NCBI RefSeq assembly: GCF_018614035.1
Contig: NZ_JAGGPA010000086.1
Span: forward strand, 1-64,000
From: Streptomyces sp. ISL-96
Lineage (GTDB): Bacteria > Actinomycetota > Actinomycetes > Streptomycetales > Streptomycetaceae
Length of the DNA: 64,000 nt
Reading direction: 5' to 3'
Each line of letters begins with the position of its first letter. The stretch's first letter is position 1. Shown here one piece after another: positions 1 through 64,000 of the stretch. Under the pieces are notes generated by a model that saw only the letters and a program-made list of their open reading frames with translations, made no database searches and was not told where the DNA came from. The position numbers and the translations under genes were made by a program.

Positions 1-65
1 GGGGCTTTTCTGCGTTCCGGGTAGAAGCGCGAGGCCCATGCGACGGCATGCGAGTTGTGCGGAGT

Positions 66-992
66 TCAGCTCGTGGCGGGCGGCGGTACGGACAACGTGG
101 CGTCCACGTACGCGAGGAGCGCCGCCCGCATGTCCTCGGGACTCGTGCCGGTACCCGGTTGCGCGACCGGCGCCGCGGCGAGCACCTGGGTGGCCAGGCC
201 GTCGATCAGCGCGGTGAGCCGCAGTGCGGCGGCGTCCGGGTCCGTGCCGGGTCGGAAGACGCCCTGGTCGACGCCGCGCCGCAGGATATCGGCGACCGTC
301 GCGCGCCACTGCCTGGAGTACGTCACGTGGAGCCGGCCCACGGCCGTGGAGCGGGCCGCCTCCGCCCACAGGTCGAGCCAGACCCTCCACTGCCGGCGCT
401 GCTGCTCCGTGTACGGCGTCTGGAGCTCGATCAGCTGCCGGAGCTCGTCCGCGGCGTCACCGGTGTCGCCCGCCCCGGCGATCCTGGCCGCGCGGCGGGC
501 GGTGTCCTCGTCCATGCACCAAAGCACGGCGGCTTCCAGCAGGTCGTCCCTGCCGGGGAAGTGGTAGTGGATGGCGGCGGTGCTGGTGGCGCAGGCCTCG
601 GCGATGTCGGCGACCCGTACGGAATGGAAACCGCGCTTCGCGATCAGCCGCACGGTCTCCCGCACTATCTGCAGCGGCCTGCCGCCCTCGGGCGCCGCCG
701 CGGCCGCGCCCGAGGCGCGTTCGCGGCGTACGGCGGAGGGCTTCACCGAGGCCTCGGTACGGAACCCGAGCAGCCAGCCCGCGTCCACATCGGCGGTGTC
801 GGCGATACGAGCCAATTCGGCCACGGTGAACCGCCGGACACCGGTGAGCGAACGCGACAGTTTTGACGGATCCATGGCGATGCGTCGGGCGAACTCGCGC
901 TGGCTCACGCCGGCGGAGCCGATCACCTGACGGACCCGCTCGGCGACCTCACCGCCGGAGTCGACCACTCGGCTTCCGGGTTCTGGCTGCAT
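66..992 (-). CDS. XRE-TetR fusion transcriptional regulator
   Basis: The 308-residue product carries two DNA-binding domains. Residues about 12-70 form a Cro/C1-type helix-turn-helix (SQREFARRIAMDPSKLSRSL), and residues about 100-150 form a TetR_N helix-turn-helix (VRVADIAEACATSTAAIHYHF). The rest resembles a TetR ligand/dimer domain. I chose the ATG at 992 because homology to helix-turn-helix proteins begins just after it; the frame stays open further upstream but that part looks non-coding. The gene is divergent from the terpene synthase, and a perfect palindrome lies in the shared intergenic region, so it may control the terpene synthase and itself. Function is inferred from domains; the ligand is unknown. 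Confidence 0.85.
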   Translation of the reverse strand: MQPEPGSRVVDSGGEVAERVRQVIGSAGVSQREFARRIAMDPSKLSRSLTGVRRFTVAELARIADTADVDAGWLLGFRTEASVKPSAVRRERASGAAAAAPEGGRPLQIVRETVRLIAKRGFHSVRVADIAEACATSTAAIHYHFPGRDDLLEAAVLWCMDEDTARRAARIAGAGDTGDAADELRQLIELQTPYTEQQRRQWRVWLDLWAEAARSTAVGRLHVTYSRQWRATVADILRRGVDQGVFRPGTDPDAAALRLTALIDGLATQVLAAAPVAQPGTGTSPEDMRAALLAYVDATLSVPPPATS

Positions 993-1272
993 GGTCGGCC
1001 ACCGTACCTGTGCGTTGAGAGGACCACAACGTACGAATCCGGTGGACCCTGATGCGGCAAGAGATTGTGCCCGATGATGAGCTGCTGACTGATGCGTCAG
1101 TCGGCGGTATAAGCCGTGAGAACCTCCGGCACAGCGGTGAAAGCAGACTTCTGCAACTTTGGGCATCCAGCGGTCAACTTGGCTCAGGCAATGGACGGTT
1201 GCATTGTTATTGATGGTCGGACATGGGCATATACGCCCCAGCGTACGCGGGGCTCTCATGAGGAGACCGAAC
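993..1272. promoter_or_regulatory. Divergent intergenic region of the regulator and terpene synthase
   Basis: This 280-base region separates the XRE-TetR regulator from the terpene synthase. It holds a promoter-like pair on the plus strand: CTGACT at 1085-1090 and TATAAG at 1108-1113, 17 bases apart. A perfect inverted repeat overlaps the -35 element. It also holds the strong ribosome binding site GAGGAGA at 1260-1266 that fixes the terpene synthase start. Confidence 0.5.
1087..1102. promoter_or_regulatory. Perfect palindrome, candidate operator
   Basis: GACTGA (1087-1092), spacer TGCG, TCAGTC (1097-1102). It overlaps the -35 box and spacer of the putative terpene synthase promoter. That is the place where a TetR-type repressor would block transcription. 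The adjacent divergent XRE-TetR regulator is the obvious candidate to bind it. This is inference from position and symmetry. Confidence 0.45.
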
Positions 1273-2373
1273 ATGACCGTAATCTCGCCACGTCGAGTGG
1301 GCCAGCAACTGCCGAGCGTGCCCTTCTACTGTCCGGTGCCGTCGATCGTCCACCCGTCGGCCGAGGCTCTCAATGACATGACGGTGCGTTGGATGCTCCA
1401 ACAACGCCTCGACGCGGACGATCATCAGCGCAGCCGGCTGTCCCTCTGCGACTTCGGCGGTCTCACGGCAGCGACGATGTCGTACGGACAGCTGGAACCG
1501 CTCACCCTGATGGCCAAGTTCCACGCCGTGCTCTTCTCTCTCGACGACGGCGTGTGCGACGAGGCCTATGCCACCGCTGACTCGCTCGCCCAGGAGACGG
1601 CCCGGATCGTCCGGGCCATAGAGGCCCCGACCGCCCACCAGTTCGACGACTCGCCGCACGCGGCGGCGCTGCGCCTACTGCGGATCGAGCTGGAGCGGTA
1701 CGCGTCCCCGCAGCAGATACGCCGCTGGACCGACGCCATGCGCGTCTACACCTCGGGGCTGGTGTGGGAGGCGTCCTGGCGCCGCAGTCCGCGACTGCCT
1801 TCGCTCAACGACTACATCACGCTGTGGATGAGAGCCATAGGGATGGCCCCCTCCACCGCGATGATCGAGATCGTCGCCGGTTATTCCGTGCCCGACAACG
1901 ACCTGGAGGACCCGCGTGTGCGGGCCCTCACCGAGATCACCTGGACACTGGTCAGCTGGGACAACGACCTCTACTCCCGCAACAAGGAGCTCCTGCGGGC
2001 CGACGACAATCTCAATCTGATCGACGTCCTGTGCCAGGAACTCGGCTGTGAACCGCACCACGCACTCCAGGAGGCCGTGGCGATGCGGGACCGTGTCATG
2101 GTGCTCTTCCTCCGGCTGCGCGACCAGGTGCTGCGGGATGCGGGCGGCGGACTGCGCCGCTACGTACAGGGGCTCGGTCAGTTCATCCGGGGGCACCTCG
2201 ACTGGGCGTCGGTGTGCCCTCGTTATCATGTGCCCTCGGAGCCGGAGGGTAAACCGGACGAGGGGTGGTGGAAGCAGCGTCCGGCCGATGACAGCTTCGA
2301 GCCGCTTCCCTTCCCGACGATCTCCTGGTGGTGGGACCAGCTGGCGGTCAGTAGCCGCGCCACCACCGGGTGA
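1273..2373 (+). CDS. Class I terpene synthase (sesquiterpene cyclase type)
   Basis: The 366-residue protein has the two metal-binding signatures of class I terpene cyclases: an Asp-rich motif DDGVCDE at residues 91-97 and the NSE triad NDLYSRNKE at 231-239. A C-terminal RY pair (CPRY) follows. Such enzymes bind a Mg-diphosphate substrate, usually farnesyl diphosphate, and cyclise the carbocation. The start is ATG 1273, seven bases after the Shine-Dalgarno sequence GAGGAG; ATG 1258 in the same frame has no such site. The 3' end overlaps the convergent P450 gene by 26 bases. That P450 could oxidise the product, but its transcription belongs to the conservon. I cannot name the product from sequence. 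Confidence 0.92.
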   Translation: MTVISPRRVGQQLPSVPFYCPVPSIVHPSAEALNDMTVRWMLQQRLDADDHQRSRLSLCDFGGLTAATMSYGQLEPLTLMAKFHAVLFSLDDGVCDEAYATADSLAQETARIVRAIEAPTAHQFDDSPHAAALRLLRIELERYASPQQIRRWTDAMRVYTSGLVWEASWRRSPRLPSLNDYITLWMRAIGMAPSTAMIEIVAGYSVPDNDLEDPRVRALTEITWTLVSWDNDLYSRNKELLRADDNLNLIDVLCQELGCEPHHALQEAVAMRDRVMVLFLRLRDQVLRDAGGGLRRYVQGLGQFIRGHLDWASVCPRYHVPSEPEGKPDEGWWKQRPADDSFEPLPFPTISWWWDQLAVSSRATTG

Positions 2374-3829
2374 CCGCCTGCCACATGCGCTTTGGCGCCC
2401 CCGGCCTGCGCTGGGCCGGAATCATGACCGGCGTCTGCACCGTCGCGGGCGGGGGTGCGGGCACGGATCCCCGTACGGGGCCCGGCTGCGGGACCGTGCG
2501 CGACGCCGTGGGCTGGAGGCCGGTGGCGTCATGCTCCGGCGGACGCGCCGCGAACTTCACCGGGAGCGCGACCAGATGCCTGGACATGAGCGCACTGTTG
2601 TACTCCAATTCGTCCTCCCCGACCGCGAGTTGAAGGTCGGGAAGGCGCATCAGCAGCGCGTCGATACCGGTGTCCGCGATGGCGCGCCCGATGTCCTGCC
2701 CCGGGCACTCGTGCGGCCCGCCGCTGAAGGCTAGGTGGGCGCGGTTGCCCTGCATCGAGGCGTCCGGGTCGGGCCGTACCACCGGGTCGACGTTGGCGGC
2801 GGCGATGCCGACGATCAGGGCGTCGCCCCTCTTGATCTGCTGGCCGCCGAACTCGGTGTCACCGACGGCCCAGCGGCCGAAGATGGAGGTGAACGGCGGC
2901 TCGTCCCACAGGGTCTGCTCGACCGCCTCGGGCAGCGTCATGTGGCCGCCGCTGAGCTGGGCCCGGAAGCGCGGATCGGTGAGCACCATGCGCAGTACGT
3001 TGGCGATGAGATTCGCGGTCGTCTCGTACGCCGCGATCAGCACCAGCCGCAGATGATGGCTGACCTCCTCGTCGGTGAGCCCGGCCGGGTGCTCGATGAG
3101 CCAGGAGGTGAAGTCCGCGTCGGGCGCGACCCGGCGCCTGGCCACATGCCTGCTCAGTACGCCCATCACATAGGCATTGCTCGCGTTCGCCGTCGCGGTG
3201 CCCTTGATCATGTCGCGGGCGGACTGCACCATCCGCTCGTTGTACTCCTCGGCCATGCCCAGGATCTGGCACATCACCATCATCGGCAGGTGCTCGGCGA
3301 ACCGGCTCACCAGGTCGGCCTTGCCGTCCTGGCAGAAGTCGTTGACGAGCCGGTTGCTGTACCGGTTGATGTGGCGGCGTACGCCCCGGTGGTCGATGCG
3401 CCCGATGCTGTCGGTGACCGCGCCGCGCAGCCGCTCGTGTTCCGCGCCGTCCGCGAAGACGCAAACGGGCTGCCACGTGAAGATGGGGGCCAGCGGATGG
3501 TCGGGGGGGACGGTGCCGTCGGCGGTCAGGCGCCAGCGGCGCGAATCGCGGGAGAACTGCGACGGGGTGCGGGTCATGTGCAGGTTCTCGGTGTGGCCGA
3601 GGACCAGCCAGGCCGGTACGTCGCCGCTCAGCAGCACCGGCGCCACCGGGCCGTGCTCGGCGCGCAGCTTCTCGTACACGGCCATCGGGTCGCGCTCATG
3701 CTCCGGCCCGTACAGCCGGCGCAGCCCGCCCGGGCCCGTACCGGTGATGGCGTGGGCCGGGCATCCCGGGGGCGGAAGAGCACCGCCGTCCGCTCCGGGC
3801 GGCTGATGGAAGGGGGTTGTCACGGTCAC
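2348..3829 (-). CDS. Cytochrome P450, CYP157-like, lacking the EXXR motif
   Basis: This is a 493-residue P450 with the heme-thiolate loop FSGGPHECPG (Cys 375) and an I-helix YETT at 268-271. Where other P450s have the K-helix EXXR, this one reads EQTLW (304-308), so the Arg is missing. Conservon-linked CYP157 enzymes of Streptomyces are known to lack EXXR and carry an EQ-S-L-W-like string instead, which is the basis of the family call. The gene is the last of the leftward conservon (cvnA-B-C-D-P450), about 100 bases after cvnD. The C-terminal tail of some 60 residues is Pro/Arg-rich and ends in an aromatic-basic patch. Whether it is a monooxygenase in the usual sense is uncertain; the neighbouring terpene product is one possible substrate. 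Confidence 0.9.
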   Translation of the reverse strand: MTVTTPFHQPPGADGGALPPPGCPAHAITGTGPGGLRRLYGPEHERDPMAVYEKLRAEHGPVAPVLLSGDVPAWLVLGHTENLHMTRTPSQFSRDSRRWRLTADGTVPPDHPLAPIFTWQPVCVFADGAEHERLRGAVTDSIGRIDHRGVRRHINRYSNRLVNDFCQDGKADLVSRFAEHLPMMVMCQILGMAEEYNERMVQSARDMIKGTATANASNAYVMGVLSRHVARRRVAPDADFTSWLIEHPAGLTDEEVSHHLRLVLIAAYETTANLIANVLRMVLTDPRFRAQLSGGHMTLPEAVEQTLWDEPPFTSIFGRWAVGDTEFGGQQIKRGDALIVGIAAANVDPVVRPDPDASMQGNRAHLAFSGGPHECPGQDIGRAIADTGIDALLMRLPDLQLAVGEDELEYNSALMSRHLVALPVKFAARPPEHDATGLQPTASRTVPQPGPVRGSVPAPPPATVQTPVMIPAQRRPGAPKRMWQAVTRWWRGY

Positions 3830-3887
3830 TCCAGGGATCGGGCGATCAGGCCGGCCAGCGGTGGAAGGGGACCCGGACAGGGCCCGC

Positions 3888-3939
3888 CAGTTACAGGGAC
3901 CAGTTACAGGGGCCAGTTGCGGGGATCAGTTACGGGGAC
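3888..3939. repeat. 13-bp tandem repeat, four copies
   Basis: Four consecutive 13-base units of the form CAGTTACAGGGAC (3888-3900, 3901-3913, 3914-3926, 3927-3939) differ at one to three positions. Further GGGGAC units follow inside the 3' end of cvnD. The repeat spans the cvnD stop codon and the cvnD-P450 gap, and the extra units encode the Ser-Pro tail (SPSPSP) of CvnD. Slippage here would change that tail and the intergenic spacing. Confidence 0.8.
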
Positions 3940-4541
3940 GGGGACGGGGACAAGGTGTGCAGATAGCGCATCAGGGTCAGCAGGACATCGCGGCAGGACC
4001 CGCGCCCCCGGGCGTCGCAGTCCACTATCGGTACGTCGGGCGGCAGGTCGAGGGCCGTGCGCAGGGCCTCGACGGGGTGCCGGGGGGCGTCGGGGAACGT
4101 GTTGATGGCGACCACGAACGGAACACCGCGCTCCTCCAGGCGGCCGATCACGTCGAAGCTGACCTCGAGGCGGCGGGTGTCGATCAGCACCACCGCGCCC
4201 AGGGCGCCCTCGAAGAGGCCGTTCCACAGGAACCAGAAGCGTTCCTGGCCCGGTGTGCCGAAGAGGTAGAGGATCAGTTCCTCGCTGATGCTGATCCGGC
4301 CGAAGTCCATCGCGACGGTGGTGGCGGTCTTGCCCTCCAGGTTGTCGTCGACGCCGACCCCGGCCTGGGTCATCGTCTCCTCGGTGGTCAGCGGACGGAT
4401 CTCGCTCACCGAGCCGACCATCGTGGTCTTGCCGACCCCGAACCCGCCCACGATCACGATCTTCACCGCCGATGTGGCCGTGGCGGGGAGGATGTCCTCG
4501 CTGCGCGGGCCGGTGACCGTGTCAGAGTTTCTGAAGTCCAT
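3930..4541 (-). CDS. cvnD: Conservon GTPase CvnD
   Basis: The 203-residue small GTPase is of the bacterial Ras/MglA-like conservon type. Visible motifs are the P-loop GGFGVGKTT (about 32-40), a switch region, and the G3-like GTPGQERF. In conservons it is the effector switch of a membrane-associated complex with CvnA (sensor), CvnB (roadblock) and CvnC (DUF742). The start overlaps the end of cvnC by 20 bases, implying translational coupling. The C-terminus ends in an SPSPSP tail generated by a GGGGAC repeat. Confidence 0.93.
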   Translation of the reverse strand: MDFRNSDTVTGPRSEDILPATATSAVKIVIVGGFGVGKTTMVGSVSEIRPLTTEETMTQAGVGVDDNLEGKTATTVAMDFGRISISEELILYLFGTPGQERFWFLWNGLFEGALGAVVLIDTRRLEVSFDVIGRLEERGVPFVVAINTFPDAPRHPVEALRTALDLPPDVPIVDCDARGRGSCRDVLLTLMRYLHTLSPSPSP

Positions 4542-4887
4542 GCATCACCGCTTCGAGGAGGGACCGGTCCGGCAGGGTGGTGCGGACGATGGGCGCCCGC
4601 GATTCGACCAGTTCGATGGCGAGGAGATCGGTGACCAACGCGGTCACCACGCTGAAGGGAAGACTGAGATACGCCGAGATCTCGGCCACCGACAACGGCG
4701 CCCGGCACAGCCGCAGAATGGCGGCCTGCTCGGGCTGGACCGTCGGTGTCGGTTCCGTACGGGAAATGACCATGGTGACCAGATCGAGTGGGGCCCGCGC
4801 AGCTCCGTCCGGGCCTCCGGTGAGTACGTACAACCGTTCCGCGTCTCCCGTCCCGCGCTGTCGACGTTCCCGTTGGGGCGGACTCAT
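4522..4887 (-). CDS. cvnC: Conservon DUF742 protein CvnC
   Basis: The 121-residue DUF742 protein is the third component of the conservon. It carries the family signature of a short winged-helix-like region (CRAPLSVAEISAYLSLPFSVV) that ends near the C-terminus in a conserved LLEAVMHGLQKL-type segment. The start ATG overlaps the cvnB stop as ATGA. The biochemical role of the family is poorly defined; it is thought to link the roadblock protein and the GTPase. Confidence 0.92.
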   Translation of the reverse strand: MSPPQRERRQRGTGDAERLYVLTGGPDGAARAPLDLVTMVISRTEPTPTVQPEQAAILRLCRAPLSVAEISAYLSLPFSVVTALVTDLLAIELVESRAPIVRTTLPDRSLLEAVMHGLQKL

Positions 4888-5291
4888 ACGGCGCGCCCTT
4901 CATGGCGCGGAGGACTCGTCAGGTGGGCGCCGATCCGGATGACCATGTCCCGCATGCGGGCGCCCACCAGCCCGGCGTCCACCGTCTCGTCGGTGAGCAC
5001 CGCCAGATACGCCCCGGTCCCGGCCGCCATCATGTAGAAGAAGCCGCCGTCGACTTCGATCACGACAAGCTTCATCGTGCCGTCGCTGTACACGATTTCG
5101 GCCGCGACGGCCGCGGCGAGACTCTGGAGACCCGCGCAGGCCGCGGCGATCCGGTCGGCGGCGTCCGGGTCGCCGCCGTACCGGGCGATGCGCAGGCCGT
5201 CCGCGGACAGGACCACGATCTGCTGGACCCCCGGCACCCCGTCGTGCAGCTCCTTGAGCATCCAGTCGAAGTTCGCCCGTTGCTGGATCAC
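4884..5291 (-). CDS. cvnB: Conservon roadblock/LC7 protein CvnB
   Basis: The 135-residue roadblock/LC7 domain protein (FDWMLKELHDGVPGVQQIVV...) has the length and pattern usual for CvnB. Roadblock proteins act as GTPase regulators or scaffolds, here for CvnD. The start overlaps the cvnA stop by four bases (ATGA) and its end overlaps cvnC in the same way, so the operon is tightly coupled. Confidence 0.93.
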   Translation of the reverse strand: MIQQRANFDWMLKELHDGVPGVQQIVVLSADGLRIARYGGDPDAADRIAAACAGLQSLAAAVAAEIVYSDGTMKLVVIEVDGGFFYMMAAGTGAYLAVLTDETVDAGLVGARMRDMVIRIGAHLTSPPRHEGRAV

Positions 5292-6844
5292 TTGAGATCT
5301 CCCTTGTCCAACGCTTCGTCAGGTTCGTCATCGGCCGACGGGCCGGGAGTCGTCCCCTTGTACCCGTTGGTGAACGCTTCGAGCCAGATCCCTGGCTCCT
5401 TGGCCTTGCCGTTGGCGTGGCCGTTGCTCGGTGGGGTGTTCTGTTCGTCGGCCGGCACAACATGGGAGAAGAGCGGCGCTCGGCCCTTGCTGCGGCGCTG
5501 CGGAAGCCCGTTCGCCGTCCATTCGGTCACCTCGGGAACGTCGTCCTCCATGGAGAACGACGCGGGCGCCGTCCGCTGCGGCCCGGTGGTCTTCCGGGGC
5601 TTCTTCCGCCTGGGGACGCGGGCCTCTTCCGCGCTCGACAGACCGGACGGACCCTGCTTGGGGACCGAGGTGATGCCGATGCCGTGGGCGAGACCGGGGG
5701 CGCGGCCGGTGGTGACCACGCCGCGCGGCACGATGAGTACGGCGCGGACGCCGCCGTACGCGGACTGCCGCAGCGAGACCTTGAGGTCGTACATCTGCGA
5801 GAGCCGGCCGACCACGGCCATGCCGAGCCGGGGCGTCTCACCGAGGTCGTTGAGGTCCATGCCCGCCTGGGCCCGGGCCAGCATGTCCTCGGCCCGCTTG
5901 CGGGCCTCTTCGCTGAGGCTGACGCCGCCGTCCTCGATCTCGATGGCGATGCCGGTCTGCACCTCCACGGCGGTGACGTGCACGCGGGTCTGCGGGGGCG
6001 AGTAGCGCGTGGCGTTGTCGAGGAGTTCCGCGCAGGCATGGATGAGCGGTTCGACGGCCGTACCGATGATGGCGACCTGGGCGATCGAGTGCAGATCGAC
6101 GCGCTGGTACTCCAGGATCCGGGACATCGCGCCGCGCAGCACGCTGTACAGCGGTACGGGCTCGGGCCATTGACGTCCGGGACGGCCGCCGCCGAGTACG
6201 GCGATGGAGTCGGCGAGCCGGCCGATCAGCGAGGTGCCGTGGTCGATGCGCAGCAGGTCGTCGAAGACGTCGGGGTTGCGCCCGTGGTCCTCCTCCATGT
6301 TCCGCAGCTCGGTGGACTGCTGGTGGACGATGGCCTGCACGCGGCGCGCGATGTTGACGAAGGCGCGCTGCGCGGAGTCGCGCATCGCTTCCTCGTCGTC
6401 GATGATGTCCAGGACGGTGCGGACCAGGGCGCGTTGCGGATCGGGCAGACCGCGGTACGTCGGATCCGCGTCCACCACGTCGCGCATCACTTCGTTGGTC
6501 GAATGGCCCGCCCGCAGGCGGCGGATGGCGGCCGGCAGCAGCTCTTTGCTGGTCCGCAGGGTCTGCTGGTCGTATCCGGCGACGCGCTGGTCGAGGAAGG
6601 CCAGGCGTTGCCCGTACTCCGCGCGCAGCGCCCGCATGGCCCGGCCGCGACGGACGACTTCGGCGGCGACCGAGGTCACCACCACCGTCGCCAAGGCGCC
6701 GAACCAGACGACCGGTATGCGGGCGGGGCCCGGTACGACGACGAAGGCGGCGGCGGTGGCCGCGGCCATCAGGAGCACGGGTGGCAAAAGCGCGCGGAAG
6801 AAGGGGGATTCTCGGTCAGTTGGAGGCGATTCAACGCGAACCAT
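5288..6844 (-). CDS. cvnA: Conservon sensor histidine-kinase-like protein CvnA
   Basis: The 518-residue protein has an N-terminal hydrophobic pair of helices (about 18-60) in place of a large sensor domain. A helical region containing the IDHGTSLIGRLADSIAVLGG segment follows, then a GHKL ATPase domain with an N-box (ELLDNATRYSPP) and G-box residues (RLGMAVVGRL). The last 150 residues are low complexity, Pro/Lys-rich. CvnA is the membrane-anchored sensor of the conservon and starts the five-gene operon. The region upstream to the DUF350 terminator is AT-richer than its surroundings and presumably holds the promoter. Confidence 0.92.
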   Translation of the reverse strand: MVRVESPPTDRESPFFRALLPPVLLMAAATAAAFVVVPGPARIPVVWFGALATVVVTSVAAEVVRRGRAMRALRAEYGQRLAFLDQRVAGYDQQTLRTSKELLPAAIRRLRAGHSTNEVMRDVVDADPTYRGLPDPQRALVRTVLDIIDDEEAMRDSAQRAFVNIARRVQAIVHQQSTELRNMEEDHGRNPDVFDDLLRIDHGTSLIGRLADSIAVLGGGRPGRQWPEPVPLYSVLRGAMSRILEYQRVDLHSIAQVAIIGTAVEPLIHACAELLDNATRYSPPQTRVHVTAVEVQTGIAIEIEDGGVSLSEEARKRAEDMLARAQAGMDLNDLGETPRLGMAVVGRLSQMYDLKVSLRQSAYGGVRAVLIVPRGVVTTGRAPGLAHGIGITSVPKQGPSGLSSAEEARVPRRKKPRKTTGPQRTAPASFSMEDDVPEVTEWTANGLPQRRSKGRAPLFSHVVPADEQNTPPSNGHANGKAKEPGIWLEAFTNGYKGTTPGPSADDEPDEALDKGDLK

Positions 6845-7095
6845 GTAAACCCTCTGGCGGTCGATTCGGGGACGTATTCGAACTATCGGGCACCTGCGAA
6901 CAAGTGCCTGATTTCATATCAACTCGGCGCGCTTCGAGCGAGCTTAGCCAGATCGGATCAGTGCGGCGGCATATTCGCGTAACCCTCTGCACGGGGCTTC
7001 CCGGCGGGTTTAGACTCGCCAATTTTGCACAGTCGGCTCATGGCCGTGCGCGAGGAGTAACCGAACGGGTGACGAATAGACCCTGTGTACGCGAG
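6845..7095. other. Intergenic region upstream of the first conservon
   Basis: About 250 bases with no convincing gene. It is less GC-rich than its neighbours and is expected to contain the leftward conservon promoter. I could not identify -35/-10 boxes that stand out. Confidence 0.5.
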
Positions 7096-7127
7096 AAGGC
7101 CGCTCCCGCGGTGGCGGGAGCGGCCTT
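7096..7127. terminator. Perfect 14-bp hairpin terminator
   Basis: AAGGCCGCTCCCGC (7096-7109) pairs perfectly with GCGGGAGCGGCCTT (7114-7127) around a GGTG loop. It lies just beyond the 3' end of the leftward DUF350 gene, so it most likely ends that transcript. There is no long T tract, which is common for terminators in this group. Confidence 0.75.
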
Positions 7128-7164
7128 CGGTGTGCGTACGAGTGAGTGAGCTGTGCGGGGTTCG

Positions 7165-7587
7165 TCAGGCGATGGACGCCGAAACGATCGCCGCCACCGC
7201 GACGTTGCACGAAGCGGTCACCCAAACCGCCGGGTGCGGCTCTTCCTGGACCAGCGTTTCGCCCAGCTTCCCGGGCGTCACCAGGTCGACGACCAGGAAC
7301 GCCACCGCCATCATCACGAGCCCCAGCACCCCGAACGCGGCTGTCGAAGCCAGGCCTTTGCCGAAGTCGGTGTACGTCGTCCAGATCGAGGTGAACACGA
7401 TCCCGCCGATGCCGAGCAGTGCCGAGCTCAGCAGAAGCGCCGCGTTGCGGTTGCGCTCCTGCCAGATCTGCCGGCCGAGCTTGCCCGGCGTCAGCGCGTC
7501 CACCAGGAATATGCCGAGCGTCAGCAGCACTACACCCAGGGCCCCGTAGGCGGCGGAGCGGCCAAGTCCGTTGACGATGTCTTCCAT
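7165..7587 (-). CDS. DUF350 membrane protein
   Basis: The 140-residue integral membrane protein has four predicted helices arranged as two related halves. Each half ends in a near-identical motif (LVDALTPGKLG and LVDLVTPGKLG), the hallmark of DUF350. Function is unknown. It is a single gene with a strong hairpin downstream and faces the divergent small membrane protein at 7724. Confidence 0.85.
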   Translation of the reverse strand: MEDIVNGLGRSAAYGALGVVLLTLGIFLVDALTPGKLGRQIWQERNRNAALLLSSALLGIGGIVFTSIWTTYTDFGKGLASTAAFGVLGLVMMAVAFLVVDLVTPGKLGETLVQEEPHPAVWVTASCNVAVAAIVSASIA

Positions 7588-7723
7588 TGAGGTCTCAGTC
7601 TCCGCTGGTGATGTTGATCGTGGTCAAGGAGAGGCAAAACCTATCGCACGGGTCTGCCGGTGCACCGGACGGGTTGCGGGGCGGCGCAGCGGCGCCTCGT
7701 GCGAGCGATTACGATCCGAACTC

Positions 7724-8047
7724 ATGAGCGCCTCTGACCAGGAACAGACAGTGACCGACAGCCCCTTGCGGCAGCAGCCCACCCGGATCGGCGGCCTCAC
7801 GCCGCGTATGGCCAGGCGAGTACGGATCGCCGCGGCGTCGGTCCTGATGGTGGCCGTGGCGGCGGTGCTCGCGGTGCGGCTGGCGAGCCGGTCGTCGGTT
7901 CTGGTCGTCGGGGTGTACGGGCTGGCGCTGATCCTCTGCGGGGGCGTGATCGAGCTCAGTCGGCGCGGGCGCACACGCCTGGGCACCTGGCTGCTGGTGG
8001 CGGGCCTGGCGGCGGCGATTGCGGCGGACGCGTTCTTGATCCCCTGA
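7724..8047 (+). CDS. Small hypothetical membrane protein
   Basis: The 107-residue protein has a polar N-terminus of about 30 residues and then three hydrophobic segments (about 36-53, 58-75, 88-104) separated by short basic loops (RRGRTR). Reading is assigned from ATG 7724; the open frame upstream is Arg-rich and looks non-coding. No family is recognised. It is convergent with hrdB and separated from it by a long hairpin. Confidence 0.65.
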   Translation: MSASDQEQTVTDSPLRQQPTRIGGLTPRMARRVRIAAASVLMVAVAAVLAVRLASRSSVLVVGVYGLALILCGGVIELSRRGRTRLGTWLLVAGLAAAIAADAFLIP

Positions 8048-8060
8048 GGGAAACGCGACG

Positions 8061-8098
8061 CGGCGCCCCGCGCGACCTCATGGTCGCCCGGGGCGCCG
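8061..8098. terminator. Bidirectional hairpin between the small membrane gene and hrdB
   Basis: A 17-bp stem with one mismatch: 8061-8077 pairs with 8082-8098 around a TCAT loop. It sits between two convergent genes, 14 bases after one stop and 21 bases after the other, so it can serve both. Confidence 0.75.
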
Positions 8099-8118
8099 AA
8101 TGCGGCGTCCAGGACCTC

Positions 8119-9657
8119 TTAGTCGAGGTAGTCGCGCAGCACCTGCGAGCGCGACGGGTGGCGCAGCTTCGACATCGTCTTCGACTCGATCTGGCGGATG
8201 CGCTCACGCGTCACGCCGTAGACCTTGCCGATCTCGTCCAGTGTCTTCGGCTGACCGTCGGCCAGACCGAAGCGCATCGAGACCACACCGGCCTCGCGCT
8301 CGGACAGGGTGTCCAGCACCGAGTGCAGCTGCTCCTGCAGGAAGGTGAAGGAGACCGCGTCGGCCGGGACGACCGCCTCGGAGTCCTCGATGAGGTCACC
8401 GAACTCGCTGTCACCCTCCTCGCCGAGCGGGGTGTGCAGCGAGATGGGCTCGCGGCCGTACTTCTGGACCTCGATGACCTTCTCGGGGGTCATGTCGAGT
8501 TCCTTGGCCAGCTCCTCCGGGGTGGGCTCGCGGCCCAGGTCCTGGAGCATCTGGCGCTGGACGCGGGCCAGCTTGTTGATGACCTCGACCATGTGCACCG
8601 GGATACGGATGGTGCGGGCCTGGTCGGCCATCGCGCGGGTGATCGCCTGCCGGATCCACCACGTGGCGTACGTCGAGAACTTGAAGCCCTTGGTGTAGTC
8701 GAACTTCTCCACCGCGCGGATGAGACCGACATTGCCCTCCTGGATCAGGTCCAGGAAGAGCATGCCGCGGCCGGTGTAGCGCTTGGCCAGCGAAACGACC
8801 AGGCGGAGGTTGGCCTCCAGGAGGTGGTTCTTGGCGCGGCGGCCGTCCTCGACGAGGATCTCCAGCTCACGGCGGAAGACCGGGTCCTGCTCGTCCTCCT
8901 CCTCCAGCTTGTGCTCGGAGAAGAGACCCGCCTCGATGCGCTTGGCGAGCTCCACCTCCTGCTCGGCGTTGAGCAGCGGCACCTTGCCGATCAGCTTCAG
9001 GTAGTCCTTGACCGGGTCGGCGGTGGCGCCGGCGACCATGACCTGCTGCGCGGGCGCGTCGTCCTCGTCCTCGTCGGACAGGACGTAACCGTCACCCTGC
9101 TGCGGCTGCTTCGTCGGCTTCTCGTCCGCGTCGTCCGCGGAGCCCGACTCGTCGGCCCAGGCGTCGCCCTGCGGCTCCTCGGGAGAGGCCGCGGCCTTCT
9201 TGGCGGCCGTCTTCTTCGCGGACGTCTTCTTCGCCGCGCGCTTCGCCGGGGCCGGGGCCTCGGCTTCGGCGTCGGAACCCATTACCGATATTGACGCGGA
9301 AGCCGCCTGCGACGCCGCCGAAGCGGTCTTCTTGACGGTCTTCTTCACGGCGGCCTTCTTGGTCGCCGGACGCTTCTCCTCGTCCCTCGCGACGGTCTTG
9401 CGCGCACGCTTGACGGGCGCCTTGGCCGGAGCCTTGGGCGCCGTGACCATGAGCGTCACGCCCTCTTCGTCGAGGACCTGGTTGAGGCTGCGCAGCACCC
9501 GCTTGAGCTGGTCCGCGGGAATGCTGTCCGCCTCGAAGGCGTGGCGTACGTCGTCGCCGTTGATGTGACCCTGCTCCTTGCCACGCTCAATGAGCGCGAC
9601 CAGGGAAGGGGATTCCGCAATCTCCTGTGGGAACGGGCGGGACGGACTGACCGACAC
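8119..9657 (-). CDS. hrdB: Principal RNA polymerase sigma factor HrdB (sigma-70)
   Basis: The 512-residue sigma factor contains region 1.1 (residues about 1-60), then a long Ala/Lys/Glu-rich linker characteristic of streptomycete HrdB, then conserved regions 1.2 to 4.2. Region 2 reads [17 protein letters not shown]...[19 protein letters not shown] and the last residues are RDYLD, near-identical to S. coelicolor HrdB (511 residues). It directs RNA polymerase to vegetative promoters and is expected to be essential. I chose GTG 9657 because AGAGG lies six bases upstream and the family N-terminus (V-S-x-S...EIAES) starts there; an ATG at 9702 has no such support. Confidence 0.97.
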
Positions 9658-9822
9658 GAGGAGCCTCTCGTAGCAAAAAATGATGACTGGGCGAGGTCGC
9701 ATGACGTACGGGGCAGCGCGACGACACCTGTGGGTTCATCGCACGCTCGCGCCATTTCGTTACGCCTTGAATAGAGTGACCTGAGCCACTTTTCCGAAAC
9801 GGCCCTGTCGGGGCCCCTCGGG

Positions 9823-9828
9823 TAGCGT
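9823..9828 (+). promoter_or_regulatory. Candidate -10 box of a leaderless cobK transcript
   Basis: TAGCGT lies six bases before the cobK ATG, and no Shine-Dalgarno sequence is present. That spacing would put the transcription start at or next to the start codon. A good -35 box is not apparent. Confidence 0.4.
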
Positions 9829-9834
9829 GACGGC

Positions 9835-10644
9835 ATGATCACCGGCACTGGCCATGTACTGATACTCGGCGGTACGACGGAAGCCAGGCAGCTAGCGCGG
9901 ACACTGGCCCCGGTCTCCCTCCTGCGCGTGACGACCTCGCTCGCAGGACGGGTTACACAACCAAGGATGCCTGATGGTGAGATTCGCGTCGGAGGCTTCG
10001 GCGGTCCGGGGCCGATGGCGGCCTGGCTGAGCCGGCACGAGGTCGCCGCTGTGATCGACGCCACGCACCCTTTCGCCGCCGTGATCAGCGCGAACGCGGC
10101 TACAGCGGCGGCCGCGGCGGGCGTCCCGCTGGTCGCCCTGAGCCGCCCCGGCTGGCAGCCCGGCCCCGGTGACCGCTGGCACCACGCCGACGGCCTGGAC
10201 CACGCGGCGGCGCTGCTGCCGGGGCTCGGCCGCCGGGTCTTCCTCACCACCGGTAGGCTCGGCCTCGCCGCCTTCGCGGGACTGGACGGGCTGCACTTCC
10301 TCGTACGTTCCGTGGAGGCCCCCGAGCCGCCGCTGCCGCTCCACACGGAGCTCCTGCTGGACCGCGGCCCGTACACCCTCGAGGGCGAGAGGGAGCTGCT
10401 GCGTACGTACGCCGCCGACGTCCTCGTCACCAAGGACAGCGGCGGCCCGGCCACCGCCGCGAAGCTCACGGCGGCCCGCGAACTCGGCCTGCCGGTCGTC
10501 GTCGTACGCCGCCCGCCCGCGCCGTCCGGGGTGCGTACGGTCCCGGACGTGGCCGGGGCCGTCGCGGAGCTGGAGCGGCTGGGCTGCCTCAGTCCTGGTG
10601 CGATTCCTGGCGCGGGTCCCGGCGCAGCAGGTACGTGTCCATGA
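9835..10644 (+). CDS. cobK: Precorrin-6A/cobalt-precorrin-6A reductase CobK
   Basis: The 269-residue reductase acts in the corrin ring pathway, reducing precorrin-6A to dihydro-precorrin-6 with NADPH. Visible family motifs are the N-terminal LILGGTTEARQLA, the central AVIDATHPFA and the C-terminal TKDSGG. The last 20 residues are Gly/Pro-rich and overlap the convergent cobF by 56 bases. No cobalamin riboswitch is seen upstream; the start appears leaderless. Confidence 0.93.
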   Translation: MITGTGHVLILGGTTEARQLARTLAPVSLLRVTTSLAGRVTQPRMPDGEIRVGGFGGPGPMAAWLSRHEVAAVIDATHPFAAVISANAATAAAAAGVPLVALSRPGWQPGPGDRWHHADGLDHAAALLPGLGRRVFLTTGRLGLAAFAGLDGLHFLVRSVEAPEPPLPLHTELLLDRGPYTLEGERELLRTYAADVLVTKDSGGPATAAKLTAARELGLPVVVVRRPPAPSGVRTVPDVAGAVAELERLGCLSPGAIPGAGPGAAGTCP

Positions 10645-11377
10645 TCCAGCCCTTGCGGGCGCGGGCCTCGGCGCGCAGCCGCAGGATCCGGTCCGAGACC
10701 TCGGAGAGCCTGCCGGAGACGAGGATCTCGTCCGCGGTGCCGATGTAGGCGCCCCAGTAGATGTACGGGTCCTCCTCGGCGTACCGCTGGAAGACCTGGT
10801 GCGCGTCGAGCATGACGACCACGTCGTCCGTGCCCTCGGGCCAGCCCTCCGCGAGCCGCCGGCCCGTCGTGATCTGGACGGGCTTCGCGACCCGGTTCAG
10901 CCCGGTGCGGTGTCGCGCGACCAGCGCGGACACGCTGCTGACACCGGGCACGACCTCGTAATCGAAGGCCACCGCCCCGCGCTCCAGGATTTCCTCCAGG
11001 ATGCCGAGCGTGCTGTCGTACAGCGCCGGATCGCCCCACACCAGGAACGCGCCGGTCCGGTCCTCGCCGAGCTCGTCGATGATCATCCGCTCGAAGATGT
11101 CGGCCCGGCGGCTGCGCCAGTCGCCGACCGCGGGGGAGTAGTCGGCGCCACCGGCCCTGCGGTCACGGTCCGGGTCACGCCCCTCGACCAGCCGGTACTC
11201 CCGGCCCTCCGCGATGTGCCGGTCGAGGATCTCGTGCCGCAGCCGGATCAGGTCGGACTTCTCCTCGCCCTTGTCGAGGAGGAAGAACACGTCCACCCTG
11301 TTGAGCGCTTTGACGGCCTGGATCGTCAGATGGTCCGGGTCGCCCGCGCCGATGCCTATGACATAGATCTTTTTCAC
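10589..11377 (-). CDS. cobF: Precorrin-6A synthase (deacetylating) CobF
   Basis: The 262-residue SAM-dependent methyltransferase of the aerobic cobalamin pathway methylates C-1 of precorrin-5 with loss of the acetyl group. The tetrapyrrole methylase fold is shown by VIGIGAGDPDHLT at the N-terminus and VWGDPALYDST in the middle. The start is GTG 11377, which overlaps the upstream DUF309 stop as GTGA; there is little other Shine-Dalgarno signal, so translational coupling is likely. The pairing with cobK, the next pathway step, supports the call. Confidence 0.93.
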   Translation of the reverse strand: MKKIYVIGIGAGDPDHLTIQAVKALNRVDVFFLLDKGEEKSDLIRLRHEILDRHIAEGREYRLVEGRDPDRDRRAGGADYSPAVGDWRSRRADIFERMIIDELGEDRTGAFLVWGDPALYDSTLGILEEILERGAVAFDYEVVPGVSSVSALVARHRTGLNRVAKPVQITTGRRLAEGWPEGTDDVVVMLDAHQVFQRYAEEDPYIYWGAYIGTADEILVSGRLSEVSDRILRLRAEARARKGWIMDTYLLRRDPRQESHQD

Positions 11378-11895
11378 GGGCGTGAGTCTGCCGCATCGGA
11401 TCCGTCCGACACTCGCCCGCGCAGGCGCGGAGCGTTCCCGGCAGCCGATACGGGCTCCGCCTCCCGCTCGACACGCTCGGCCAGCTCGCGCGCCCACGCG
11501 GTGAGTCCGGTGATGCCGAGACCGTACGGGCGTGAATCTGCGTACGCGGCGATTCCGGCGGCGCCGCGCCGCAGTAGCGTCGCACCGCCGTTCCTGTTGC
11601 CCCGGGCCGCGTGCGTGAGGCCGACGGCGAGCTGGGCGAGGCCGCGCCAGAGGGCGCGTTCCGCTTCGGGGCCCGACTTCCAGGCGTCCTCGAAGACCTC
11701 GTGCGCGTGGAACGGCATACCGGCGTCGAGCAGCCGCTGTGCCTCGCGCACCGTCTCGTCCCCGGTGCGCTCCACCCCCTCGGGCTGCCGGGCCACGCCC
11801 TCGGCCCCGTACGGCAGCGGCCGTCCGAGCCCGTCGCGCGGTCGCGCGTTGCGCGCCCGCCCCTCGGCGTCGCGGTCCCTCCTGGCCTGCTCCAT
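11374..11895 (-). CDS. DUF309 domain protein
   Basis: The 173-residue protein contains the DUF309 helical signature FHAHEVFEDAWK, followed by LWRGLAQLAVGLTHAARGN. Family function is unknown. ATG 11895 is preceded by GGGTGG with suitable spacing; GTG 11904 is an alternative. Its stop overlaps the cobF start, so the two form a bicistronic unit. That does not prove a role in cobalamin synthesis. Confidence 0.85.
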   Translation of the reverse strand: MEQARRDRDAEGRARNARPRDGLGRPLPYGAEGVARQPEGVERTGDETVREAQRLLDAGMPFHAHEVFEDAWKSGPEAERALWRGLAQLAVGLTHAARGNRNGGATLLRRGAAGIAAYADSRPYGLGITGLTAWARELAERVEREAEPVSAAGNAPRLRGRVSDGSDAADSRP

Positions 11896-12051
11896 TTCGT
11901 CCACCCGCCCATTGTGGCCCGTTCCGGTAGGCGCCCACCCGACCCGCCCGGAACAGGCGTTGGAGCACCGGTGGCAGTCGGGACCACTCACAGAGTGGGG
12001 TATTGTTCTGTTGCGCGCTGATCCAGGGGAAACCCCAGGTCAGGCGGGCAC

Positions 12052-12128
<77 letters not shown>

Positions 12129-12144
12129 GCGTTTACGCGGGTCG

Positions 12145-12184
12145 AAGGCCGTGTCGGAGAATTCCGATACGGCCTTTTCGGTTT
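12145..12184 (+). terminator. Rho-independent terminator after tRNA-Pro
   Basis: A 14-bp stem with one G-T wobble (12145-12158 with 12163-12176, loop GAAT) is followed by TTTTCGGTTTTT. It is the best T-tailed terminator in the window and lies 17 bases after the tRNA. Confidence 0.88.
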
Positions 12185-12217
12185 TTCCGGTGCCAAATGG
12201 CAGACAATCCGGACGGA

Positions 12218-14671
12218 TTAGAACCCGAAGGCGCTTTCGTCCAGTACGAGCGGCAGCTCGGCCCAGATGGTTTTCCCGGTCGGTGTGTAGCGCGTGCCCC
12301 ACTGCTGCGTCATCTGCGCGACGAGGAACAGGCCGCGGCCTCCTTCGTCGTCGCTGCCGGCGTGGCGCAGGTGCGGTGAGGTGTGACCCGTGTCGGAGAC
12401 CTCGCAGATCAGGGTCTGGTCGCGGATGAGCCGTAGCTGGATGGGGCCTGCGGGGGCGTGGCGCATGGCGTTGGTGACGAGTTCGCTGACCACCAGTTCG
12501 GTGGTGAACGAGAGCTCTTCCAGTCCCCACTCCCCGGTCTTCTTGGTGGCGGCGGCCCGGGCGAAGCTGACAGTCTCGGGATCGGGGGTCAGGTCCCATA
12601 CGGCCACCTGGTGGCGGTCGAGCTTGTGCGTACGGAGAAGAAGCAGCGCGACGTCGTCGTCCACGGCGCCCGGCAGCAGCGTCTCGATCGTCCGGTCGCA
12701 CAGCTCGTCCAGCGGCTGCCGGTGTTCGGTGAGGACGGAGCAGAGCGCGTCGAGCTGGTCGTCGAGGTCCCGCTCGCGGTTCTGGACGAGGCCGTCGGTG
12801 AACAGGGCGAGGATGCTGCCTTCCGGCAGTTTCAGTTCCGTCGTCTCGAAGGGCAGGCCGCCGAGACCGAGCGGCGGCCCCGCCGGCAGGTCGGGGAAGG
12901 TGACGGAGCCGGTCGCGGGGTCGACGACGGCGGGCGGTGGGTGGCCGGCCCCGGCCATGCGGCACAGGCCCGACACCGGGTCGTACACGGCGTACAGGCA
13001 GGTCACGCCCAGCGCTTCGTCGTGGGGCATCTCCTCGCCGTCGATGCGGATGGCCCCCTCGTTGGCCGCCTGCGTGACCAGGTCGTCCAGGCGGGCGAGG
13101 AGTTCGTCGGGCGCGAAGTCCAGCCTGGCGAACGCCCGTACGCTCGTGCGCAGGCGCCCCATGGTGGCCGCGGCGCGCAGCCCGTGACCGACCACGTCTC
13201 CCACGACCAGGCCCACCCGCGTGCCCGACAGGGCGATGACGTCGAACCAGTCGCCGCCGACACCGGCCTTGTTGTCCGCGGGCAGGTAGCGGTGGGCCAG
13301 CTCGACGGCGGTCAGCTGCGGGAGCTTCTGGGGCAGCAGGCTGCGCTGCAGCATGAGGGCCGCGGTGCGCTCGCGGGTGTAGCGGCGGGCGTTGTCGATG
13401 CTCATGGCGGTACGTGCGACGAGCTCGTCCGCCACGGCCAGCTCACCCGCGTCGAACGGGTCGCGGCGGCGGTCCCACGCGAACGTGACCACGCCCAGCG
13501 TGCCGCCTTCGGCGCGCAGCGGCACCACGAGCAGCGCGCGCGGCTCCGGCTGCCCATCGGCGGCCTCCGTGTGGCCCGGGCGTTCCTGCACCGACCGGCC
13601 GGAGGCCAGGCTGCGTGCCTGGGGCGAGTCCGGGGCGTAGCCGATCCGCTGCCGTCCGGCGGGGGGTTCCCGGGTGCTCGCGTCGTATCCCGGTCCCCAC
13701 ACGCGGATCATGTCGCCCGCGGGCTCGGTTCCCCTGGTGGGCTGGTTGCCCTCCAGTACGGCCTCCAGGAGGTCGACCGTGACCTCGTCGGCGAACTGCG
13801 GGACGGTGACCGCCGAGAGTTCCTGCGCCGTGCGGGCCATGTTCAGGGTCGTGCCCACCTGCCCGCCGGCCCGTACCAGGAGATCCAGCCGCTGCTGCGC
13901 GAGGTAGCGGTCGGTGACGTCCATCGTCTCCTCGCACACCCCCAGCGAGGCTCCGGCGGCGTCCCGCAGCCAGTAGTAGGAACACGACCAGACGTGGTCG
14001 CGCTCCGGATCCACGGGCGGGCGGCCGCGGTAATGGAGCTCGATGACAGGCTCGCCCGTGGCCATGACCTGCCGCATCGTCTCCTCAAGAGTCGGCGGGT
14101 ACCGGTCGGACAGGATCTCGCCGTCGGCCACCATCTCGTCCGGGCCCAGCCCGGCGTACTCCGAGGTCCCCATCTCCCGGTAGAGCGCGACATTCGCCCA
14201 CACCACGCGCAGGTCCGTGTCGTAGATCACCAGGCCCACGGGTGACTGGGTGGCCAGGCCCCGCAGCATCGCCTGCAACGCTTCCCACTGCTCCGTCTCC
14301 TCGGCGTCGGCCACCGCGAGCAGCCGGGCGGGACCGGTGCCCGCGGGAGACAGCGCGAGCATGGCCGTGGCCACGCGGACGACGCGGCCGTCGCGGTGAC
14401 GCATGCGCAGCACGTGGCGGCGGGGGTGGGGAGCGCCCGGCGGCTCCGTGCCCGGCAGGTCGGCGGCCGTGCGACTCGCCTCCGTACCGTCGACCAGCAA
14501 GGTGCTCACGGGACGTCCGATCACCTCATGCGCCGCGTATCCCAGCAGCTTCTGCGCCGCCGGACTCCAGCCGACGACCACGTCGTCGGGGTCCAGCACG
14601 GCCGTGGCCGCTCTGGAGACATCGAGGGGGCCGCGGAAGTCGCCGTCCCCAGCTGTGTTTACCGCGCTCAT
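12218..14671 (-). CDS. PAS-PAS-GAF-SpoIIE phosphatase-HATPase regulator
   Basis: This 817-residue multidomain regulator has the approximate order PAS (15-140), PAS (145-265), GAF (290-440), PP2C/SpoIIE serine phosphatase (450-680; VGGDWFDVIAL, GDVVGHG, FTDGLVQNRE) and a C-terminal RsbW-type ATPase (695-815; LVVSELVTNAMRHAP, GRGLFLVAQM). Such proteins combine phosphatase and anti-sigma-kinase activities in partner-switching control of sigma factors. The start ATG 14671 overlaps the stop of the upstream phosphatase gene as ATGA. No sigma or anti-sigma-antagonist gene lies adjacent, so the target is not shown. Confidence 0.92.
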   Translation of the reverse strand: MSAVNTAGDGDFRGPLDVSRAATAVLDPDDVVVGWSPAAQKLLGYAAHEVIGRPVSTLLVDGTEASRTAADLPGTEPPGAPHPRRHVLRMRHRDGRVVRVATAMLALSPAGTGPARLLAVADAEETEQWEALQAMLRGLATQSPVGLVIYDTDLRVVWANVALYREMGTSEYAGLGPDEMVADGEILSDRYPPTLEETMRQVMATGEPVIELHYRGRPPVDPERDHVWSCSYYWLRDAAGASLGVCEETMDVTDRYLAQQRLDLLVRAGGQVGTTLNMARTAQELSAVTVPQFADEVTVDLLEAVLEGNQPTRGTEPAGDMIRVWGPGYDASTREPPAGRQRIGYAPDSPQARSLASGRSVQERPGHTEAADGQPEPRALLVVPLRAEGGTLGVVTFAWDRRRDPFDAGELAVADELVARTAMSIDNARRYTRERTAALMLQRSLLPQKLPQLTAVELAHRYLPADNKAGVGGDWFDVIALSGTRVGLVVGDVVGHGLRAAATMGRLRTSVRAFARLDFAPDELLARLDDLVTQAANEGAIRIDGEEMPHDEALGVTCLYAVYDPVSGLCRMAGAGHPPPAVVDPATGSVTFPDLPAGPPLGLGGLPFETTELKLPEGSILALFTDGLVQNRERDLDDQLDALCSVLTEHRQPLDELCDRTIETLLPGAVDDDVALLLLRTHKLDRHQVAVWDLTPDPETVSFARAAATKKTGEWGLEELSFTTELVVSELVTNAMRHAPAGPIQLRLIRDQTLICEVSDTGHTSPHLRHAGSDDEGGRGLFLVAQMTQQWGTRYTPTGKTIWAELPLVLDESAFGF

Positions 14672-17211
14672 GGCACCTGCCTTGTCGGTTCCGCCCAGCG
14701 GGCGGCGAGCAGAAGCGCAATGTCGTCGGGCCGGTCGGCGGCCTGTCTGGCCTCCCGGATCAGACGGTCCGCCGTCTCGGCGAGAGAGGAAGAACCGGTG
14801 TCGGCGAATGTCGCGCGCAGCCGCTCGATGCCCCGGTCGATGTCGATGCCCGGCTGCTCGACCAGGCCGTCGGTGAACAGCGCCAGGACGGCGCCCGGCG
14901 AAAGCAACAGCTCGGTGACGGGGTACGACGCCTCGTCGTCGACGCCGAGTACGACCCCGCCGTCCAGGTCCAGGACCTCCGTCCTTCCGTCGGGGTGGCG
15001 CAGCAGCGGCTGCGGGTGCCCGGCCCGTACCGCCTGCGCGGAGCCGGACGCCGGATCGAGGACGATGTAGCAGCAGCTGGCGAACTGGCCCGGATCGATG
15101 TCGATGAGCAGGCGGTTGGTGTCGCGCATGACCTCCTGCGGGTCCTGTCCGGCGAGAGCGAAGGCGCGTACGGCGCTGCGCAGCTGGCCCATCGTGGCCG
15201 CCGCCGCGACGCCGTGTCCCTGTACGTCGCCCACCACCAGGGCCATCCCCCGCCCCGTGTCGACGACGTCGTACCAGTCGCCGCCGACATCCATGCCCTG
15301 GGTGCCCGGCAGGTACCGGGCCACGGTGTCGACGTTCTCGACCACGGGCAGCCGGTGCGGCAGCAGCGCGTTCTGCAGGCCGCGGGCGAGGGCGGCCTCG
15401 GTGTCGTAACGCTGCGCTCTCTGGAGCGCCTGCGCGATGAGACCGGCCAGGGCGGTGAGGACGGTGCGCTCTTCGGGGCTGAAGCCGCGCGGCTGGTCGA
15501 AGCCGAGGATGCAGGAGCCGACGGGGCGTCCCGAGGCGATCAGCGGCAGGAAGGCCCTGGCGCCGACATGCGCGTCCATCGGGATGCCGGGGTAGGCGGC
15601 GGCCAGGTGCTCCATGGACTCGAAGAACAGGGGGCGGCCCGAGGTGAGCGTCTCGACGCCGGGCAGTCTGGCGTCGAGGGCCACGCCGTCGAAGCGGTCG
15701 AGGAAGCCCTTCGGGAAACCGGTCTCCCAGGCCAGGTAGAGGTGCCGCTCGTTCAGCAGGTAGATCGCCAGCTGGCGGCCGCCGAAGGCGGGCAGCAGCT
15801 CGTCCGTGACGACGGCGGACACCTGGCGCGCCGTGACGGCCTCCGTCAGCGCGATGGCCAGGGCGACCGGACGGTACAGCGCCGACGCCCGGTCGGCCGG
15901 GGAGCCGAGTCCCGCGCCCGGCTTGGTGACGGAAGCCGGTGCGTACGCCGGATCCTCCGCACCGGCGAGCGTGGCCGTCAGGCCGTCGTGGCCGGGGTAG
16001 AGGGAGACCGCCAGCCATTCCTCCCGGCCCTGGGGGCGGCGAGCCGTGAAATGGACGGCTTCGGGGGAGAGCAGCGCGGCCCGGAAATGCTCCTCGTACG
16101 CCGGGTGCCACAACCACGGCAGGGCTTCCCACAGGACCTTGCCGACCAGGTGGGAACGTGCCTGCCCGAGCAGCGTCTCCGCGCTCTGGTTCATATAGGT
16201 GATCCGCCCGAGCCGGTCGAGCGAAAGAATGGCGCGCGGCAGCCGGTCGGTCGCCTCCGCGACGATCGGCCCGGTGCCGAAGTCCACGACGAAACCGGTC
16301 AGGTGACCCCTCGGGCCGTCACCGGGCGGGCGCGCGCGGGCCGAGATCTCAAGCAGGTGCGTGCGTCCGTCCGGGCCGCGCAGCCGCATCCTGCGCGCCG
16401 CGGGACCGCCGGACTTCACGGCCTGGCCGGCCACGGTCCACAGTCCGTACGAGTCCTCCGGCGCCAACCGCGCCGCCAGTGCGTCGATGGTGCCGGGAAA
16501 CGCCGCGGGGGAGGTGCCGAGGATGGCGCACATTTCGTCGTCGGCGTTCACGGCGCCGTCGGCGAGGTCCCAGTCGAAGCGGCCGATGCGTACGGGCGGC
16601 GTGGTGACCGAGGGCAGCTGGACGCACACCGGCTCGCCGTCCCACTCGACGCCGGCACCCCGCGCGCTCATCTCGGCGAGGGCGGCGGCGAGCCGGTCCG
16701 CGGCGTGGTGCAGCCGGCGGCGGTCGGTGTGTTCGACGGGGACCCCCGGCGTGGCCGCGCGCAGCACCACAAGGACCCCGAACTTCTCGCCGCCCTCCGC
16801 CACGGGCACGTACAGCGAACCGAACGGGAACGGCAGACCGGCCATGAGCTGCGGAAACCGGCGCATGGCCTCCTCGGCGTCGGCGAGATGGACGGCCTGG
16901 CCCGAGCGGTGGGCCTCCGCGACCGGGAACGGGCGGTTCACGTGCATGCGCCACCAGGGGCGGAACAGCGGTCCCGGAAGCCCGGCGAGTACGGCCATCC
17001 GCAGCAGCTCCGGCGTCCGGGAGCGCAAGTAGACGCCGCCGGCGTATCCGCCGGCCGACTCGATCGCGTTTACCGCGGCTTGGGCGAGCACCAGGGCCAG
17101 TTCGTCCGGAACCCGGCCGTTGCTGTTCGGTTTTCCGGTCTTTCCCGACTTTTCCGCCGTTGCGCCGCTTTTTCGCGGCGGTGCGGGCCCGGCCGCGCCG
17201 TACCAGGTCAC
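14668..17211 (-). CDS. GAF-PAS-PAS-GAF-SpoIIE phosphatase
   Basis: The 847-residue sensor phosphatase has the approximate order GAF (35-185), PAS (205-320), PAS (325-430), GAF (440-600) and PP2C/SpoIIE (610-840). Phosphatase motifs include DVGGDWYDVVD, VGDVQGHGVAAAA and ALFTDGLVEQPG. Unlike its downstream neighbour it ends with the phosphatase domain and has no ATPase domain. It is probably co-transcribed with the downstream gene (four-base overlap). The LuxR-type regulator starts more than 3 kb upstream, and its stop lies 61 bases before this start, so the three may be one leftward operon. Confidence 0.92.
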   Translation of the reverse strand: MTWYGAAGPAPPRKSGATAEKSGKTGKPNSNGRVPDELALVLAQAAVNAIESAGGYAGGVYLRSRTPELLRMAVLAGLPGPLFRPWWRMHVNRPFPVAEAHRSGQAVHLADAEEAMRRFPQLMAGLPFPFGSLYVPVAEGGEKFGVLVVLRAATPGVPVEHTDRRRLHHAADRLAAALAEMSARGAGVEWDGEPVCVQLPSVTTPPVRIGRFDWDLADGAVNADDEMCAILGTSPAAFPGTIDALAARLAPEDSYGLWTVAGQAVKSGGPAARRMRLRGPDGRTHLLEISARARPPGDGPRGHLTGFVVDFGTGPIVAEATDRLPRAILSLDRLGRITYMNQSAETLLGQARSHLVGKVLWEALPWLWHPAYEEHFRAALLSPEAVHFTARRPQGREEWLAVSLYPGHDGLTATLAGAEDPAYAPASVTKPGAGLGSPADRASALYRPVALAIALTEAVTARQVSAVVTDELLPAFGGRQLAIYLLNERHLYLAWETGFPKGFLDRFDGVALDARLPGVETLTSGRPLFFESMEHLAAAYPGIPMDAHVGARAFLPLIASGRPVGSCILGFDQPRGFSPEERTVLTALAGLIAQALQRAQRYDTEAALARGLQNALLPHRLPVVENVDTVARYLPGTQGMDVGGDWYDVVDTGRGMALVVGDVQGHGVAAAATMGQLRSAVRAFALAGQDPQEVMRDTNRLLIDIDPGQFASCCYIVLDPASGSAQAVRAGHPQPLLRHPDGRTEVLDLDGGVVLGVDDEASYPVTELLLSPGAVLALFTDGLVEQPGIDIDRGIERLRATFADTGSSSLAETADRLIREARQAADRPDDIALLLAARWAEPTRQVP

Positions 17212-17272
17212 ATAGCCAAGGATGCTCCCCCGTTGCGGTGCCGCGCATCTTCGCGCGCCGCGAGCGGCCCAG

Positions 17273-20203
17273 TCAGCCGGCGGCGGGGTTTTCCGTCGCA
17301 GCCTGCGCCGGCCGGTGGCCGGGCCAGGCGCTCAGGGCGGTCGCCAGCTGGGCGCGCGAGCGGACGTCCAGCTTCTGGTAGATGCGGGTCAGCCGGGCCT
17401 CGACCGTCTTCACGCTCAGGTACAGCTTCGCCGCCGCCTCCTGGTTGCTGGCGCCCTGGCCGACCAGCTGGGCGAGGCGCAGTTCCGCGTCCGTGAGCGA
17501 CGCGAGGGTGTCGCCGCCGGCCGGGGCGGGTTCGGCCGTACGGGACGAGGTCTCCGTGGTCAGGCCGAGCCACGGAACCGCGCCCGCCCGTTCGAAGACC
17601 ACGGCCGCGGCGTGCAGGGCGCTCTGGGCGGCGGACCGCCTGCGGCGGCGGCGCTCCACGCGGGCGAGCGCGATCAGCGCCCGGCCGCGCTCCAGCGGCA
17701 GGCCGGCCACGGCGAAACTGTCCGCCGTGCGGGACAACAGATCCGCGGCCTCGGCCGACTTCCCGCTCGCCGCCAGGTACAGCGCGTACGCCCGGTCGCA
17801 GCCGAGGAGCACCGTGGTACGGCCGAGGCGTTCGGCGACCGGCCGCACGTCCTCGAGCAGGGCCGCTGCCTCCTCCGGGGCGTCGTTCGCCAGCAGCGCC
17901 TCGGCCAGCTCCTCGTGCCAGCGCAGCATGGACGGGTCGACGGTCGACTGGGCGCGCTCGTCGGCCTGGACCCGGCGCAGGCTCTCCAGGGCCGACGCCA
18001 CGTCGCCGTTGATCAGCTGGACGCGGCCCAGCGCGTACAGGCTGCGAGAGAGGAAGACGTGGTCGCCCTCCTCCTCGGAGGCCCTGACACTGCGCCGGGC
18101 GTAGCTCGCGGCGCGCCCGAAGCTGCCTCCCGCGGTCTCCGCGAGGGCCAGGGCGTACCAGGCGGGGCCGGGGGAGAGGCCGGCTTCCAGCGTCAGGGCG
18201 AGCGAACGGCCGGCGTGCGCGAGCGCGGCGGCGCACTGCCCCTGCCGGGCCTCGATCTCCGCGAGCGTACTGAGCAGCTCGATGGAGTCCTCCACCGGGC
18301 CGCGGCGCTCGACCAGCGGCAGCAGGGCGTTGAGCTGGTCGCGGGCGTCGGTGAGCCGGCCGTCGAACATCGCGTGGCGGATCGTCAGTATCTGGGCGGC
18401 GTTACGGATGCCGAGCGGGCGCTCGAACACCTCCAGGGCGCGCGCCTCGGCCAGGACCCGCTCCGCGTCCGGCGAGCCGAGGACCCGGTCCATGCGCGCC
18501 TGTACGGTCAGCGCCCTGGCCGCGGTCCTGCGGTCGCCGACCGAGCCGGCGAGCGCGGCGGACTCCACGGCGGCGGCCCGCGAGCGTACGGGATCGCCGT
18601 CGGCCAGGACGTACTTCACCGCGAGCCGGAGCTGGACGGCCGCGCGCAGCGCCGTGTCGCCCTCGGAGTCCTCCATGGCGTGGACGTACAGCTCGTCGAG
18701 GTTGCACAGGCCCTGGCCCGCGGTGTCCAGCACCGCGAGCCGCGCGCGGACGCGGTCGGCCGGGGCGGCGTCCCTGGCCAGCAGATCGGTGGCCGCGCGC
18801 ATGGCCAGGTCGGCTCGGGCGGCACGGGCCGCCTCCTCGGCGGCGTCGACGAGCCGGGCGATGCGCTCGGCGCCTTGCTGGACGGGGGTGGACTCGGCCG
18901 CGAGGAGGGCGAGTTCGGCGGCCAGGGCGCTGTTGCCGCGGCGCCGCGCGATCTCGGCGGACGCGGCGACCTCGGTGGCCAGCTTCTCGTCGGGGATGTC
19001 GGTGGCCAGGGCCCGGTGGCGTACCGCCTCGACGGGATCGTCCACGACCCTGGCGAGCGCCGCGTGACCGGCGCTGCGCTCGGTCCAGCAGGCGTCGTGC
19101 ACGAGCGTCGACGGCAGCAGGCCGGCCGTGAAGCCGACTGTCCCGTCCTCGTCGAGGGAGACCAGGTTCGCCCGCTCGGCGGCGGCGAGATCGGCCTCGG
19201 CGGTGGGGCGGCCGGCGCGGCGTATCAGCGAGGCCGTCGGACGCAGCGCCAGCGCCGCCAGCAGGAGCGTGGAGCGTACGTCGGGGGAGGCGGCGCCCAG
19301 GAGCTGGCGGGCGAGGTCGCGGGCCCGCCCGGACAGCGACAGCGCCTCGGCGTGGTGCACCGGAGTCCGCGCGTCGGCGAGGGAACGGCCGACGGCGAGC
19401 GCGAGGCGCGGGTTGCCGCCGCTGGCCTTGTGGATGCGGCCGGCCATCCGGGACGGCAGCCGGTGATGGATGAGGAGTTCGGCGATCTCGTCGGCCTGGA
19501 GCGGCGGTACGAACAGGACGTCGGCCTCGGAGGGCACCCACAGCGGCTCCGGGCCCGCCGGGTCCGGCCGCGGCGTACCCCTGTGAGGGGGCGCCTCGGA
19601 GCCGTACGCCGACGGGGTCTCGACGGCGATCACCCGCAGCGCGGACGGAGCCAGATGCAGGGCGAAACGCAGCAGGTCGGCGCTGGTGTCGTCGATGCGC
19701 TGCACGCCGTCGACCGCCAGCAGGACGGTGCCGCGCGCGGCGAGAACGCGCAGGATCTGGGCGAGGCCGAGCCGCAGGGCGATGGGGTCCCAGCCGCCGT
19801 CGGGGATGAGCGCCTCGCGGCACAGCATGGCGACGGCGGTGCGCTGCGGGCCCGGCAGCCCGTCGAGGATGTCGTACGTTCCCGGGCTGCCGGAGCCGCC
19901 CGGTCCATCGGGTCCGCCGTGGGCCGTGCCGGGGGCGGGCCAGGACATGGACGCTGCCACGGAGGCGACGAGGGCGGCGGCGGCCGCGCCGGGTATGTCG
20001 CGGTCGGCGGGGAGTGTGGCGAGCCAGATGACGGTCTCGCCGCGGGACTCGGCGCGGGCGGCGACGGCGAGGGCGAGTTCGGTCTTGCCGACTCCGGCGG
20101 GGCCGGTGAGCAGGGCGCGGCCGCGGGTGTGCAGGACCCGTTCGAGCCGCGCGAGGAGTTCCGTGCGCCCGACCGGCGCGGCGCGGTACACGGCCGACGT
20201 CAC
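17273..20203 (-). CDS. Large ATP-binding LuxR-type (LAL) transcriptional regulator
   Basis: The 976-residue LAL-family regulator has an N-terminal AAA-type ATPase with Walker A GPAGVGKTE (about 37-45), a long helical TPR-like middle, and a C-terminal LuxR helix-turn-helix (ASNQEAAAKLYLSVKTVEARL). LAL regulators usually activate secondary metabolism or carbon uptake genes after binding a signal. It lies 61 bases upstream of the two sensor phosphatases in the same direction. The start is ATG 20203, preceded by a GGTGAGGG Shine-Dalgarno region. Targets cannot be read from sequence. Confidence 0.92.
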   Translation of the reverse strand: MTSAVYRAAPVGRTELLARLERVLHTRGRALLTGPAGVGKTELALAVAARAESRGETVIWLATLPADRDIPGAAAAALVASVAASMSWPAPGTAHGGPDGPGGSGSPGTYDILDGLPGPQRTAVAMLCREALIPDGGWDPIALRLGLAQILRVLAARGTVLLAVDGVQRIDDTSADLLRFALHLAPSALRVIAVETPSAYGSEAPPHRGTPRPDPAGPEPLWVPSEADVLFVPPLQADEIAELLIHHRLPSRMAGRIHKASGGNPRLALAVGRSLADARTPVHHAEALSLSGRARDLARQLLGAASPDVRSTLLLAALALRPTASLIRRAGRPTAEADLAAAERANLVSLDEDGTVGFTAGLLPSTLVHDACWTERSAGHAALARVVDDPVEAVRHRALATDIPDEKLATEVAASAEIARRRGNSALAAELALLAAESTPVQQGAERIARLVDAAEEAARAARADLAMRAATDLLARDAAPADRVRARLAVLDTAGQGLCNLDELYVHAMEDSEGDTALRAAVQLRLAVKYVLADGDPVRSRAAAVESAALAGSVGDRRTAARALTVQARMDRVLGSPDAERVLAEARALEVFERPLGIRNAAQILTIRHAMFDGRLTDARDQLNALLPLVERRGPVEDSIELLSTLAEIEARQGQCAAALAHAGRSLALTLEAGLSPGPAWYALALAETAGGSFGRAASYARRSVRASEEEGDHVFLSRSLYALGRVQLINGDVASALESLRRVQADERAQSTVDPSMLRWHEELAEALLANDAPEEAAALLEDVRPVAERLGRTTVLLGCDRAYALYLAASGKSAEAADLLSRTADSFAVAGLPLERGRALIALARVERRRRRRSAAQSALHAAAVVFERAGAVPWLGLTTETSSRTAEPAPAGGDTLASLTDAELRLAQLVGQGASNQEAAAKLYLSVKTVEARLTRIYQKLDVRSRAQLATALSAWPGHRPAQAATENPAAG

Positions 20204-20382
20204 GAACCCTCACCACCTTCCGGTGCGCGCGAGCCCTCTGCCCGTGCGAGCAGAGAATACGAAGTCGGCACCCGCAGTCCAGGCCCGGCGTCCGGCATTC
20301 GGACGGGCGTGCGACGGGGCGCGCCCGCGGCGGAAGCCGTGGACGCGCCCTTGACCAGCGGTTATGCAGTTCCGCGGGCGTC

Positions 20383-22239
20383 TCAGAAGGTGAGACTCCA
20401 GCTGTCGATGTAGCCGGTGTCACCCGAAGCCACGTCACGGACCTGAAGCCTCCAGGTGCCGTTGGCGACCTCGCTCGACGCGTCGACCGTGTACGTCGCG
20501 AGGACGTTGTCGGCGCTGTCCGAGGACGACGAGGGCTTCAGGTTGCGCACGGTGCCGTCGGGGGCGACCAGGTCGACGACCAGGTCACCGCGCCAGGTGT
20601 GCTTGATGTCCACGTCGACCTTGAGGGCGGCGGGGGCGTTGCCGGTGCGGCCGGTCACGGCGATCGAGGACGCGACGGTGGTGTTGTCGCTGATCGTCAC
20701 GTTCGCGGCATTGGTGAAGGTGGCACCGGGGGTGGTGGTGCCGGTGACGGCGTTCACGGTCTTCGTCGTGTCGGCGATGCCGGAGCCGCAGCCGCCGGTG
20801 CAGGTGCCGGGCAGCGGACGGGCGTTGGCCTTGATCGCGGACTCGATGTCGGCGGGGGTGAGCGTGCTCTTGGCCGACTTCAGCAGGGCGGCGAGCCCGG
20901 CGATGTGCGGGGCGGCCATCGATGTGCCCTGGTAGGGCTTGTAGTTCTCGGTGGACTGGATCGTCGTACCGGAGTTCAGCGTGGAGAGGATGCCGTTCTC
21001 GGGGGTGGTGACGGTACCGGGCGTGTCCGTGGCGCGACGGGTCTCGCCGCCGGGCGCGGAGACGTCGATGATGGTGCCGTAGTTCGAGTAGTACGAGCGG
21101 TTGCCCTCACGGCTGGTGGACGCCACGTTGATGACGCCGGAGCAGTTGGCGGGCGTGAAGCCGGAGGCGTTGGCGTTGCTGTTGCCCGCCGCGACGACCA
21201 CGGTGGTGCCGCGCGAGACGGCGCCGTTGATGGCGGTCTGGTAGACGCTCGGGCAGGTGGAGCTGGCGCCGCCGAGGCTCAGGTTGATGACCTTGGCCGG
21301 GGTCGCGTTCGCCGCGACGCCCGGGACGGTGCCGCCGGACGCCCAGGTGATGGCGTCGGCGATGTCCGCCGAGGAGCCGCCGCACTTGCCGAGCACGCGC
21401 ACGGGCTGGATCTTCGAGCTGTACGCGATGCCCGCGATGCCCTTGGTGTTGTGGGTCGTGGCGCCGATGGTGCCCGCGACGTGCGTGCCGTGCCAGGAGG
21501 AGTTGCTGGCACGGGAACCGGTGCCGCACTCGCCGTCGGTGGCGTTCCAGTCGCCCTCGTCCTTGGCGTCGCTGTCACGGCCGTTGCCGTCGCGGGCGTC
21601 CGCGGAGGAGGAGATGAAGTCGTACCCGGCGACGACGTTGCCGGCCAGGTCCGAGTGGGCGGCGTGACCGGTGTCGATGACGGCGACGGTGACGCCGCTG
21701 CCGGTCGTCTTGTCCCAGGCGCCGGGGACGTTCATGCCGCCCGTGGCCTCGAACAGGTCCCACTGCTTGCTGTAGTCGGTGTCGTTCGGGGTGACCGCCA
21801 TCGCGTACGCGCGGATGTCGGCCTCGACGGACGCGACCGACGAGTCGGCGCGGAAGGCGTCCATGACCTCGGTGAGGTCCTTCTTGGAGGCCTCGCCGCC
21901 CAGGTCGACGAGTGCGGCGCCGCCGGCCAGGCGGCGCTCGAACGACAGGCTCTCGCCGGTCTCCTCGCCCTTGGCGGCCGCGTCCTTCTTGGCTGCGGTG
22001 TTGGAACCGGCCTCGGCGGCCTTGGACTTGTAGGTGACGATGACCTTCTCGACCGGCGCGGTCGGCAGCGTGGTCATGGCCTGGGAAGCCGGAGCCGGAG
22101 CCGGAGCCGGCTTCGGGGAGGGGCCCGCGGCGGCGGCGGACGCCACGGTGGAGGTGGCTACGACGCCGGCGATCGTGGCGGTCGCGGCCACGACGGATAT
22201 GAGTCTCCGCCTGGAACCGTTCAAGGTGTTCCCTTTCAT
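20383..22239 (-). CDS. Secreted subtilisin-like serine protease with P/proprotein domain
   Basis: The 618-residue S8 peptidase carries a Sec signal peptide (RRRLISVVAATATIAGVV...ASA, cleavage near 35), an I9-like propeptide, and a catalytic domain. The triad is Asp (AVIDTGHA), His (WHGTHVAGT) and Ser (GTSMAAPHIAG). The C-terminal 110 residues form a P-domain (HTWRGDLVVDLVAPDGT). It is exported and probably degrades extracellular protein. ATG 22239 is used here, but TTG 22224 has a better-placed AAAGGGA and cannot be excluded. It is a single gene between two intergenic gaps. Confidence 0.93.
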   Translation of the reverse strand: MKGNTLNGSRRRLISVVAATATIAGVVATSTVASAAAAGPSPKPAPAPAPASQAMTTLPTAPVEKVIVTYKSKAAEAGSNTAAKKDAAAKGEETGESLSFERRLAGGAALVDLGGEASKKDLTEVMDAFRADSSVASVEADIRAYAMAVTPNDTDYSKQWDLFEATGGMNVPGAWDKTTGSGVTVAVIDTGHAAHSDLAGNVVAGYDFISSSADARDGNGRDSDAKDEGDWNATDGECGTGSRASNSSWHGTHVAGTIGATTHNTKGIAGIAYSSKIQPVRVLGKCGGSSADIADAITWASGGTVPGVAANATPAKVINLSLGGASSTCPSVYQTAINGAVSRGTTVVVAAGNSNANASGFTPANCSGVINVASTSREGNRSYYSNYGTIIDVSAPGGETRRATDTPGTVTTPENGILSTLNSGTTIQSTENYKPYQGTSMAAPHIAGLAALLKSAKSTLTPADIESAIKANARPLPGTCTGGCGSGIADTTKTVNAVTGTTTPGATFTNAANVTISDNTTVASSIAVTGRTGNAPAALKVDVDIKHTWRGDLVVDLVAPDGTVRNLKPSSSSDSADNVLATYTVDASSEVANGTWRLQVRDVASGDTGYIDSWSLTF

Positions 22240-22799
22240 GACGTACGTGCGGAGCGCGGGCGGGCGGCGCGAGAACCGCGAGTGGCGTGGGGGCCACGGG
22301 TTCGCGATTCCTGGGCTGGGGTGAGCCCGTGCGCCGCCGCCGGCGCTACGGCCTCTGACCAAGGCCGTCCCCGGCGTACCCCACCGTTTACATGCACCTG
22401 ACAGCCAACGGTCAGGAGACGGGATTCGCCGGTGCGGCAGACAGTAGGGAACGGCGAGATGAACCCGATACGGGGAAAACCCTTGTCACCCCCCGCCCGG
22501 TGTCCGAGGCACGGCGCGGGGGAGGTATCCCGCACCTGGCCTGCGGGTGTGTCCGCACGCGGCGGAGCCGCACAGTGTCACAGCGGGCACGGGCGGTAGC
22601 GTCGGCTCCTGGCATGGACACCATTACGCTCTGGCAACTCGCGGCGGCCGGATCAAGGCACGTTCGTACGGCATGCTCGGCGGCTTCACCACGCCTTCAG
22701 CTGCTGCCTCGCTGATACCGGAGCCGAAATGGTGCGGAAGGTGTGGTTCGTAACGAAAGTAGAGGCGTAGACGCGACCCCTTCACGCTGGGAGAGACCC
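22240..22799. other. Divergent intergenic region, subtilase and DoxX genes
   Basis: About 560 bases without a convincing gene. It should contain the promoters of the leftward protease and the rightward DoxX gene. A clear GGGAGAG ribosome binding site precedes the DoxX start. I see no strong promoter pair, repeat or hairpin. Confidence 0.5.
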
Positions 22800-23315
22800 A
22801 TGGCTCACCTCAACCGACGCGACCTCGGCCTGCTCGTACTGCGCGTGGGCACCGGCACCGTACTGGCGGCGCACGGCACGCAGAAGCTGCTGGGCTGGTT
22901 CGGCGGCGGAGGCGTGGAGGGGACCGCGAAGGCCATGGAGCACATGGGCTTCAGCCCCGGCCGGCAGAGCGCCGTCGCGGCCGGGCTCGGCGAGGCGGGC
23001 GGCGGGGTGTTCCTGGCCCTCGGGCTCGCCACGCCCGCAGCCGGCGCGGCGGCGGCCGGAGCCATGGCCGGCGCCGTCGCCGTACACGCGCCCGCCGGGT
23101 TCTTCGCCCAGTCGGGCGGGTACGAGTACCCCGCGTTCCTCGGCTTCACCGCGGCCGCCATCGGCCTCACCGGAGCCGGCCGCTATTCGCTGGACCACGC
23201 CACGGGGCACCGGTTCGACCAGCAGTGGACCGTGGCACTGGCCTTCGCCGTCAGCGCGCTCGCGGCGGCCGGGGTCCTCACCAAGCGCAGCAAGGCGCAG
23301 GCGGAAAGCTCCTAG
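22800..23315 (+). CDS. DoxX family membrane protein
   Basis: The 171-residue DoxX-type protein has four hydrophobic segments and family motifs near the N-terminus (LGLLVLRVGTGTVLAAHGTQKLLGWF, read in parts). Members are linked to thiosulfate/quinone or redox stress functions in other bacteria, but the role of this paralogue is unknown. ATG 22800 follows GGGAGAG by five bases; the frame is open further upstream without a ribosome site. Confidence 0.85.
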   Translation: MAHLNRRDLGLLVLRVGTGTVLAAHGTQKLLGWFGGGGVEGTAKAMEHMGFSPGRQSAVAAGLGEAGGGVFLALGLATPAAGAAAAGAMAGAVAVHAPAGFFAQSGGYEYPAFLGFTAAAIGLTGAGRYSLDHATGHRFDQQWTVALAFAVSALAAAGVLTKRSKAQAESS

Positions 23316-23394
23316 GGCGAGGTGTAGGCCATTCGGATTCGACCCGCCTGCGTGTGCGTGGCGGAGGAATGATTGAGCGCTTTACGGTGGCCTG

Positions 23395-23915
23395 ATGCGA
23401 TCTGTTCCCAGGTGGGCCCTGATTTCGTCGGGATGTGCCCCTGTCCTGTTGGCCGGAGGCTGGACGATCGCGGCACTGCTGGAAGGAGCCGCCTACGATC
23501 CCGCCACTCAGACGATCAGCGTCCTGGGGGCCTACGGGGCTGCGGGATTCTGGGTGATGACCGGAGCGTTCCTCGCCCTGGGTGTCTGCCACCTGCTTAC
23601 CGCCTGGGGGCTGCGCCCGGCTGCGCTCGCCGGACGTCTGGCGCTGGGCGGCGGTGGAGTGGCGGCGTTCGTGGTGACTCTGCTTCCGGCGCCTAGCAGT
23701 GGGGGGTCCCTGCGCCACGGGGACTACGGCCCGTGCCTTCCATGGTGGCGACCGCTCTGATGGGCGTCGGTGCGGGCTGGCTCCTGATCGAAATCCACCA
23801 TCACGGTGTCCCTGGTGTCGCTGAACGCCTTGTGACATGCCTTCAGTCCCTATGGCCCTTGGTGGTCGTCGCTTCTTGCCTTCGGCATCCCGACAGCGAT
23901 GAACCTTCGAAGTGA
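23395..23915 (+). pseudogene. Broken DUF998 family membrane protein
   Basis: Two pieces in different frames match successive parts of the DUF998 family. From 23395 the frame reads MRSVPRWALISSG to LLPAPSSGGSLRHG, which covers the first three membrane helices. The C-terminal part, from about 23725 to 23915 in another frame, reads MGVGAGWLLIE to AERLVTCLQSLWPLVVVAS. About 35 residues expected between them are missing, so the gene seems to have an internal deletion plus a frame change. The comparison with the intact family rests on memory of typical sequences, so the size of the loss is approximate. Confidence 0.7.
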
Positions 23916-23930
23916 CCGCGGCCGACAGCG

Positions 23931-25658
23931 TCAGGCGCCCTTTTTGGCCAGGAACCTGCGCAGCTTCGTCAGCGGCCACGTGTTGATGACGTCTTCCGTC
24001 GTCAGCCAGCCACGCTGCGCCGTCGCCACCCCGTAGCGCAGGTACGGCAGATGCGTGATGGCGTGTGCGTCGGAGTTCACGGCGAACTTCACGCCGTACC
24101 GTTTCGCGCGCAGGATGTCCTCGTCGCACAGGTCGAGCCGCTCGGGATGCGCATTGATCTCCAGAGCGGTGCCCGCCCGCGCGCAGGCCTTGAAGACCGC
24201 GTCGAAGTCGGCGTCGATGCCCGGGCGTTTGCCGATCCGGCGGGTCGTGGGATGGCCGATGACGGCGACGTGCGGGTTCTCGCAGGCGCGGATGAGACGG
24301 CGGGTGAGTTCCTTCTTGCTCTGGTTGAAGTGGGAGTGGACCGAGGCCACACAGATGTCGAAATCCGCGAGGAACTCGTCGGGCCAGTCCAGGGTGCCGT
24401 CCGGGCCGACGTTGAGTTCCGTGCCGTGCAGCAGCCGCATCTTGTGGTGTGCGCCGTCGAGTGCGCGGACCCGCTCGCGCTGGGCGAGGATCTTCTCGTC
24501 GGTCATGCGCTGCATGTACAGGTTGGGGGCGTGGTCGGTGACGGCGTAGTACGCATAACCTCGGGCGGCAGCGGCGGCGACCATGTCCTCCAGCGGGGCC
24601 AGCCCGTCGGTGAAGTCGGTGTGGGTGTGCAGATCGCCGCGGATGTCCTGCTCCGTCACGAGGTCCGGGAGTTCCCCGCGCAGCCCGGCCGCGATCTCCC
24701 CGCGGTCCTCGCGCAGCGTCGGCGGTATCCAGGGCAGTCCGAGCCTTGCGTAGATCTCCTCCTCCGTCTCGGAGGTGATGCTCTCGCCGCTCTCGGCGTC
24801 GAAGAGCCCGTACTCGGACAGCTTGAGGCCTTGACGCACCGCGATTTCGCGCGTGCGGATGTTGTGCGCCTTGGAGCCGGTGAAGTACTGCAGCCCCGCG
24901 CCCCAGGAGGACGGAGGAAGGACCCGTAGGTCCACCTGAAGTCCCGTGGTGGTGCGCACGGAAGTCTTCTTCTCCCCGTGTGCGATGACCTCCGCCGTGT
25001 GCGGAAGGGCGGCGAGGGCGTCCATGAACGGGGCCGACCGGCGTGCCGCCACCAGGATGTCGACGTCCCCGATGGTCTCCTTCATACGACGCAGGGACCC
25101 GGCGTACGAGCACCGGACGCAGCCGCGGATGTCCGACAGCTCGGCGACGAGTTGTTCGGCGACGTCCATGGCGGCGCTGACGAGGATCCGGCCCTCACCG
25201 GCCTTCTGCAGCACCGAGATGCCGTGCAGGATGTTGCTCTCGGTCCGCTCTCCGAAGCCCTTCAGATCGCGCAGCCGTTCCTTGTGAATCGCGTCGAGCA
25301 GCTGGTCGACGGAGGCGACTTTGAGCTCCTCGTACAGGACCATGGCCTTGCGGGGCCCGAGTCCCGGAATCGTTGTCAGCTCGCGCACTCCGGCCGGCAC
25401 GGACGCCCGGGCCTCCTCGACGACGGACATACGGCCGGTCCGCAGATACTCCATGATCTTGTCAGCGACGGACCTGCCGACGTTCGGGATTTCGCGCAGC
25501 CCCTCGGCGTCGAGTTTCGAGACATCCTCCGGGTAGCCCCCGACGGCGCGGGCGGCCTTTTCGTACGCGCGCGCCTTGAATGCCTCCCCGCCCCGGATCG
25601 CGATGAGGTCGGCGTACTCCTGGAGCAGCGCCTCGACCTGTTCGTTGGCTCGGGCCAT
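23931..25658 (-). CDS. polX: Family X DNA polymerase with PHP domain (PolX)
   Basis: The 575-residue protein has the usual PolX/PHP length. The N-terminal third carries helix-hairpin-helix segments (REIPNVGRSVADKI, TTIPGLGPRKAMV) and the nucleotidyltransferase centre GSLRRMKETIGDVDIL with its metal-binding DVD. The C-terminal PHP phosphoesterase domain shows DLHTHTDFTDG, VTDHAPN, GTELNV, GHPTTRR, INAHP and NSDAH. Such enzymes act in gap-filling repair with an associated 3'-5' nuclease. ATG 25658 is preceded by a GGAG stretch at short spacing. Its upstream end lies about 95 bases from the panD-like remnant at 25751. Confidence 0.92.
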   Translation of the reverse strand: MARANEQVEALLQEYADLIAIRGGEAFKARAYEKAARAVGGYPEDVSKLDAEGLREIPNVGRSVADKIMEYLRTGRMSVVEEARASVPAGVRELTTIPGLGPRKAMVLYEELKVASVDQLLDAIHKERLRDLKGFGERTESNILHGISVLQKAGEGRILVSAAMDVAEQLVAELSDIRGCVRCSYAGSLRRMKETIGDVDILVAARRSAPFMDALAALPHTAEVIAHGEKKTSVRTTTGLQVDLRVLPPSSWGAGLQYFTGSKAHNIRTREIAVRQGLKLSEYGLFDAESGESITSETEEEIYARLGLPWIPPTLREDRGEIAAGLRGELPDLVTEQDIRGDLHTHTDFTDGLAPLEDMVAAAAARGYAYYAVTDHAPNLYMQRMTDEKILAQRERVRALDGAHHKMRLLHGTELNVGPDGTLDWPDEFLADFDICVASVHSHFNQSKKELTRRLIRACENPHVAVIGHPTTRRIGKRPGIDADFDAVFKACARAGTALEINAHPERLDLCDEDILRAKRYGVKFAVNSDAHAITHLPYLRYGVATAQRGWLTTEDVINTWPLTKLRRFLAKKGA

Positions 25659-25750
25659 GTCTCCAGGGTGCCCCCGCTCGCCCCCGGTAGGCACGCCGAG
25701 CGCCAGGGCGAGGGCCTGGCATGACCGGCGAGCCGAGGGGGTATGCGAAT

Positions 25751-25811
25751 CGTTGTACGCTGCGGAGAAAGCCCTTGACCTGCGTGAAGTGTTCAAGTCC
25801 AACATCTGGCG
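25751..25811 (+). repeat. Shortened panD 5'-end remnant (copy A)
   Basis: CGTTGTA (25751-25757), GCCCTTGACCTG (25771-25782) and TTCAAGTCCAACATCTGG (from 25792) match, in the same order, the leader and first codons of panD at 54105-54205 and the copy at 40448-40549. About 45 bases between the leader block and TTCAAGTCC, including the start region, are missing here. It is not a gene; I read it as a scar of a former panD 5' end. Confidence 0.6.
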
Positions 25812-26159
25812 TTCGGGCATCTGCGAGGTCACGGCGATGCTCTGAGGGCCCACGTCAGCAAGGAGGCTTGTCGATGTTCCGGAGGTCGGCCCTGGCCGGC
25901 GGCTGGGCGCCTCCGAGGTGACGCGGACAGAGCCCCTTGCAGGGGGTCTTGCGCTCGGTCGCGTGCGCTCGGTCGCGTGCGCTGTGCCGGGTGCAGGAAG
26001 ATCCGCCACACTCGGCCAGTGGGACTCAGGCGCTACTGCCGGCGACACATACACGGCTCGGCGTTGTCGCTGGGCCGTGGCCAAGGTGGCCGCCGGGAAA
26101 GGCCAGTTGCGGCCTGCTTTCGCACGTGTGTTTCGAGGCGGACGGGGGCCCCGGAGTGA

Positions 26160-26190
26160 TTGCGTCACCTGGATGAGGGTGTCGTAGGGT
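26160..26190 (+). promoter_or_regulatory. Candidate promoter of the second conservon
   Basis: TTGCGT (26160-26165) and TAGGGT (26185-26190) are 19 bases apart, about 95 bases upstream of the first conservon gene. The boxes are weak matches to the vegetative consensus. Confidence 0.35.
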
Positions 26191-26283
26191 ACCGATGCCA
26201 TTAACTGTCCGATGGTTCCCCCGTGTTGACGGTTGGCCTGCGGCGCATCCCCCACTGTTCCGAGGCTGACCGAGAGGACTCCG

Positions 26284-27999
26284 ATGTCTGAACCCCCAAC
26301 TTATTCAGCGCGCCCGGAACCCAGTCGGCCGATCCCCGCGCCCCCGACGCGGCCACGGAAGAGGCACGGCAGAACGTCGGCGCAGGAGTCTGCCCCGGAC
26401 TCCCGCTCGCGCTCCATATTGATGCGGCTCGCCGTCATCCCCGTGGCAGGTATGGCGGTGGTCTCGGCTGCCACCGTCGTATTCGTCCTGCTCTCTCAGG
26501 AGGGCACTGCCGACGCCACCACTTGGGGCGTTCTGGCTGCCGCCACGGTTCTCGGCTGCAGTTTCCTGGGCGGCGCCGTGGTCGCGTCCAATTCCGAGGC
26601 CCAGAGGCGGGCGCAGCGGTACGCGCGGCTGTACCGCACCGCTGCCGGCGGAGAGTTGCACCTGCAGGCCCTGCTGCGCCGGCTGAAAGACGGTGAGCGG
26701 CTCGAGCCGCCTCCGTTCCCTCATGAGGCGCCGGCTGAAGGCGATGCGCTCGGCCGTGTCGAGTACGCGATTCAGCTCGGCCAGTGGCAGGCCGGTGCGG
26801 CCCTCATACAGGCGGCCCGTCCTGCCGCGCACACCGCCGCGTCCACTGCCAAGCCTGCCAGGCCGACCCCGGAGGGAAACCGGGCGAAGGTCGAGGTCTT
26901 CGTCAACCTTGCGAGGCGGCTGCAGTCCCTCGTACACCGCCAGATCAAAGAGCTCGACGATCTCGAGCGTGAGGTCGAAGACCCCGAACTCCTCAAGCGC
27001 ATCTTCTTTGTGGACCACTTGGCCACTCGCACCCGCCGGCACGCGGAGAATGTCGCGGTGCTCGGCGGCACCGTCTCCCGTCGGCAGTGGACCCGCCCGG
27101 TGGCGCTGAATGAAGTGCTGCGTTCGGCCATCGCCGAGGTGGAGCAGTACTCCCGGGTAAAGCTTGTGCCGCCGATCGAGGGGACGCTGCAAGGCCACGC
27201 CGTCGCCGACGTCGTTCACTTGCTGGCCGAACTGATCGAGAACGCCACCGTGTTCTCCGACCCCCACACCCAGGTGCTGCTGCGCTCCCGAATCGTCACG
27301 GCCGGCCTGGCCGTAGAGGTTGAGGACCGCGGTCTGGGCATTCCCGTCGAGGACCAGGCCCGGCTCAATGAGCTCCTTGCCGACCCCGATCACATCGACG
27401 TCGGCAAGTTGCTCGCCGACGGCCGTATCGGTCTGTTCGTGGTTTCCGCGCTGGCCCGTCGGCACAGCATCCCGGTAACACTGCAAACCAACATTTACGG
27501 CGGAGTGCAGGCCGTCCTGGTGCTCCCGCACCGCCTGCTGGGTGAGGAGTCCGTCGCCGCGCCGCAGCAGGGGGCCGAGATGCCCCAGCACGCCCCCGCG
27601 GCGTCGGTACAGAACCCTGCCGCCCAGGGCCCGCCGGCAGCCCAGCCTGTGGCCGCTCAGCAAGTGACTTCACAGCCGCAGCCACAGCTACAGCCGCAGG
27701 CCGCCGCGTGGGGCCGGCCGCCCACACCGCCGCAGCACTACCGGGCTGCTGAGCCAGTGACACCGCGGGATGACCTTCACTCCCCGGATGCCGGTGCCAA
27801 CGATCGGCGGCCGCAACTGCCCAAGCGCCGGGCACAGGAAAACCTGGTGCCAGAGCTTCGGGACACGCCCAAAACTCGCACGACGGGGGACGAGCAGGAA
27901 GCGGAGCCCACTCCGGGACTACTGGGTGCCTTCCGGCAGGGCTGGGGCCTTGCCGACGACGCGTCCAGCGGTAGTCCCGCCGACAGCGACCGCTACTAA
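26284..27999 (+). CDS. cvnA: Conservon sensor kinase-like protein CvnA (second conservon)
   Basis: The 571-residue protein has two N-terminal hydrophobic helices (about 45-100), a helical segment with FFVDHLATRTRRHAENVAVLGG, a GHKL ATPase domain (LLAELIENATVFSDPHTQV, ADGRIGLFVVSALAR) and a long Pro/Gln-rich low-complexity tail. It is the first gene of a second cvnABCD operon, transcribed opposite to the first one. ATG 26284 follows GAGG by about six bases. Confidence 0.92.
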   Translation: MSEPPTYSARPEPSRPIPAPPTRPRKRHGRTSAQESAPDSRSRSILMRLAVIPVAGMAVVSAATVVFVLLSQEGTADATTWGVLAAATVLGCSFLGGAVVASNSEAQRRAQRYARLYRTAAGGELHLQALLRRLKDGERLEPPPFPHEAPAEGDALGRVEYAIQLGQWQAGAALIQAARPAAHTAASTAKPARPTPEGNRAKVEVFVNLARRLQSLVHRQIKELDDLEREVEDPELLKRIFFVDHLATRTRRHAENVAVLGGTVSRRQWTRPVALNEVLRSAIAEVEQYSRVKLVPPIEGTLQGHAVADVVHLLAELIENATVFSDPHTQVLLRSRIVTAGLAVEVEDRGLGIPVEDQARLNELLADPDHIDVGKLLADGRIGLFVVSALARRHSIPVTLQTNIYGGVQAVLVLPHRLLGEESVAAPQQGAEMPQHAPAASVQNPAAQGPPAAQPVAAQQVTSQPQPQLQPQAAAWGRPPTPPQHYRAAEPVTPRDDLHSPDAGANDRRPQLPKRRAQENLVPELRDTPKTRTTGDEQEAEPTPGLLGAFRQGWGLADDASSGSPADSDRY

Positions 28000-28022
28000 C
28001 CCCGAGGAAAGAGAACGCCACC

Positions 28023-28478
28023 GTGAGCGATATCCGTACTGGCCACGCCGACCGTCTTGACTGGCTTCTGCAGAACCTGTTGGTGAAGGTGCCGGGGACC
28101 CGGCACGCACTGCTGCTGTCCTCCGACGGCCTGAAAAGGGCCGTCGCTTCAACGACGGCCGAACACGGCGTGGGTCTCGACGACAACGCGGCAGACCGCC
28201 TGGCCGCTCTGGCATCAGGGCTCAGCTCCCTCGGACGCGGAGTCGGCCAGCATTTCGCCGACGGCGGCGAGGTGCGCCAGGTGGTGGTGGAGCTGACTAC
28301 CGCATTGCTCTTCGTGTCCTCGGCCGGCAGCGGCGCCGTGCTCGCCGTGCTCGCCGGGCCGAAAACCGACCCCGGCACGCTCGGCTACGAGATGGGCATG
28401 CTCGTGAAGTCCGTTCGCCCGTTCCTCTCCACGCCTGCCCGTCAGCCTATGGGTGCACCGGTCGAGGGCAGGCTTTGA
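28023..28478 (+). CDS. cvnB: Conservon roadblock/LC7 protein CvnB (second conservon)
   Basis: The 151-residue roadblock protein (LDWLLQNLLVKVPGTRHALLLSSDGL) has the usual CvnB length and pattern. It starts with GTG 28023, 23 bases after cvnA, and its TGA overlaps the next start as TTGA. It probably scaffolds CvnA, CvnC and the GTPase. Confidence 0.92.
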   Translation: MSDIRTGHADRLDWLLQNLLVKVPGTRHALLLSSDGLKRAVASTTAEHGVGLDDNAADRLAALASGLSSLGRGVGQHFADGGEVRQVVVELTTALLFVSSAGSGAVLAVLAGPKTDPGTLGYEMGMLVKSVRPFLSTPARQPMGAPVEGRL

Positions 28479-28858
28479 GGATGACGGACGAGCCAGACGC
28501 GCTCTGGGTCGACGATGAGGCCGGGCATCTGGTCCGGCCCTACACCGTTGTCGAGGGGCGCACCCGCCCCTCAACGCATTTTGATCTTTTGACGCTGGTA
28601 CTCGCGACCGGCGCGCGGCCGCAGACCTATCTGGGGCCCGAACACGAGCAGGCCCTGGACCTGTGCGGCGGTCCCATTTCGGTGGCCGAGGTGGCCGCTC
28701 ACATGAAGCTGCCGGCCGTCGTCACCAAAGTACTTCTCGCCGACCTCGTGCAGCACGAGGCGCTCACCACACGGGCGCCTCGTGCCATCGAGTCGGCGGC
28801 CCTGACCGATCGAGAGACACTGGAGGCGGTGCTGCGTGGCCTACGAAAGCGGCTCTGA
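28475..28858 (+). CDS. cvnC: Conservon DUF742 protein CvnC (second conservon)
   Basis: The 127-residue DUF742 protein (LCGGPISVAEVAAHMKLPAVV) ends in the family-typical LEAVLRGLRKRL. Two starts are possible. TTG 28475 overlaps the cvnB stop and has GAGGGCAGG upstream, and ATG 28481 sits directly on a GAGG. I prefer TTG because of the coupling. Confidence 0.9.
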   Translation: MRMTDEPDALWVDDEAGHLVRPYTVVEGRTRPSTHFDLLTLVLATGARPQTYLGPEHEQALDLCGGPISVAEVAAHMKLPAVVTKVLLADLVQHEALTTRAPRAIESAALTDRETLEAVLRGLRKRL

Positions 28859-29438
28859 CCCCTTTCCCACCGCCCTGAAGATCCTCATAGCAGGGGGCTT
28901 CGGGGTCGGCAAGACCACCTTCGTCGGAGCGGTGAGCGAGATCGAGCCGCTGAGCACCGAGGAGCGGCTGACCCAGGCCAGCGCGGGCACGGACAGCTTG
29001 GTCGGCGTCGAGGAGAAGTCGACCACGACCGTGGCCATGGACTTCGGCCGCATCACGCTCGACAAGGACCACGTCCTCTATCTGTTCGGCACGCCCGGGC
29101 AGGAGAGGTTCTGGTTCATGTGGGACGAACTTTCCGAGGGCGCGCTCGGAGCGGTGGTCCTCACCGACACCCGCAGGCTTGAGGACTGCTTCGGCGCCGT
29201 CGACTTCTTTGAGCGGCGCGGCATCGCGTTCACAGTCGCCGTCAATGAATTCGACGGTGCCTACCACTACACACCTGATGAAGTCCGCGCGGCTATCGAC
29301 CTCAAGCCCCATGTGCCCGTCGTGATGTGTGATGCGCGCCAGTGTGCCTCAGCGACCAGCGTGCTGATCGCACTCGTACAGCACATCCTCACCTCCGCTC
29401 CCGGGACGCCGGTGGCAGAGCCCAACCTGCTGCACTGA
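28836..29438 (+). CDS. cvnD: Conservon GTPase CvnD (second conservon)
   Basis: The 200-residue GTPase has P-loop GGFGVGKTTF and GTPGQERF motifs, about as long as CvnD of the first conservon but without the SPSPSP tail. GTG 28836 lies inside the last 23 bases of cvnC. It is the presumed output switch of the complex. Confidence 0.92.
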   Translation: MAYESGSDPFPTALKILIAGGFGVGKTTFVGAVSEIEPLSTEERLTQASAGTDSLVGVEEKSTTTVAMDFGRITLDKDHVLYLFGTPGQERFWFMWDELSEGALGAVVLTDTRRLEDCFGAVDFFERRGIAFTVAVNEFDGAYHYTPDEVRAAIDLKPHVPVVMCDARQCASATSVLIALVQHILTSAPGTPVAEPNLLH

Positions 29439-29481
29439 ACCTCGCTCAACACAACCGCCCCCCTCAGTCGAACGGAGCACC

Positions 29482-30081
29482 ATGTCCCCCTCTGAAGCCG
29501 ATGACCTCTCACCTGACCCGACCGGCCATCTGCGCCTGAACGCCGACGACCGCGAGGCACCGGCCCGGATCGCCCGTCTGCGCGAGCTCGGCCTGCGAGG
29601 GGACAGCCCCGTCCCGGAGTTCGACCATTTCGCCCGGGATCTGGCCCATAAGCTGGGTGCGCGCTATGCGATGGTCAACTTCATCGACGAGCACCGCCAA
29701 TTCTTCGCCGGCCTCTACACCCCTGATACCGACCGCACGGTTGAGCTGGCGCCACAGCAGCAGCAGGGCCAGGTCGGCCGGGAGATGGCTCTGGATTACG
29801 GCTTCTGCCCGCACGTCGTTCTGCGGCGCAAGGCATTCCCCCTCGAGGACGTGTTCGACTATCCGAGGTTCGCGGGGAATCCGGTCGTGAACGAGCTGGG
29901 CATCCGCACGTATCTGGGTACACCGCTCATCGACCCCATCACGGACATGCCGCTCGGGACGATCTGCGTGGTGGACACGGAAGCCCGGCAGTGGGGGTCG
30001 CGGGGCGTCGAGACCATCAAATTCATGGCGCAGCAACTGGTCGACCGCATTCACAGCACGGAGGCCCGCAACCGGCCCTGA
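29482..30081 (+). CDS. GAF domain protein, fifth gene of the second conservon
   Basis: The 199-residue protein is dominated by one GAF domain. It has YAMVNFIDEHRQFFAGL, then a conserved YGFCPHVVLRRKAF region with a Cys-His pair, and GTPLIDPITDMPLGTICVVDT. Such free-standing GAF proteins bind small ligands, heme or nucleotides. It starts at ATG 29482, 43 bases after the GTPase, in the operon slot held by a P450 in the first conservon. A conservon-linked sensing role is an inference. Confidence 0.85.
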   Translation: MSPSEADDLSPDPTGHLRLNADDREAPARIARLRELGLRGDSPVPEFDHFARDLAHKLGARYAMVNFIDEHRQFFAGLYTPDTDRTVELAPQQQQGQVGREMALDYGFCPHVVLRRKAFPLEDVFDYPRFAGNPVVNELGIRTYLGTPLIDPITDMPLGTICVVDTEARQWGSRGVETIKFMAQQLVDRIHSTEARNRP

Positions 30082-30129
30082 ACGAAAGGGCGGTAGCCGC
30101 GCTCTGCGGGAGGGGTCTGAACCAGATGC

Positions 30130-30171
30130 GGGAGTCACGGGCACGGCAGTGTGTCCGTGACTCCCTTCTGT
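30130..30171. terminator. Bidirectional terminator
   Basis: GGGAGTCACGG (30130-30140) pairs with CCGTGACTCCC (30155-30165); the stem extends to 15 bp with one mismatch. It is followed by TTCTGTTTC. It separates the conservon operon from the convergent acyl-CoA dehydrogenase. Confidence 0.82.
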
Positions 30172-30172
30172 T

Positions 30173-31411
30173 TCACACCGCGTGGCCGGCTGTCGCCAGC
30201 TGCTCCTGATCGCGGTGCTCCGGGGGCGCGGCCCGCACCAGGTGAGCCAGGCGCTCGGACCACTGGCCCTTGGCCGTTCCGAGCGCCACTTCGCCCAAGC
30301 GCAGCAGCTGTACGTCGGAGGTGCCGGCGGGCGCGTAGATGTGCTGCGCGTCCCGCAGGAAACGCTCGACGGGGCGGTCGGTGAAGAGGCCCGCAGCGGC
30401 GTGGATGTTCATCGCGTCGCGGGCCGAATCGACTGCGGACTCGTAGTTGAGGTATTTCGCGTTCATGAGTTCCGCGTCGCACGGCAGTCCCTGGTCAAGC
30501 AGGTGCACGGCGTGGTAGGCGGCCAGCCGCGCGGTCATGAGCCGGTGATGTATCAGGCCCAGCTTCATCTTGACGTTGTTGAGCTCGCCGAGCGGTGCGC
30601 CGTACCGCTCGCGCTCAAGGCAGAAGGCTCGGGTCTCGTCGTACACGGCCTGGTGAATGCCCAGACTGACCGCGGCGAGGTTGGCTCTGCCGTACAGGAT
30701 CGAGGAACTGTAGGCCACGGCGAGGCCCTGGCCCTCCTCACCGAGCCGGTTCGCCGCTGGCACCCAGCAGTTGTCGAACTGGAGCTCGCCGAAGGAAAAT
30801 CCGTGCAGCCCCATGGCGGGCGTCTGCTTGGCCAGCGAGAAGCCGGGGCGGTCGGCCTCGACGAGGAAGGCCGACAGTCCCTTGGATCCGGGGCCGGTGC
30901 GGACGACGACGCCGTGCAGGTCGCCCACGTGGCTGTTGCCCACGAAGACTTTTCTGCCATTGAGGAGGTAACCGTCGCCGTCACGGACGGCGGTGGACTG
31001 CATGCCGAGGACGTGACCGCCCGACTGCGGCTCGGTGACCGCGATGGTCGGCAGCACATCGCCGGCGGCGATGGGCGGCAGCCAGGTCCGCTTCTGAACG
31101 TCGTTACCGAAGTGGACGATCTTCGCGACGCCCAACTGGCTGGCTTGGACCATCGCTCCCATCGCTCCGCTGACACGGGCGAGTTCCTCGATGATGATGG
31201 TCTTGGCCAGGTGCCCGGCGCCCATCCCGCCGTAGGCGCGGTCGATGGTCGCGCCGATCCAGCCCTGGCGGGCGATCAGGCGGGACAGTTGGTGCGCTGT
31301 GGTGCGCGAGGCCTCCATCTCGGCTATCCGGGGCCGCACTTCGCGCTCGGCGAAGTCGCGCACTTGCCTTCGCAGATCTTCGTGGGACTCGTTGGCGAAA
31401 TAACGTTCCAC
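30173..31411 (-). CDS. Acyl-CoA dehydrogenase family flavoprotein, atypical catalytic site
   Basis: The 412-residue protein spans the whole acyl-CoA dehydrogenase fold: an N-terminal helical domain, the FAD/substrate-contact motif VTEPQSGGH, a beta domain and a C-terminal helical bundle (GLFTDRPVERFLRDAQHIYAPAGTSD, in parts). Ordinary members carry a catalytic Glu in IYEGTSE; here that segment reads IYAPAGTSD, so the base is not at the usual place. It may act on an unusual carrier-bound substrate or have a different chemistry. It is a single gene; ATG 31411. The strong AT-rich region upstream is likely its promoter. Confidence 0.85.
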   Translation of the reverse strand: MERYFANESHEDLRRQVRDFAEREVRPRIAEMEASRTTAHQLSRLIARQGWIGATIDRAYGGMGAGHLAKTIIIEELARVSGAMGAMVQASQLGVAKIVHFGNDVQKRTWLPPIAAGDVLPTIAVTEPQSGGHVLGMQSTAVRDGDGYLLNGRKVFVGNSHVGDLHGVVVRTGPGSKGLSAFLVEADRPGFSLAKQTPAMGLHGFSFGELQFDNCWVPAANRLGEEGQGLAVAYSSSILYGRANLAAVSLGIHQAVYDETRAFCLERERYGAPLGELNNVKMKLGLIHHRLMTARLAAYHAVHLLDQGLPCDAELMNAKYLNYESAVDSARDAMNIHAAAGLFTDRPVERFLRDAQHIYAPAGTSDVQLLRLGEVALGTAKGQWSERLAHLVRAAPPEHRDQEQLATAGHAV

Positions 31412-32148
31412 GACAAGCCTTCCTCCGTGCTTCCCCCGAGTCCAGAGGGGACACGGAGGTCGTACGTCGGGCAGTGGTTCCCCGTCCCAGGCTGGCCGAC
31501 GGTAATATGATCTACAACTCGACCCTTCGCAGCCAAGATCGTTTACTGTCTTTGGCTAAAATACTACGCGTTGTAGTTTGAGCCAAACTGTGCGATGCGG
31601 AAGGCGTCTTGCTCACATGCTGATACGCGCCGTGCTCAAGCTGCGTGCGCGAAAGCACAGTTGATCCGCCTCGCCACTGGTCTGCCCACCAGGCACATGC
31701 CCGGGCGGGCAGGGACTCGCGCAGCGCTGGAAACCGGCCACCGAGGCCGGTTTCGCCGGACGCCCATGTTTGACAGCGGCACCCGTCGTATTTCGGCCGC
31801 GACTGAACCGGTTCTCACGACCATGCGCCGCACGCGCGCGATGAGGCGGGCGGGGTCTGTTCCCGGTACGCGACTCTGGCCCCGGATGCTGGACGCCGGT
31901 GGCGCCCACCGCCAGCCGGCCTCGGACACGACTGTCCCGCCGACCTCCTCTGTCATCGGCCGCCCCCGCCGTTCCGGGGTCTCGGTTACGAGTGGCGTTG
32001 ACAAGCCGATCCAGTGAGCTGATGATGTAATCAGTTATGTGGAGACAATCAGAAGCAATGCCTTCGTGTCTCGCATTCGATCCGGCTCGTTTGGGCCCCT
32101 GCACATCGCCGGCCGACAGGTGGGCGTCCGACGTCGAGGAGAGGCGCC
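31412..32148. other. Divergent intergenic region with AT-rich inverted repeats
   Basis: About 740 bases with no gene I can support; several Arg-rich open frames look like chance. Around 31505-31590 the sequence is unusually AT-rich and contains ACTACGCGTTGTAGT (5-bp arms) and AGCCAA...TTGGCT at 31531-31557, possible operators for the leftward dehydrogenase. TTGACA at 31998-32003 could be the -35 box for the rightward genes; the -10 is unclear. Confidence 0.4.
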
Positions 32149-32757
32149 ATGAGTGAGAAAGACCTGCATGCGAAGTTCCAGAAGCTGCCCGAGGCCGTCC
32201 GCGAGAAGGTCGACTCGGCGCTGGCGGACGCGAAGATCGCGCTCAAGCTCCGCGTAGCCGAGGTGCTGGCCGACAAGGAGGAGATGGCCGAGCACGCCGT
32301 CACGTCCGCCGGTCGCGTCGGGGCGAAGAGCGGCGAGGTGTCCGAGCTGACGGCCATCCTGCCGCTGAAGCCGAATGGCGCCGCGCGGCTGCGGAAGTTC
32401 TTCAAGCTGGTCGGTGGGAACCTGGCGGGCGCCGGGCAGGTCGGCACGCTGCACAACATGCGCTTCGTGTTCCTCGACAACGACACCAAGCTGCTGTTCG
32501 CGACCGCCTTCGACGGCGAGTGGGACCCCTACATCGACGACTTCGCCACCAAGATCCCCGAGTTCATGGACTACCTGTTCAGCAACGTCGAGGGCTGGCC
32601 CGGCATCACGTCGCCCGACGTGAAGGACTTCATCGTGAAGTACCAGGTCCCGGCGGAGGCGTGGTTCGTCTCGCACCCCAACCTCACCGTCGCGGAGGCC
32701 CACCGGCTCAAGCGGCAGGACGCCGCGCTGCAGAACTTCCTGACCGAACTCAACTGA
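32149..32757 (+). CDS. Conserved hypothetical protein upstream of DyP peroxidase
   Basis: The 202-residue soluble protein has no signal peptide. It opens with a charged helical stretch (LHAKFQKLPEAVREKVDSAL) and continues with a region rich in aromatic residues (NMRFVFLDNDTKLLF, FDGEWDPYIDDF). I do not recognise a named family. It lies 11 bases upstream of the DyP peroxidase and the gutted catalase-like gene, so it is probably part of a heme-peroxidase operon. ATG 32149 follows GAGGAG. Confidence 0.75.
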   Translation: MSEKDLHAKFQKLPEAVREKVDSALADAKIALKLRVAEVLADKEEMAEHAVTSAGRVGAKSGEVSELTAILPLKPNGAARLRKFFKLVGGNLAGAGQVGTLHNMRFVFLDNDTKLLFATAFDGEWDPYIDDFATKIPEFMDYLFSNVEGWPGITSPDVKDFIVKYQVPAEAWFVSHPNLTVAEAHRLKRQDAALQNFLTELN

Positions 32758-32768
32758 GGCAGCGCACC

Positions 32769-34094
32769 ATGCCCTCACCTTTCCGGCGCCTGCGCCGGCC
32801 CCCCACCCTGGATCTCGACGACATCCAGGCGACCTTGCTGCGTGCCCGGCCCGAACCCTACTTCGGCACCCACGCGATCCTGGAGATCACCGAACCGGCC
32901 GCCGGCAGGGAACTGCTGCGCCGACTGGCCCCACGGGTGACCTCCGCGGCCCGCTGGGACGAACCCCAGCCGTCCTGGCTGGCCCTCGCCCTCAGTTACC
33001 AGGGACTGGTGGCGCTGGGCGTACCGGAGGAGTCGCTGGCCTCCTTCCCGGCCAACTTCCGTGCCGGAATGGCCGCCCGCGCCGAGCGCCTGCGCGACAC
33101 CGGCCCGAACGCACCCCAGCACTGGGAGTTCCCCTTCGGGACCCCGCGCGTGCACGTCGCCGTCAGCGTCTACGCCGAGAACGAGAACGACTGGCGCGCC
33201 GAGGTCGCGGCGTACGAGAAGGAACTGGGCGACGTGCCCGGCGTACGGCTGCTGTCGCACCAGGACTTCGCGGCCGACGGGTTCAACGTGTTCGGCTACC
33301 GGGACGGGTTCAGCCAGCCGGTGGTCGAGGGCAGCGGCGCCGAACCGCTGCCGGGCGACGGCAGGCCGATCAAGGCCGGTGAGTTCGTGCTGGGCTACGC
33401 GAGCGAGACCGGTCTTCCGCTGCCCGTGCCGGCCCCCGACGCCCTCGGCCGCAACGGAACGTACGTCGTCTTCCGCAAGTACCACTCCCACGTCGCCGCG
33501 TTCAACAAGTTCCTGCACGACAACGCCCGAACCGAGGAGGAACGCGAGCTGCTGGCGGCCAAGCTCGTCGGTCGCTGGCGCAGCGGCGCACCGCTGGCGC
33601 TGGCCCCGGAGCGTGACGATACGGCGCTCGGCGAGGACCCGAACCGGATCAACGACTTCGACTACGCCGCCGACCCCCGCGGACTGTGCACCCCCCTGGG
33701 CTCGCACATCCGCCGGATGAACCCGCGCGACACGAAGCTGACGGTCCTCACCGACGTCAACATCCGCCGCAGCACCTCCTACGGTCACCCGCTGCCCGCA
33801 GACCGGCTCAAGGACGACGGCCGGCAGCGCGGTCTGGACTTCATCGCCCTCGGGTCCCGCGCCATCGACAACGTCGAGTTCTTGCAGAGCGAGTGGGTCA
33901 ACTCCGGCAATTTCATGGGTCTGGGCAAGGAGAAGGACCCGATGATCTCGCTGCAGGACAAGGGCGCGTACTTCACGGTGCCCGGGACGCCGCCCCGGCG
34001 GGTGCAGGGCATCCAGTCCTTCAACACCCTGCTCGGCGGCGAGTACTTCTTCATGCCGAGCCTCTCCGCCATCCGCTGGCTCGGCAGCAACTGA
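32769..34094 (+). CDS. DyP-type heme peroxidase
   Basis: The 441-residue protein contains the distal-side GXXDG motif (GYRDGFSQP) and the proximal heme-His segment LGSHIRRMNPR typical of DyP peroxidases. It has no Tat signal and is likely cytoplasmic. The family oxidises dyes, phenols or chlorite-like substrates with peroxide; which one here is unknown. It follows the hypothetical gene by 11 bases and precedes the damaged catalase-like gene by 24 bases. Confidence 0.93.
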   Translation: MPSPFRRLRRPPTLDLDDIQATLLRARPEPYFGTHAILEITEPAAGRELLRRLAPRVTSAARWDEPQPSWLALALSYQGLVALGVPEESLASFPANFRAGMAARAERLRDTGPNAPQHWEFPFGTPRVHVAVSVYAENENDWRAEVAAYEKELGDVPGVRLLSHQDFAADGFNVFGYRDGFSQPVVEGSGAEPLPGDGRPIKAGEFVLGYASETGLPLPVPAPDALGRNGTYVVFRKYHSHVAAFNKFLHDNARTEEERELLAAKLVGRWRSGAPLALAPERDDTALGEDPNRINDFDYAADPRGLCTPLGSHIRRMNPRDTKLTVLTDVNIRRSTSYGHPLPADRLKDDGRQRGLDFIALGSRAIDNVEFLQSEWVNSGNFMGLGKEKDPMISLQDKGAYFTVPGTPPRRVQGIQSFNTLLGGEYFFMPSLSAIRWLGSN

Positions 34095-34118
34095 CCGCCA
34101 TCCCCCGCGGAGGTCCAC

Positions 34119-34758
34119 ATGACCGCATCCCGTTCCTACGTCCGCTACCGGCCCGACCTCGAACAGCCCTTTCCCAACGAGGATGAACTCGTCCGCCAGG
34201 TCATCGAGGCCATGGGCAAGGCCAACCAGCAGTGGAGCGGGGTCCAGGGCAGCGCCCCAGGTCGCGTTCCACTCCATGGCCGCGATGCGCTACGGCGACC
34301 ACGTCGCCAAGTTCTCGGCCGCCCCCCGCTCCGCCAACGTGAAGGCCCTCACCGGTCGGCCCGTGGAGAAAAAGGCGGGCGAGTCGGCCCTGCGTGACTT
34401 CGTCGTCGACTTCTTCGCCCACAACAGCGCCGAGTACGAGCTGCGGGCCCAGCTGTGCACGGACATCGACCGCATGCCCGTAGAAGACGCGTCGGTCCTG
34501 TGGCCCGAAGAACTGTCACCCCACGAAGTCGTGGCCGTGCTGCACCTGCCCGCCCAGGACGCCTACAGCGACGCCCGCCGCCGCTACGCCGACGACGTAC
34601 TCTCCTTCAGCCCGTGGCACGCCCTGGAGGCCCACCGCCCGCTGGGCTCCATCATGCGCTCCCGCCGCGCCGCCTATCCCAGCTCCAGCGAGTTCCGCCA
34701 CCGCTTCAACGGAGTCGAGCCCCACGAGCCGTCCGACATCAAGGAGCTCCCCGCCTGA
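34119..34758 (+). pseudogene. Catalase-family gene with internal deletion and frameshift
   Basis: The 5' part (YVRYRPDLEQPFPNEDEL to GVQGSAP, 47 codons from ATG 34119) matches the start of catalase-like proteins. After about 34255 the match jumps to the C-terminal third in another frame (AFHSMAAMRYGDHVAKFSAAP...FSPWHALEAHRPLGS). Family members of this type have roughly 150 residues between these parts, including the heme pocket. So the gene lost its middle and its frame. An antibiotic-sized new protein is unlikely. It sits behind a good AGGTCC-rich ribosome site region but should be inactive. Confidence 0.8.
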
Positions 34759-34773
34759 ACCCGGGAACAGCCC

Positions 34774-34808
34774 AAGGCCACCCCGCCTCATTTCGGCGGG
34801 GTGGCCTT
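34774..34808. terminator. Perfect 14-bp hairpin, bidirectional terminator
   Basis: AAGGCCACCCCGCC (34774-34787) pairs perfectly with GGCGGGGTGGCCTT (34795-34808), followed by CTTCTTGG. It separates the convergent peroxidase operon and the DoxX gene. Confidence 0.85.
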
Positions 34809-34842
34809 CTTGGTACCGGCGGGGCCGTGTGCGGCCCCAGGA

Positions 34843-35196
34843 TCAAGTGGCCGCCGACACAGCGGCGTACGCCGACGCCACCAGGGCCAGTACGGCGGCA
34901 GGCAGGGCCCGTACCGGCGGATCGCTGTGGCGCAGGTGCACCACAGCGGCCCCGGCCATCAGCAGCGCCAGCCCGATCGCGGCGGCCACACCGAGGGCGG
35001 GTGCGGCGGCCAGGCCCGCCACCAGACCGGCGACTCCAGCCACCTCCAGGGCGCCGACGACGCGGTAGAGACCCGGCGACATGCCGAGGTGGGCCGCCGC
35101 CTGGCACATGACCGGTACGGCGGCGATCTTCGCCACTCCCAGCGGAAGGAAGATCAGAGCGAGTACGACGGCGGTGGTGATCTGTGCCGTTCTCAT
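34843..35196 (-). CDS. DoxX-like small membrane protein
   Basis: The 117-residue protein has four hydrophobic helices and the DoxX pattern (ITTAVVLALIFLPLGVAKI at the N-terminus). Its ATG overlaps the stop of the acetoacetyl-CoA synthetase gene as ATGA, making it the last gene of the TetR-linked operon. Its role is not known. Confidence 0.8.
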   Translation of the reverse strand: MRTAQITTAVVLALIFLPLGVAKIAAVPVMCQAAAHLGMSPGLYRVVGALEVAGVAGLVAGLAAAPALGVAAAIGLALLMAGAAVVHLRHSDPPVRALPAAVLALVASAYAAVSAAT

Positions 35197-36974
35197 GCCG
35201 AGGCCCTTCGGTTGCGGCGTTCGGCGCCCATCCCGGCGTAGTAGTCGATGAGTTCGGGGGCGTCCACCGAGGCAGGGTTGACGACCTGCTCGGCCAGGGA
35301 GCCCTGGAGAAGGCGTTTGACGGGGACTTCGAGCTTCTTGCCAGTACGGGTGTGCGGGATCGCGGGGACTTCGAGGATCTCGTCGGGGACGTGACGGGGT
35401 GAGGCGCCGGTGCGGATCGCCTCGCGGATCCGGTCGCGGAGGGCCTGGTCCAGGGTGACCCCGGCGGCGAGGACCACGAACAGCGGCATCCAGTAACCGC
35501 CGTCGGATTCCTCCGCGCCGATGACCAGGGCTTCGGCGATCTCCGGGAGGCGTTCGACGACGTCATGGATGTCGGCGCTGCCGAGCCGTACGCCGTTGCG
35601 GTTGAGCGTGGAGTCGGAGCGGCCGTGCACGATCACCGAGCCGTGGGAGGTGAGTGTGATCCAGTCGCCGTGGCGCCAGATGCCGGGGTAGGCCGCGAAG
35701 TAGGCGTCGTGGTATCGGGTGCCGTCCGGGTCGTTCCAGAAGTACAGCGGCATGGACGGCATGGGACGGGTGACGACCAGCTCACCGACCTGGTCGACGA
35801 CCGGGTGGCCCTCGGCATCGTACGCCGCCAGCGCCACGCCGAGGTGGGGAGCCGACAGCTCGCCGGCCCAGACGGGGGTCGTGGGCGCGCTGCCGGCGAA
35901 GCCGGAGACGATGTCGGTGCCGCCGCTGATGGATGCGAGCAGGATGTGGTCGCCGACGTGGTCGCGGACCCAGGGGTAGGCGGAGGCCGGCAGGGTGGAG
36001 CCGGTGCAGGCGACCACGCGGACGGACGACAGGTCGTGCACGGAGGGGTCGATGCCGAACTTGGCCATGCCCAGCAGGTACTGGGGGCTGGTGCCGAAGA
36101 CCGTGACGCGGTGGCGGGCCGCCAGCTCCCACAGGACGTCCGGGCGGGCGAGGGGGGCCGGGCTGCCGTCGTACGTGCACGTGGTCGCGCCGGTCAGCAA
36201 CGTGGAGACGACCAAGTTCCACATCATCCAGTGGGTGGTGGTGTACCAGAGCGGCCAGGGCAGGTTCACGTGGTCGACCAGCAGGGTGGCCTTCAGCGTC
36301 GGCAGTGCGGTGGCCAGTTCGAGGGCGGCGTCGCGGCGGTCGTGCGTGGTGCCGTTGAAGAGGTAGCCGTCGGCGGTGATCAGGACCGTGGGTTCGAGCT
36401 GGGCGAAGCGGTCGGCGGCGGCCTTGGGGGCGTAGTCCTGCCCGCACACCGACCACACGGCGCCCAGGCTGGCGGCGGCGAGAAAAGCGACGACGGCGTG
36501 CGGGGTGTTGGGGAGGTAGCCCGCGACCCGGTCGCCCACGCCCACGCCGAGGTCGCGCAGGGTGGCGGCGACGGAGGCGACCTGGGCACGCAGCTGTCCG
36601 CCGGTCACCTCGTACCCGGACCCGGTCTCGTCGAGCGCGACGATCGCCGCGTCGTCGTCCGCGAGGTTGCGCAGGGCGTGGTGGGCGTAGTTGAGCGCGG
36701 CGCCGGGGAACCAGCGGGCGCCGGGCATGGTCTCCTCGGCCAGTACCTGCTCGTACGGCGTCGACGCTTCGATGTCGAAGTACGCCCAGACCGCGCCCCA
36801 GAACCCTTCGAGGTCGGTGACGGACCAGCGGTGCAGGGCGGTGTAGTCGGTGAGGTCCTCGCCCGTCTCACTGCCCCGATACGTGGCTGCCCAGCGGGCG
36901 AAGTCGACGATGCGACTGGCGGCTGCGGCCTCTGGACCGGGAGTGAAGAAGGGGGCAGGGTACGGCGTGTTCAT
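35193..36974 (-). CDS. Acetoacetyl-CoA synthetase lacking its adenylation P-loop
   Basis: The 593-residue protein is clearly an acetoacetate-CoA ligase: ANL-superfamily core with RWFPGAALNYAHHALRN, TTHWMMWNLVVSTLLTG, GSDSTLNRNGVR-like motif (GRSDSTLNRNGVRLGS) and C-terminal RTGKKLEVPVKR with the catalytic Lys. However the AMP-binding signature normally placed as YSSGTTGLPK before FTTTGWMMWN is missing; VDHVNLPWPLWYTTTHWMMWN runs straight through. The family is about 650 residues long, so some 55 residues seem lost in frame near 36250-36260. The product may be inactive. It overlaps the upstream flavin hydroxylase gene as ATGA. Confidence 0.9.
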   Translation of the reverse strand: MNTPYPAPFFTPGPEAAAASRIVDFARWAATYRGSETGEDLTDYTALHRWSVTDLEGFWGAVWAYFDIEASTPYEQVLAEETMPGARWFPGAALNYAHHALRNLADDDAAIVALDETGSGYEVTGGQLRAQVASVAATLRDLGVGVGDRVAGYLPNTPHAVVAFLAAASLGAVWSVCGQDYAPKAAADRFAQLEPTVLITADGYLFNGTTHDRRDAALELATALPTLKATLLVDHVNLPWPLWYTTTHWMMWNLVVSTLLTGATTCTYDGSPAPLARPDVLWELAARHRVTVFGTSPQYLLGMAKFGIDPSVHDLSSVRVVACTGSTLPASAYPWVRDHVGDHILLASISGGTDIVSGFAGSAPTTPVWAGELSAPHLGVALAAYDAEGHPVVDQVGELVVTRPMPSMPLYFWNDPDGTRYHDAYFAAYPGIWRHGDWITLTSHGSVIVHGRSDSTLNRNGVRLGSADIHDVVERLPEIAEALVIGAEESDGGYWMPLFVVLAAGVTLDQALRDRIREAIRTGASPRHVPDEILEVPAIPHTRTGKKLEVPVKRLLQGSLAEQVVNPASVDAPELIDYYAGMGAERRNRRASA

Positions 36975-38542
36975 CGCGTCGTGCTCCTCAACAGGGGCTT
37001 CTCAACAGTCCGTTGGGTAGTAAAGGGGCTTCGTGCGGTGTGCAGCAGGGATGCCCAGCCGGCGGTGTCCGTGAAGTCGCGGCTGCCGGCCGGTACGACG
37101 TCCGCGACGACACGGTCGGGGCGCAGCAGCACCGCGTCCGCCCGTCCCTCGCGCAGCCAGTCGGCGAGTCGGCCGTCGTTGCCGAGGCCGGTTACCGGGA
37201 TGACACGGGCGCCGAGCCCGTGGGCGACCGCCTTCAGCGAAGGCGAAAGGGGAGCGGCGGTCAGGACGGCGAAGGAGTCGCCGAGCACGTCGTCGAGGCG
37301 GGCCCGCCGTCCATCGACGGTCACCCACGGCTGCGGGCAGAAGCGGCCCACGAGACCGCGGCCGCCCCCACGGATCCGACGGCGTACGAGCGGACCCGCG
37401 GCCAGGGCCGGACTGAGGTCGCGCCCTGCCGCCGTAGTGAGGCCGGGGATGCGGCAGGCCGCGCCCAGGACTCTGCGACGGATGGCGGCGACGCCGTCCT
37501 GGCCGCCGGTCATGGCCCAGCCCATCGCGACCGCGAGGCGGATCACATGCCGGGCATGCGGCTTGCGTTCGCTCTCATAGGTCTCCAACAGCCGCTCGTC
37601 CGCGCCCTGCCGCAGGACACGGGCCAGCTTCCATGTGACGTTGTAGGCGTCGCGCAGGCCGGAGCACAGTCCCTGCCCGACGAACGGCGGGGTGAGGTGC
37701 GCGGCGTCGCCGAGGAGGAACACCCGGCCGCGGTGCCACCGGTCGGCGATGCGGGCTCGGAAGGTGTACTGCGCCTGTCGCACCACGTCGAAGTCGGCGC
37801 CGTGTGCGAGGTCCACCCAGGGGGCGATCAGCTCGCGCAGCCGCTCGTGATCCAGTTCCGACGCCTCCCGCAGCCGGAACTCCCACCGGTAGCGGTCCTC
37901 GCCGATACGCATGAAGGTCGCCGGCCGGCTGGGGTCGCAGACCTGATCGACGCCCTCCCAGCTGCGGACCGGGAGGCTGGTGCGTACGTCGATGACGGTC
38001 CAGCGTTCCTCGAAACGCAGGTCCTCCCATACGGCGCCGATGGCGTCGCGGGTCACGCTGTTGGCGCCGTCGCAGCCGAGGACCGCGTCCGCCCGCAGGA
38101 GGTGTTCGCCCTCGTCGTCCCGGTACGTCACACTGACCGGCCCGTCGGCGTCCTGCTCGACGCCGACGACCTCCACCCCGCCGCGCAGCTCGCACTCCGG
38201 GCGCCGGGCCAGGGCGTCCCGCAGCAGTCGTTCCAGCTCGGGCTGGTCGAACATGCTGGTCTGTGGGAAGCCGTGCGGTCCCTGCGCGGCGCGCGGGAAC
38301 TCGGCCATCACCCGGTGCCGGGCGTCCAGCAGCCGCAGGCCCCGCGCGGGGCGGGCGATCGCGGCGAACTCCTCCTGGACCCCTGCGGCCTGGAAGATCC
38401 GGCGCACCTCGTCGTCGGTGGCCACGGCGCGGGGCAGGGGGTAGAGGTCGTGGTGGCGTTCGAGGACGACGGTCCTCACACCACGCCGGGCGAGCAGGAG
38501 GGCGGCGGTCACGCCCACGGGCCCGGCTCCGACGATCACCAC
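36971..38542 (-). CDS. FAD-dependent aromatic hydroxylase (MhpA-like)
   Basis: The 523-residue group A flavin monooxygenase has the FAD-binding GAGPVGVTAALLLA at the very N-terminus, the NADPH/FAD motif LGCDGANS and the GDAAHLTPPFVGQG motif. It probably hydroxylates a phenolic ring ortho to a hydroxyl to make a catechol for the upstream extradiol-type dioxygenase. The first GTG codons (38542 and 38539) lie directly at the glycine-rich loop, and the codons GHVP before them also look coding, so the natural N-terminus may have been lost. The second GTG overlaps the VOC gene stop as GTGA. Confidence 0.88.
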   Translation of the reverse strand: MVIVGAGPVGVTAALLLARRGVRTVVLERHHDLYPLPRAVATDDEVRRIFQAAGVQEEFAAIARPARGLRLLDARHRVMAEFPRAAQGPHGFPQTSMFDQPELERLLRDALARRPECELRGGVEVVGVEQDADGPVSVTYRDDEGEHLLRADAVLGCDGANSVTRDAIGAVWEDLRFEERWTVIDVRTSLPVRSWEGVDQVCDPSRPATFMRIGEDRYRWEFRLREASELDHERLRELIAPWVDLAHGADFDVVRQAQYTFRARIADRWHRGRVFLLGDAAHLTPPFVGQGLCSGLRDAYNVTWKLARVLRQGADERLLETYESERKPHARHVIRLAVAMGWAMTGGQDGVAAIRRRVLGAACRIPGLTTAAGRDLSPALAAGPLVRRRIRGGGRGLVGRFCPQPWVTVDGRRARLDDVLGDSFAVLTAAPLSPSLKAVAHGLGARVIPVTGLGNDGRLADWLREGRADAVLLRPDRVVADVVPAGSRDFTDTAGWASLLHTARSPFTTQRTVEKPLLRSTTR

Positions 38543-39486
38543 GGGTACGTGTCCCGGCCTGGGTGGTCGGGGTCGCGCCAGTAGTCGAAGAGCTGGCTGC
38601 CCTGGATGTGCCGGCCGATACCCCAGCTGCGCTTGTAGCCACGCTCGGCCAGGTACTCGCCGCCGGCGGCGATCGAGTCCAGGTCGGTGACCTGGTAGGC
38701 GGAGTGGACGTAGCCGTTGCCCGGCCCAAGGTGCATGGCCAGCGTGTGATGGTCGACCGCCACACTGCCCTGGTCGCAGCGGATGAACGCCATCGTGGGA
38801 CCACGGTCGCGCTGCCCGTCCAGGAACAGGAAGTCGGACACGATCATCCCGAGAGTGTCGAGGTACCAGTCCAGAGCGCGGGCGAACACCCTCGTCTCCA
38901 GCACCACATGACCCAGGCGCTGGATCCGCGACGGTTCACGTGGCGGACGCTGGGTGACATTGGTACGACGGTGATCGGTGCCGAAGTTGAGGAGCAGCGG
39001 CTGCTGCTCGGGCAGCGTCGGCAGTTCCTCGCCGCAGTGCACGACACGCACGGGGAAGCCCGACGGGTCGAGCAGGTTCACGACCTTGCCGCCGCCCGGG
39101 ACGTCCGCGTCCCGTACATCCGTCCCCGTCGCCCGTGCGAGCCGGTCCAGGTCGGTCCGCTCGGCGGCACGGAACGCCGGACCGATGAAGCGGGAGGTGC
39201 TTCCACGACGGATCACCATGCAGAGCGAGCCCGCGAAGGTACCGCGCAGCCACAGCTCCCGGTCGGTGCGGGCAGCGATCCCGAATCCGAAGTCACGGGC
39301 GAAGACCTCCGCCCGGTCCAGGTCGGGCTTCTCGAACTCCAGCCAGGCCAGGTCAGCGACCTTGATCACCGGGTTGCGGGACCGCCCGGGATGCTCGCCC
39401 CGTACGGCGCCCTGCTCGCTGTGGAGGTCCTGGTGGGCCGTCCTGACGTCCGTGACGCCGACTGCGTTGACGCGGGTTTCGGACAT
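38536..39486 (-). CDS. VOC-superfamily extradiol-type dioxygenase, abrupt C-terminus
   Basis: The 316-residue protein has two vicinal-oxygen-chelate halves (VADLAWLEFEKPDLDRAEVFARDFGF and LGHVVLETRVFARALDWYLDTLG, in parts), with candidate metal ligands His (LGHVV), His (HHTLA) and a C-terminal Glu region that is not seen. It ends FDYWRDPDHPGRDTYPW, where homologues usually continue with a further 20 or so residues. The join to the hydroxylase gene may be a deletion. ATG 39486 follows TTGGAGG with five-base spacing. It is probably the ring-cleaving enzyme of this operon. Confidence 0.8.
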   Translation of the reverse strand: MSETRVNAVGVTDVRTAHQDLHSEQGAVRGEHPGRSRNPVIKVADLAWLEFEKPDLDRAEVFARDFGFGIAARTDRELWLRGTFAGSLCMVIRRGSTSRFIGPAFRAAERTDLDRLARATGTDVRDADVPGGGKVVNLLDPSGFPVRVVHCGEELPTLPEQQPLLLNFGTDHRRTNVTQRPPREPSRIQRLGHVVLETRVFARALDWYLDTLGMIVSDFLFLDGQRDRGPTMAFIRCDQGSVAVDHHTLAMHLGPGNGYVHSAYQVTDLDSIAAGGEYLAERGYKRSWGIGRHIQGSQLFDYWRDPDHPGRDTYPW

Positions 39487-39502
39487 GGTGTCCTCCAAGC
39501 GA

Positions 39503-39550
39503 CATTGACGTAATGAGGAAATCACCAACTCTGATGTCTCTATCGTCAAT
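39503..39550. promoter_or_regulatory. Divergent control region with ATTGACG inverted repeat
   Basis: ATTGACG (39504-39510) and its inverse CGTCAAT (39544-39550) are separated by 33 bases between the VOC gene and the divergent TetR gene. On the minus strand the second copy gives a TTGACG -35 box with GGTGAT 17 bases later. This is a plausible operator/promoter for the neighbouring TetR protein, by position only. Confidence 0.45.
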
Positions 39551-39609
39551 AGCTGGACCCAAGGAAGGTGATGAATCCATCAGAACTGTGGCGCTGCGGG
39601 TCTCATTGC

Positions 39610-39615
39610 TAGACT
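39610..39615 (+). promoter_or_regulatory. Candidate -10 box of a leaderless tetR transcript
   Basis: TAGACT lies seven bases before the TetR ATG and there is no Shine-Dalgarno sequence. The transcript probably starts at the start codon. Confidence 0.4.
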
Positions 39616-39622
39616 CCCGCGT

Positions 39623-40258
39623 ATGCCGACGTCAGCCCCGCCCCACAACCGTTTCGAACGACGCCGCGCCGAGACCCGTCAGGCCCTCGTCCGTGCGGCC
39701 CGGCAGATCCTCGCCGAGACCGGGGACACCAGTGCGAGCATCCAGGCGATCGCGGAGCGCGCGGACGTCGGTTTCGGCTCCTTCTACAACCACTTCGAGT
39801 CGAAGGCGGAACTGTTCGACACGGCGGTGGTGGACGCGCTGGAGGAGTTCGGGCAGGCCATCGACGAGCGTCTGCGGGGGACCGGCGACCCGGCCGAGCT
39901 GGTCGCGGCGAGCCTGAGGCTCAGCCTGCGGATGGTCGACTCCCACCCGGAGCTCATGCAGGTACTGCGTCACCGCGGACTCGGCCATGTCCACTCCGAC
40001 CGGGGGCTGGCGCCCCGAGCCCTGCGCGACCTGGAACGCGGCGTCGCCGCGGGCCGCTTCGTCGCTGTCGACCCGACCGTCGCCCTGTCCGCGCTGGGCG
40101 GGTCCCTGCTGTCCCTGGTGGAGCTGAGGTTCGCCCGCCCCGAGCTCGACGCCGACGAGGCGGCCGCCAACCTGGCCGAGATGGTCCTGCGCATGCTGGG
40201 GGTTCCTGCGGACGACGCCCGCGACATCGCCCGTCGCCCCCTCCCCGACCTGGCCTGA
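39623..40258 (+). CDS. TetR family regulator
   Basis: The 211-residue regulator has a TetR_N helix-turn-helix (SIQAIAERADVGFGSFYNHFESKAELF) and a helical ligand domain with a DSHPELMQVLRHRG segment. It is divergent from the VOC-hydroxylase-AACS-DoxX operon, so it is the likely repressor of that operon, with an aromatic compound or CoA ester as inducer. The promoter region in between contains an inverted ATTGACG pair. Confidence 0.9.
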   Translation: MPTSAPPHNRFERRRAETRQALVRAARQILAETGDTSASIQAIAERADVGFGSFYNHFESKAELFDTAVVDALEEFGQAIDERLRGTGDPAELVAASLRLSLRMVDSHPELMQVLRHRGLGHVHSDRGLAPRALRDLERGVAAGRFVAVDPTVALSALGGSLLSLVELRFARPELDADEAAANLAEMVLRMLGVPADDARDIARRPLPDLA

Positions 40259-40444
40259 CCGGGGGTACCGGTTCGGCGGGGTGGCTCGCAGCCGGCCGCC
40301 CGCAGCGGCCGGTCCGGGGCGCCGTTTCGCAGGCTGATCCCGCCTGTCGGCCGTGGGGGCGGCATTCGCCTGACGTGGCGTCAGAAGACTCGGCAACTGG
40401 TCAGCTCGAATGCTGGGAATCCTGCCGAAAGCAGTCGTAAAGCG

Positions 40445-40549
40445 AGCCGTTGTAGAGTGAAGGAACCGCCCTTGACCTGGAAGACAGGCAGGGAGCCGAA
40501 CCCCGGGAGTGCCTCAATGCTGCGTACCCTCTTCAAGTCCTACATCTAG
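40445..40549 (+). repeat. panD 5'-end copy B, truncated after 10 codons
   Basis: This copy has CGTTGTAGAGTGAAG (from 40448), CCCTTGACC (40469-40477), CAGGCAGGGAGCC, then ATG 40517 reading MLRTLFKSYI and a stop. The true panD starts [10 protein letters not shown] with CGTTGTACAGTGAAG and CCCTTGACC upstream. The distance from CGTTGTA to ATG is 69 bases here and 70 at panD. It is therefore a displaced copy of the panD leader and start rather than a chance match. Confidence 0.75.
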
Positions 40550-40591
40550 CATTTGCTTATCTTTGCAGGTCAGGGTCATGGCGATCGGGTT

Positions 40592-40630
40592 GAAGTCAGC
40601 AAATGGTCAGCATCGGACCCGATGGAGTCC
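40592..40630 (+). repeat. AAGTCAGC tandem motif at the left island edge
   Basis: AAGTCAGCAAATGGTCAGCATCGG matches AAGTCAGCATCTGATCAGCATCAG at 53947-53970 in the same orientation, each with two tandem TCAGCA units. One lies just inside copy B, the other just before the panD copy D. They may be recombinase arm sites or terminal repeats of the same element. Confidence 0.5.
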
Positions 40631-40949
40631 AGACGCTGTCGACCTTCCGTTGTGGCGATGGATCCTGGTCCCATTGCGGGATTCGGCGCGTCGTGAAGGC
40701 TCCGGCGGGAGCCGGTCGGAGTTTGAGGACAGCCGCCAAGCGATGCGAGTGCGCCGGACATCCGTCGCACGACCAGATCCTTCCGCGGGGGTGAGCCCGG
40801 GGCCCTGGCGCGGGGTCCAGATGGTCACCACGAGCACCAGTTGGAGGGCGCACAGCACACGTGCGCTCTTCCAGCGGTGCGACACCGCCGGCGCACCGGC
40901 GAGGAGCAGCGCCGCAGCGGGGGACTCCTCGACGAGGCCGCACCACCCG

Positions 40950-41444
40950 GGGCTCGGACAAGCTCTTCGACTGGAACGCCTTCCACAAGGGCGTGACCCT
41001 CAAGTGCGCCGCCGTCGCCCACGCCGATGCCTGGACCGGCCCGAAGGCCCCCGCCACCGGCAGCTCCGCCGCCTACCGCACCCTGCCCGGGTCGGCGACC
41101 AGCAGGGAGGTCGAAGCATCGGCTCGGTGGAACTCACCGACTCGCGGACCACCACGTTCAACGGCGCCGGTCTCACCGCGATCAACGCCATCCGGATGCG
41201 CCACGACGGCGACCCCGTCGTCCCCGCCCCAGCTGCGTCGGCGACTGGTGGCTGCGGCTGCACGGCATGGGCAAGGTCGACGGCGCCGGCGGCTGGATCT
41301 GTCTGGACAACCACGGCAACCCTTCCAACCTGGCCGTCTCCGTGGTCGAACTCGCGGCCCGACGTACCCGGCCGCATCCTTCGTCGGCCACGCCTGGCCG
41401 ACCAGCCGTCCACACCCGCGGACTGCACCGCGAGCCGCACCTGA
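40950..41444 (+). pseudogene. Frameshifted gene fragment of unknown function
   Basis: A protein-like sequence continues through four reading-frame segments. In one frame it reads DKLFDWNAFHKGVTLKC; next SIGSVELTDSRTTTFNGAGLTAINAI; next CVGDWWLRLHGMGKVDGAGGWICLDN; finally RPDVPGRILRRPRLADQ to a stop at 41444. Shifts fall near 41110, 41230 and 41360. No family is recognised. It lies just inside the putative left edge of the second accessory segment. Confidence 0.55.
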
Positions 41445-41594
41445 CCCGGCCCGGCAGCCGGACGCCCGGAGGGGTGCCCGGCCACCCACCGGCCGGGACG
41501 AGCCCGGAGCCGGCGTGATCGGGGGATCGGTGATGTCGGCTCAACGGTGGTTGCTAGCCTTGCAGGGCCTCGTCCGATGACCGCGGGAGTTCTT

Positions 41595-42332
41595 GTGAGT
41601 GATGGGCCTGCTCAGGACCTGATGGGCACGGTGCGTCGGATCGACTCGCTGTTGGACCGCATGGGATTGAACCGCGGGGACGTGCTCCGGGTGGAGGGCG
41701 AGGGCGGGCTGTCGTATGCCTCCGGGGTGGCCGTGGAGGAGGTACGGGAGCTGCTGCGTGGCAAGCGGTCCGCTGAGCCCGGCCCGGATGTGGACGTGGT
41801 CGAGGCGCGCCACCGGCGCGTGGTCGAGCGGATCCTGTTCCTGCGCGCGACGCGGCTGCGCGCGGCCGCGGACGGCAGCAGACGGGCTTACTCCATAGCG
41901 GAGATCGCGGTCGGCGCGGGAACCAGTGCGCAGTGGCTCGACAAGATGATCAAAACAGGCAGGGCGCCCAACCTCGACCACGCCGCCGGGATCGCGGCAT
42001 TCTTCGGAGAGAAGATCGAGTTCCTGGTCGCCGAACCGGCCGAGGCGCTGGACCGGGTCCTGCAGCAGATCCACAAGGACCTGCTGGAGCGGACCGTGGA
42101 GCGCCAGGACCAGGACCTGCGGCGCCTGCGAACCGCGGGGCCCGTGAGCGAGGTGGATCCCTCCCTCGGCGTTGTCGCGTACGCTGCCCGGGCTCTGGCC
42201 GACGTACCGGACGACACCGCCCAGCCCCTGATCGCCCTGATCGAGTCCGTAGCGCGGCGTTCCCGGGAGGAGCGCGCCCGCGAGGCCCGCGCGGCCCTCG
42301 AGAACGGCGTGGTGCACAATGACGTCGATTGA
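41595..42332 (+). CDS. XRE-like regulator, first gene of an ImmA/IrrE-type operon
   Basis: The 245-residue protein has a helix-turn-helix-like middle (YSIAEIAVGAGTSAQWLDKMIKTG) followed by an AAFFGEKIEFL segment typical of XRE regulators paired with ImmA/IrrE peptidases. The C-terminal third is helical and acidic. GTG 41595 has GGGAG five bases upstream; ATG 41577 is in the same frame but lacks a good site. It is followed by the metallopeptidase gene and a membrane protein, a three-gene order also seen in other streptomycetes as far as I recall. Confidence 0.75.
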   Translation: MSDGPAQDLMGTVRRIDSLLDRMGLNRGDVLRVEGEGGLSYASGVAVEEVRELLRGKRSAEPGPDVDVVEARHRRVVERILFLRATRLRAAADGSRRAYSIAEIAVGAGTSAQWLDKMIKTGRAPNLDHAAGIAAFFGEKIEFLVAEPAEALDRVLQQIHKDLLERTVERQDQDLRRLRTAGPVSEVDPSLGVVAYAARALADVPDDTAQPLIALIESVARRSREERAREARAALENGVVHNDVD

Positions 42333-42447
42333 CCGCAGCGGCGTGGAAACCATGTCTCACCAGCGGTGACGCGCAAGGAACGATGCATGGGGGGCTGTGC
42401 ATCCGGCACGAGGGACGGGTGGCACGGGGGTGGGGGTCTCGCGAGAG

Positions 42448-42960
42448 ATGAGACGGTATCGCGACGCGCTGTTCATGGGTCTGCCGCAGCCGGTTCCTGA
42501 GCGACCCGTGGAGCTGCTGAAGGCGTTCTGCGCGTGTGCGGCACGGCGCAGCGGGCGCGAAGTGCGCCTGATGCTCGAAGAGTTCCCGCCGGACACGGTG
42601 ACGGGCCTGTGGCTGGACATGGGCGACCACGACCTGATCGTCGTCGAGGCGAACACCTCTCCCCTGCACCAGGTCGTGATCCTGGGGCATGAGCTGTGGC
42701 ACCTCAAGGAGGGGCACTGCGGTCATGGCAGCGCGGCCGGTGCGAGGGCCGCGGCCCGCATGCTGGGGGACCGCTGGAGCCTTTCCGACGCAGTCACCCA
42801 CGTCGCCGCCCGTACGGAGCCGGACCTCGAAGAGGAGCGGCGGGCGGAAGAGTTCGGCCGGATGCTGGCCGACCGGGTAAGGCCCTACCTGGAGCGCAGG
42901 CGCGGCACGACACCCTCGGGCGGAGTGCCCGGCCGCATCTGGGCGTCGCTCAGAGGATGA
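42448..42960 (+). CDS. ImmA/IrrE-like zinc metallopeptidase
   Basis: The 170-residue protein has the metalloprotease motif HELWH at residues 81-85 followed by LKEGHC, with a downstream Glu-rich region that may give the third zinc ligand. ImmA/IrrE proteins usually cleave a partner regulator, here probably the upstream XRE-like protein. The start is uncertain: ATG 42448, GTG 42430 and GTG 42397 share the frame and none has a strong ribosome site. It is 13 bases from the next gene. Confidence 0.75.
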   Translation: MRRYRDALFMGLPQPVPERPVELLKAFCACAARRSGREVRLMLEEFPPDTVTGLWLDMGDHDLIVVEANTSPLHQVVILGHELWHLKEGHCGHGSAAGARAAARMLGDRWSLSDAVTHVAARTEPDLEEERRAEEFGRMLADRVRPYLERRRGTTPSGGVPGRIWASLRG

Positions 42961-42973
42961 CGGGCGAGAAGGC

Positions 42974-44206
42974 GTGAATCTCTACATCCCGGCTGCCGCG
43001 CTCGGCATCGTGCTGGTTGTCAAACTCCCCTCGTTGGTGAGGCGCTGGCGCAGCCCCGTGGTCCGCAGCGTCAACGCCGTGATCTTCCTGCAGGCCGCGG
43101 CGTTCTTCTTCTCGGCGCCCCCGACGATCACAGTCGTCAACAAGACGACCGGCGTCAGCAACTTCTCGGCGGTACTGGTCTACTGCATCCTCTCCGCCTA
43201 CGCGTGTGCCTCCCGGGTCCTCATGGAGAACTGGCGCGAGGACGTGGAGGCCCTCCCTCACACCCGCCGCCGGGTCAGGCGTTGGATCTGGGGCCACGGT
43301 GTCGTGACCGTGCTGCTCATCGGCTGTTTCGTAGGGGGCGAGGCGCCGGTCGAACGGCAGCGTGACTTCGAGACGTACTACGCCAACACACCCTTCATGC
43401 GCGAGATGGTGCTGCTCTGCCTGTTCGCCGTCACCGCCGCTGCCGCCGCGGCGGCAGCCGCGTGCTGGAAATGGGCGCGAGACATCCGCAGGGAGTTCCC
43501 CGAGCGGAGGACACCGGCTGGAGGCTTGCTGCGCATCGGGCTCACCGTCCTGGCCGTCGGCTTCCTGACCAACGTCACCTACGGTACGGCCAAGCTGGCC
43601 GCGGTCGTGGCCGCCTGGAGCGGCCGGGACTGGGAACCGCTCAACCGGGTGGCGATGTCCTTCGCCTGCCTCGGCACCCTCCTCGTCGCCGTCGGCTTCC
43701 TCATCCCCATCGTCGGACCCTGGATGACCCCACAGGTCTTCGGACCTCTGCGGACTCTGCGCTCCCTGGGTCCCCTGCGGCGAACGATCGGCGGCGTCGG
43801 CGGTCCCCGTGGCCGGATGCGGCTCTCCACTCCCTGGTACGCCGGCCCCGGCCGGCGCCTCACGGACCGGATGACCGACATCCACGACCGGATGCTGGAG
43901 CTGGGGGCGTATTACTCGGAGGACGTACGGGCGGCCGCCTACGCCCGGGCCCTGGAGGGCGGCAGGACGGAGGCCGAGAGTGTCGCCTTCGGCCTGGCCG
44001 CCATGTTCAGGGCCGCGGCGGACGCCCGCGCCCTCGCGATGCCCGCCGACAAGGAACAGGGCGTGGCGGCGGTTCGGGCGCTGCGGGCCGCCGAAGCCGA
44101 GTACCCCGACCTTCTGGTCGGCATCTCCCGAGCCCTTCCGGCCCTGGCCGTCATGCCGCACGGCGCTCCTGCCGGAGCGGCGGCTTCCCCGAGTCGGGAC
44201 CGGTAA
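42974..44206 (+). CDS. Seven-helix membrane protein (MAB_1171c-like/DUF6545 type)
   Basis: The 410-residue protein has about seven hydrophobic segments in its first 260 residues, then a cytoplasmic domain of about 150 residues (RRLTDRMTDIHDRMLELGAYYSEDVRAAAYAR, in parts). The pattern fits the family often annotated as putative transporter next to XRE/ImmA genes. Substrate and role are unknown. GTG 42974, 13 bases after the peptidase; an operon is very likely. Confidence 0.75.
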   Translation: MNLYIPAAALGIVLVVKLPSLVRRWRSPVVRSVNAVIFLQAAAFFFSAPPTITVVNKTTGVSNFSAVLVYCILSAYACASRVLMENWREDVEALPHTRRRVRRWIWGHGVVTVLLIGCFVGGEAPVERQRDFETYYANTPFMREMVLLCLFAVTAAAAAAAAACWKWARDIRREFPERRTPAGGLLRIGLTVLAVGFLTNVTYGTAKLAAVVAAWSGRDWEPLNRVAMSFACLGTLLVAVGFLIPIVGPWMTPQVFGPLRTLRSLGPLRRTIGGVGGPRGRMRLSTPWYAGPGRRLTDRMTDIHDRMLELGAYYSEDVRAAAYARALEGGRTEAESVAFGLAAMFRAAADARALAMPADKEQGVAAVRALRAAEAEYPDLLVGISRALPALAVMPHGAPAGAAASPSRDR

Positions 44207-44224
44207 CCCTCCGGGCAGTCGCCC

Positions 44225-44256
44225 GAGGTCCGGCGGCATCGCTGCCACCGGACCTC
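44225..44256. terminator. Hairpin between convergent genes
   Basis: GAGGTCCGG (44225-44233) pairs with CCGGACCTC (44248-44256), with a partly paired inner loop. It lies between the membrane-protein stop and the ALF-repeat stop. Confidence 0.7.
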
Positions 44257-44279
44257 AGGGTGTTCCGACTCGGCACCGA

Positions 44280-47200
44280 TCAGTGCGCGGTCAGCCGGTT
44301 GACGATCGCGCTGAAGCCGTCATATGCGGCGCTCGTGAGCTCCTTGGCGACGTGGGGGATGTCCTTCGCCAGCGTGGCGATCACCCTCCCCTTCCCGAAG
44401 GTGATGAGGCTGAGCCCTGCGACGCCGAGGGAGCTGTAGAACTCCTCGCTGCCGAATCCGTAGCCCATCCCGGTGTAGAACGCGGTCGCGAAGTCGAAGA
44501 CGACGGCGGTCACACTCAGGACGAGTGCCACCGTCTCCAGAGCCATGGTGACGGGAAGACCGACTCCGGTGAAGCCGACGGCCACACCGCCGAGACCGGC
44601 CACGATGCTGCCCACGCCGGCGTAGAAGGCCACTTCATGGCTGCGGTGGGCAGCAGCCTTCCACTCCGACACGGGTACACCCCACCTGACCTCGTCGTGC
44701 TCGGAGGCGTCGGCCAGGTTCGTCCTGGCGGCCTCGGCCGCCGCCATCACTTCCGCGGCCAGCTGGGCCTCTGCCCTGTCCTGCGCCTCCCGCTTGTGCA
44801 CCGCCTCCAGGCGAGCCTCACCGGCCGCGCCGGCCGCCTCTGCCGCGTTCTTGCCCGCCAGGATCGCGGAGGCACGGGCCTGAGTCGCCCACGCCTTCGC
44901 GTTGGCCGCGGAGGTGATCGCGGTGCGAGCGGACTTGATGGCCTGGTTGGCGGAGAAGTTCGCCGAGCGGGCGGCGACGCGGGCGGCGACCGCTGCCTGC
45001 TTCGCCTGGTCGGCCGAGGCCTGCGCCTTGCGGGCGGACGCTTCGGCCTGGTCCGCGTATGCGTTCGCCCGCTCAGCGGAGGTGGCGGCTCGAGTGGCCG
45101 CCTGCTGCGCCTTCCCTGCCCACAACTCCGCTTCCTCGCCGGCCTTGCGAGCTGTGGCCGCTGCCTCCTGGGCACGGGCGGCATCCTCCTGCGCCTTGTC
45201 GGCGATCCGCGCGGCGGCGGCGATGGCACCCTGCATCGCCGCGACGTGGGTGGCGAAGTCGTGGTCCAGCTGCGCGGTCTCGTACTGGGCGGAGGCGATG
45301 AACTTCCGGCGCATCCAAGCGGGACCCTCGAGAGCCGCTTGGGCATGGGCCTTGGTGTACGGACCCGCGGTCTGGAGGAGGGCCGCGGTGGCCACCGCGT
45401 CGTCCTCCCGCTGCGCCTTCTCGAACGTGACGGCGAGGAACTGGTGCAGCGCCTCGGGCGTTCCCGCGTCCAGCGCGGCGTTGGCCGCCTCGGTGACCGC
45501 GCGGCCGGGCTGCTGGGCCAGCAGGCGCGCGACGATGACGCGGTTGTCCGCCCCCGCCGCCTGGATGGCACCGGTGCGCAGGAACGTCGCGGCAGCATCG
45601 GGATCGCTGCTGTTCAGCGCCGCGGTCGCGGCGAAGGCGACCTTCGAGGGGGAGATCCGGGCGAGGTGGACGGTGGTCTCCCGGTCGTCCTGCCGTTGTG
45701 CGATCTGCCGGTCGCTGTCGACCCAGGCGTGGACGTCCGCGTCCGTACCGGCCAGGGCGAACTGGGCAGCCTCCCGGGACCAGACGCCGTGGGAGTCCAT
45801 GACGGCGAGGGCCGCCTTGCGGCCCAAGTCGGCGGCCGCTGCCAGGTTTCCGGCCCGCAGCGCCGATTCCGCCTGCGCTACGAGGTTCTTCGTCGCCTGG
45901 GAAGTCTGCTCGGCCTGGGCTCGCTTCGCCTCGGTCTCCGCCTTCCAGCGGACCTCGGCCTGGGCGAAGAGGCGCATTTCCTCGATGGCCCGCTGTACCT
46001 CGTGGTCCAGCCGCTGCTGTTCGGCCTCGCGCGCGTCCTTCTCCACCTTGATCGCCTCGACGACCGCTGCCGTGGCCTTGTCGGCGGCCAAGGTGGCCTC
46101 ATTGGCGAACTCGGTGGACTTGTTCGCGTAGTCCACCGCCTGACCGGCGTACGTGACGGCCCAGTCGCAGGCCTCCGCGGCCTTGATCGCATGGGCGGCC
46201 GCACTGTAGGCGGCGTTCCGGGCGTTACGCGCGGCGGTCGCGGCCGCGCTCGCGAGGGCCTGCGCCGTCCCGGCGGCGTTGGTGGCGATCCGGGCGTTTG
46301 TGGTGGCGATCTGTGCCTGACGCGTGGCTTCCGCGGCCTCCGACTGGGCCACACCGGCCGAGCGCTCCGCGGACCTCTGGGCTGCCTCCGCCGTGGCGGC
46401 GGCCTGGCGTGCCGCGCCGGCGGCGTTGGCACCGATGTCGGCGCACTGCTGCGCGGCGTTGGCGGCCTGCTCGGCCTGGTCCGCTGTGGCCCGGGCCTTG
46501 GCGGCGACGTTCCGGGCGAAGACGGCGGCATCCTTGGCCTTGCCGGACAGAGCGGCGTCCTTGGAGGCGGCGATGGCCGCCCTGTACGCCGTTGACGCGG
46601 CGGTGCCCGCGGCGGCTGCCGCCTGGCTCGCGGCCATAGCGGCGTTCGCGGCGCGACGGGAAGCCTGAATGGCGGCATGGGCGGCGTTGGTGGCCATCCG
46701 CGCCGCGTCGGACGCTCCCCTCGCGGCCTCGGCCGCCTTGCGGGCCGCCTGGGCGGCCTTCACGACGTCGTTCTCCGCCAGGCGGGCCTCGGCCTCCGCC
46801 GTCTCCGCGGCTTGCTTGGCCTTGGCCGCGGCTTCCACGGCCCGGGCGGAGGCCTCTTCGGCCTGCTTCGTCTTGGATTCGGCTGTCTTGCCCTCGCGTT
46901 GGGCGACGGCGAGGAGCTCCTCGATCTTGGACCGCTCCTGGTCGCGGGCGCGGGCGATGTGCTGGCCGGTGTCGAGGAACCACTCGACATCGGCTTCCGT
47001 ACCCGACAGCGCCCTGTTGGCGTACTTCTGCACCTCCGGGCCCGCCAGCATCAAGAGCTTGGAGGCCTCGACGCGCGAGTCCTCCAACCTGGCCGTGAAC
47101 TGGTCCGTGGTGAGGAACTTCTCCAGCGCGGCCGGGGAGCCGTCGGTGAGGGCGGCGTTGCCCGCCTTGGTCACGGCCTTCCCACTGGTGGACATCACCG

Positions 47201-47648
47201 TGACGGTGGCCACTCGCAGGTCCTCCACGTGGGCGGTCTTGAAGCCGCCCGCGAGGAACGCGGCGATGGCGGAGTCCCCACCGTTGAGCGCGGCGGTCGC
47301 CTCACGACGGGTCCCCTTGCCGGCCACCGCGAGGCTGCTCAGGAGTGCGGCGCGGTTGTCCACCGCGGTCTCCGACGCGAGTTTGACGGCCAGGAAGTTC
47401 TGCACGTCGGCGTCCGACCCGGTCAGGGCGGCAGCGGCGGCGGCACGAACTGCCTTTCCGCCCAGCACCCATGCCTTGACGACCTTGGCGCGGTCGGTGT
47501 CCGGCAGCAGGAACGGGTCGTCCTGCGGAGGCGCTGTCTCGGCCCAGGCTGCCGTGGGATTGAGGACGAGGCTGGAGGTGGTGACGACGGCAGCAGTGGC
47601 CGCGATGGCGCCGAGAATGCGCCGCCTACTCCAATAAATGGTGTCCAA
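44280..47648 (-). CDS. Large exported ALF-repeat/coiled-coil protein
   Basis: The 1122-residue protein is secreted and modular. The N-terminus has a twin-arginine-like signal (SRRRILGAIAATAAVV, then AWA near residue 36). ALF-type short repeats follow at about 50-235 (repeated LTGSDADVQNFL-like units, each ending before a D-R pair), then an Ala/Glu/Lys-rich coiled-coil region to about 640. ALF repeats return at 650-800, a second coiled coil runs to about 985, and a hydrophobic C-terminal 135 residues resemble membrane-spanning helical hairpins. The start is TTG 47648 with GAAGGA six bases upstream. Such proteins often carry C-terminal toxin domains, but no known toxin is recognised here. It is divergent from the small secreted protein gene. 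Confidence 0.88.
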   Translation of the reverse strand: MDTIYWSRRRILGAIAATAAVVTTSSLVLNPTAAWAETAPPQDDPFLLPDTDRAKVVKAWVLGGKAVRAAAAAALTGSDADVQNFLAVKLASETAVDNRAALLSSLAVAGKGTRREATAALNGGDSAIAAFLAGGFKTAHVEDLRVATVTVMSTSGKAVTKAGNAALTDGSPAALEKFLTTDQFTARLEDSRVEASKLLMLAGPEVQKYANRALSGTEADVEWFLDTGQHIARARDQERSKIEELLAVAQREGKTAESKTKQAEEASARAVEAAAKAKQAAETAEAEARLAENDVVKAAQAARKAAEAARGASDAARMATNAAHAAIQASRRAANAAMAASQAAAAAGTAASTAYRAAIAASKDAALSGKAKDAAVFARNVAAKARATADQAEQAANAAQQCADIGANAAGAARQAAATAEAAQRSAERSAGVAQSEAAEATRQAQIATTNARIATNAAGTAQALASAAATAARNARNAAYSAAAHAIKAAEACDWAVTYAGQAVDYANKSTEFANEATLAADKATAAVVEAIKVEKDAREAEQQRLDHEVQRAIEEMRLFAQAEVRWKAETEAKRAQAEQTSQATKNLVAQAESALRAGNLAAAADLGRKAALAVMDSHGVWSREAAQFALAGTDADVHAWVDSDRQIAQRQDDRETTVHLARISPSKVAFAATAALNSSDPDAAATFLRTGAIQAAGADNRVIVARLLAQQPGRAVTEAANAALDAGTPEALHQFLAVTFEKAQREDDAVATAALLQTAGPYTKAHAQAALEGPAWMRRKFIASAQYETAQLDHDFATHVAAMQGAIAAAARIADKAQEDAARAQEAAATARKAGEEAELWAGKAQQAATRAATSAERANAYADQAEASARKAQASADQAKQAAVAARVAARSANFSANQAIKSARTAITSAANAKAWATQARASAILAGKNAAEAAGAAGEARLEAVHKREAQDRAEAQLAAEVMAAAEAARTNLADASEHDEVRWGVPVSEWKAAAHRSHEVAFYAGVGSIVAGLGGVAVGFTGVGLPVTMALETVALVLSVTAVVFDFATAFYTGMGYGFGSEEFYSSLGVAGLSLITFGKGRVIATLAKDIPHVAKELTSAAYDGFSAIVNRLTAH

Positions 47649-48251
47649 AACGGTCCTTCGCTATCGGCGCATGGCACGCTGCTAAAGAGTGCGGCGGGTC
47701 CAGGGCGGCAAGGTGTGAATCGCGTTTCAATCGTCGGACCTTGGAACGCATTGCGAGGTCCGAGAGGCGCGCAGCATGACCCTACCCGGGACACGCGGCT
47801 TTGGCTAGACGGTAGTTGATGAGCAATCAACGACCGTTTATTCAACCCCATCTAGAGGGCTCGACCGGCTGCCGACCGGTCACTCAAATCGGGCGCAAAC
47901 CGCCCCGAGTGGCACGTACTCCCTGGTCAGTGTCTATCGCTCCATGTGAGCCACGTCACCTGCCCAGGGGCTCGCCGACGCCCTTCCGCTGCGCTTGAGC
48001 GCACCCGTACGGCGCCTGGTGCACGGACGTCCTCGCGTCGCCGTCAATGCGGGGAATTGATTGACAGGCTGTCACGTTCGTTTTGCTGGACTTGATTTCC
48101 GCTGCAGGTGTGCGGTTAAGATCCCGGAGGAAGTTGGGGGCTTCCAAGGAGAGATCACCCGTCTTTGACGCATCTCTTGTTGGTTGGACATGGGCCTTCG
48201 CATCCGTATGACACTTCCGGGCAGTGACCGGAACTGAAGACTGGGGTAGGG
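47649..48251. other. Divergent intergenic region of the ALF-repeat and secreted protein genes
   Basis: About 600 bases without a gene. It has a 6-bp inverted repeat GTTGAT-GAGCA-ATCAAC at 47815-47831 that could be an operator. Candidate promoter boxes are TTGACA at 48061-48066 and TTGATT/TAAGAT at 48092-48122, neither convincing. The region is notably less GC-rich than its neighbours. Confidence 0.45.
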
Positions 48252-48776
48252 ATGAAGGCACGCAAGAATCTCGTCCGCACGGTGGCCGCGGCCACGGCCG
48301 CCGGCGCGCTGGCATGGCTGGCGATCACAGGCGCCAACGGTGCCACTGCAGGCGGGGCCGCCACGGACGCCGCCGCGATGAAGTCCATCGCCGAGGAAGG
48401 CCCGGGCTACGCCATCGAGGACTTCGGCTACCCGAACGCCGACAAGATCCTCGCCGAGCAGAACATCACCCTCAAGCGCGGTGACGGCCACATCCTCCTC
48501 GCCGACTGCGCGAGCGCGACCGACCTCCTGGAGGTCTGGTCCCGCGCGAAGGAGAAGATCTGCTTCCGGGTCACCGGGACCACCGGCTACCTGACCTTGG
48601 AGATCCCCTCGGTCTTCGCCGTCAAGGGCAACGACTACTCCGCTCAGGTCGACATGAAGGTCGGCGCGGAGGAGAAGACGTGGGACGTGAACAAGAATTC
48701 CTGGACCGCGGTGGGCGAGAGCGCCGACGAGCAGGGTCGCGAGTTCATGCTCATGGAGATCCGGACCTCCAAGTAA
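48252..48776 (+). CDS. Small secreted protein of unknown function
   Basis: The 174-residue protein has a Sec signal peptide (KARKNLVRTVAAATAAGALAWLA, cleavage near 30). The mature part has two cysteines (DCASATDLL and KICFRV) likely to form a disulfide, and the sequence CFRVTGTTGYLTLEIPSVFAV. No family is recognised. It lies 117 bases upstream of the pseudoprotease gene and opposite the ALF-repeat gene, which suggests a shared extracellular system. ATG 48252 follows a GGGGTAGG-like region. Confidence 0.75.
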   Translation: MKARKNLVRTVAAATAAGALAWLAITGANGATAGGAATDAAAMKSIAEEGPGYAIEDFGYPNADKILAEQNITLKRGDGHILLADCASATDLLEVWSRAKEKICFRVTGTTGYLTLEIPSVFAVKGNDYSAQVDMKVGAEEKTWDVNKNSWTAVGESADEQGREFMLMEIRTSK

Positions 48777-48892
48777 CGCCTGTACGGCACTGGCAGAGGT
48801 CAGCCAGGACCGCCGACAGGAACGGCGTTCGGACGCGCGTCCGGCCGGCACTCGATTGCTTCCCCACGCACCTGTTCACCGAAGGAAGAACC

Positions 48893-50536
48893 ATGCTCGC
48901 ACCCCGTCCGCGCCCGGCGCGGATCACCGGTCTGCTCTCCGCCACTGCGGTCGCCGCAGGTCTGTTCTCGGCCGCCCCCGCCCTTGCGGTAGCCGGTCCG
49001 GAGGTTCCGGCCGATCAGTACAAGTCCGTCGTAAAGCTGAACGTCGGCGACGAGGCCAACTCCCGTGCCTGCACGGCAACCCTGCTCGACGCGAACTGGA
49101 TCGTCACGGCCGCCAGCTGCTTCGCCGCCACCCCCGGTACGGCGGTCCCGGCGGGCAAGCCGGCCCTGAAGTCCATCGCCACCCTCGCCGACGGCAAGGC
49201 CGTCGAGGTCGTCGACCTCGTGCCCCGCACCGACCGCGACCTGGTCCTGGCCCGCCTGGCCACCGCCGCCACCGGCCTTCCGTGGACCAGGTTCGCTCCC
49301 GCGGCTCCCGCGGCAGGCACCGACCTCACCGCGGTCGGGTTCGGACGTACGAAGACCGAGTGGGTCCCCGACAAGCTCCACACGGGCACCTTCACCACCA
49401 ATGCGTCCGACACCGCCACCGTCAGCGTCACCGGCAAGGGCACCGACGTCCTCTGCAAGGGCGACACCGGCGGTCCGCTGCTCAACGCGGCCGGCCAGCT
49501 CGTCGGCGTCAACAGCCGTTCCTGGCAGGGCGGTTGCCTCGGCACCGCCACCGCCGAAACCCGCACCGGGGCGATCTCCGCACGGGCCGACAACCTTAGC
49601 GCGTGGTCCGCGGAGGTCCGCTCGCTGACCGCCGGCTGGAAGACCGAGGCCGTCGTCCAGGCCGGCACCTCCCTCTACCAGGGCATCCGCCTGGCAGACG
49701 GCGCCTGGACCGGCTTCACCGACGTCCAGTCCAAGGCCGGGAACATCGGCGGCGTCCGCACGGCCACCGTCGCCGGGATCAACGGCGACACCCATGTGGT
49801 GGCACTCGGCACCAACGGCCGCGTCTACCACACCATCCGCAAGGCGGACGGCACGTGGGGCACCTTCGGTGACGTCGGTGGCGAGGCCGGCGTTCTCTCC
49901 AACGTGACCCAGCTGTCCGCCGTCTCCACTGGCACCGAGATGCAGTTGGTCGCGGTCTCCAACGGCAAGGTCTTCCACACCGTGCGCCGCGCGAACGGCA
50001 CCTGGGCCCCCTTCGGTGACGTCGCCTCGGTGAGCAGCCCCATGAGCGGCGTGACCTCGATCGCCACCGCCAACACCGGCGGCGAGCTCCAGGTCATCGC
50101 CATCACCGGCGGCAAGGCCTTCCACACCCTGCGCACTACCGCCGGTCACTGGACCGTCTGGGGCGACGTCGCCCAGGCCGCGGGCGCGACCGGCCCGATC
50201 AGCTCCGTGGCCATGGCGGGCAGCGGCAGCACCGCTCACATCGTCCTCGCCACCGACAACGGCACCCGCCAGTACCACACCCTCCGTGCGAGCACCGGCG
50301 TCTGGGGCACCTTCAAGGAGCTGACCGCCCACCTCGGCGGCATCACCGTCAAGTCGGTGGGCGCGGGCGGCGTCGACCACGACGTCGAGGTCGCCTTCAC
50401 CACCAGCGACAACCGGGTGGTGCACACCACCCGCAACAACGTCGCCCGCATCTTTACGAACCCGGTGAGCGTACCCACAATCCAGGGCATCGCCGCCACC
50501 CCGCTCGGCTCCATCGCCCTCGCCGGCACGCTCTGA
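48893..50536 (+). CDS. Secreted trypsin-like pseudoprotease with beta-propeller-like repeats
   Basis: The 547-residue protein has a signal peptide (to about residue 28) and a chymotrypsin-fold domain in which the catalytic His is replaced (WIVTAASCFA instead of TAAHC) and the catalytic Ser by Thr (CKGDTGGPL instead of GDSGGP). The Asp is kept (RTDRDLVLARL). So it is very likely not a protease. Residues about 260-530 contain five or six repeats of the form VYHTIRKADGTWGTFGDV, resembling tectonin/lectin-like propeller blades. It may bind glycans. ATG 48893 follows GAAGGAAGA. A strong hairpin ends the gene. Confidence 0.88.
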   Translation: MLAPRPRPARITGLLSATAVAAGLFSAAPALAVAGPEVPADQYKSVVKLNVGDEANSRACTATLLDANWIVTAASCFAATPGTAVPAGKPALKSIATLADGKAVEVVDLVPRTDRDLVLARLATAATGLPWTRFAPAAPAAGTDLTAVGFGRTKTEWVPDKLHTGTFTTNASDTATVSVTGKGTDVLCKGDTGGPLLNAAGQLVGVNSRSWQGGCLGTATAETRTGAISARADNLSAWSAEVRSLTAGWKTEAVVQAGTSLYQGIRLADGAWTGFTDVQSKAGNIGGVRTATVAGINGDTHVVALGTNGRVYHTIRKADGTWGTFGDVGGEAGVLSNVTQLSAVSTGTEMQLVAVSNGKVFHTVRRANGTWAPFGDVASVSSPMSGVTSIATANTGGELQVIAITGGKAFHTLRTTAGHWTVWGDVAQAAGATGPISSVAMAGSGSTAHIVLATDNGTRQYHTLRASTGVWGTFKELTAHLGGITVKSVGAGGVDHDVEVAFTTSDNRVVHTTRNNVARIFTNPVSVPTIQGIAATPLGSIALAGTL

Positions 50537-50554
50537 CAGTCCGCCGGTTCTCCA

Positions 50555-50600
50555 CGCCCGCCCACCCACCCCGTCTGACTTCGGGGGCGGTGGGCGGGCG
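50555..50600 (+). terminator. Perfect 12-bp hairpin after the pseudoprotease gene
   Basis: CGCCCGCCCACC (50555-50566) pairs perfectly with GGTGGGCGGGCG (50589-50600), with a second CCCCG/CGGGG pairing inside the loop. No T tract follows. It lies 19 bases after the stop. Confidence 0.78.
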
Positions 50601-50720
50601 CAGCCATGGCTGAACTGACCGACCGTGAACAGGCCGTCATGTGCCGGGGCCCGGGGCGGGAGTTTACTGGGTATCGAGGGCCGTCTGGGTGCCCTACTCG
50701 AAGCACCCTTGGACACGCCG

Positions 50721-53700
50721 ATGGCGATTATGCCTGCCCCCGCTGGTGGGCAGGCAGGAGGAGGTCGATGCCCTCTATGCCGCGGTCGGTGCTGGCCGTG
50801 ACGTGGTGGTCGTCGGTGTCCCGGGAGTGGGGAAAACACGGCTGACCGGTCAGTTGGGTGATCGAGCGGTGTACTTCGAACCCGCCGCTGGACCATCTGC
50901 ATGACGACCTGCTGCTGACGACACCGGGAGCAGGGGTCGTGGACGATGCTCATGCTCACCCTGATGCGGTACGTGCCCTGAGGCATGCGCGTCAGCAGAC
51001 GGGTTCGGCGTTCTCCGTGGTGACGACGACCTGGCCGGACCGGCTTGAGAAAGCGGATGGCTGCCCGAAGCGGTAGTCGTCGACGTGGGCCTCCTTGAAC
51101 GGGCGGAGATGAACGTCCTGGTGACGTCCGCAGGGGTCACCGGGCACCGTGTCCGGGCCGCGGTACTCGATCAGGCGGACGGCCGGCCGGGTTGGGCGCT
51201 GGTGTGGTGCGAGTCGCTGGCCCGCGGCAAGGCCGGGACGTCTTCAATGGCAGGGCGCATGTGGCGCACGTCGAGAGGTACCTTCGCGAGGTGACCTCCT
51301 CGCACAGGATGCTGGAAGCGCTCGCCTGCGTGGCCGCGCTGGGGGGCGCATCACCAGAGACGCTGTACGCACTCGCACCCTTGGTTGGGGTGGCTCCGGC
51401 TGAGCTGTCGGGCATGGTTGAGGGTCTTGCGCACAACGGCCTGGTGGAGTGCCGCGACGATATCTGGCACTTGCAGCCAGCCCTGCGAGCGGCGCTGGTG
51501 GCACGCTGGTTCTTCACCACACCAGTTCGACGACCGCGGGCCACGCTGGCGGCAGCCTTCCCCGACCATGCGCTGAGCCCGGCGTTGGCGGTGATGTCCG
51601 CGGCCGAGGTGTCATCTTCCCAACGGGCGCGGGACCAGGCTAAGACGTGGGTCCGATCGCTGCCAGCCGCCACGTCCTGGGACACCAACACTTTCGCCGT
51701 GGCCGCGCGGTACGCACGTCTGGACGCGTCCGCAGCCGAGTTCGCCACCAACGCGGCCTTGGTCGTCCTGGCGGCTCCCCGGGAACCGGCCCAGGCATAC
51801 GGGTAGCTGTCGACTGCATCGGTGACGCAGCGGTCCGCCAACTGATCCAGAGCGCACGTCAGTTCCTGCTGCCTGAAGCGATCGCGGGCCTGCTGGCCTT
51901 GGCCGTGAGTGACAGGCGACGCCGCAGCTCCACCCCGGATCATCCGCTGCGGGTGCTCAGCGACTTGGCCGGTGTCATCGATCCCGACTTCGGCACGTCC
52001 CTCGACATCCGTACGCGTCTGCTGCGTGCTGTGCTCGACTGGATCCGCAACTACTGCAGAGCCGAAGAACAGTGGTGCGTGGCCACCGAAGCTGTGGCCG
52101 GCATCTTCAGCGTCGAGGTGTCAGGGAACGGGCAGGACCCCGGCGCGCTGAACACGGTCACCGTCGCCCACGGCATCGATGCCGCAGGCAATCTATCCGG
52201 CCTGCTCCGCTTGTGGGAGCAAGTAGTACTGCTCTTGACCAGCGATGCGTCCGGCGGTGACAAAGTGTCCTGCCTGCCCCGCGCGCTGATCGTGCTACTG
52301 GACATGGCGCTGGGATGGGTCCGTCTCGGCCTCAGTCGCCCTCAACAGCCAGACTCCCTCGACCAAGCAGACGCAGTATGGTGCCGAGGGAGGCCGCCGC
52401 ATCCTGGACACCCTCCACCCGCTCCTGCAGCGCAGTGCAGGCACAGCGCTGCGTGCTCACCGAGCACTCGCCCACATCCGCAGCCGCGCCCGCGCGGCCG
52501 GATATGAGCTGCCCGTCTTCGACATCGAGCCCGATCTGCAGTCCTTCTGCGAGTGGGGAGGCATCGACTTCACAGACGGCTACGAAACCGCTGCTGAGCA
52601 GGTTTCCTCCCACGCCGCAGCCTTGGAACAAAGCTGGCGGACCTGGGTCCTGCCGCAGGAGTGGTCCGCTTCGATGAACTGGCTGAACAGGCACACCTGG
52701 TCGGCGACTACGCCGGTCATCTGACGGCCGTCCGCATGGGCGAACTGATGGCCGACCCGGCTGCCTGGTACCGAGAGGCGGCCGCGTCGGGATGCAGCAC
52801 GCTGCTGGGCATCGCCTTGACGCAATGGCTCACTACAGACCCCGACGCAGTGCCGCTGGCCGTGCTGTGTGCAGCCCTGGACGACGCTCGCACCCGGCCG
52901 GCTGCTATCAGTGCGGTCCTTGCGCGCGGCGTGGTGGACCGGACGGGGGAGCTGGTGATCGACTCGATGGGGGCGGAGGCCACGGCCCGTCTGGATATGC
53001 TTTTCCACCGCGAGGCGGATGACGTCATGCATCGGCTGCTCGTCCATGCCGAACCTGCCATCGCCGCGAGCGCAGCGGTCAGCTTCGACATGGGCGCACG
53101 GGCACGGACCCACCCTGCCCCCTGACTGGCAGGCTGCGTGGCGCAGCGACATTCACAGGGTGCGGCGATCACTTGGCGCAGCACAACCAGTGGAGAGCGG
53201 GCCAGGTACTTGCCTACATCGCCGAGCATGACGCCGACACCTTCGAAGGGTGGTTCTGCCAGCGGCTGCAGGACTTGATCGCCCAGGGCTGGTATGCCTC
53301 CCCTCTTCCTCATGATGGTGAGGTGCGCGCGGAGAAGATCGCTGCGGCCGCTGCCTGGTACGACACCTGGTGGGGAGACCGCTCACGCATGCACTCCGAG
53401 CTTCTTGAATACTTCACCGCCCTCGCCGACCGTGTCCCAGCGCTGCAGGCGGTGGTGGCGGCGGGCCGCTCACAGCAGCAGGAGCTGCTCCGCGAGACCG
53501 AAGAGCAGGAACGCACAGCACGCGTCCGCGGCGGTGACCACACCGCGCCGTCGGCCTGCCGGACAGTCTCATCGAAGCACTCGACCAGCACACCCGCGTC
53601 CTGCTGGCAGCCGGAATCGAGTACCGACGCGACGATCTACTGCTGACCCTTTCCCGGCTCCCTGCCCAGCCTGCTATGCCATGGGAGACTCTTGGCGCTG

Positions 53701-53726
53701 ATCGTGATGGCCGGGCAGAGAGTTGA
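50721..53726 (+). pseudogene. Heavily frameshifted STAND-type ATPase
   Basis: A continuous ATPase-like protein can be followed through about ten frame segments. They are LVGRQEEVDALYAAV with Walker A GVPGVGKTRL (about 50735-50870), a Walker-B-like GVVDDAHAH (about 50935), helical LEALACVAALGGASPETLYAL (51310-51800), repeat-like segments to 53120, and AYIAEHDADTFEGWFCQRLQDL to a stop at 53726. Frame switches fall near 50885, 51050, 51240, 51795, 52370, 52660, 53115, 53170 and 53560. Each segment is clean, with few stop codons inside. The intact gene would give about 1000 residues of the kind found in signalling or defence NTPases; here it cannot be made. The function is inferred from the P-loop only. 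Confidence 0.7.
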
Positions 53727-53797
53727 GCGTTCGGTCGCCCCGCCGTGGCAACGGCACGAGACAGATCACTGGTCACGAGAGCGTTGGGGGCTTCCCG

Positions 53798-53934
53798 GTG
53801 GCAGAACTGAAGATCCCGGACATCTACTGGGACGACGCGAAGCACGCCGCCTGCGTGAGTTCGTCGCGGAATCTCTCCGTGCTGCATTAGGTGCTCTCGG
53901 GCATCGAGTCGTCACGTGCCCCCAATGCACCTGA
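53798..53934 (+). pseudogene. Short frameshifted gene fragment
   Basis: From GTG 53798 the frame reads VAELKIPDIYWDDAKHA, and the next-frame continuation reads RRLREFVAESLRAALGALGHRVV to a stop at 53934. It seems to be a small gene with one frame shift, lying directly after the ATPase pseudogene. Family unknown. Confidence 0.4.
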
Positions 53935-53945
53935 TGTGTCGTCAG

Positions 53946-53985
53946 GTAAGTCAGCATCTGATCAGCATCAGTCCCCCGAACTCCC
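53946..53985 (+). repeat. AAGTCAGC tandem motif at the right island edge
   Basis: GTAAGTCAGCATCTGATCAGCATCAG pairs in sequence with the motif at 40592-40630, same direction. It lies about 50 bases before the panD-like copy D. See the island finding. Confidence 0.5.
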
Positions 53986-54033
53986 GAGGCGGTCTTCCGA
54001 AACAGGTGCCTGGTCGGCGGCCTTACAGCAGCC

Positions 54034-54140
54034 TGGTAGCAGGCAGGGAGCCTGCTCGCGAGCGTGAACCCATGTTCCGTACGATCTACGAGTCCAACGG
54101 GTGCCGTTGTACAGTGAAGAACGCCCTTGACCGGCAGTAA
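54034..54140 (+). repeat. Partial panD 5'-end copy D, with a 22-codon frame
   Basis: GTAGCAGGCAGGGAGCC, then ATG 54072 reading MFRTIYESNG, matches the panD leader/start GTAAGCAGGCAGGGAGCA and [10 protein letters not shown]. The frame runs on for 22 codons through the CGTTGTACAGTG and CCCTTGACC blocks to a TAA at 54138. It is a tandem partial duplicate of the panD 5' end, 103 bases upstream of the real start codon. It could act as an upstream open reading frame or be a recombination scar. Confidence 0.65.
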
Positions 54141-54174
54141 GCAGGCAGGGAGCAGACATTTCGGGAGTTTGTTC

Positions 54175-54783
54175 ATGTTTCGCACAATGTTCAAGTCCAA
54201 GATCCACCGTGCCACCGTGACAGAGGCCGACCTTCATTACGTCGGCTCCGTCACCGTCGACGCCGCGCTGATGGAGGCGGCCGACCTGCTCCCCGGGGAG
54301 CTCGTCCACATCGTCGACATCACCAACGGCGCGCGCCTGGAGACGTACGTCATCGAAGGCGAGCGCGGCTCGGGTGTCATCGGCATCAACGGGGCCGCCG
54401 CTCACCTGGTCCACCCCGGTGACCTGGTCATCCTCATCAGTTACGCCCAGGTCGACGACGCCGAGGCGCGCGCCCTGGAGCCGCGGATCGTGCATGTCGA
54501 CGCCGGAAACCGGATCGTCGCGCTCGGCGCCGACCCCTCCGAGCCCGTGCCGGGCAGCGACACCCGCAGGAGCCCTCACGCCCGTGCCGGCGCTCAGAAG
54601 CGGCCTCGGTCACGGCTTAGCTCCGGCGGGGCCGGCGCAGCTCGGACTGCGCGCGGCAGCAGGCGGCCGTACGGGTTCCTGATGTGTGCTCCCGGCGGGC
54701 GCGGGCAGCCGCACGGGGAGAAAGTGGGTCTTGAATCCGTCACACAGTCCCGTCACACAGTGACTCTCGCAGGAGGCCAGTGA
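54175..54783 (+). CDS. panD: Aspartate 1-decarboxylase PanD with C-terminal extension
   Basis: PanD makes beta-alanine for pantothenate and CoA. The pyruvoyl precursor cleaves itself between Gly24 and Ser25 ([10 protein letters not shown]). Further family motifs are [24 protein letters not shown] and ISYAQVDD. The normal protein ends near residue 140; here it runs to 202 residues, with about 60 Arg/Gly/Ser-rich extra residues ([10 protein letters not shown]...), which suggests loss of the usual stop or a frame change. ATG 54175 is the family start. Its stop TGA overlaps the next ATG (TGATG). Confidence 0.92.
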
Positions 54784-55061
54784 TGACACAGCCTTACGCC
54801 GATCCCGTTACGCCGCCCCCCGCCCCGGGTCCCGGTCCCGGCCCACTGCCCGACCCGGGCCCCCTGCCCGGCCCCGGCCCCGCTCCCGGTCCGGAGCCCG
54901 GTCCCGCCCCCGGCCCGACCCCGACCCCGACCCCGACGCCGCCTCCGGCCCCCGGTCCGGGTCCGGTTCCGCCCGGTCCGGCGCCCGATCCCATCCCGAA
55001 GCCGCCGGGGCCCGATCCCGTACCCGAGCCGGAGCCGCAGCCCGGACCGAGGGGGGTCTGA
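54783..55061 (+). CDS. Small Pro/Gly-rich protein
   Basis: The 92-residue protein is made almost wholly of PGPG, PTPT and PEPEP repeats after [13 protein letters not shown]. It has no signal peptide or domain. ATG 54783 shares bases with the panD stop (TGATG) and AGGAGG lies just upstream, so translation coupled to panD is plausible. Such proline-rich frames occur easily in G/C-rich DNA, so it could be non-coding, but the ribosome site argues for expression. Confidence 0.55.
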   Translation: MTQPYADPVTPPPAPGPGPGPLPDPGPLPGPGPAPGPEPGPAPGPTPTPTPTPPPAPGPGPVPPGPAPDPIPKPPGPDPVPEPEPQPGPRGV

Positions 55062-56504
55062 TCAGCCGGTGCGCACTTCCGACCGGTCACCGCCCCAGAG
55101 GGTGTGGAACGAACCCTCGCGGTCGGTGCGCCGGTAGGTGTGCGCGCCGAAGAAGTCGCGCTGCCCCTGCGTGAGGGCCGCGGGCAGCCGCTCCGCGCGC
55201 AGCGCGTCGTAGTACGCGAGCGCCGCCGAGAAGCCCGGCGTCGGCACACCCCGCAACGCGGCGGCCACCACCACCGCGCGCCAGTCGTCCTGCGCCGCAC
55301 CGATCTCCTCGGCGAACCCCTTGTCGGAGAGCAGGCTCACCAGCCCGGGTTCGGCGTCGTACGCGGCCCTGATCCGGTCGAGGAACGCCGCCCGGATGAT
55401 GCAGCCCGAGCGCCAGATCGAGGCGACGCCACCGAGGTCGATGTCCCAGTCGTACGTCTCGCTGCCTGCCCGGATCTGGTGGAAGCCCTGCGTGTACGAC
55501 ACGATCTTGGACGCGTAGAGAGCCTGCTCGACCTGGTCGGCGAAGGCGGCCGCCTCGGCCTCGCCCAGCGGCGCCGCCGTCGGCCCCGGCAGCCCGCGCG
55601 AGGCCCGTCGCAGATCCGTGTGCCCGGACACGGAGCGGGCGAAGACCGCCTCCGCGATGCCCGAAACCGGCACGCCCAGATCGAGCGCGATCTGAACCGT
55701 CCACCGTCCCGTGCCCTTCTGCTCGGCCTCGTCCGCGACGACGTCGACGAAGGGCTTGTCGGTGGTGTCGTCGATGTGGGCCAGCACCTCGGCGGTGATC
55801 TCGATCAGGTACGAGTCGAGCCGGCCGGTGTTCCACGAGCGGAAGGTCCTGGAGATCTGCTCGGGGCTGTATCCCGCGACGGCCCGCAGCAGGTGGTACG
55901 CCTCGGCGATCAGCTGCATGTCGGCGTACTCGATGCCGTTGTGGACCATCTTGACGAAGTGGCCCGCGCCGTCAGGACCGATGTGGGTGACGCACGGCGT
56001 GCCGTCCTTCGCCTTCGCGGCGATCTTCTCCAGCAGTGGGGCGAGTGATCGGTACGACTCGGCCGAGCCGCCTGGCATGATGCTCGGGCCGTGCAGCGCG
56101 CCCTCCTCGCCGCCCGAGATGCCCGTACCGACGAAGTGGATGCCGAACTCCCGCATCTCCTTCTCCCGGCGCCTGGTGTCCTCGAAGTGCGCGTTGCCGC
56201 CGTCGATGATCACGTCACCCGGCTCCAGCAGCGGCGCGAATTCCTGGATCACCGCGTCCGTCGGGTCGCCCGCCTTCACCATGACGACCAGGCGGCGCGG
56301 TCGCTCGAGGGCGGCCACGAAGTCCTCGGCCTTTTCGGCAGGAACAAACGTGCCCTCGTCTCCGAATTCCTCGACGAGGGCGTGCGTCTTGGCCGCCGTG
56401 CGGTTGTGCAGCGCGACGGTGAAGCCATTGCGCGCGAAGTTGCGGGCGAGGTTGCTGCCCATTACCGCGAGCCCCGTTACACCGATCTGGGCCTTACCAC
56501 TCAT
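55062..56504 (-). CDS. gnd: 6-phosphogluconate dehydrogenase (decarboxylating)
   Basis: The 480-residue enzyme of the pentose phosphate pathway oxidises 6-phosphogluconate to ribulose 5-phosphate with NADP. Motifs include GLAVMGSNLARNFARNG, GTGISGGEEGALHGPSIMPGG (in parts) and VHNGIEYADMQ with the catalytic Lys just before it (FVKMVHNGIEY). ATG 56504 follows AGGAG by seven bases. It is convergent with the Pro-rich gene and divergent from the rpfD-like gene. Confidence 0.96.
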   Translation of the reverse strand: MSGKAQIGVTGLAVMGSNLARNFARNGFTVALHNRTAAKTHALVEEFGDEGTFVPAEKAEDFVAALERPRRLVVMVKAGDPTDAVIQEFAPLLEPGDVIIDGGNAHFEDTRRREKEMREFGIHFVGTGISGGEEGALHGPSIMPGGSAESYRSLAPLLEKIAAKAKDGTPCVTHIGPDGAGHFVKMVHNGIEYADMQLIAEAYHLLRAVAGYSPEQISRTFRSWNTGRLDSYLIEITAEVLAHIDDTTDKPFVDVVADEAEQKGTGRWTVQIALDLGVPVSGIAEAVFARSVSGHTDLRRASRGLPGPTAAPLGEAEAAAFADQVEQALYASKIVSYTQGFHQIRAGSETYDWDIDLGGVASIWRSGCIIRAAFLDRIRAAYDAEPGLVSLLSDKGFAEEIGAAQDDWRAVVVAAALRGVPTPGFSAALAYYDALRAERLPAALTQGQRDFFGAHTYRRTDREGSFHTLWGGDRSEVRTG

Positions 56505-56766
56505 GCGTGAGCTCCTGGGGGTGTCCGTGTCTGCGTCCGCGTCCGTAGGGATACGTACCAACGGACCCGGCTGTTCATCGATCCTCACGCCGCGTGGCCC
56601 GCTCCGCATTCCGGCCGGGCCCCGGCCGGACGACATTCGATTGAAGGCAGGTCAATATGCCGGTGGCAGTGGAGAGTTAGCCGTTTGTGCCCTTGTCATG
56701 GCCGGGTGCGAGCCGTATTTTTGCCGATTGCGACGTGTCCGACACGTTAGTGGGGGGAACCGAGCC

Positions 56767-57936
56767 ATGGCCGCATCCGGTCGACACCGCCGATACCAGC
56801 CGAGCCGTATCAACCGTGCATCGCTGACCGTCACGGCCGGCGGAGCCGGGATAGCCCTGCCGCTGGTCGCGTCCGGATCGGCCGACGCCGCGTCGGTGGA
56901 TGTCTGGGAGAAGGTCGCGGCCTGCGAGTCGACCAACGACTGGAAGATCAATACGGGCAACGGCTATTACGGCGGCCTGCAGTTCAAGCAGTCCACCTGG
57001 CAGGCGTACGGCGGCACGGCGTACGCCCGGCGCGCCGACCTGGCCACGAAGGACCAGCAGATCGCCGTGGCCGAGAAGGTGCTCAACGGACAGGGACCGA
57101 CTGCCTGGCCGCTGTGTTCCGTACGGGCCGGCCTGACCCGCGGCGGCGACGCGCCGGGCGCGAGCACCGAGGCCAAGGCCGCCCCCAAGACGGCGACGCA
57201 GTCCAAGAAGGCCTCGGCCGGCACCGCCCGGCCCGGCACCAAGGACCCCGGCCCGGAGACATACACCGTGGCCAGTGGTGACACCCTCTCCGCCATCGCG
57301 GACGCCGAGGACGTGAGAGGCGGTTGGCGGAGCCTGTACACCGCGAACCGCGATGTCGTCGGCAGCGACCCCGACATCATTCTTCCGGGGCAGCGGCTGT
57401 CCCTGGACGGCGACGCGAAGAGACCCGAGCCGGGGACAAAGGAAAAGGAGAAGGCGAAAGCGGGAACCGGCAAGAAGGCCGGAGCCGACCGCGCCTCCGT
57501 CACCAAGCCTGCCAAGAAGGAGACCAGGGCCCCGGCGCTCTCCGCCCCTGTCGAGACCGGCCCCAGTACGCCCTACCGCGCCGCCGGTTCCTCCTGGGCC
57601 AAGGGCTACCACACCGGCGTCGACTTCCCGGTCCCCACCGGCACCGCCGTGAAATCCGTTGCTCCCGGCCGGGTCGTCTCGGCCGGCTGGGGCGGGGCGT
57701 ACGGCTACCAGGTCGTCGTACAGCACGTCGACGGCAAGTACAGCCAGTACGCGCACCTGTCGGCGCTCACCGTCCGCGAGGGCCAGAAAGTAGGGGTAGG
57801 CCAGCGCATCGGCCGCTCCGGCTCCACCGGCAACAGCACGGGCCCCCACCTCCACTTCGAGGTGCGTACCGGGCCCGGCTACGGTTCGGACGTCGATCCG
57901 CTGGCCTACCTCAGGGCGGGTGGAGTCACCATCTGA
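56767..57936 (+). CDS. rpfD: Resuscitation-promoting factor with LysM and M23 domains (RpfD-like)
   Basis: The 389-residue secreted cell-wall hydrolase has a signal sequence (to about 40), an Rpf transglycosylase domain (VDVWEKVAACESTNDW, with the catalytic Glu in ACES), a LysM domain (YTVASGDTLSAIADAE) and a C-terminal M23 endopeptidase domain (HTGVDFPVPTGT, HLHFEVR). S. coelicolor RpfD, which lies beside a 6-phosphogluconate dehydrogenase gene, has this layout as far as I recall, hence the symbol. It probably helps spore germination. It overlaps the convergent exporter gene by 31 bases. I see no c-di-AMP riboswitch in the upstream 262 bases. Confidence 0.88.
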   Translation: MAASGRHRRYQPSRINRASLTVTAGGAGIALPLVASGSADAASVDVWEKVAACESTNDWKINTGNGYYGGLQFKQSTWQAYGGTAYARRADLATKDQQIAVAEKVLNGQGPTAWPLCSVRAGLTRGGDAPGASTEAKAAPKTATQSKKASAGTARPGTKDPGPETYTVASGDTLSAIADAEDVRGGWRSLYTANRDVVGSDPDIILPGQRLSLDGDAKRPEPGTKEKEKAKAGTGKKAGADRASVTKPAKKETRAPALSAPVETGPSTPYRAAGSSWAKGYHTGVDFPVPTGTAVKSVAPGRVVSAGWGGAYGYQVVVQHVDGKYSQYAHLSALTVREGQKVGVGQRIGRSGSTGNSTGPHLHFEVRTGPGYGSDVDPLAYLRAGGVTI

Positions 57937-58904
57937 GGCCGAGTCCGGGGCCGCGTCTGCGGCCCGGCCGGAACAAGTACCCCAGCCAGTGCCTTCGGCG
58001 CGGGCGCCACCGGTACGGCGGGCAGCCGTTGCTGCCGCCCGGTGTGCGCCCCGAGCCGCTCCGTCGTCAGCAGGATCAGCCCGCCCGCCGCGACGACCCC
58101 GCAGCCCAGCGCCAGAGCGGTACCCGTCGCGCCGTACCTGAAGTGCTCGCCGAAGAGTGTGATGCCCACGGCGGCCGCGACCACCGGATTGACCACGGTG
58201 ACCGTGGCCAGCGGGGCGGCCAGGCCGGCGCCGCGGTACGCCGCCTGGGAGAGCATCATGCCCGCGGCCGCCAGCCCCGCGATCGTCAGCAGGCTCGGCA
58301 GCTGTCCGGTCGGTCCGCCGAGGCCTCCCCAGGCTTCGGCCGCGGCCGCCCAGTCGACAGCCACCGTCTTGGTGAACACCGAGGCGATCCCGAACGCGGC
58401 GCCCGCCGCCGTCGCCAGCAGGATGCTGCGTACGACGGCGCGGTGCACCCGTTGCGCCACGAGGAACACCACCGCCACCCCGCCGAACGTCACCAGCGCC
58501 ACCGCCAGCCGCTCGCCGCCGCCCAGCGACTGTGCGTCGGCCGTGCCCGTCAGCGACAGCAGACCCGCGAGCCCGGCCGACGCCATGATCGCGCCGCGCC
58601 AGGCGGCGGCGCCCGCCCTGCGGCGTACGAACACAGCCGCCATCGGCAGCGCGAACACGATGGTCAGCGCGCCCAGCGGCTGGACCAGACTCAGCGGCCC
58701 GTACGCCAGAGCCCCGACATGCAGCAGCGCGCCGAACCCGTTGAGCGCCACGGCCGCCCACCACGCGCCGTGGCGCAGCGGGGCGTACGGGCGGGCCGGG
58801 GTCGTGGACGCGACGTGCTCCTGGACGATGGCCCCGGCCGCATAGGCGACAGCGGAGACCAGCGCCAGCAGCACGGACATCGCGAGAGCACTCATGCACT
58901 CCAC
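57906..58904 (-). CDS. EamA/DMT family transporter
   Basis: The 332-residue protein has about ten hydrophobic segments in two EamA repeats (VLLALVSAVAYAAGAIVQEH and GAAFGIASVFTKTVAVDWAA, in parts) and a Pro/Arg-rich C-terminal tail. DMT transporters export metabolites or drugs. Two starts are possible, GTG 58904 and ATG 58895; neither has a decisive ribosome site. The substrate is unknown. Confidence 0.85.
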   Translation of the reverse strand: MECMSALAMSVLLALVSAVAYAAGAIVQEHVASTTPARPYAPLRHGAWWAAVALNGFGALLHVGALAYGPLSLVQPLGALTIVFALPMAAVFVRRRAGAAAWRGAIMASAGLAGLLSLTGTADAQSLGGGERLAVALVTFGGVAVVFLVAQRVHRAVVRSILLATAAGAAFGIASVFTKTVAVDWAAAAEAWGGLGGPTGQLPSLLTIAGLAAAGMMLSQAAYRGAGLAAPLATVTVVNPVVAAAVGITLFGEHFRYGATGTALALGCGVVAAGGLILLTTERLGAHTGRQQRLPAVPVAPAPKALAGVLVPAGPQTRPRTRPQMVTPPALR

Positions 58905-59087
58905 GATGTCTCTTCAAAGCCTTCGCGTCGTCGTCCTTGAGCAGGCATTCGGACGTACTGCCGACGTAGTACGCAGTAGCCCTGAAGTCCTCCTCCCGGC
59001 TGTCTTCCCCCTCCCACGGGTGGACACCGGGACCCTGCCTCTCAGCACAGCGGCGTGTGAAACTTGCGCGGGTGAAAGGGCAGGGAC

Positions 59088-59816
59088 ATGGATCTGGAAG
59101 AAGCGGCGTCGGTGGGCGGATTTTTCGCGCTGCGCACCCGGACACCCGACGCGGGTGCGGGTGCCGGTGCTCACGTTCCGCTCGCGCGGATCTACGCGGG
59201 TGACCTGGCCCCGCTGACGTTCCGCGTCGACAAGGTCGCGGCGCGGCTCGGCGCTCCCGAGCGCAGAGTCGCCGCCTCCATCGCGCATCTGGGACTCGTC
59301 GCCCGGCTGTGGTCGCTCGCCCTGGGGCCGGCCGCGCTGTACGGCGAGTTCCCCGACCTCCCGCCGGACGATCTGCGGTGGAACGCCGACCTGACGTCGC
59401 CGCACGACCTGTGGCTGGCGGCGCCGCCGAGCCCGCTGCCCGCCACCGCCGACCGCATCCGCGAGGTGGTTCAGTACGGTCATCTCCTGCCCCTCGCGGA
59501 CGCGTTCCGCCAGGACGGACGGATCTCACGCCCGCTGCTCTGGGGCAACGCGGGTTCGGCGCTGGCCGGCGCCGCCCGTGAGCTCCACGCCTGGGCACGG
59601 AAGAACGGGCGCCCCGAGGTGGGGGAGCGGGCCCTGGAGCTGGCCGCCGAGCTCTTCCGCCACCCGGACCTGCGCGCCACCGGCACGCTGGACGGTGCGG
59701 CCTTCCGCCGCCGCAGCTGTTGTCTCTACTACCGTTGCCCGTCCGGTGGCCTGTGCGGCGACTGCGTATTCGACCACTCTCCGCAGCGGTCTTCCGCACA
59801 GCGCGCATCTGAGTGA
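59088..59816 (+). CDS. FhuF-like (2Fe-2S) ferric-siderophore reductase protein
   Basis: The 242-residue protein ends with the FhuF-C iron-sulfur motif CCLYYRCPSGGLCGDC, which supplies the four cysteines of a 2Fe-2S cluster. The rest is helical and Ala/Leu-rich. It probably reduces ferric siderophores to release iron. ATG 59088 follows AAAGGGCAGGGA. It lies 34 bases before glgA but is not obviously related in function. Confidence 0.85.
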   Translation: MDLEEAASVGGFFALRTRTPDAGAGAGAHVPLARIYAGDLAPLTFRVDKVAARLGAPERRVAASIAHLGLVARLWSLALGPAALYGEFPDLPPDDLRWNADLTSPHDLWLAAPPSPLPATADRIREVVQYGHLLPLADAFRQDGRISRPLLWGNAGSALAGAARELHAWARKNGRPEVGERALELAAELFRHPDLRATGTLDGAAFRRRSCCLYYRCPSGGLCGDCVFDHSPQRSSAQRASE

Positions 59817-59849
59817 CCATCAAGGGACGGTGACGACGGGAGGGCCGCG

Positions 59850-61016
59850 GTGAAGGTGGGACTGCTCACCCGTGAGTATCCACCGGACGTGTACGGCGGC
59901 GCCGGGGTCCATGTCGAGTTCCTGGCCCAGGAGTTACGGTCCCTCACCGACCTCGAAGTGCATTGCTGGGGCGCCGGTGACACGCTCGAAGGTGTCAAGG
60001 GCCACCGCTTCGACGACGTACTGGGACACGCCAACGAAGCCCTGCGCGCCTTCTCCGTCGACCTCTCGATGGCCGCCGCACTCGAAGGGTGCGACCTGGT
60101 CCACTCCCACACCTGGTACACCAGCCTCGCGGGCCACATCGGGAAGCTGCTGCACGGCATCCCGCATGTCATGACCGCGCACTCGCTGGAGCCTCTGCGC
60201 CCCTGGAAGGCCGAGCAACTGGGCGGCGGCTACGCCCTCTCCAGCTGGGCAGAGCGCACGGCGATCGAGTCGGCCGACGCCGTCATCGCCGTCTCGCACG
60301 GCATGCGCGCCGACATCCTGAGCAGCTATCCGGCCCTCGGCCCCGAGCGGGTGCGCGTCGTGCACAACGGCATCGACACCTCGCTCTACCGGCCCGATCC
60401 GGACACGGAAGTGCTGGAGCGCATCGGCATCGACGAGGAGCGTCCGTACGCCCTCTTCGTCGGCCGGATCACCCGGCAGAAGGGCGTCCCCCACCTGCTC
60501 CGCGCGGCCCGCCGCCTCGACCCGGCCACGCAGCTCGTCCTGTGCGCCGGCGCTCCCGACACCCCGGAGATCGAACGGGAGTTCCGCGAGCTCGTCAGCG
60601 AGCTGCGCCGCACCCGCGACGGGGTGCACTGGATCGCGCACATGCTGCCCCGCCCGGAGGTCGTCCAGCTCCTCTCACACGCCGCGGTGTTCGTCTGTCC
60701 GTCGGTGTACGAGCCGCTCGGCATCGTCAACCTGGAGGCGATGGCGTGCGCCACGCCCGTCGTCGCCTCGGCGGTCGGCGGCATCCCCGAGGTCGTCGAG
60801 CACGGCGGCACCGGGCTGCTCGTACCGTACGAAGAGAAGGATCCCGAGGCCTTCGAGGAAGGCCTGGCCAATGCGGTCAACCGGCTGACCGACGACCGGC
60901 GCACGGCGACGCGGATGGGCACGGCAGGCCGGGAGCGTGCGGTGCGGGAGTTCGGCTGGGACGCCGTGGCCCGTCGCACGGTTCAGGTGTACGAGGAGAT
61001 TCTGAAGTCCAAGTAG
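59850..61016 (+). CDS. glgA: Glycogen synthase-type glycosyltransferase (GlgA/GlgM)
   Basis: The 388-residue GT4/GT-B transferase of the short actinobacterial type shows [17 protein letters not shown] (donor-side loop), [15 protein letters not shown] and a C-terminal [18 protein letters not shown]. In actinobacteria this form can make maltose-1-phosphate rather than elongate glycogen. It is directly followed by glgC (19 bases), so the two make an ADP-glucose-based polymer pathway. GTG 59850 follows GGGAGGG. Confidence 0.9.
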
Positions 61017-61035
61017 CGACGAGCAGGGGGCGCAG

Positions 61036-62253
61036 ATGCGCGGTGGACCTTCGGTGCTCGGGATCGTACTGGCGGGCGGGGAGGGCAAGCGGCTGATGCC
61101 GCTGACCGCCGACCGGGCCAAACCGGCGGTGACGTTCGGCGGCACGTACCGGCTCGTCGATTTCGTCCTGTCGAACCTCGTGAACGGCGACATCCTGCGC
61201 AACTGCGTGCTGACGCAGTACAAGTCGCACTCGCTGGACCGCCATGTGACGACCACCTGGAGGATGTCCAGCCTGCTCGGCAATTACGTCACCCCGGTCC
61301 CGGCCCAGCAGCGGCTCGGCCCGCGCTGGTACCTGGGGAGCGCCGACGCGATCCTCCAGTCCCTCAACCTCGTGCACGACGAGCAGCCCGACTACATCGC
61401 GGTGTTCGGGGCCGACCACGTCTACCGCATGGATCCCCGGCAGATGCTGCGACGCCACATCGAGAGCGGCGCGGGCGTCACGGTCGCCGGCATCCGCGTC
61501 CCGCGCAGCCAGGCGTCGTCCTTCGGCGTCATCACGCCCGCGTCCGACGGGACGAGGATCGAGCGGTTCCTGGAGAAGCCCGCGGACCCGCCGGGCCTGC
61601 CGGGTGACCCGCGGCGTGTCTTCGCCTCCATGGGCAACTACATGTTCACCGCCAAGGTGCTCGTCGACGCCCTGCACCGGGACGCCGAGGACGAGCGCTC
61701 GGTGCACGACATGGGTGGCTCGATCCTGCCCATGCTCACCGAGAGCGGGGTGGCGCAGGTCTACGACTTCGACGACAACCATGTGCCGGGGGAGACGGCG
61801 CGTGAGCACGGCTACTGGCGCGATGTCGGCACGCTGGACACGTACTACGACGCCCATATGGACCTCATCTCCGCGCAGCCGCAGTTCAGCCTGCACAACC
61901 GGCGCTGGCCGGTCTACACCCACCCCGGGCAGCTGCCCCCGGCCCGCTTCGTGTCCGGCGGCATCGCGGGGGAGTCGATCGTGAGCGCGGGGTGCGTGAT
62001 CCAGGGGCAGGTCACCCGGTCTGTGCTCTCGCCGGGTGTGGTGGTGGAGGAGGGGGCGGTGGTGCAGGGGTCTGTGCTGCACGACAACGTCCGTATCGGG
62101 CGGGGAGCGGTCGTGAGGGGCTCGATACTGGACAAGAACGTCGACGTACCGCCGGGGGCGACGATCGGTGTGAACCCGGAGCGTGACGCGCAGCTCTACA
62201 CGGTCTCCGGGAACGGCGTCATAGCCCTGGGCAAGGGCCAGCCGGTCTCGTAG
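61036..62253 (+). CDS. glgC: Glucose-1-phosphate adenylyltransferase GlgC
   Basis: The 405-residue enzyme makes ADP-glucose from glucose 1-phosphate and ATP. The N-terminal nucleotide-binding motif is [19 protein letters not shown], a sugar-binding segment is [10 protein letters not shown], and the C-terminal part is a left-handed beta-helix with hexapeptide-like repeats ([26 protein letters not shown], in parts). ATG 61036 follows AGGGGGC. Same operon as glgA. Confidence 0.94.
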
Positions 62254-62411
62254 CCCGCCGGCCCCGTCCGGCGATCGGCGGGGCGGGGAAAGAGCCCCGC
62301 GCAGCGGCCGGGGCCGGTCACTCGTTCAGCGTGGCAAACTTGTGCAGGCGGCCGGCACACGGTACGTCGGCCAGCGACACGAGCAACAGAGGATCGGCAG
62401 CGGCAGTGACG

Positions 62412-63902
62412 ATGACAGAGGACAGTCCGGCGGCGTACGACAACATCCCGGACGACCAGGACGCCACCCAGACGTTCGGCCCCGGCATCGACCCCGACCG
62501 CATGGCCGTCTGCCTGAGCGTGCTCGACGAGCTCGACAAGCTGGATGTCGACCACCCCGACGCCATCGCCGTACGCCGCGCCACCGCCGGGATCTACCGC
62601 ACCGTGAAGCAGCGCCGCCGCCAGGAGCGCCGTGCCGCGAAGACCGCCCACGACAGGGCTGTCACCCACGCCACCGCCACCGGCTCCGCCGAGCGCATCG
62701 ACGACGAGACCCAGGGTGTCCTGCCGTCCTCCTCGGCCACCGCCGAGATCGCGGGCATACTCCAGCGCCCGCGCTCCTGCTACATCTGCAAGACCCGTTA
62801 CGTCGAGGTCGACGCCTTCTACCACCAGCTGTGCCAGCCCTGCGCCGCCGAGAACCGCTCCCGCCGCGACGCCCGCACCGACCTGACCGGCAAGCGCGCC
62901 CTCCTCACCGGCGGCCGCGCCAAGATCGGCATGTACATCGCGCTGCGGCTGCTGCGCGACGGCGCGCACACCACCATCACCACGCGCTTCCCGAACGACG
63001 CGATCCGCCGCTTCAAAGCGATGCCGGACAGCGACGAGTGGATCAACCGCCTCAAGATCGTCGGCATCGACCTGCGCGATCCGGCCCAGGTCGTCGCGCT
63101 CGCCGACTCGGTCGCGGCGGAGGGCCCGCTCGACATCCTGATCAACAACGCCGCCCAGACCGTACGCCGCTCCCCGCGCGCGTACAGCGAGCTGATCGGC
63201 GCCGAGTCCGCCCCGCTGCCGGCCGGTGAGCTCCCGGCCGCCGAGGTCATCGGCGCCTTCGGCTCCGGCGCTCAGCTCGCTCTGCCCACGGCCCGCCCCG
63301 AGGGCCTCACCGCCCAGCAGGTCACCGACCTGGCGCTGGTCACGGGCTCGACGTCGCTCGCCAGGATCGAGGCGGGCACCGCGATCGACGCGGGCGGGCT
63401 CGTACCGGACCTGGACGACACGAACAGCTGGATCCAGACGGTTTCCGAGGTCGACCCGGTCGAGCTGCTCGAAGTACAGCTGTGCAACTCGACGGCGCCA
63501 TTCATCCTGATCAGCAGGTTGCGCCCGGCGATGGCCGCGGCCGCCGCCAAGCGCAAGTACGTCGTGAACGTCTCCGCGATGGAAGGCGTCTTCAGCCGCG
63601 GCTACAAGGGCGCGGGTCACCCGCACACCAACATGGCCAAGGCCGCGCTGAACATGCTCACCCGTACCAGCGCCCAGGAGATGCTGGAGACCGACGGCAT
63701 CCTGATGACCGCCGTCGACACCGGCTGGATCACCGACGAGCGCCCGCACCCGGACAAGATGCGGCTCGCCGAGGAGGGCTTCCACGCCCCGCTCGACCTG
63801 ATCGACGGCGCGGCCCGCGTCTACGACCCGATCGTGCGCGGCGAGGACGGCGAAGACCTCTTCGGCGTCTTCCTCAAGGACTACGCACCCGCCAACTGGT
63901 AG
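62412..63902 (+). CDS. Zinc-ribbon/SDR fusion protein lacking the catalytic Tyr
   Basis: The 496-residue protein has a charged N-terminal domain. A two-CxxC zinc-ribbon-like element follows at about residues 120-145 (CYICKTRYVEVDAFYHQLCQPC, in parts). Then comes an SDR fold with the dinucleotide motif LLTGGRAKIGMYIA and NNAAQT. The classic YxxxK active site reads TNMAK (HPHTNMAKAALNML), so Tyr is Thr here. The last part ends EDLFGVFLKDYAPANW. It is probably NAD(P)-binding but its reaction is unclear. ATG 62412 is used; GTG 62406 is in frame. It follows glgC with a hairpin-rich gap of about 150 bases. Confidence 0.85.
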   Translation: MTEDSPAAYDNIPDDQDATQTFGPGIDPDRMAVCLSVLDELDKLDVDHPDAIAVRRATAGIYRTVKQRRRQERRAAKTAHDRAVTHATATGSAERIDDETQGVLPSSSATAEIAGILQRPRSCYICKTRYVEVDAFYHQLCQPCAAENRSRRDARTDLTGKRALLTGGRAKIGMYIALRLLRDGAHTTITTRFPNDAIRRFKAMPDSDEWINRLKIVGIDLRDPAQVVALADSVAAEGPLDILINNAAQTVRRSPRAYSELIGAESAPLPAGELPAAEVIGAFGSGAQLALPTARPEGLTAQQVTDLALVTGSTSLARIEAGTAIDAGGLVPDLDDTNSWIQTVSEVDPVELLEVQLCNSTAPFILISRLRPAMAAAAAKRKYVVNVSAMEGVFSRGYKGAGHPHTNMAKAALNMLTRTSAQEMLETDGILMTAVDTGWITDERPHPDKMRLAEEGFHAPLDLIDGAARVYDPIVRGEDGEDLFGVFLKDYAPANW

Positions 63903-63924
63903 GAAGCGGACGCTGGTTCACCGG

Positions 63925-63968
63925 TCCGGTGCGTGACGCCCGAGGAGGCGGCTTACGCACCGGATTTG
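63925..63968 (+). terminator. Hairpin terminator after the SDR gene
   Basis: TCCGGTGCGT (63925-63934) pairs perfectly with ACGCACCGGA (63955-63964), followed by TTTG. It ends the SDR transcript; nothing else is seen in the last 100 bases. Confidence 0.75.
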
Positions 63969-64000
63969 TGCGTTGTCGCCACGAACGCGAGGGCGCGCGG

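What the first reader, a model, noticed from the sequence alone, without database searches (positions are those of the whole stretch)
48893..50536. A secreted chymotrypsin-fold protein with both His and Ser replaced
TAASC takes the place of TAAHC and GDTGGP the place of GDSGGP, while Asp is kept. Together with five to six WxxFxDV-type repeats that look like a lectin-like propeller, this suggests a non-enzymatic surface or binding protein. Similar TAASC/GDTGGP proteins seem to occur in other Streptomyces, so the family may be widespread but its role is not described to my knowledge.
Basis: partly seen in the sequence, partly recalled or inferred. Interest (0 to 1): 0.65.

Follow-up and report, generated by a model that had tools for sequence, protein, structure and literature searches.

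The report
Lectin subunit of an umbrella toxin
The odd "dead protease plus propeller" protein is the sugar-binding arm (UmbA) of an umbrella toxin, a published weapon that Streptomyces use against related bacteria; here it sits beside the other two parts of the particle, so it is real but already explained.

Summary
48893-50536 (+) encodes a 547-aa protein: a chymotrypsin-fold domain with Ser75 for catalytic His, Asp116 kept, Thr192 for catalytic Ser, then a predicted propeller, probably six-bladed. It is an UmbA, the lectin subunit of Streptomyces umbrella (Umb) toxin particles (Zhao 2024, Nature; Zhao 2025, Cell). Its neighbours are the other subunits: UmbB (48252-48776, +) and the ALF-repeat toxin UmbC (44280-47648, -). 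The three match the three chains of the solved Umb1 particle, PDB 8w20 (E 6.5e-49, 1e-17, 7.9e-94). In 45 and 34 homologous domains (78 distinct) the Ser site is never Ser, His is seen once, and the Arg that docks UmbB is always kept. The other 14 trypsin-family hits of the same genome keep a catalytic-Ser motif. So the dead cleft is, by inference, a socket for UmbB's N-terminal tail, and the propeller the targeting lectin. Genome searches found one UmbA and one ALF gene. Side result: a protein above the cut-off for the fusidic acid esterase FusH is, by sequence, an UmbA with the same lost triad. New member of a known kind.

The parts
48893..50536 (+). umbA: lectin subunit, 547 aa (inactive trypsin-like domain + beta-propeller)
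   Evidence: phmmer to PDB 8w20_C E 6.5e-49 and 9oee_A E 1.8e-47; both are titled as Umb structures in the fold search
48893..48991 (+). signal peptide-like region, aa 1-33
   Evidence: hydrophobic N-terminus ending ALAVA, read from the sequence; residues 1-34 have pLDDT under 50; no signal-peptide program was run
48992..49627 (+). trypsin-like docking domain, aa 34-245
   Evidence: VIA-align to 8w20_G: Z 28.9, rmsd 1.7, 206 aligned, 47% id, model 34-245
49115..49117 (+). Ser75 in place of catalytic His57
49238..49240 (+). Asp116, the kept member of the triad
49346..49348 (+). Arg152, equivalent of UmbA1 Arg156 that is reported to form a salt bridge to the UmbB Glu
   Evidence: aligned to FGRT of 8w20_C; 45 of 45 and 34 of 34 conserved; role from PMC11062931, passages
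49466..49468 (+). Thr192 in place of catalytic Ser195
49634..50533 (+). predicted beta-propeller lectin, aa 248-547, probably six-bladed
   Evidence: AlphaFold2 strand list; 1ofz (Aleuria aurantia lectin) Z 25.4, rmsd 2.6, 264 aligned; NCBIfam CV39L lectin E 1.9e-9, below its cut-off
48252..48776 (+). umbB: adaptor subunit, 174 aa
   Evidence: phmmer to 8w20_B E 1e-17; model with low-confidence N-terminus 1-60, short helix and ten strands; Foldseek top four hits are 8w20/8w22 chains, best E 1.7e-10
48411..48422 (+). AIED (A54-D57) of UmbB, counterpart of the AVED motif that docks in the UmbA cleft
   Evidence: aligned with AVED of 8w20_B; Glu56 in 20 of 22 rows of alignment A2
44280..47648 (-). 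umbC: ALF-repeat polymorphic toxin, 1122 aa, divergent from umbB-umbA
   Evidence: Pfam ALF E 5.1e-54, 8 stretches; phmmer to 8w20_A E 7.9e-94 over aa 31-960
44283..44702 (-). variable hydrophobic C-terminal region of UmbC, presumed toxin
   Evidence: identity to relatives falls here faster than in the ALF region; no Pfam or NCBIfam hit at E 0.1

Best explanation
It is UmbA, the targeting lectin of a Streptomyces umbrella toxin. Mechanism, inferred from published S. coelicolor work: the inactive trypsin-like domain does not cut. Its old substrate cleft, with Arg152, grips the extended N-terminus of UmbB (AIED motif, Glu56). UmbB sits on the ALF-repeat ring of UmbC, so each UmbA becomes the tip of a spoke. 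The propeller then binds a sugar polymer on the wall of a competitor, and the toxin at the end of the UmbC stalk acts on that cell. Shown here by sequence and model: identity of the three subunits, lost triad, kept docking residues, domain folds, gene order. Not shown here: sugar specificity, toxin activity, particle assembly, absence of protease activity in this protein.
For: The three neighbouring gene products match the three chains of PDB 8w20, the Umb1 particle (entry title). PMC11062931 (passages) says no S. [quoted passage not shown] Here Arg152 aligns with that Arg and is kept in 45 of 45 and 34 of 34 domains, 78 distinct. UmbB has AIED in the aligned place, Glu56 in 20 of 22 aligned rows. 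The UmbA model matches 8w20_G at Z 28.9; the UmbB model has ten strands as published and matches 8w20_B. Of 34 genome-contig loci, 29 carry an UmbB homolog and 25 an UmbC homolog within the fetched stretch. 12 of 45 trypsin-domain ORFs carry a relative of this lectin, fitting the published lectin diversity.
Against: No immunity gene was recognised beside umbC: the next gene (42974-44206, +) is a DUF6545/MAB_1171c-like protein on the opposite strand. The UmbC C-terminus matches no model in Pfam or NCBIfam. Sugar binding is untested, and kelch propellers score as high as lectins in the fold comparison. The docking Glu is Gly in L009 and Asp in L019, so that salt bridge is not universal.
Confidence: 0.95

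Rival explanations
1. It is a secreted esterase of the FusH kind (fusidic acid esterase), with a hydrolase activity that does not need the classical triad.
For: NCBIfam FusH model matches aa 15-244 at E 4.9e-57. FusH is described as cleaving acetyl, thioacetyl or formyl groups from fusidic acid or its derivatives (PMC4476819, passages) and is listed in a resistance review as an extracellular esterase (PMC12493156, passages).
Against: The score is 193.7 bits against a cut-off of 999, and only the trypsin-like half aligns. A protein that passes the FusH cut-off (L043:1501-3057, 1155 bits) itself has TATSC and GDTGGP and the UmbA Arg, so the name does not point to a working triad.
Confidence: 0.03
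2. A free surface or wall-binding pseudoprotease lectin of the producer, unrelated to a toxin particle.
For: Lost triad plus lectin-like fold; signal peptide-like N-terminus.
Against: umbB lies directly upstream and umbC diverges from it, and the three match one solved complex; the UmbB-docking Arg is kept in every domain counted.
Confidence: 0.02

Closest known systems
UmbA1 of Streptomyces coelicolor (PDB 8w20 chain C)
   Same: Inactive trypsin-like domain, docking Arg in the same place, lectin C-terminus, encoded near umbB and umbC
   Different: phmmer finds a significant alignment only for the trypsin-like half; the lectin halves differ, so the sugar target probably differs (inference)
UmbA4 of S. 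coelicolor (PDB 9oee), binds a teichuronic acid-like polymer
   Same: Trypsin-like domain and a beta-propeller; fold match spans model residues 36-544, Z 28.7 but rmsd 17.3, so the domains are not placed alike
   Different: UmbA4 has a bulb lectin between the two parts (PMC13274773, passages)
FusH, fusidic acid esterase (NCBIfam NF000157)
   Same: Homologous trypsin-like domain; the one member above cut-off found here also lost His and Ser
   Different: Its C-terminus is FG-GAP repeats, not this propeller; esterase activity is reported for FusH
Six-bladed fungal fucose lectins (AAL 1ofz, AofleA 7c39, FleA 6z6c) and the CV39L lectin family
   Same: Propeller fold, Z 24.3 to 25.4; CV39L by a weak sequence hit
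   Different: 11 to 16% identity in the fold matches; CV39L is, as I recall, seven-bladed; no docking domain is part of those matches

Membership tests
UmbA / umbrella toxin | Trypsin-like domain with incomplete catalytic triad | tested here: met
   Ser75, Asp116, Thr192; in 45 homologs no His and no Ser at the two sites
UmbA / umbrella toxin | Arg that salt-bridges the UmbB Glu | tested here: met
   Arg152 aligns with UmbA1 FGRT Arg156; 45 of 45
UmbA / umbrella toxin | C-terminal lectin domain, often a beta-propeller | tested here: met
   propeller fold by AlphaFold2 and fold match; sugar binding itself not testable here
UmbA / umbrella toxin | UmbB partner: extended N-terminus with AVED-like motif, short helix, ten-stranded sandwich | tested here: met
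[quoted passage not shown]
   8 ALF stretches; 7 in the six-frame search at E 1e-3, which scored 150 of 225 candidates; 8w20_A match
[quoted passage not shown]
   48252-48776 and 44280-47648
UmbA / umbrella toxin | UmbC with Tat signal and C-terminal toxin domain | tested here: inconclusive
   SRRRIL near the N-terminus read by eye; variable hydrophobic C-terminus, no family hit
UmbA / umbrella toxin | Immunity gene next to umbC | tested here: inconclusive
   none recognised; the authors did not identify one for UmbC2 either
UmbA / umbrella toxin | Assembly into a particle and killing of a competitor | not testable with these tools
   needs wet work
Active S1 (trypsin) peptidase | His-Asp-Ser triad | tested here: not met
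   the other 14 trypsin-family hits of the same genome keep a Ser motif
FusH fusidic acid esterase (NCBIfam equivalog) | Full-length score above 999 bits | tested here: not met
   193.7 bits over aa 15-244 only

The most novel reading that the evidence does not exclude
FusH, the known Streptomyces fusidic acid esterase, belongs by sequence to the UmbA family of umbrella-toxin lectins: a protein above the NCBIfam FusH cut-off has lost catalytic His and Ser, keeps the UmbB-docking Arg, ends in FG-GAP repeats, and lies in tandem with a second UmbA-like gene in a genome that has ALF genes elsewhere. Either the reported esterase activity uses another site, or FusH's native job is umbrella targeting and the resistance label is incidental.
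Probability: 0.6. Interest if true: 0.4.

Novelty: new member of a known kind. Interest (0 to 1): 0.2.

Why it matters
It turns an odd pseudoprotease into a named part of a published antibacterial weapon and shows that databases still file such proteins as peptidases or esterases (among 15 listed plasmid hits, labels are 'S1 family peptidase', 'trypsin-like serine protease' or FG-GAP protein, one record unannotated). The strain looks like a simple case: the searches found one UmbA and one ALF gene, as in the S. griseus strain with a single particle and a single UmbA (PMC13274773, section 13), so its target range should follow one lectin (inference). The FusH overlap bears on how a resistance gene name is propagated.

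Tried and rejected
Active protease: rejected, the triad is lost in the protein and in its counted relatives. FusH esterase: rejected as a name for this protein, score far below cut-off. Phage origin: no match in 50,697 phage records at E 1e-5, but one IMG/VR contig does encode Umb homologs.

Limits and dropped rows. Two ORFs of L035 (Microseira, E 1.9e-5 and 2.5e-5) fell outside the 1e-10 limit used. One counted row (L010|6621) is poorly aligned at the His and Ser sites. The 45 and 34 domains share one, so 78 are distinct. One search listed 85 matches in 46 of 150 genomes and gave 30 of them as loci; one search covers only those. Alignment A1 holds the window and 24 of the 48 UmbA rows, some cut to the trypsin-like part; A2 holds the window and 21 of the 32 UmbB rows. 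In one search the script's rule finds umbB adjacent to umbA in 27 of 34 loci; L004 and L016 fail only because stop-to-stop ORFs were used (with the starts umbB ends 57 and 186 bases before umbA). Absence of UmbB or UmbC in some loci may be due to contig ends. Domain borders of UmbC were set by hand; L002 keeps 99% identity in the C-terminus, so the drop is seen only in more distant relatives. The control is a motif scan; L083 shows TAASC, but at residue 47, away from its HtrA-like His site. Blade number: no coordinates were seen; six is inferred from the strand list, residues near 511-530 have pLDDT 55-65, and the Foldseek list also holds PHL (6fhx), which I recall as seven-bladed. The toxin family of UmbC could not be named; it resembles the published '4TM tox' name only by eye (two Kyte-Doolittle peaks above 1.4 in the C-terminus). 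The table warns that families not listed there are not excluded. The UmbA identification was first a recollection from the PDB codes and was then checked.

Full report
What is there. The frame 48893-50536 (+) encodes 547 aa. Pfam Trypsin covers aa 35-217 (E 5e-19). The catalytic His site is Ser75, the Asp is kept (Asp116), the catalytic Ser site is Thr192.

What it is. The best sequence matches among solved structures are 8w20_C (E 6.5e-49) and 9oee_A (E 1.8e-47), deposited as 'Secreted esterase' and titled 'Umb1 umbrella toxin particle' and 'S. griseus TUA bound UmbA4 complexes'. The two genes upstream fit the same particle: 48252-48776 (+) matches 8w20_B (E 1e-17) and 44280-47648 (-) matches 8w20_A (E 7.9e-94 over aa 31-960) and carries eight Pfam ALF stretches. 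These are UmbA, UmbB and UmbC.

Published mechanism. In PMC11062931 (abstract, section 10 and passages) UmbA is a trypsin-like domain plus lectin; no S. coelicolor UmbA has a complete triad; [quoted passage not shown] the UmbB N-terminus, through an Ala-Val-Glu-Asp motif, lies in the old substrate cleft with a Glu-Arg156 contact; UmbB holds UmbA on the ALF ring of UmbC. In PMC13274773 (abstract, section 13 and passages) the lectins direct species-specific binding to surface glycoconjugates, and UmbA C-terminal domains fall into 41 families.

Tests made here. In 45 homologous domains (window plus genome-contig loci) the His site is S35 T7 G1 N1 gap1, the Asp site D44 N1, the Ser site T25 A19 G1, and the docking Arg 45 of 45. 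In 34 domains from loci found with the FusH model the His site is S30 T1 H1 gap2, the Asp site D33 gap1, the Ser site T18 A15 G1, the Arg 34 of 34. One domain is in both sets. So the catalytic positions vary while the docking Arg does not. As an internal control, the Pfam Trypsin search of the same genome gave 15 hits; by motif scan the other 14 keep G[DN]SG, 13 of them with a His motif, and only this one has Thr. UmbB of the window has AIED at the motif; Glu is kept in 20 of 22 aligned UmbB rows, with Gly in L009 and Asp in L019.

Structure. AlphaFold2 on a 25-row alignment gave mean pLDDT 81.3, pTM 0.72. The trypsin-like part fits 8w20_G (Z 28.9, rmsd 1.7, 206 aligned). The C-terminal part has a two-strand unit, five three-strand units and a last strand that could close the ring, read as six blades, and fits six-bladed lectins such as 1ofz (Z 25.4, rmsd 2.6, 264 aligned); kelch propellers score the same, so the fold and not the sugar is supported. 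NCBIfam adds a weak CV39L lectin hit. UmbB modelled with a low-confidence N-terminus, a short helix and ten strands (mean pLDDT 70.8), matching 8w20/8w22 chains.

Context. Of 34 genome-contig loci, 29 have an UmbB homolog and 25 an UmbC homolog in the stretch held. UmbC of relatives keeps the first ALF set (91, 81 and 74% for L003, L004, L008) while the C-terminus drops to 64, 48 and 34%, as expected of a polymorphic toxin; the nearest relative, L002, is 99% identical there too. In the own genome one UmbA at E 0.01 and ALF repeats only in this gene (150 of 225 candidates scored) were found. A relative of this lectin was found in 4 of 61 genomes at E 1e-10, the window's own included, two of them only over part of its length.

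FusH. One of 150 genomes of the window's genus has a protein above the FusH cut-off. It has TATSC, DDRD, GDTGGP and FGRTRTEWV, FG-GAP repeats, matches 8w20_C at 1.7e-52, and lies next to another UmbA-like gene; no umbB or umbC homolog was found within the 19 kb fetched, but the genome has ALF repeats elsewhere. FusH, fusidic and esterase do not occur in the main text of PMC11062931, nor FusH or esterase in that of PMC13274773. Of the library searches, 'umbrella toxin' with 'fusidic acid' gave 0 papers; 'FusH' with 'UmbA' gave 36 by word start, of which 20 are listed and none of those titles is about either, so 16 titles were not seen. The 1997 FusH paper is not held and I have not read it; that the protein above the cut-off stands for the assayed FusH is an inference from the NCBIfam cut-off.

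Verdict. Confirmed observation, known explanation, new member of a known kind.

Noticed in passing
L043:1501-3057 (-): A protein above the NCBIfam FusH (fusidic acid esterase) cut-off has lost catalytic His and Ser and keeps the UmbA docking Arg; FusH looks like an UmbA.
   Followed up: partly
window 50691-53900 (+): A P-loop protein (GVPGVGKTR) seems spread over three frames, perhaps a decayed NTPase gene.
   Followed up: no
L073: A 100-kb IMG/VR contig encodes UmbA, UmbB and UmbC homologs, so an umb locus may ride on a mobile element or the contig is misfiled.
   Followed up: partly
plasmids collection: 51 plasmid records, 49 of them Streptomyces, carry an UmbA-type trypsin-like domain; of 15 listed, 14 are annotated as peptidases or FG-GAP proteins and one has no annotation.
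   Followed up: no
L010:4539-6617 (+): One 693-aa frame holds an UmbB-like and an UmbA-like part; UmbA-UmbB fusions are reported in PMC11062931.
   Followed up: no
L052 934-3012 (+): UmbA-like domain with His present (TAKHC) but Ala at the Ser site.
   Followed up: no
L009:2451-2969 (+): UmbB with YAVGDF: the docking Glu is replaced by Gly.
   Followed up: no
window 42974-44206 (+): DUF6545/MAB_1171c-like protein, convergent with umbC, where an immunity gene might be expected.
   Followed up: partly
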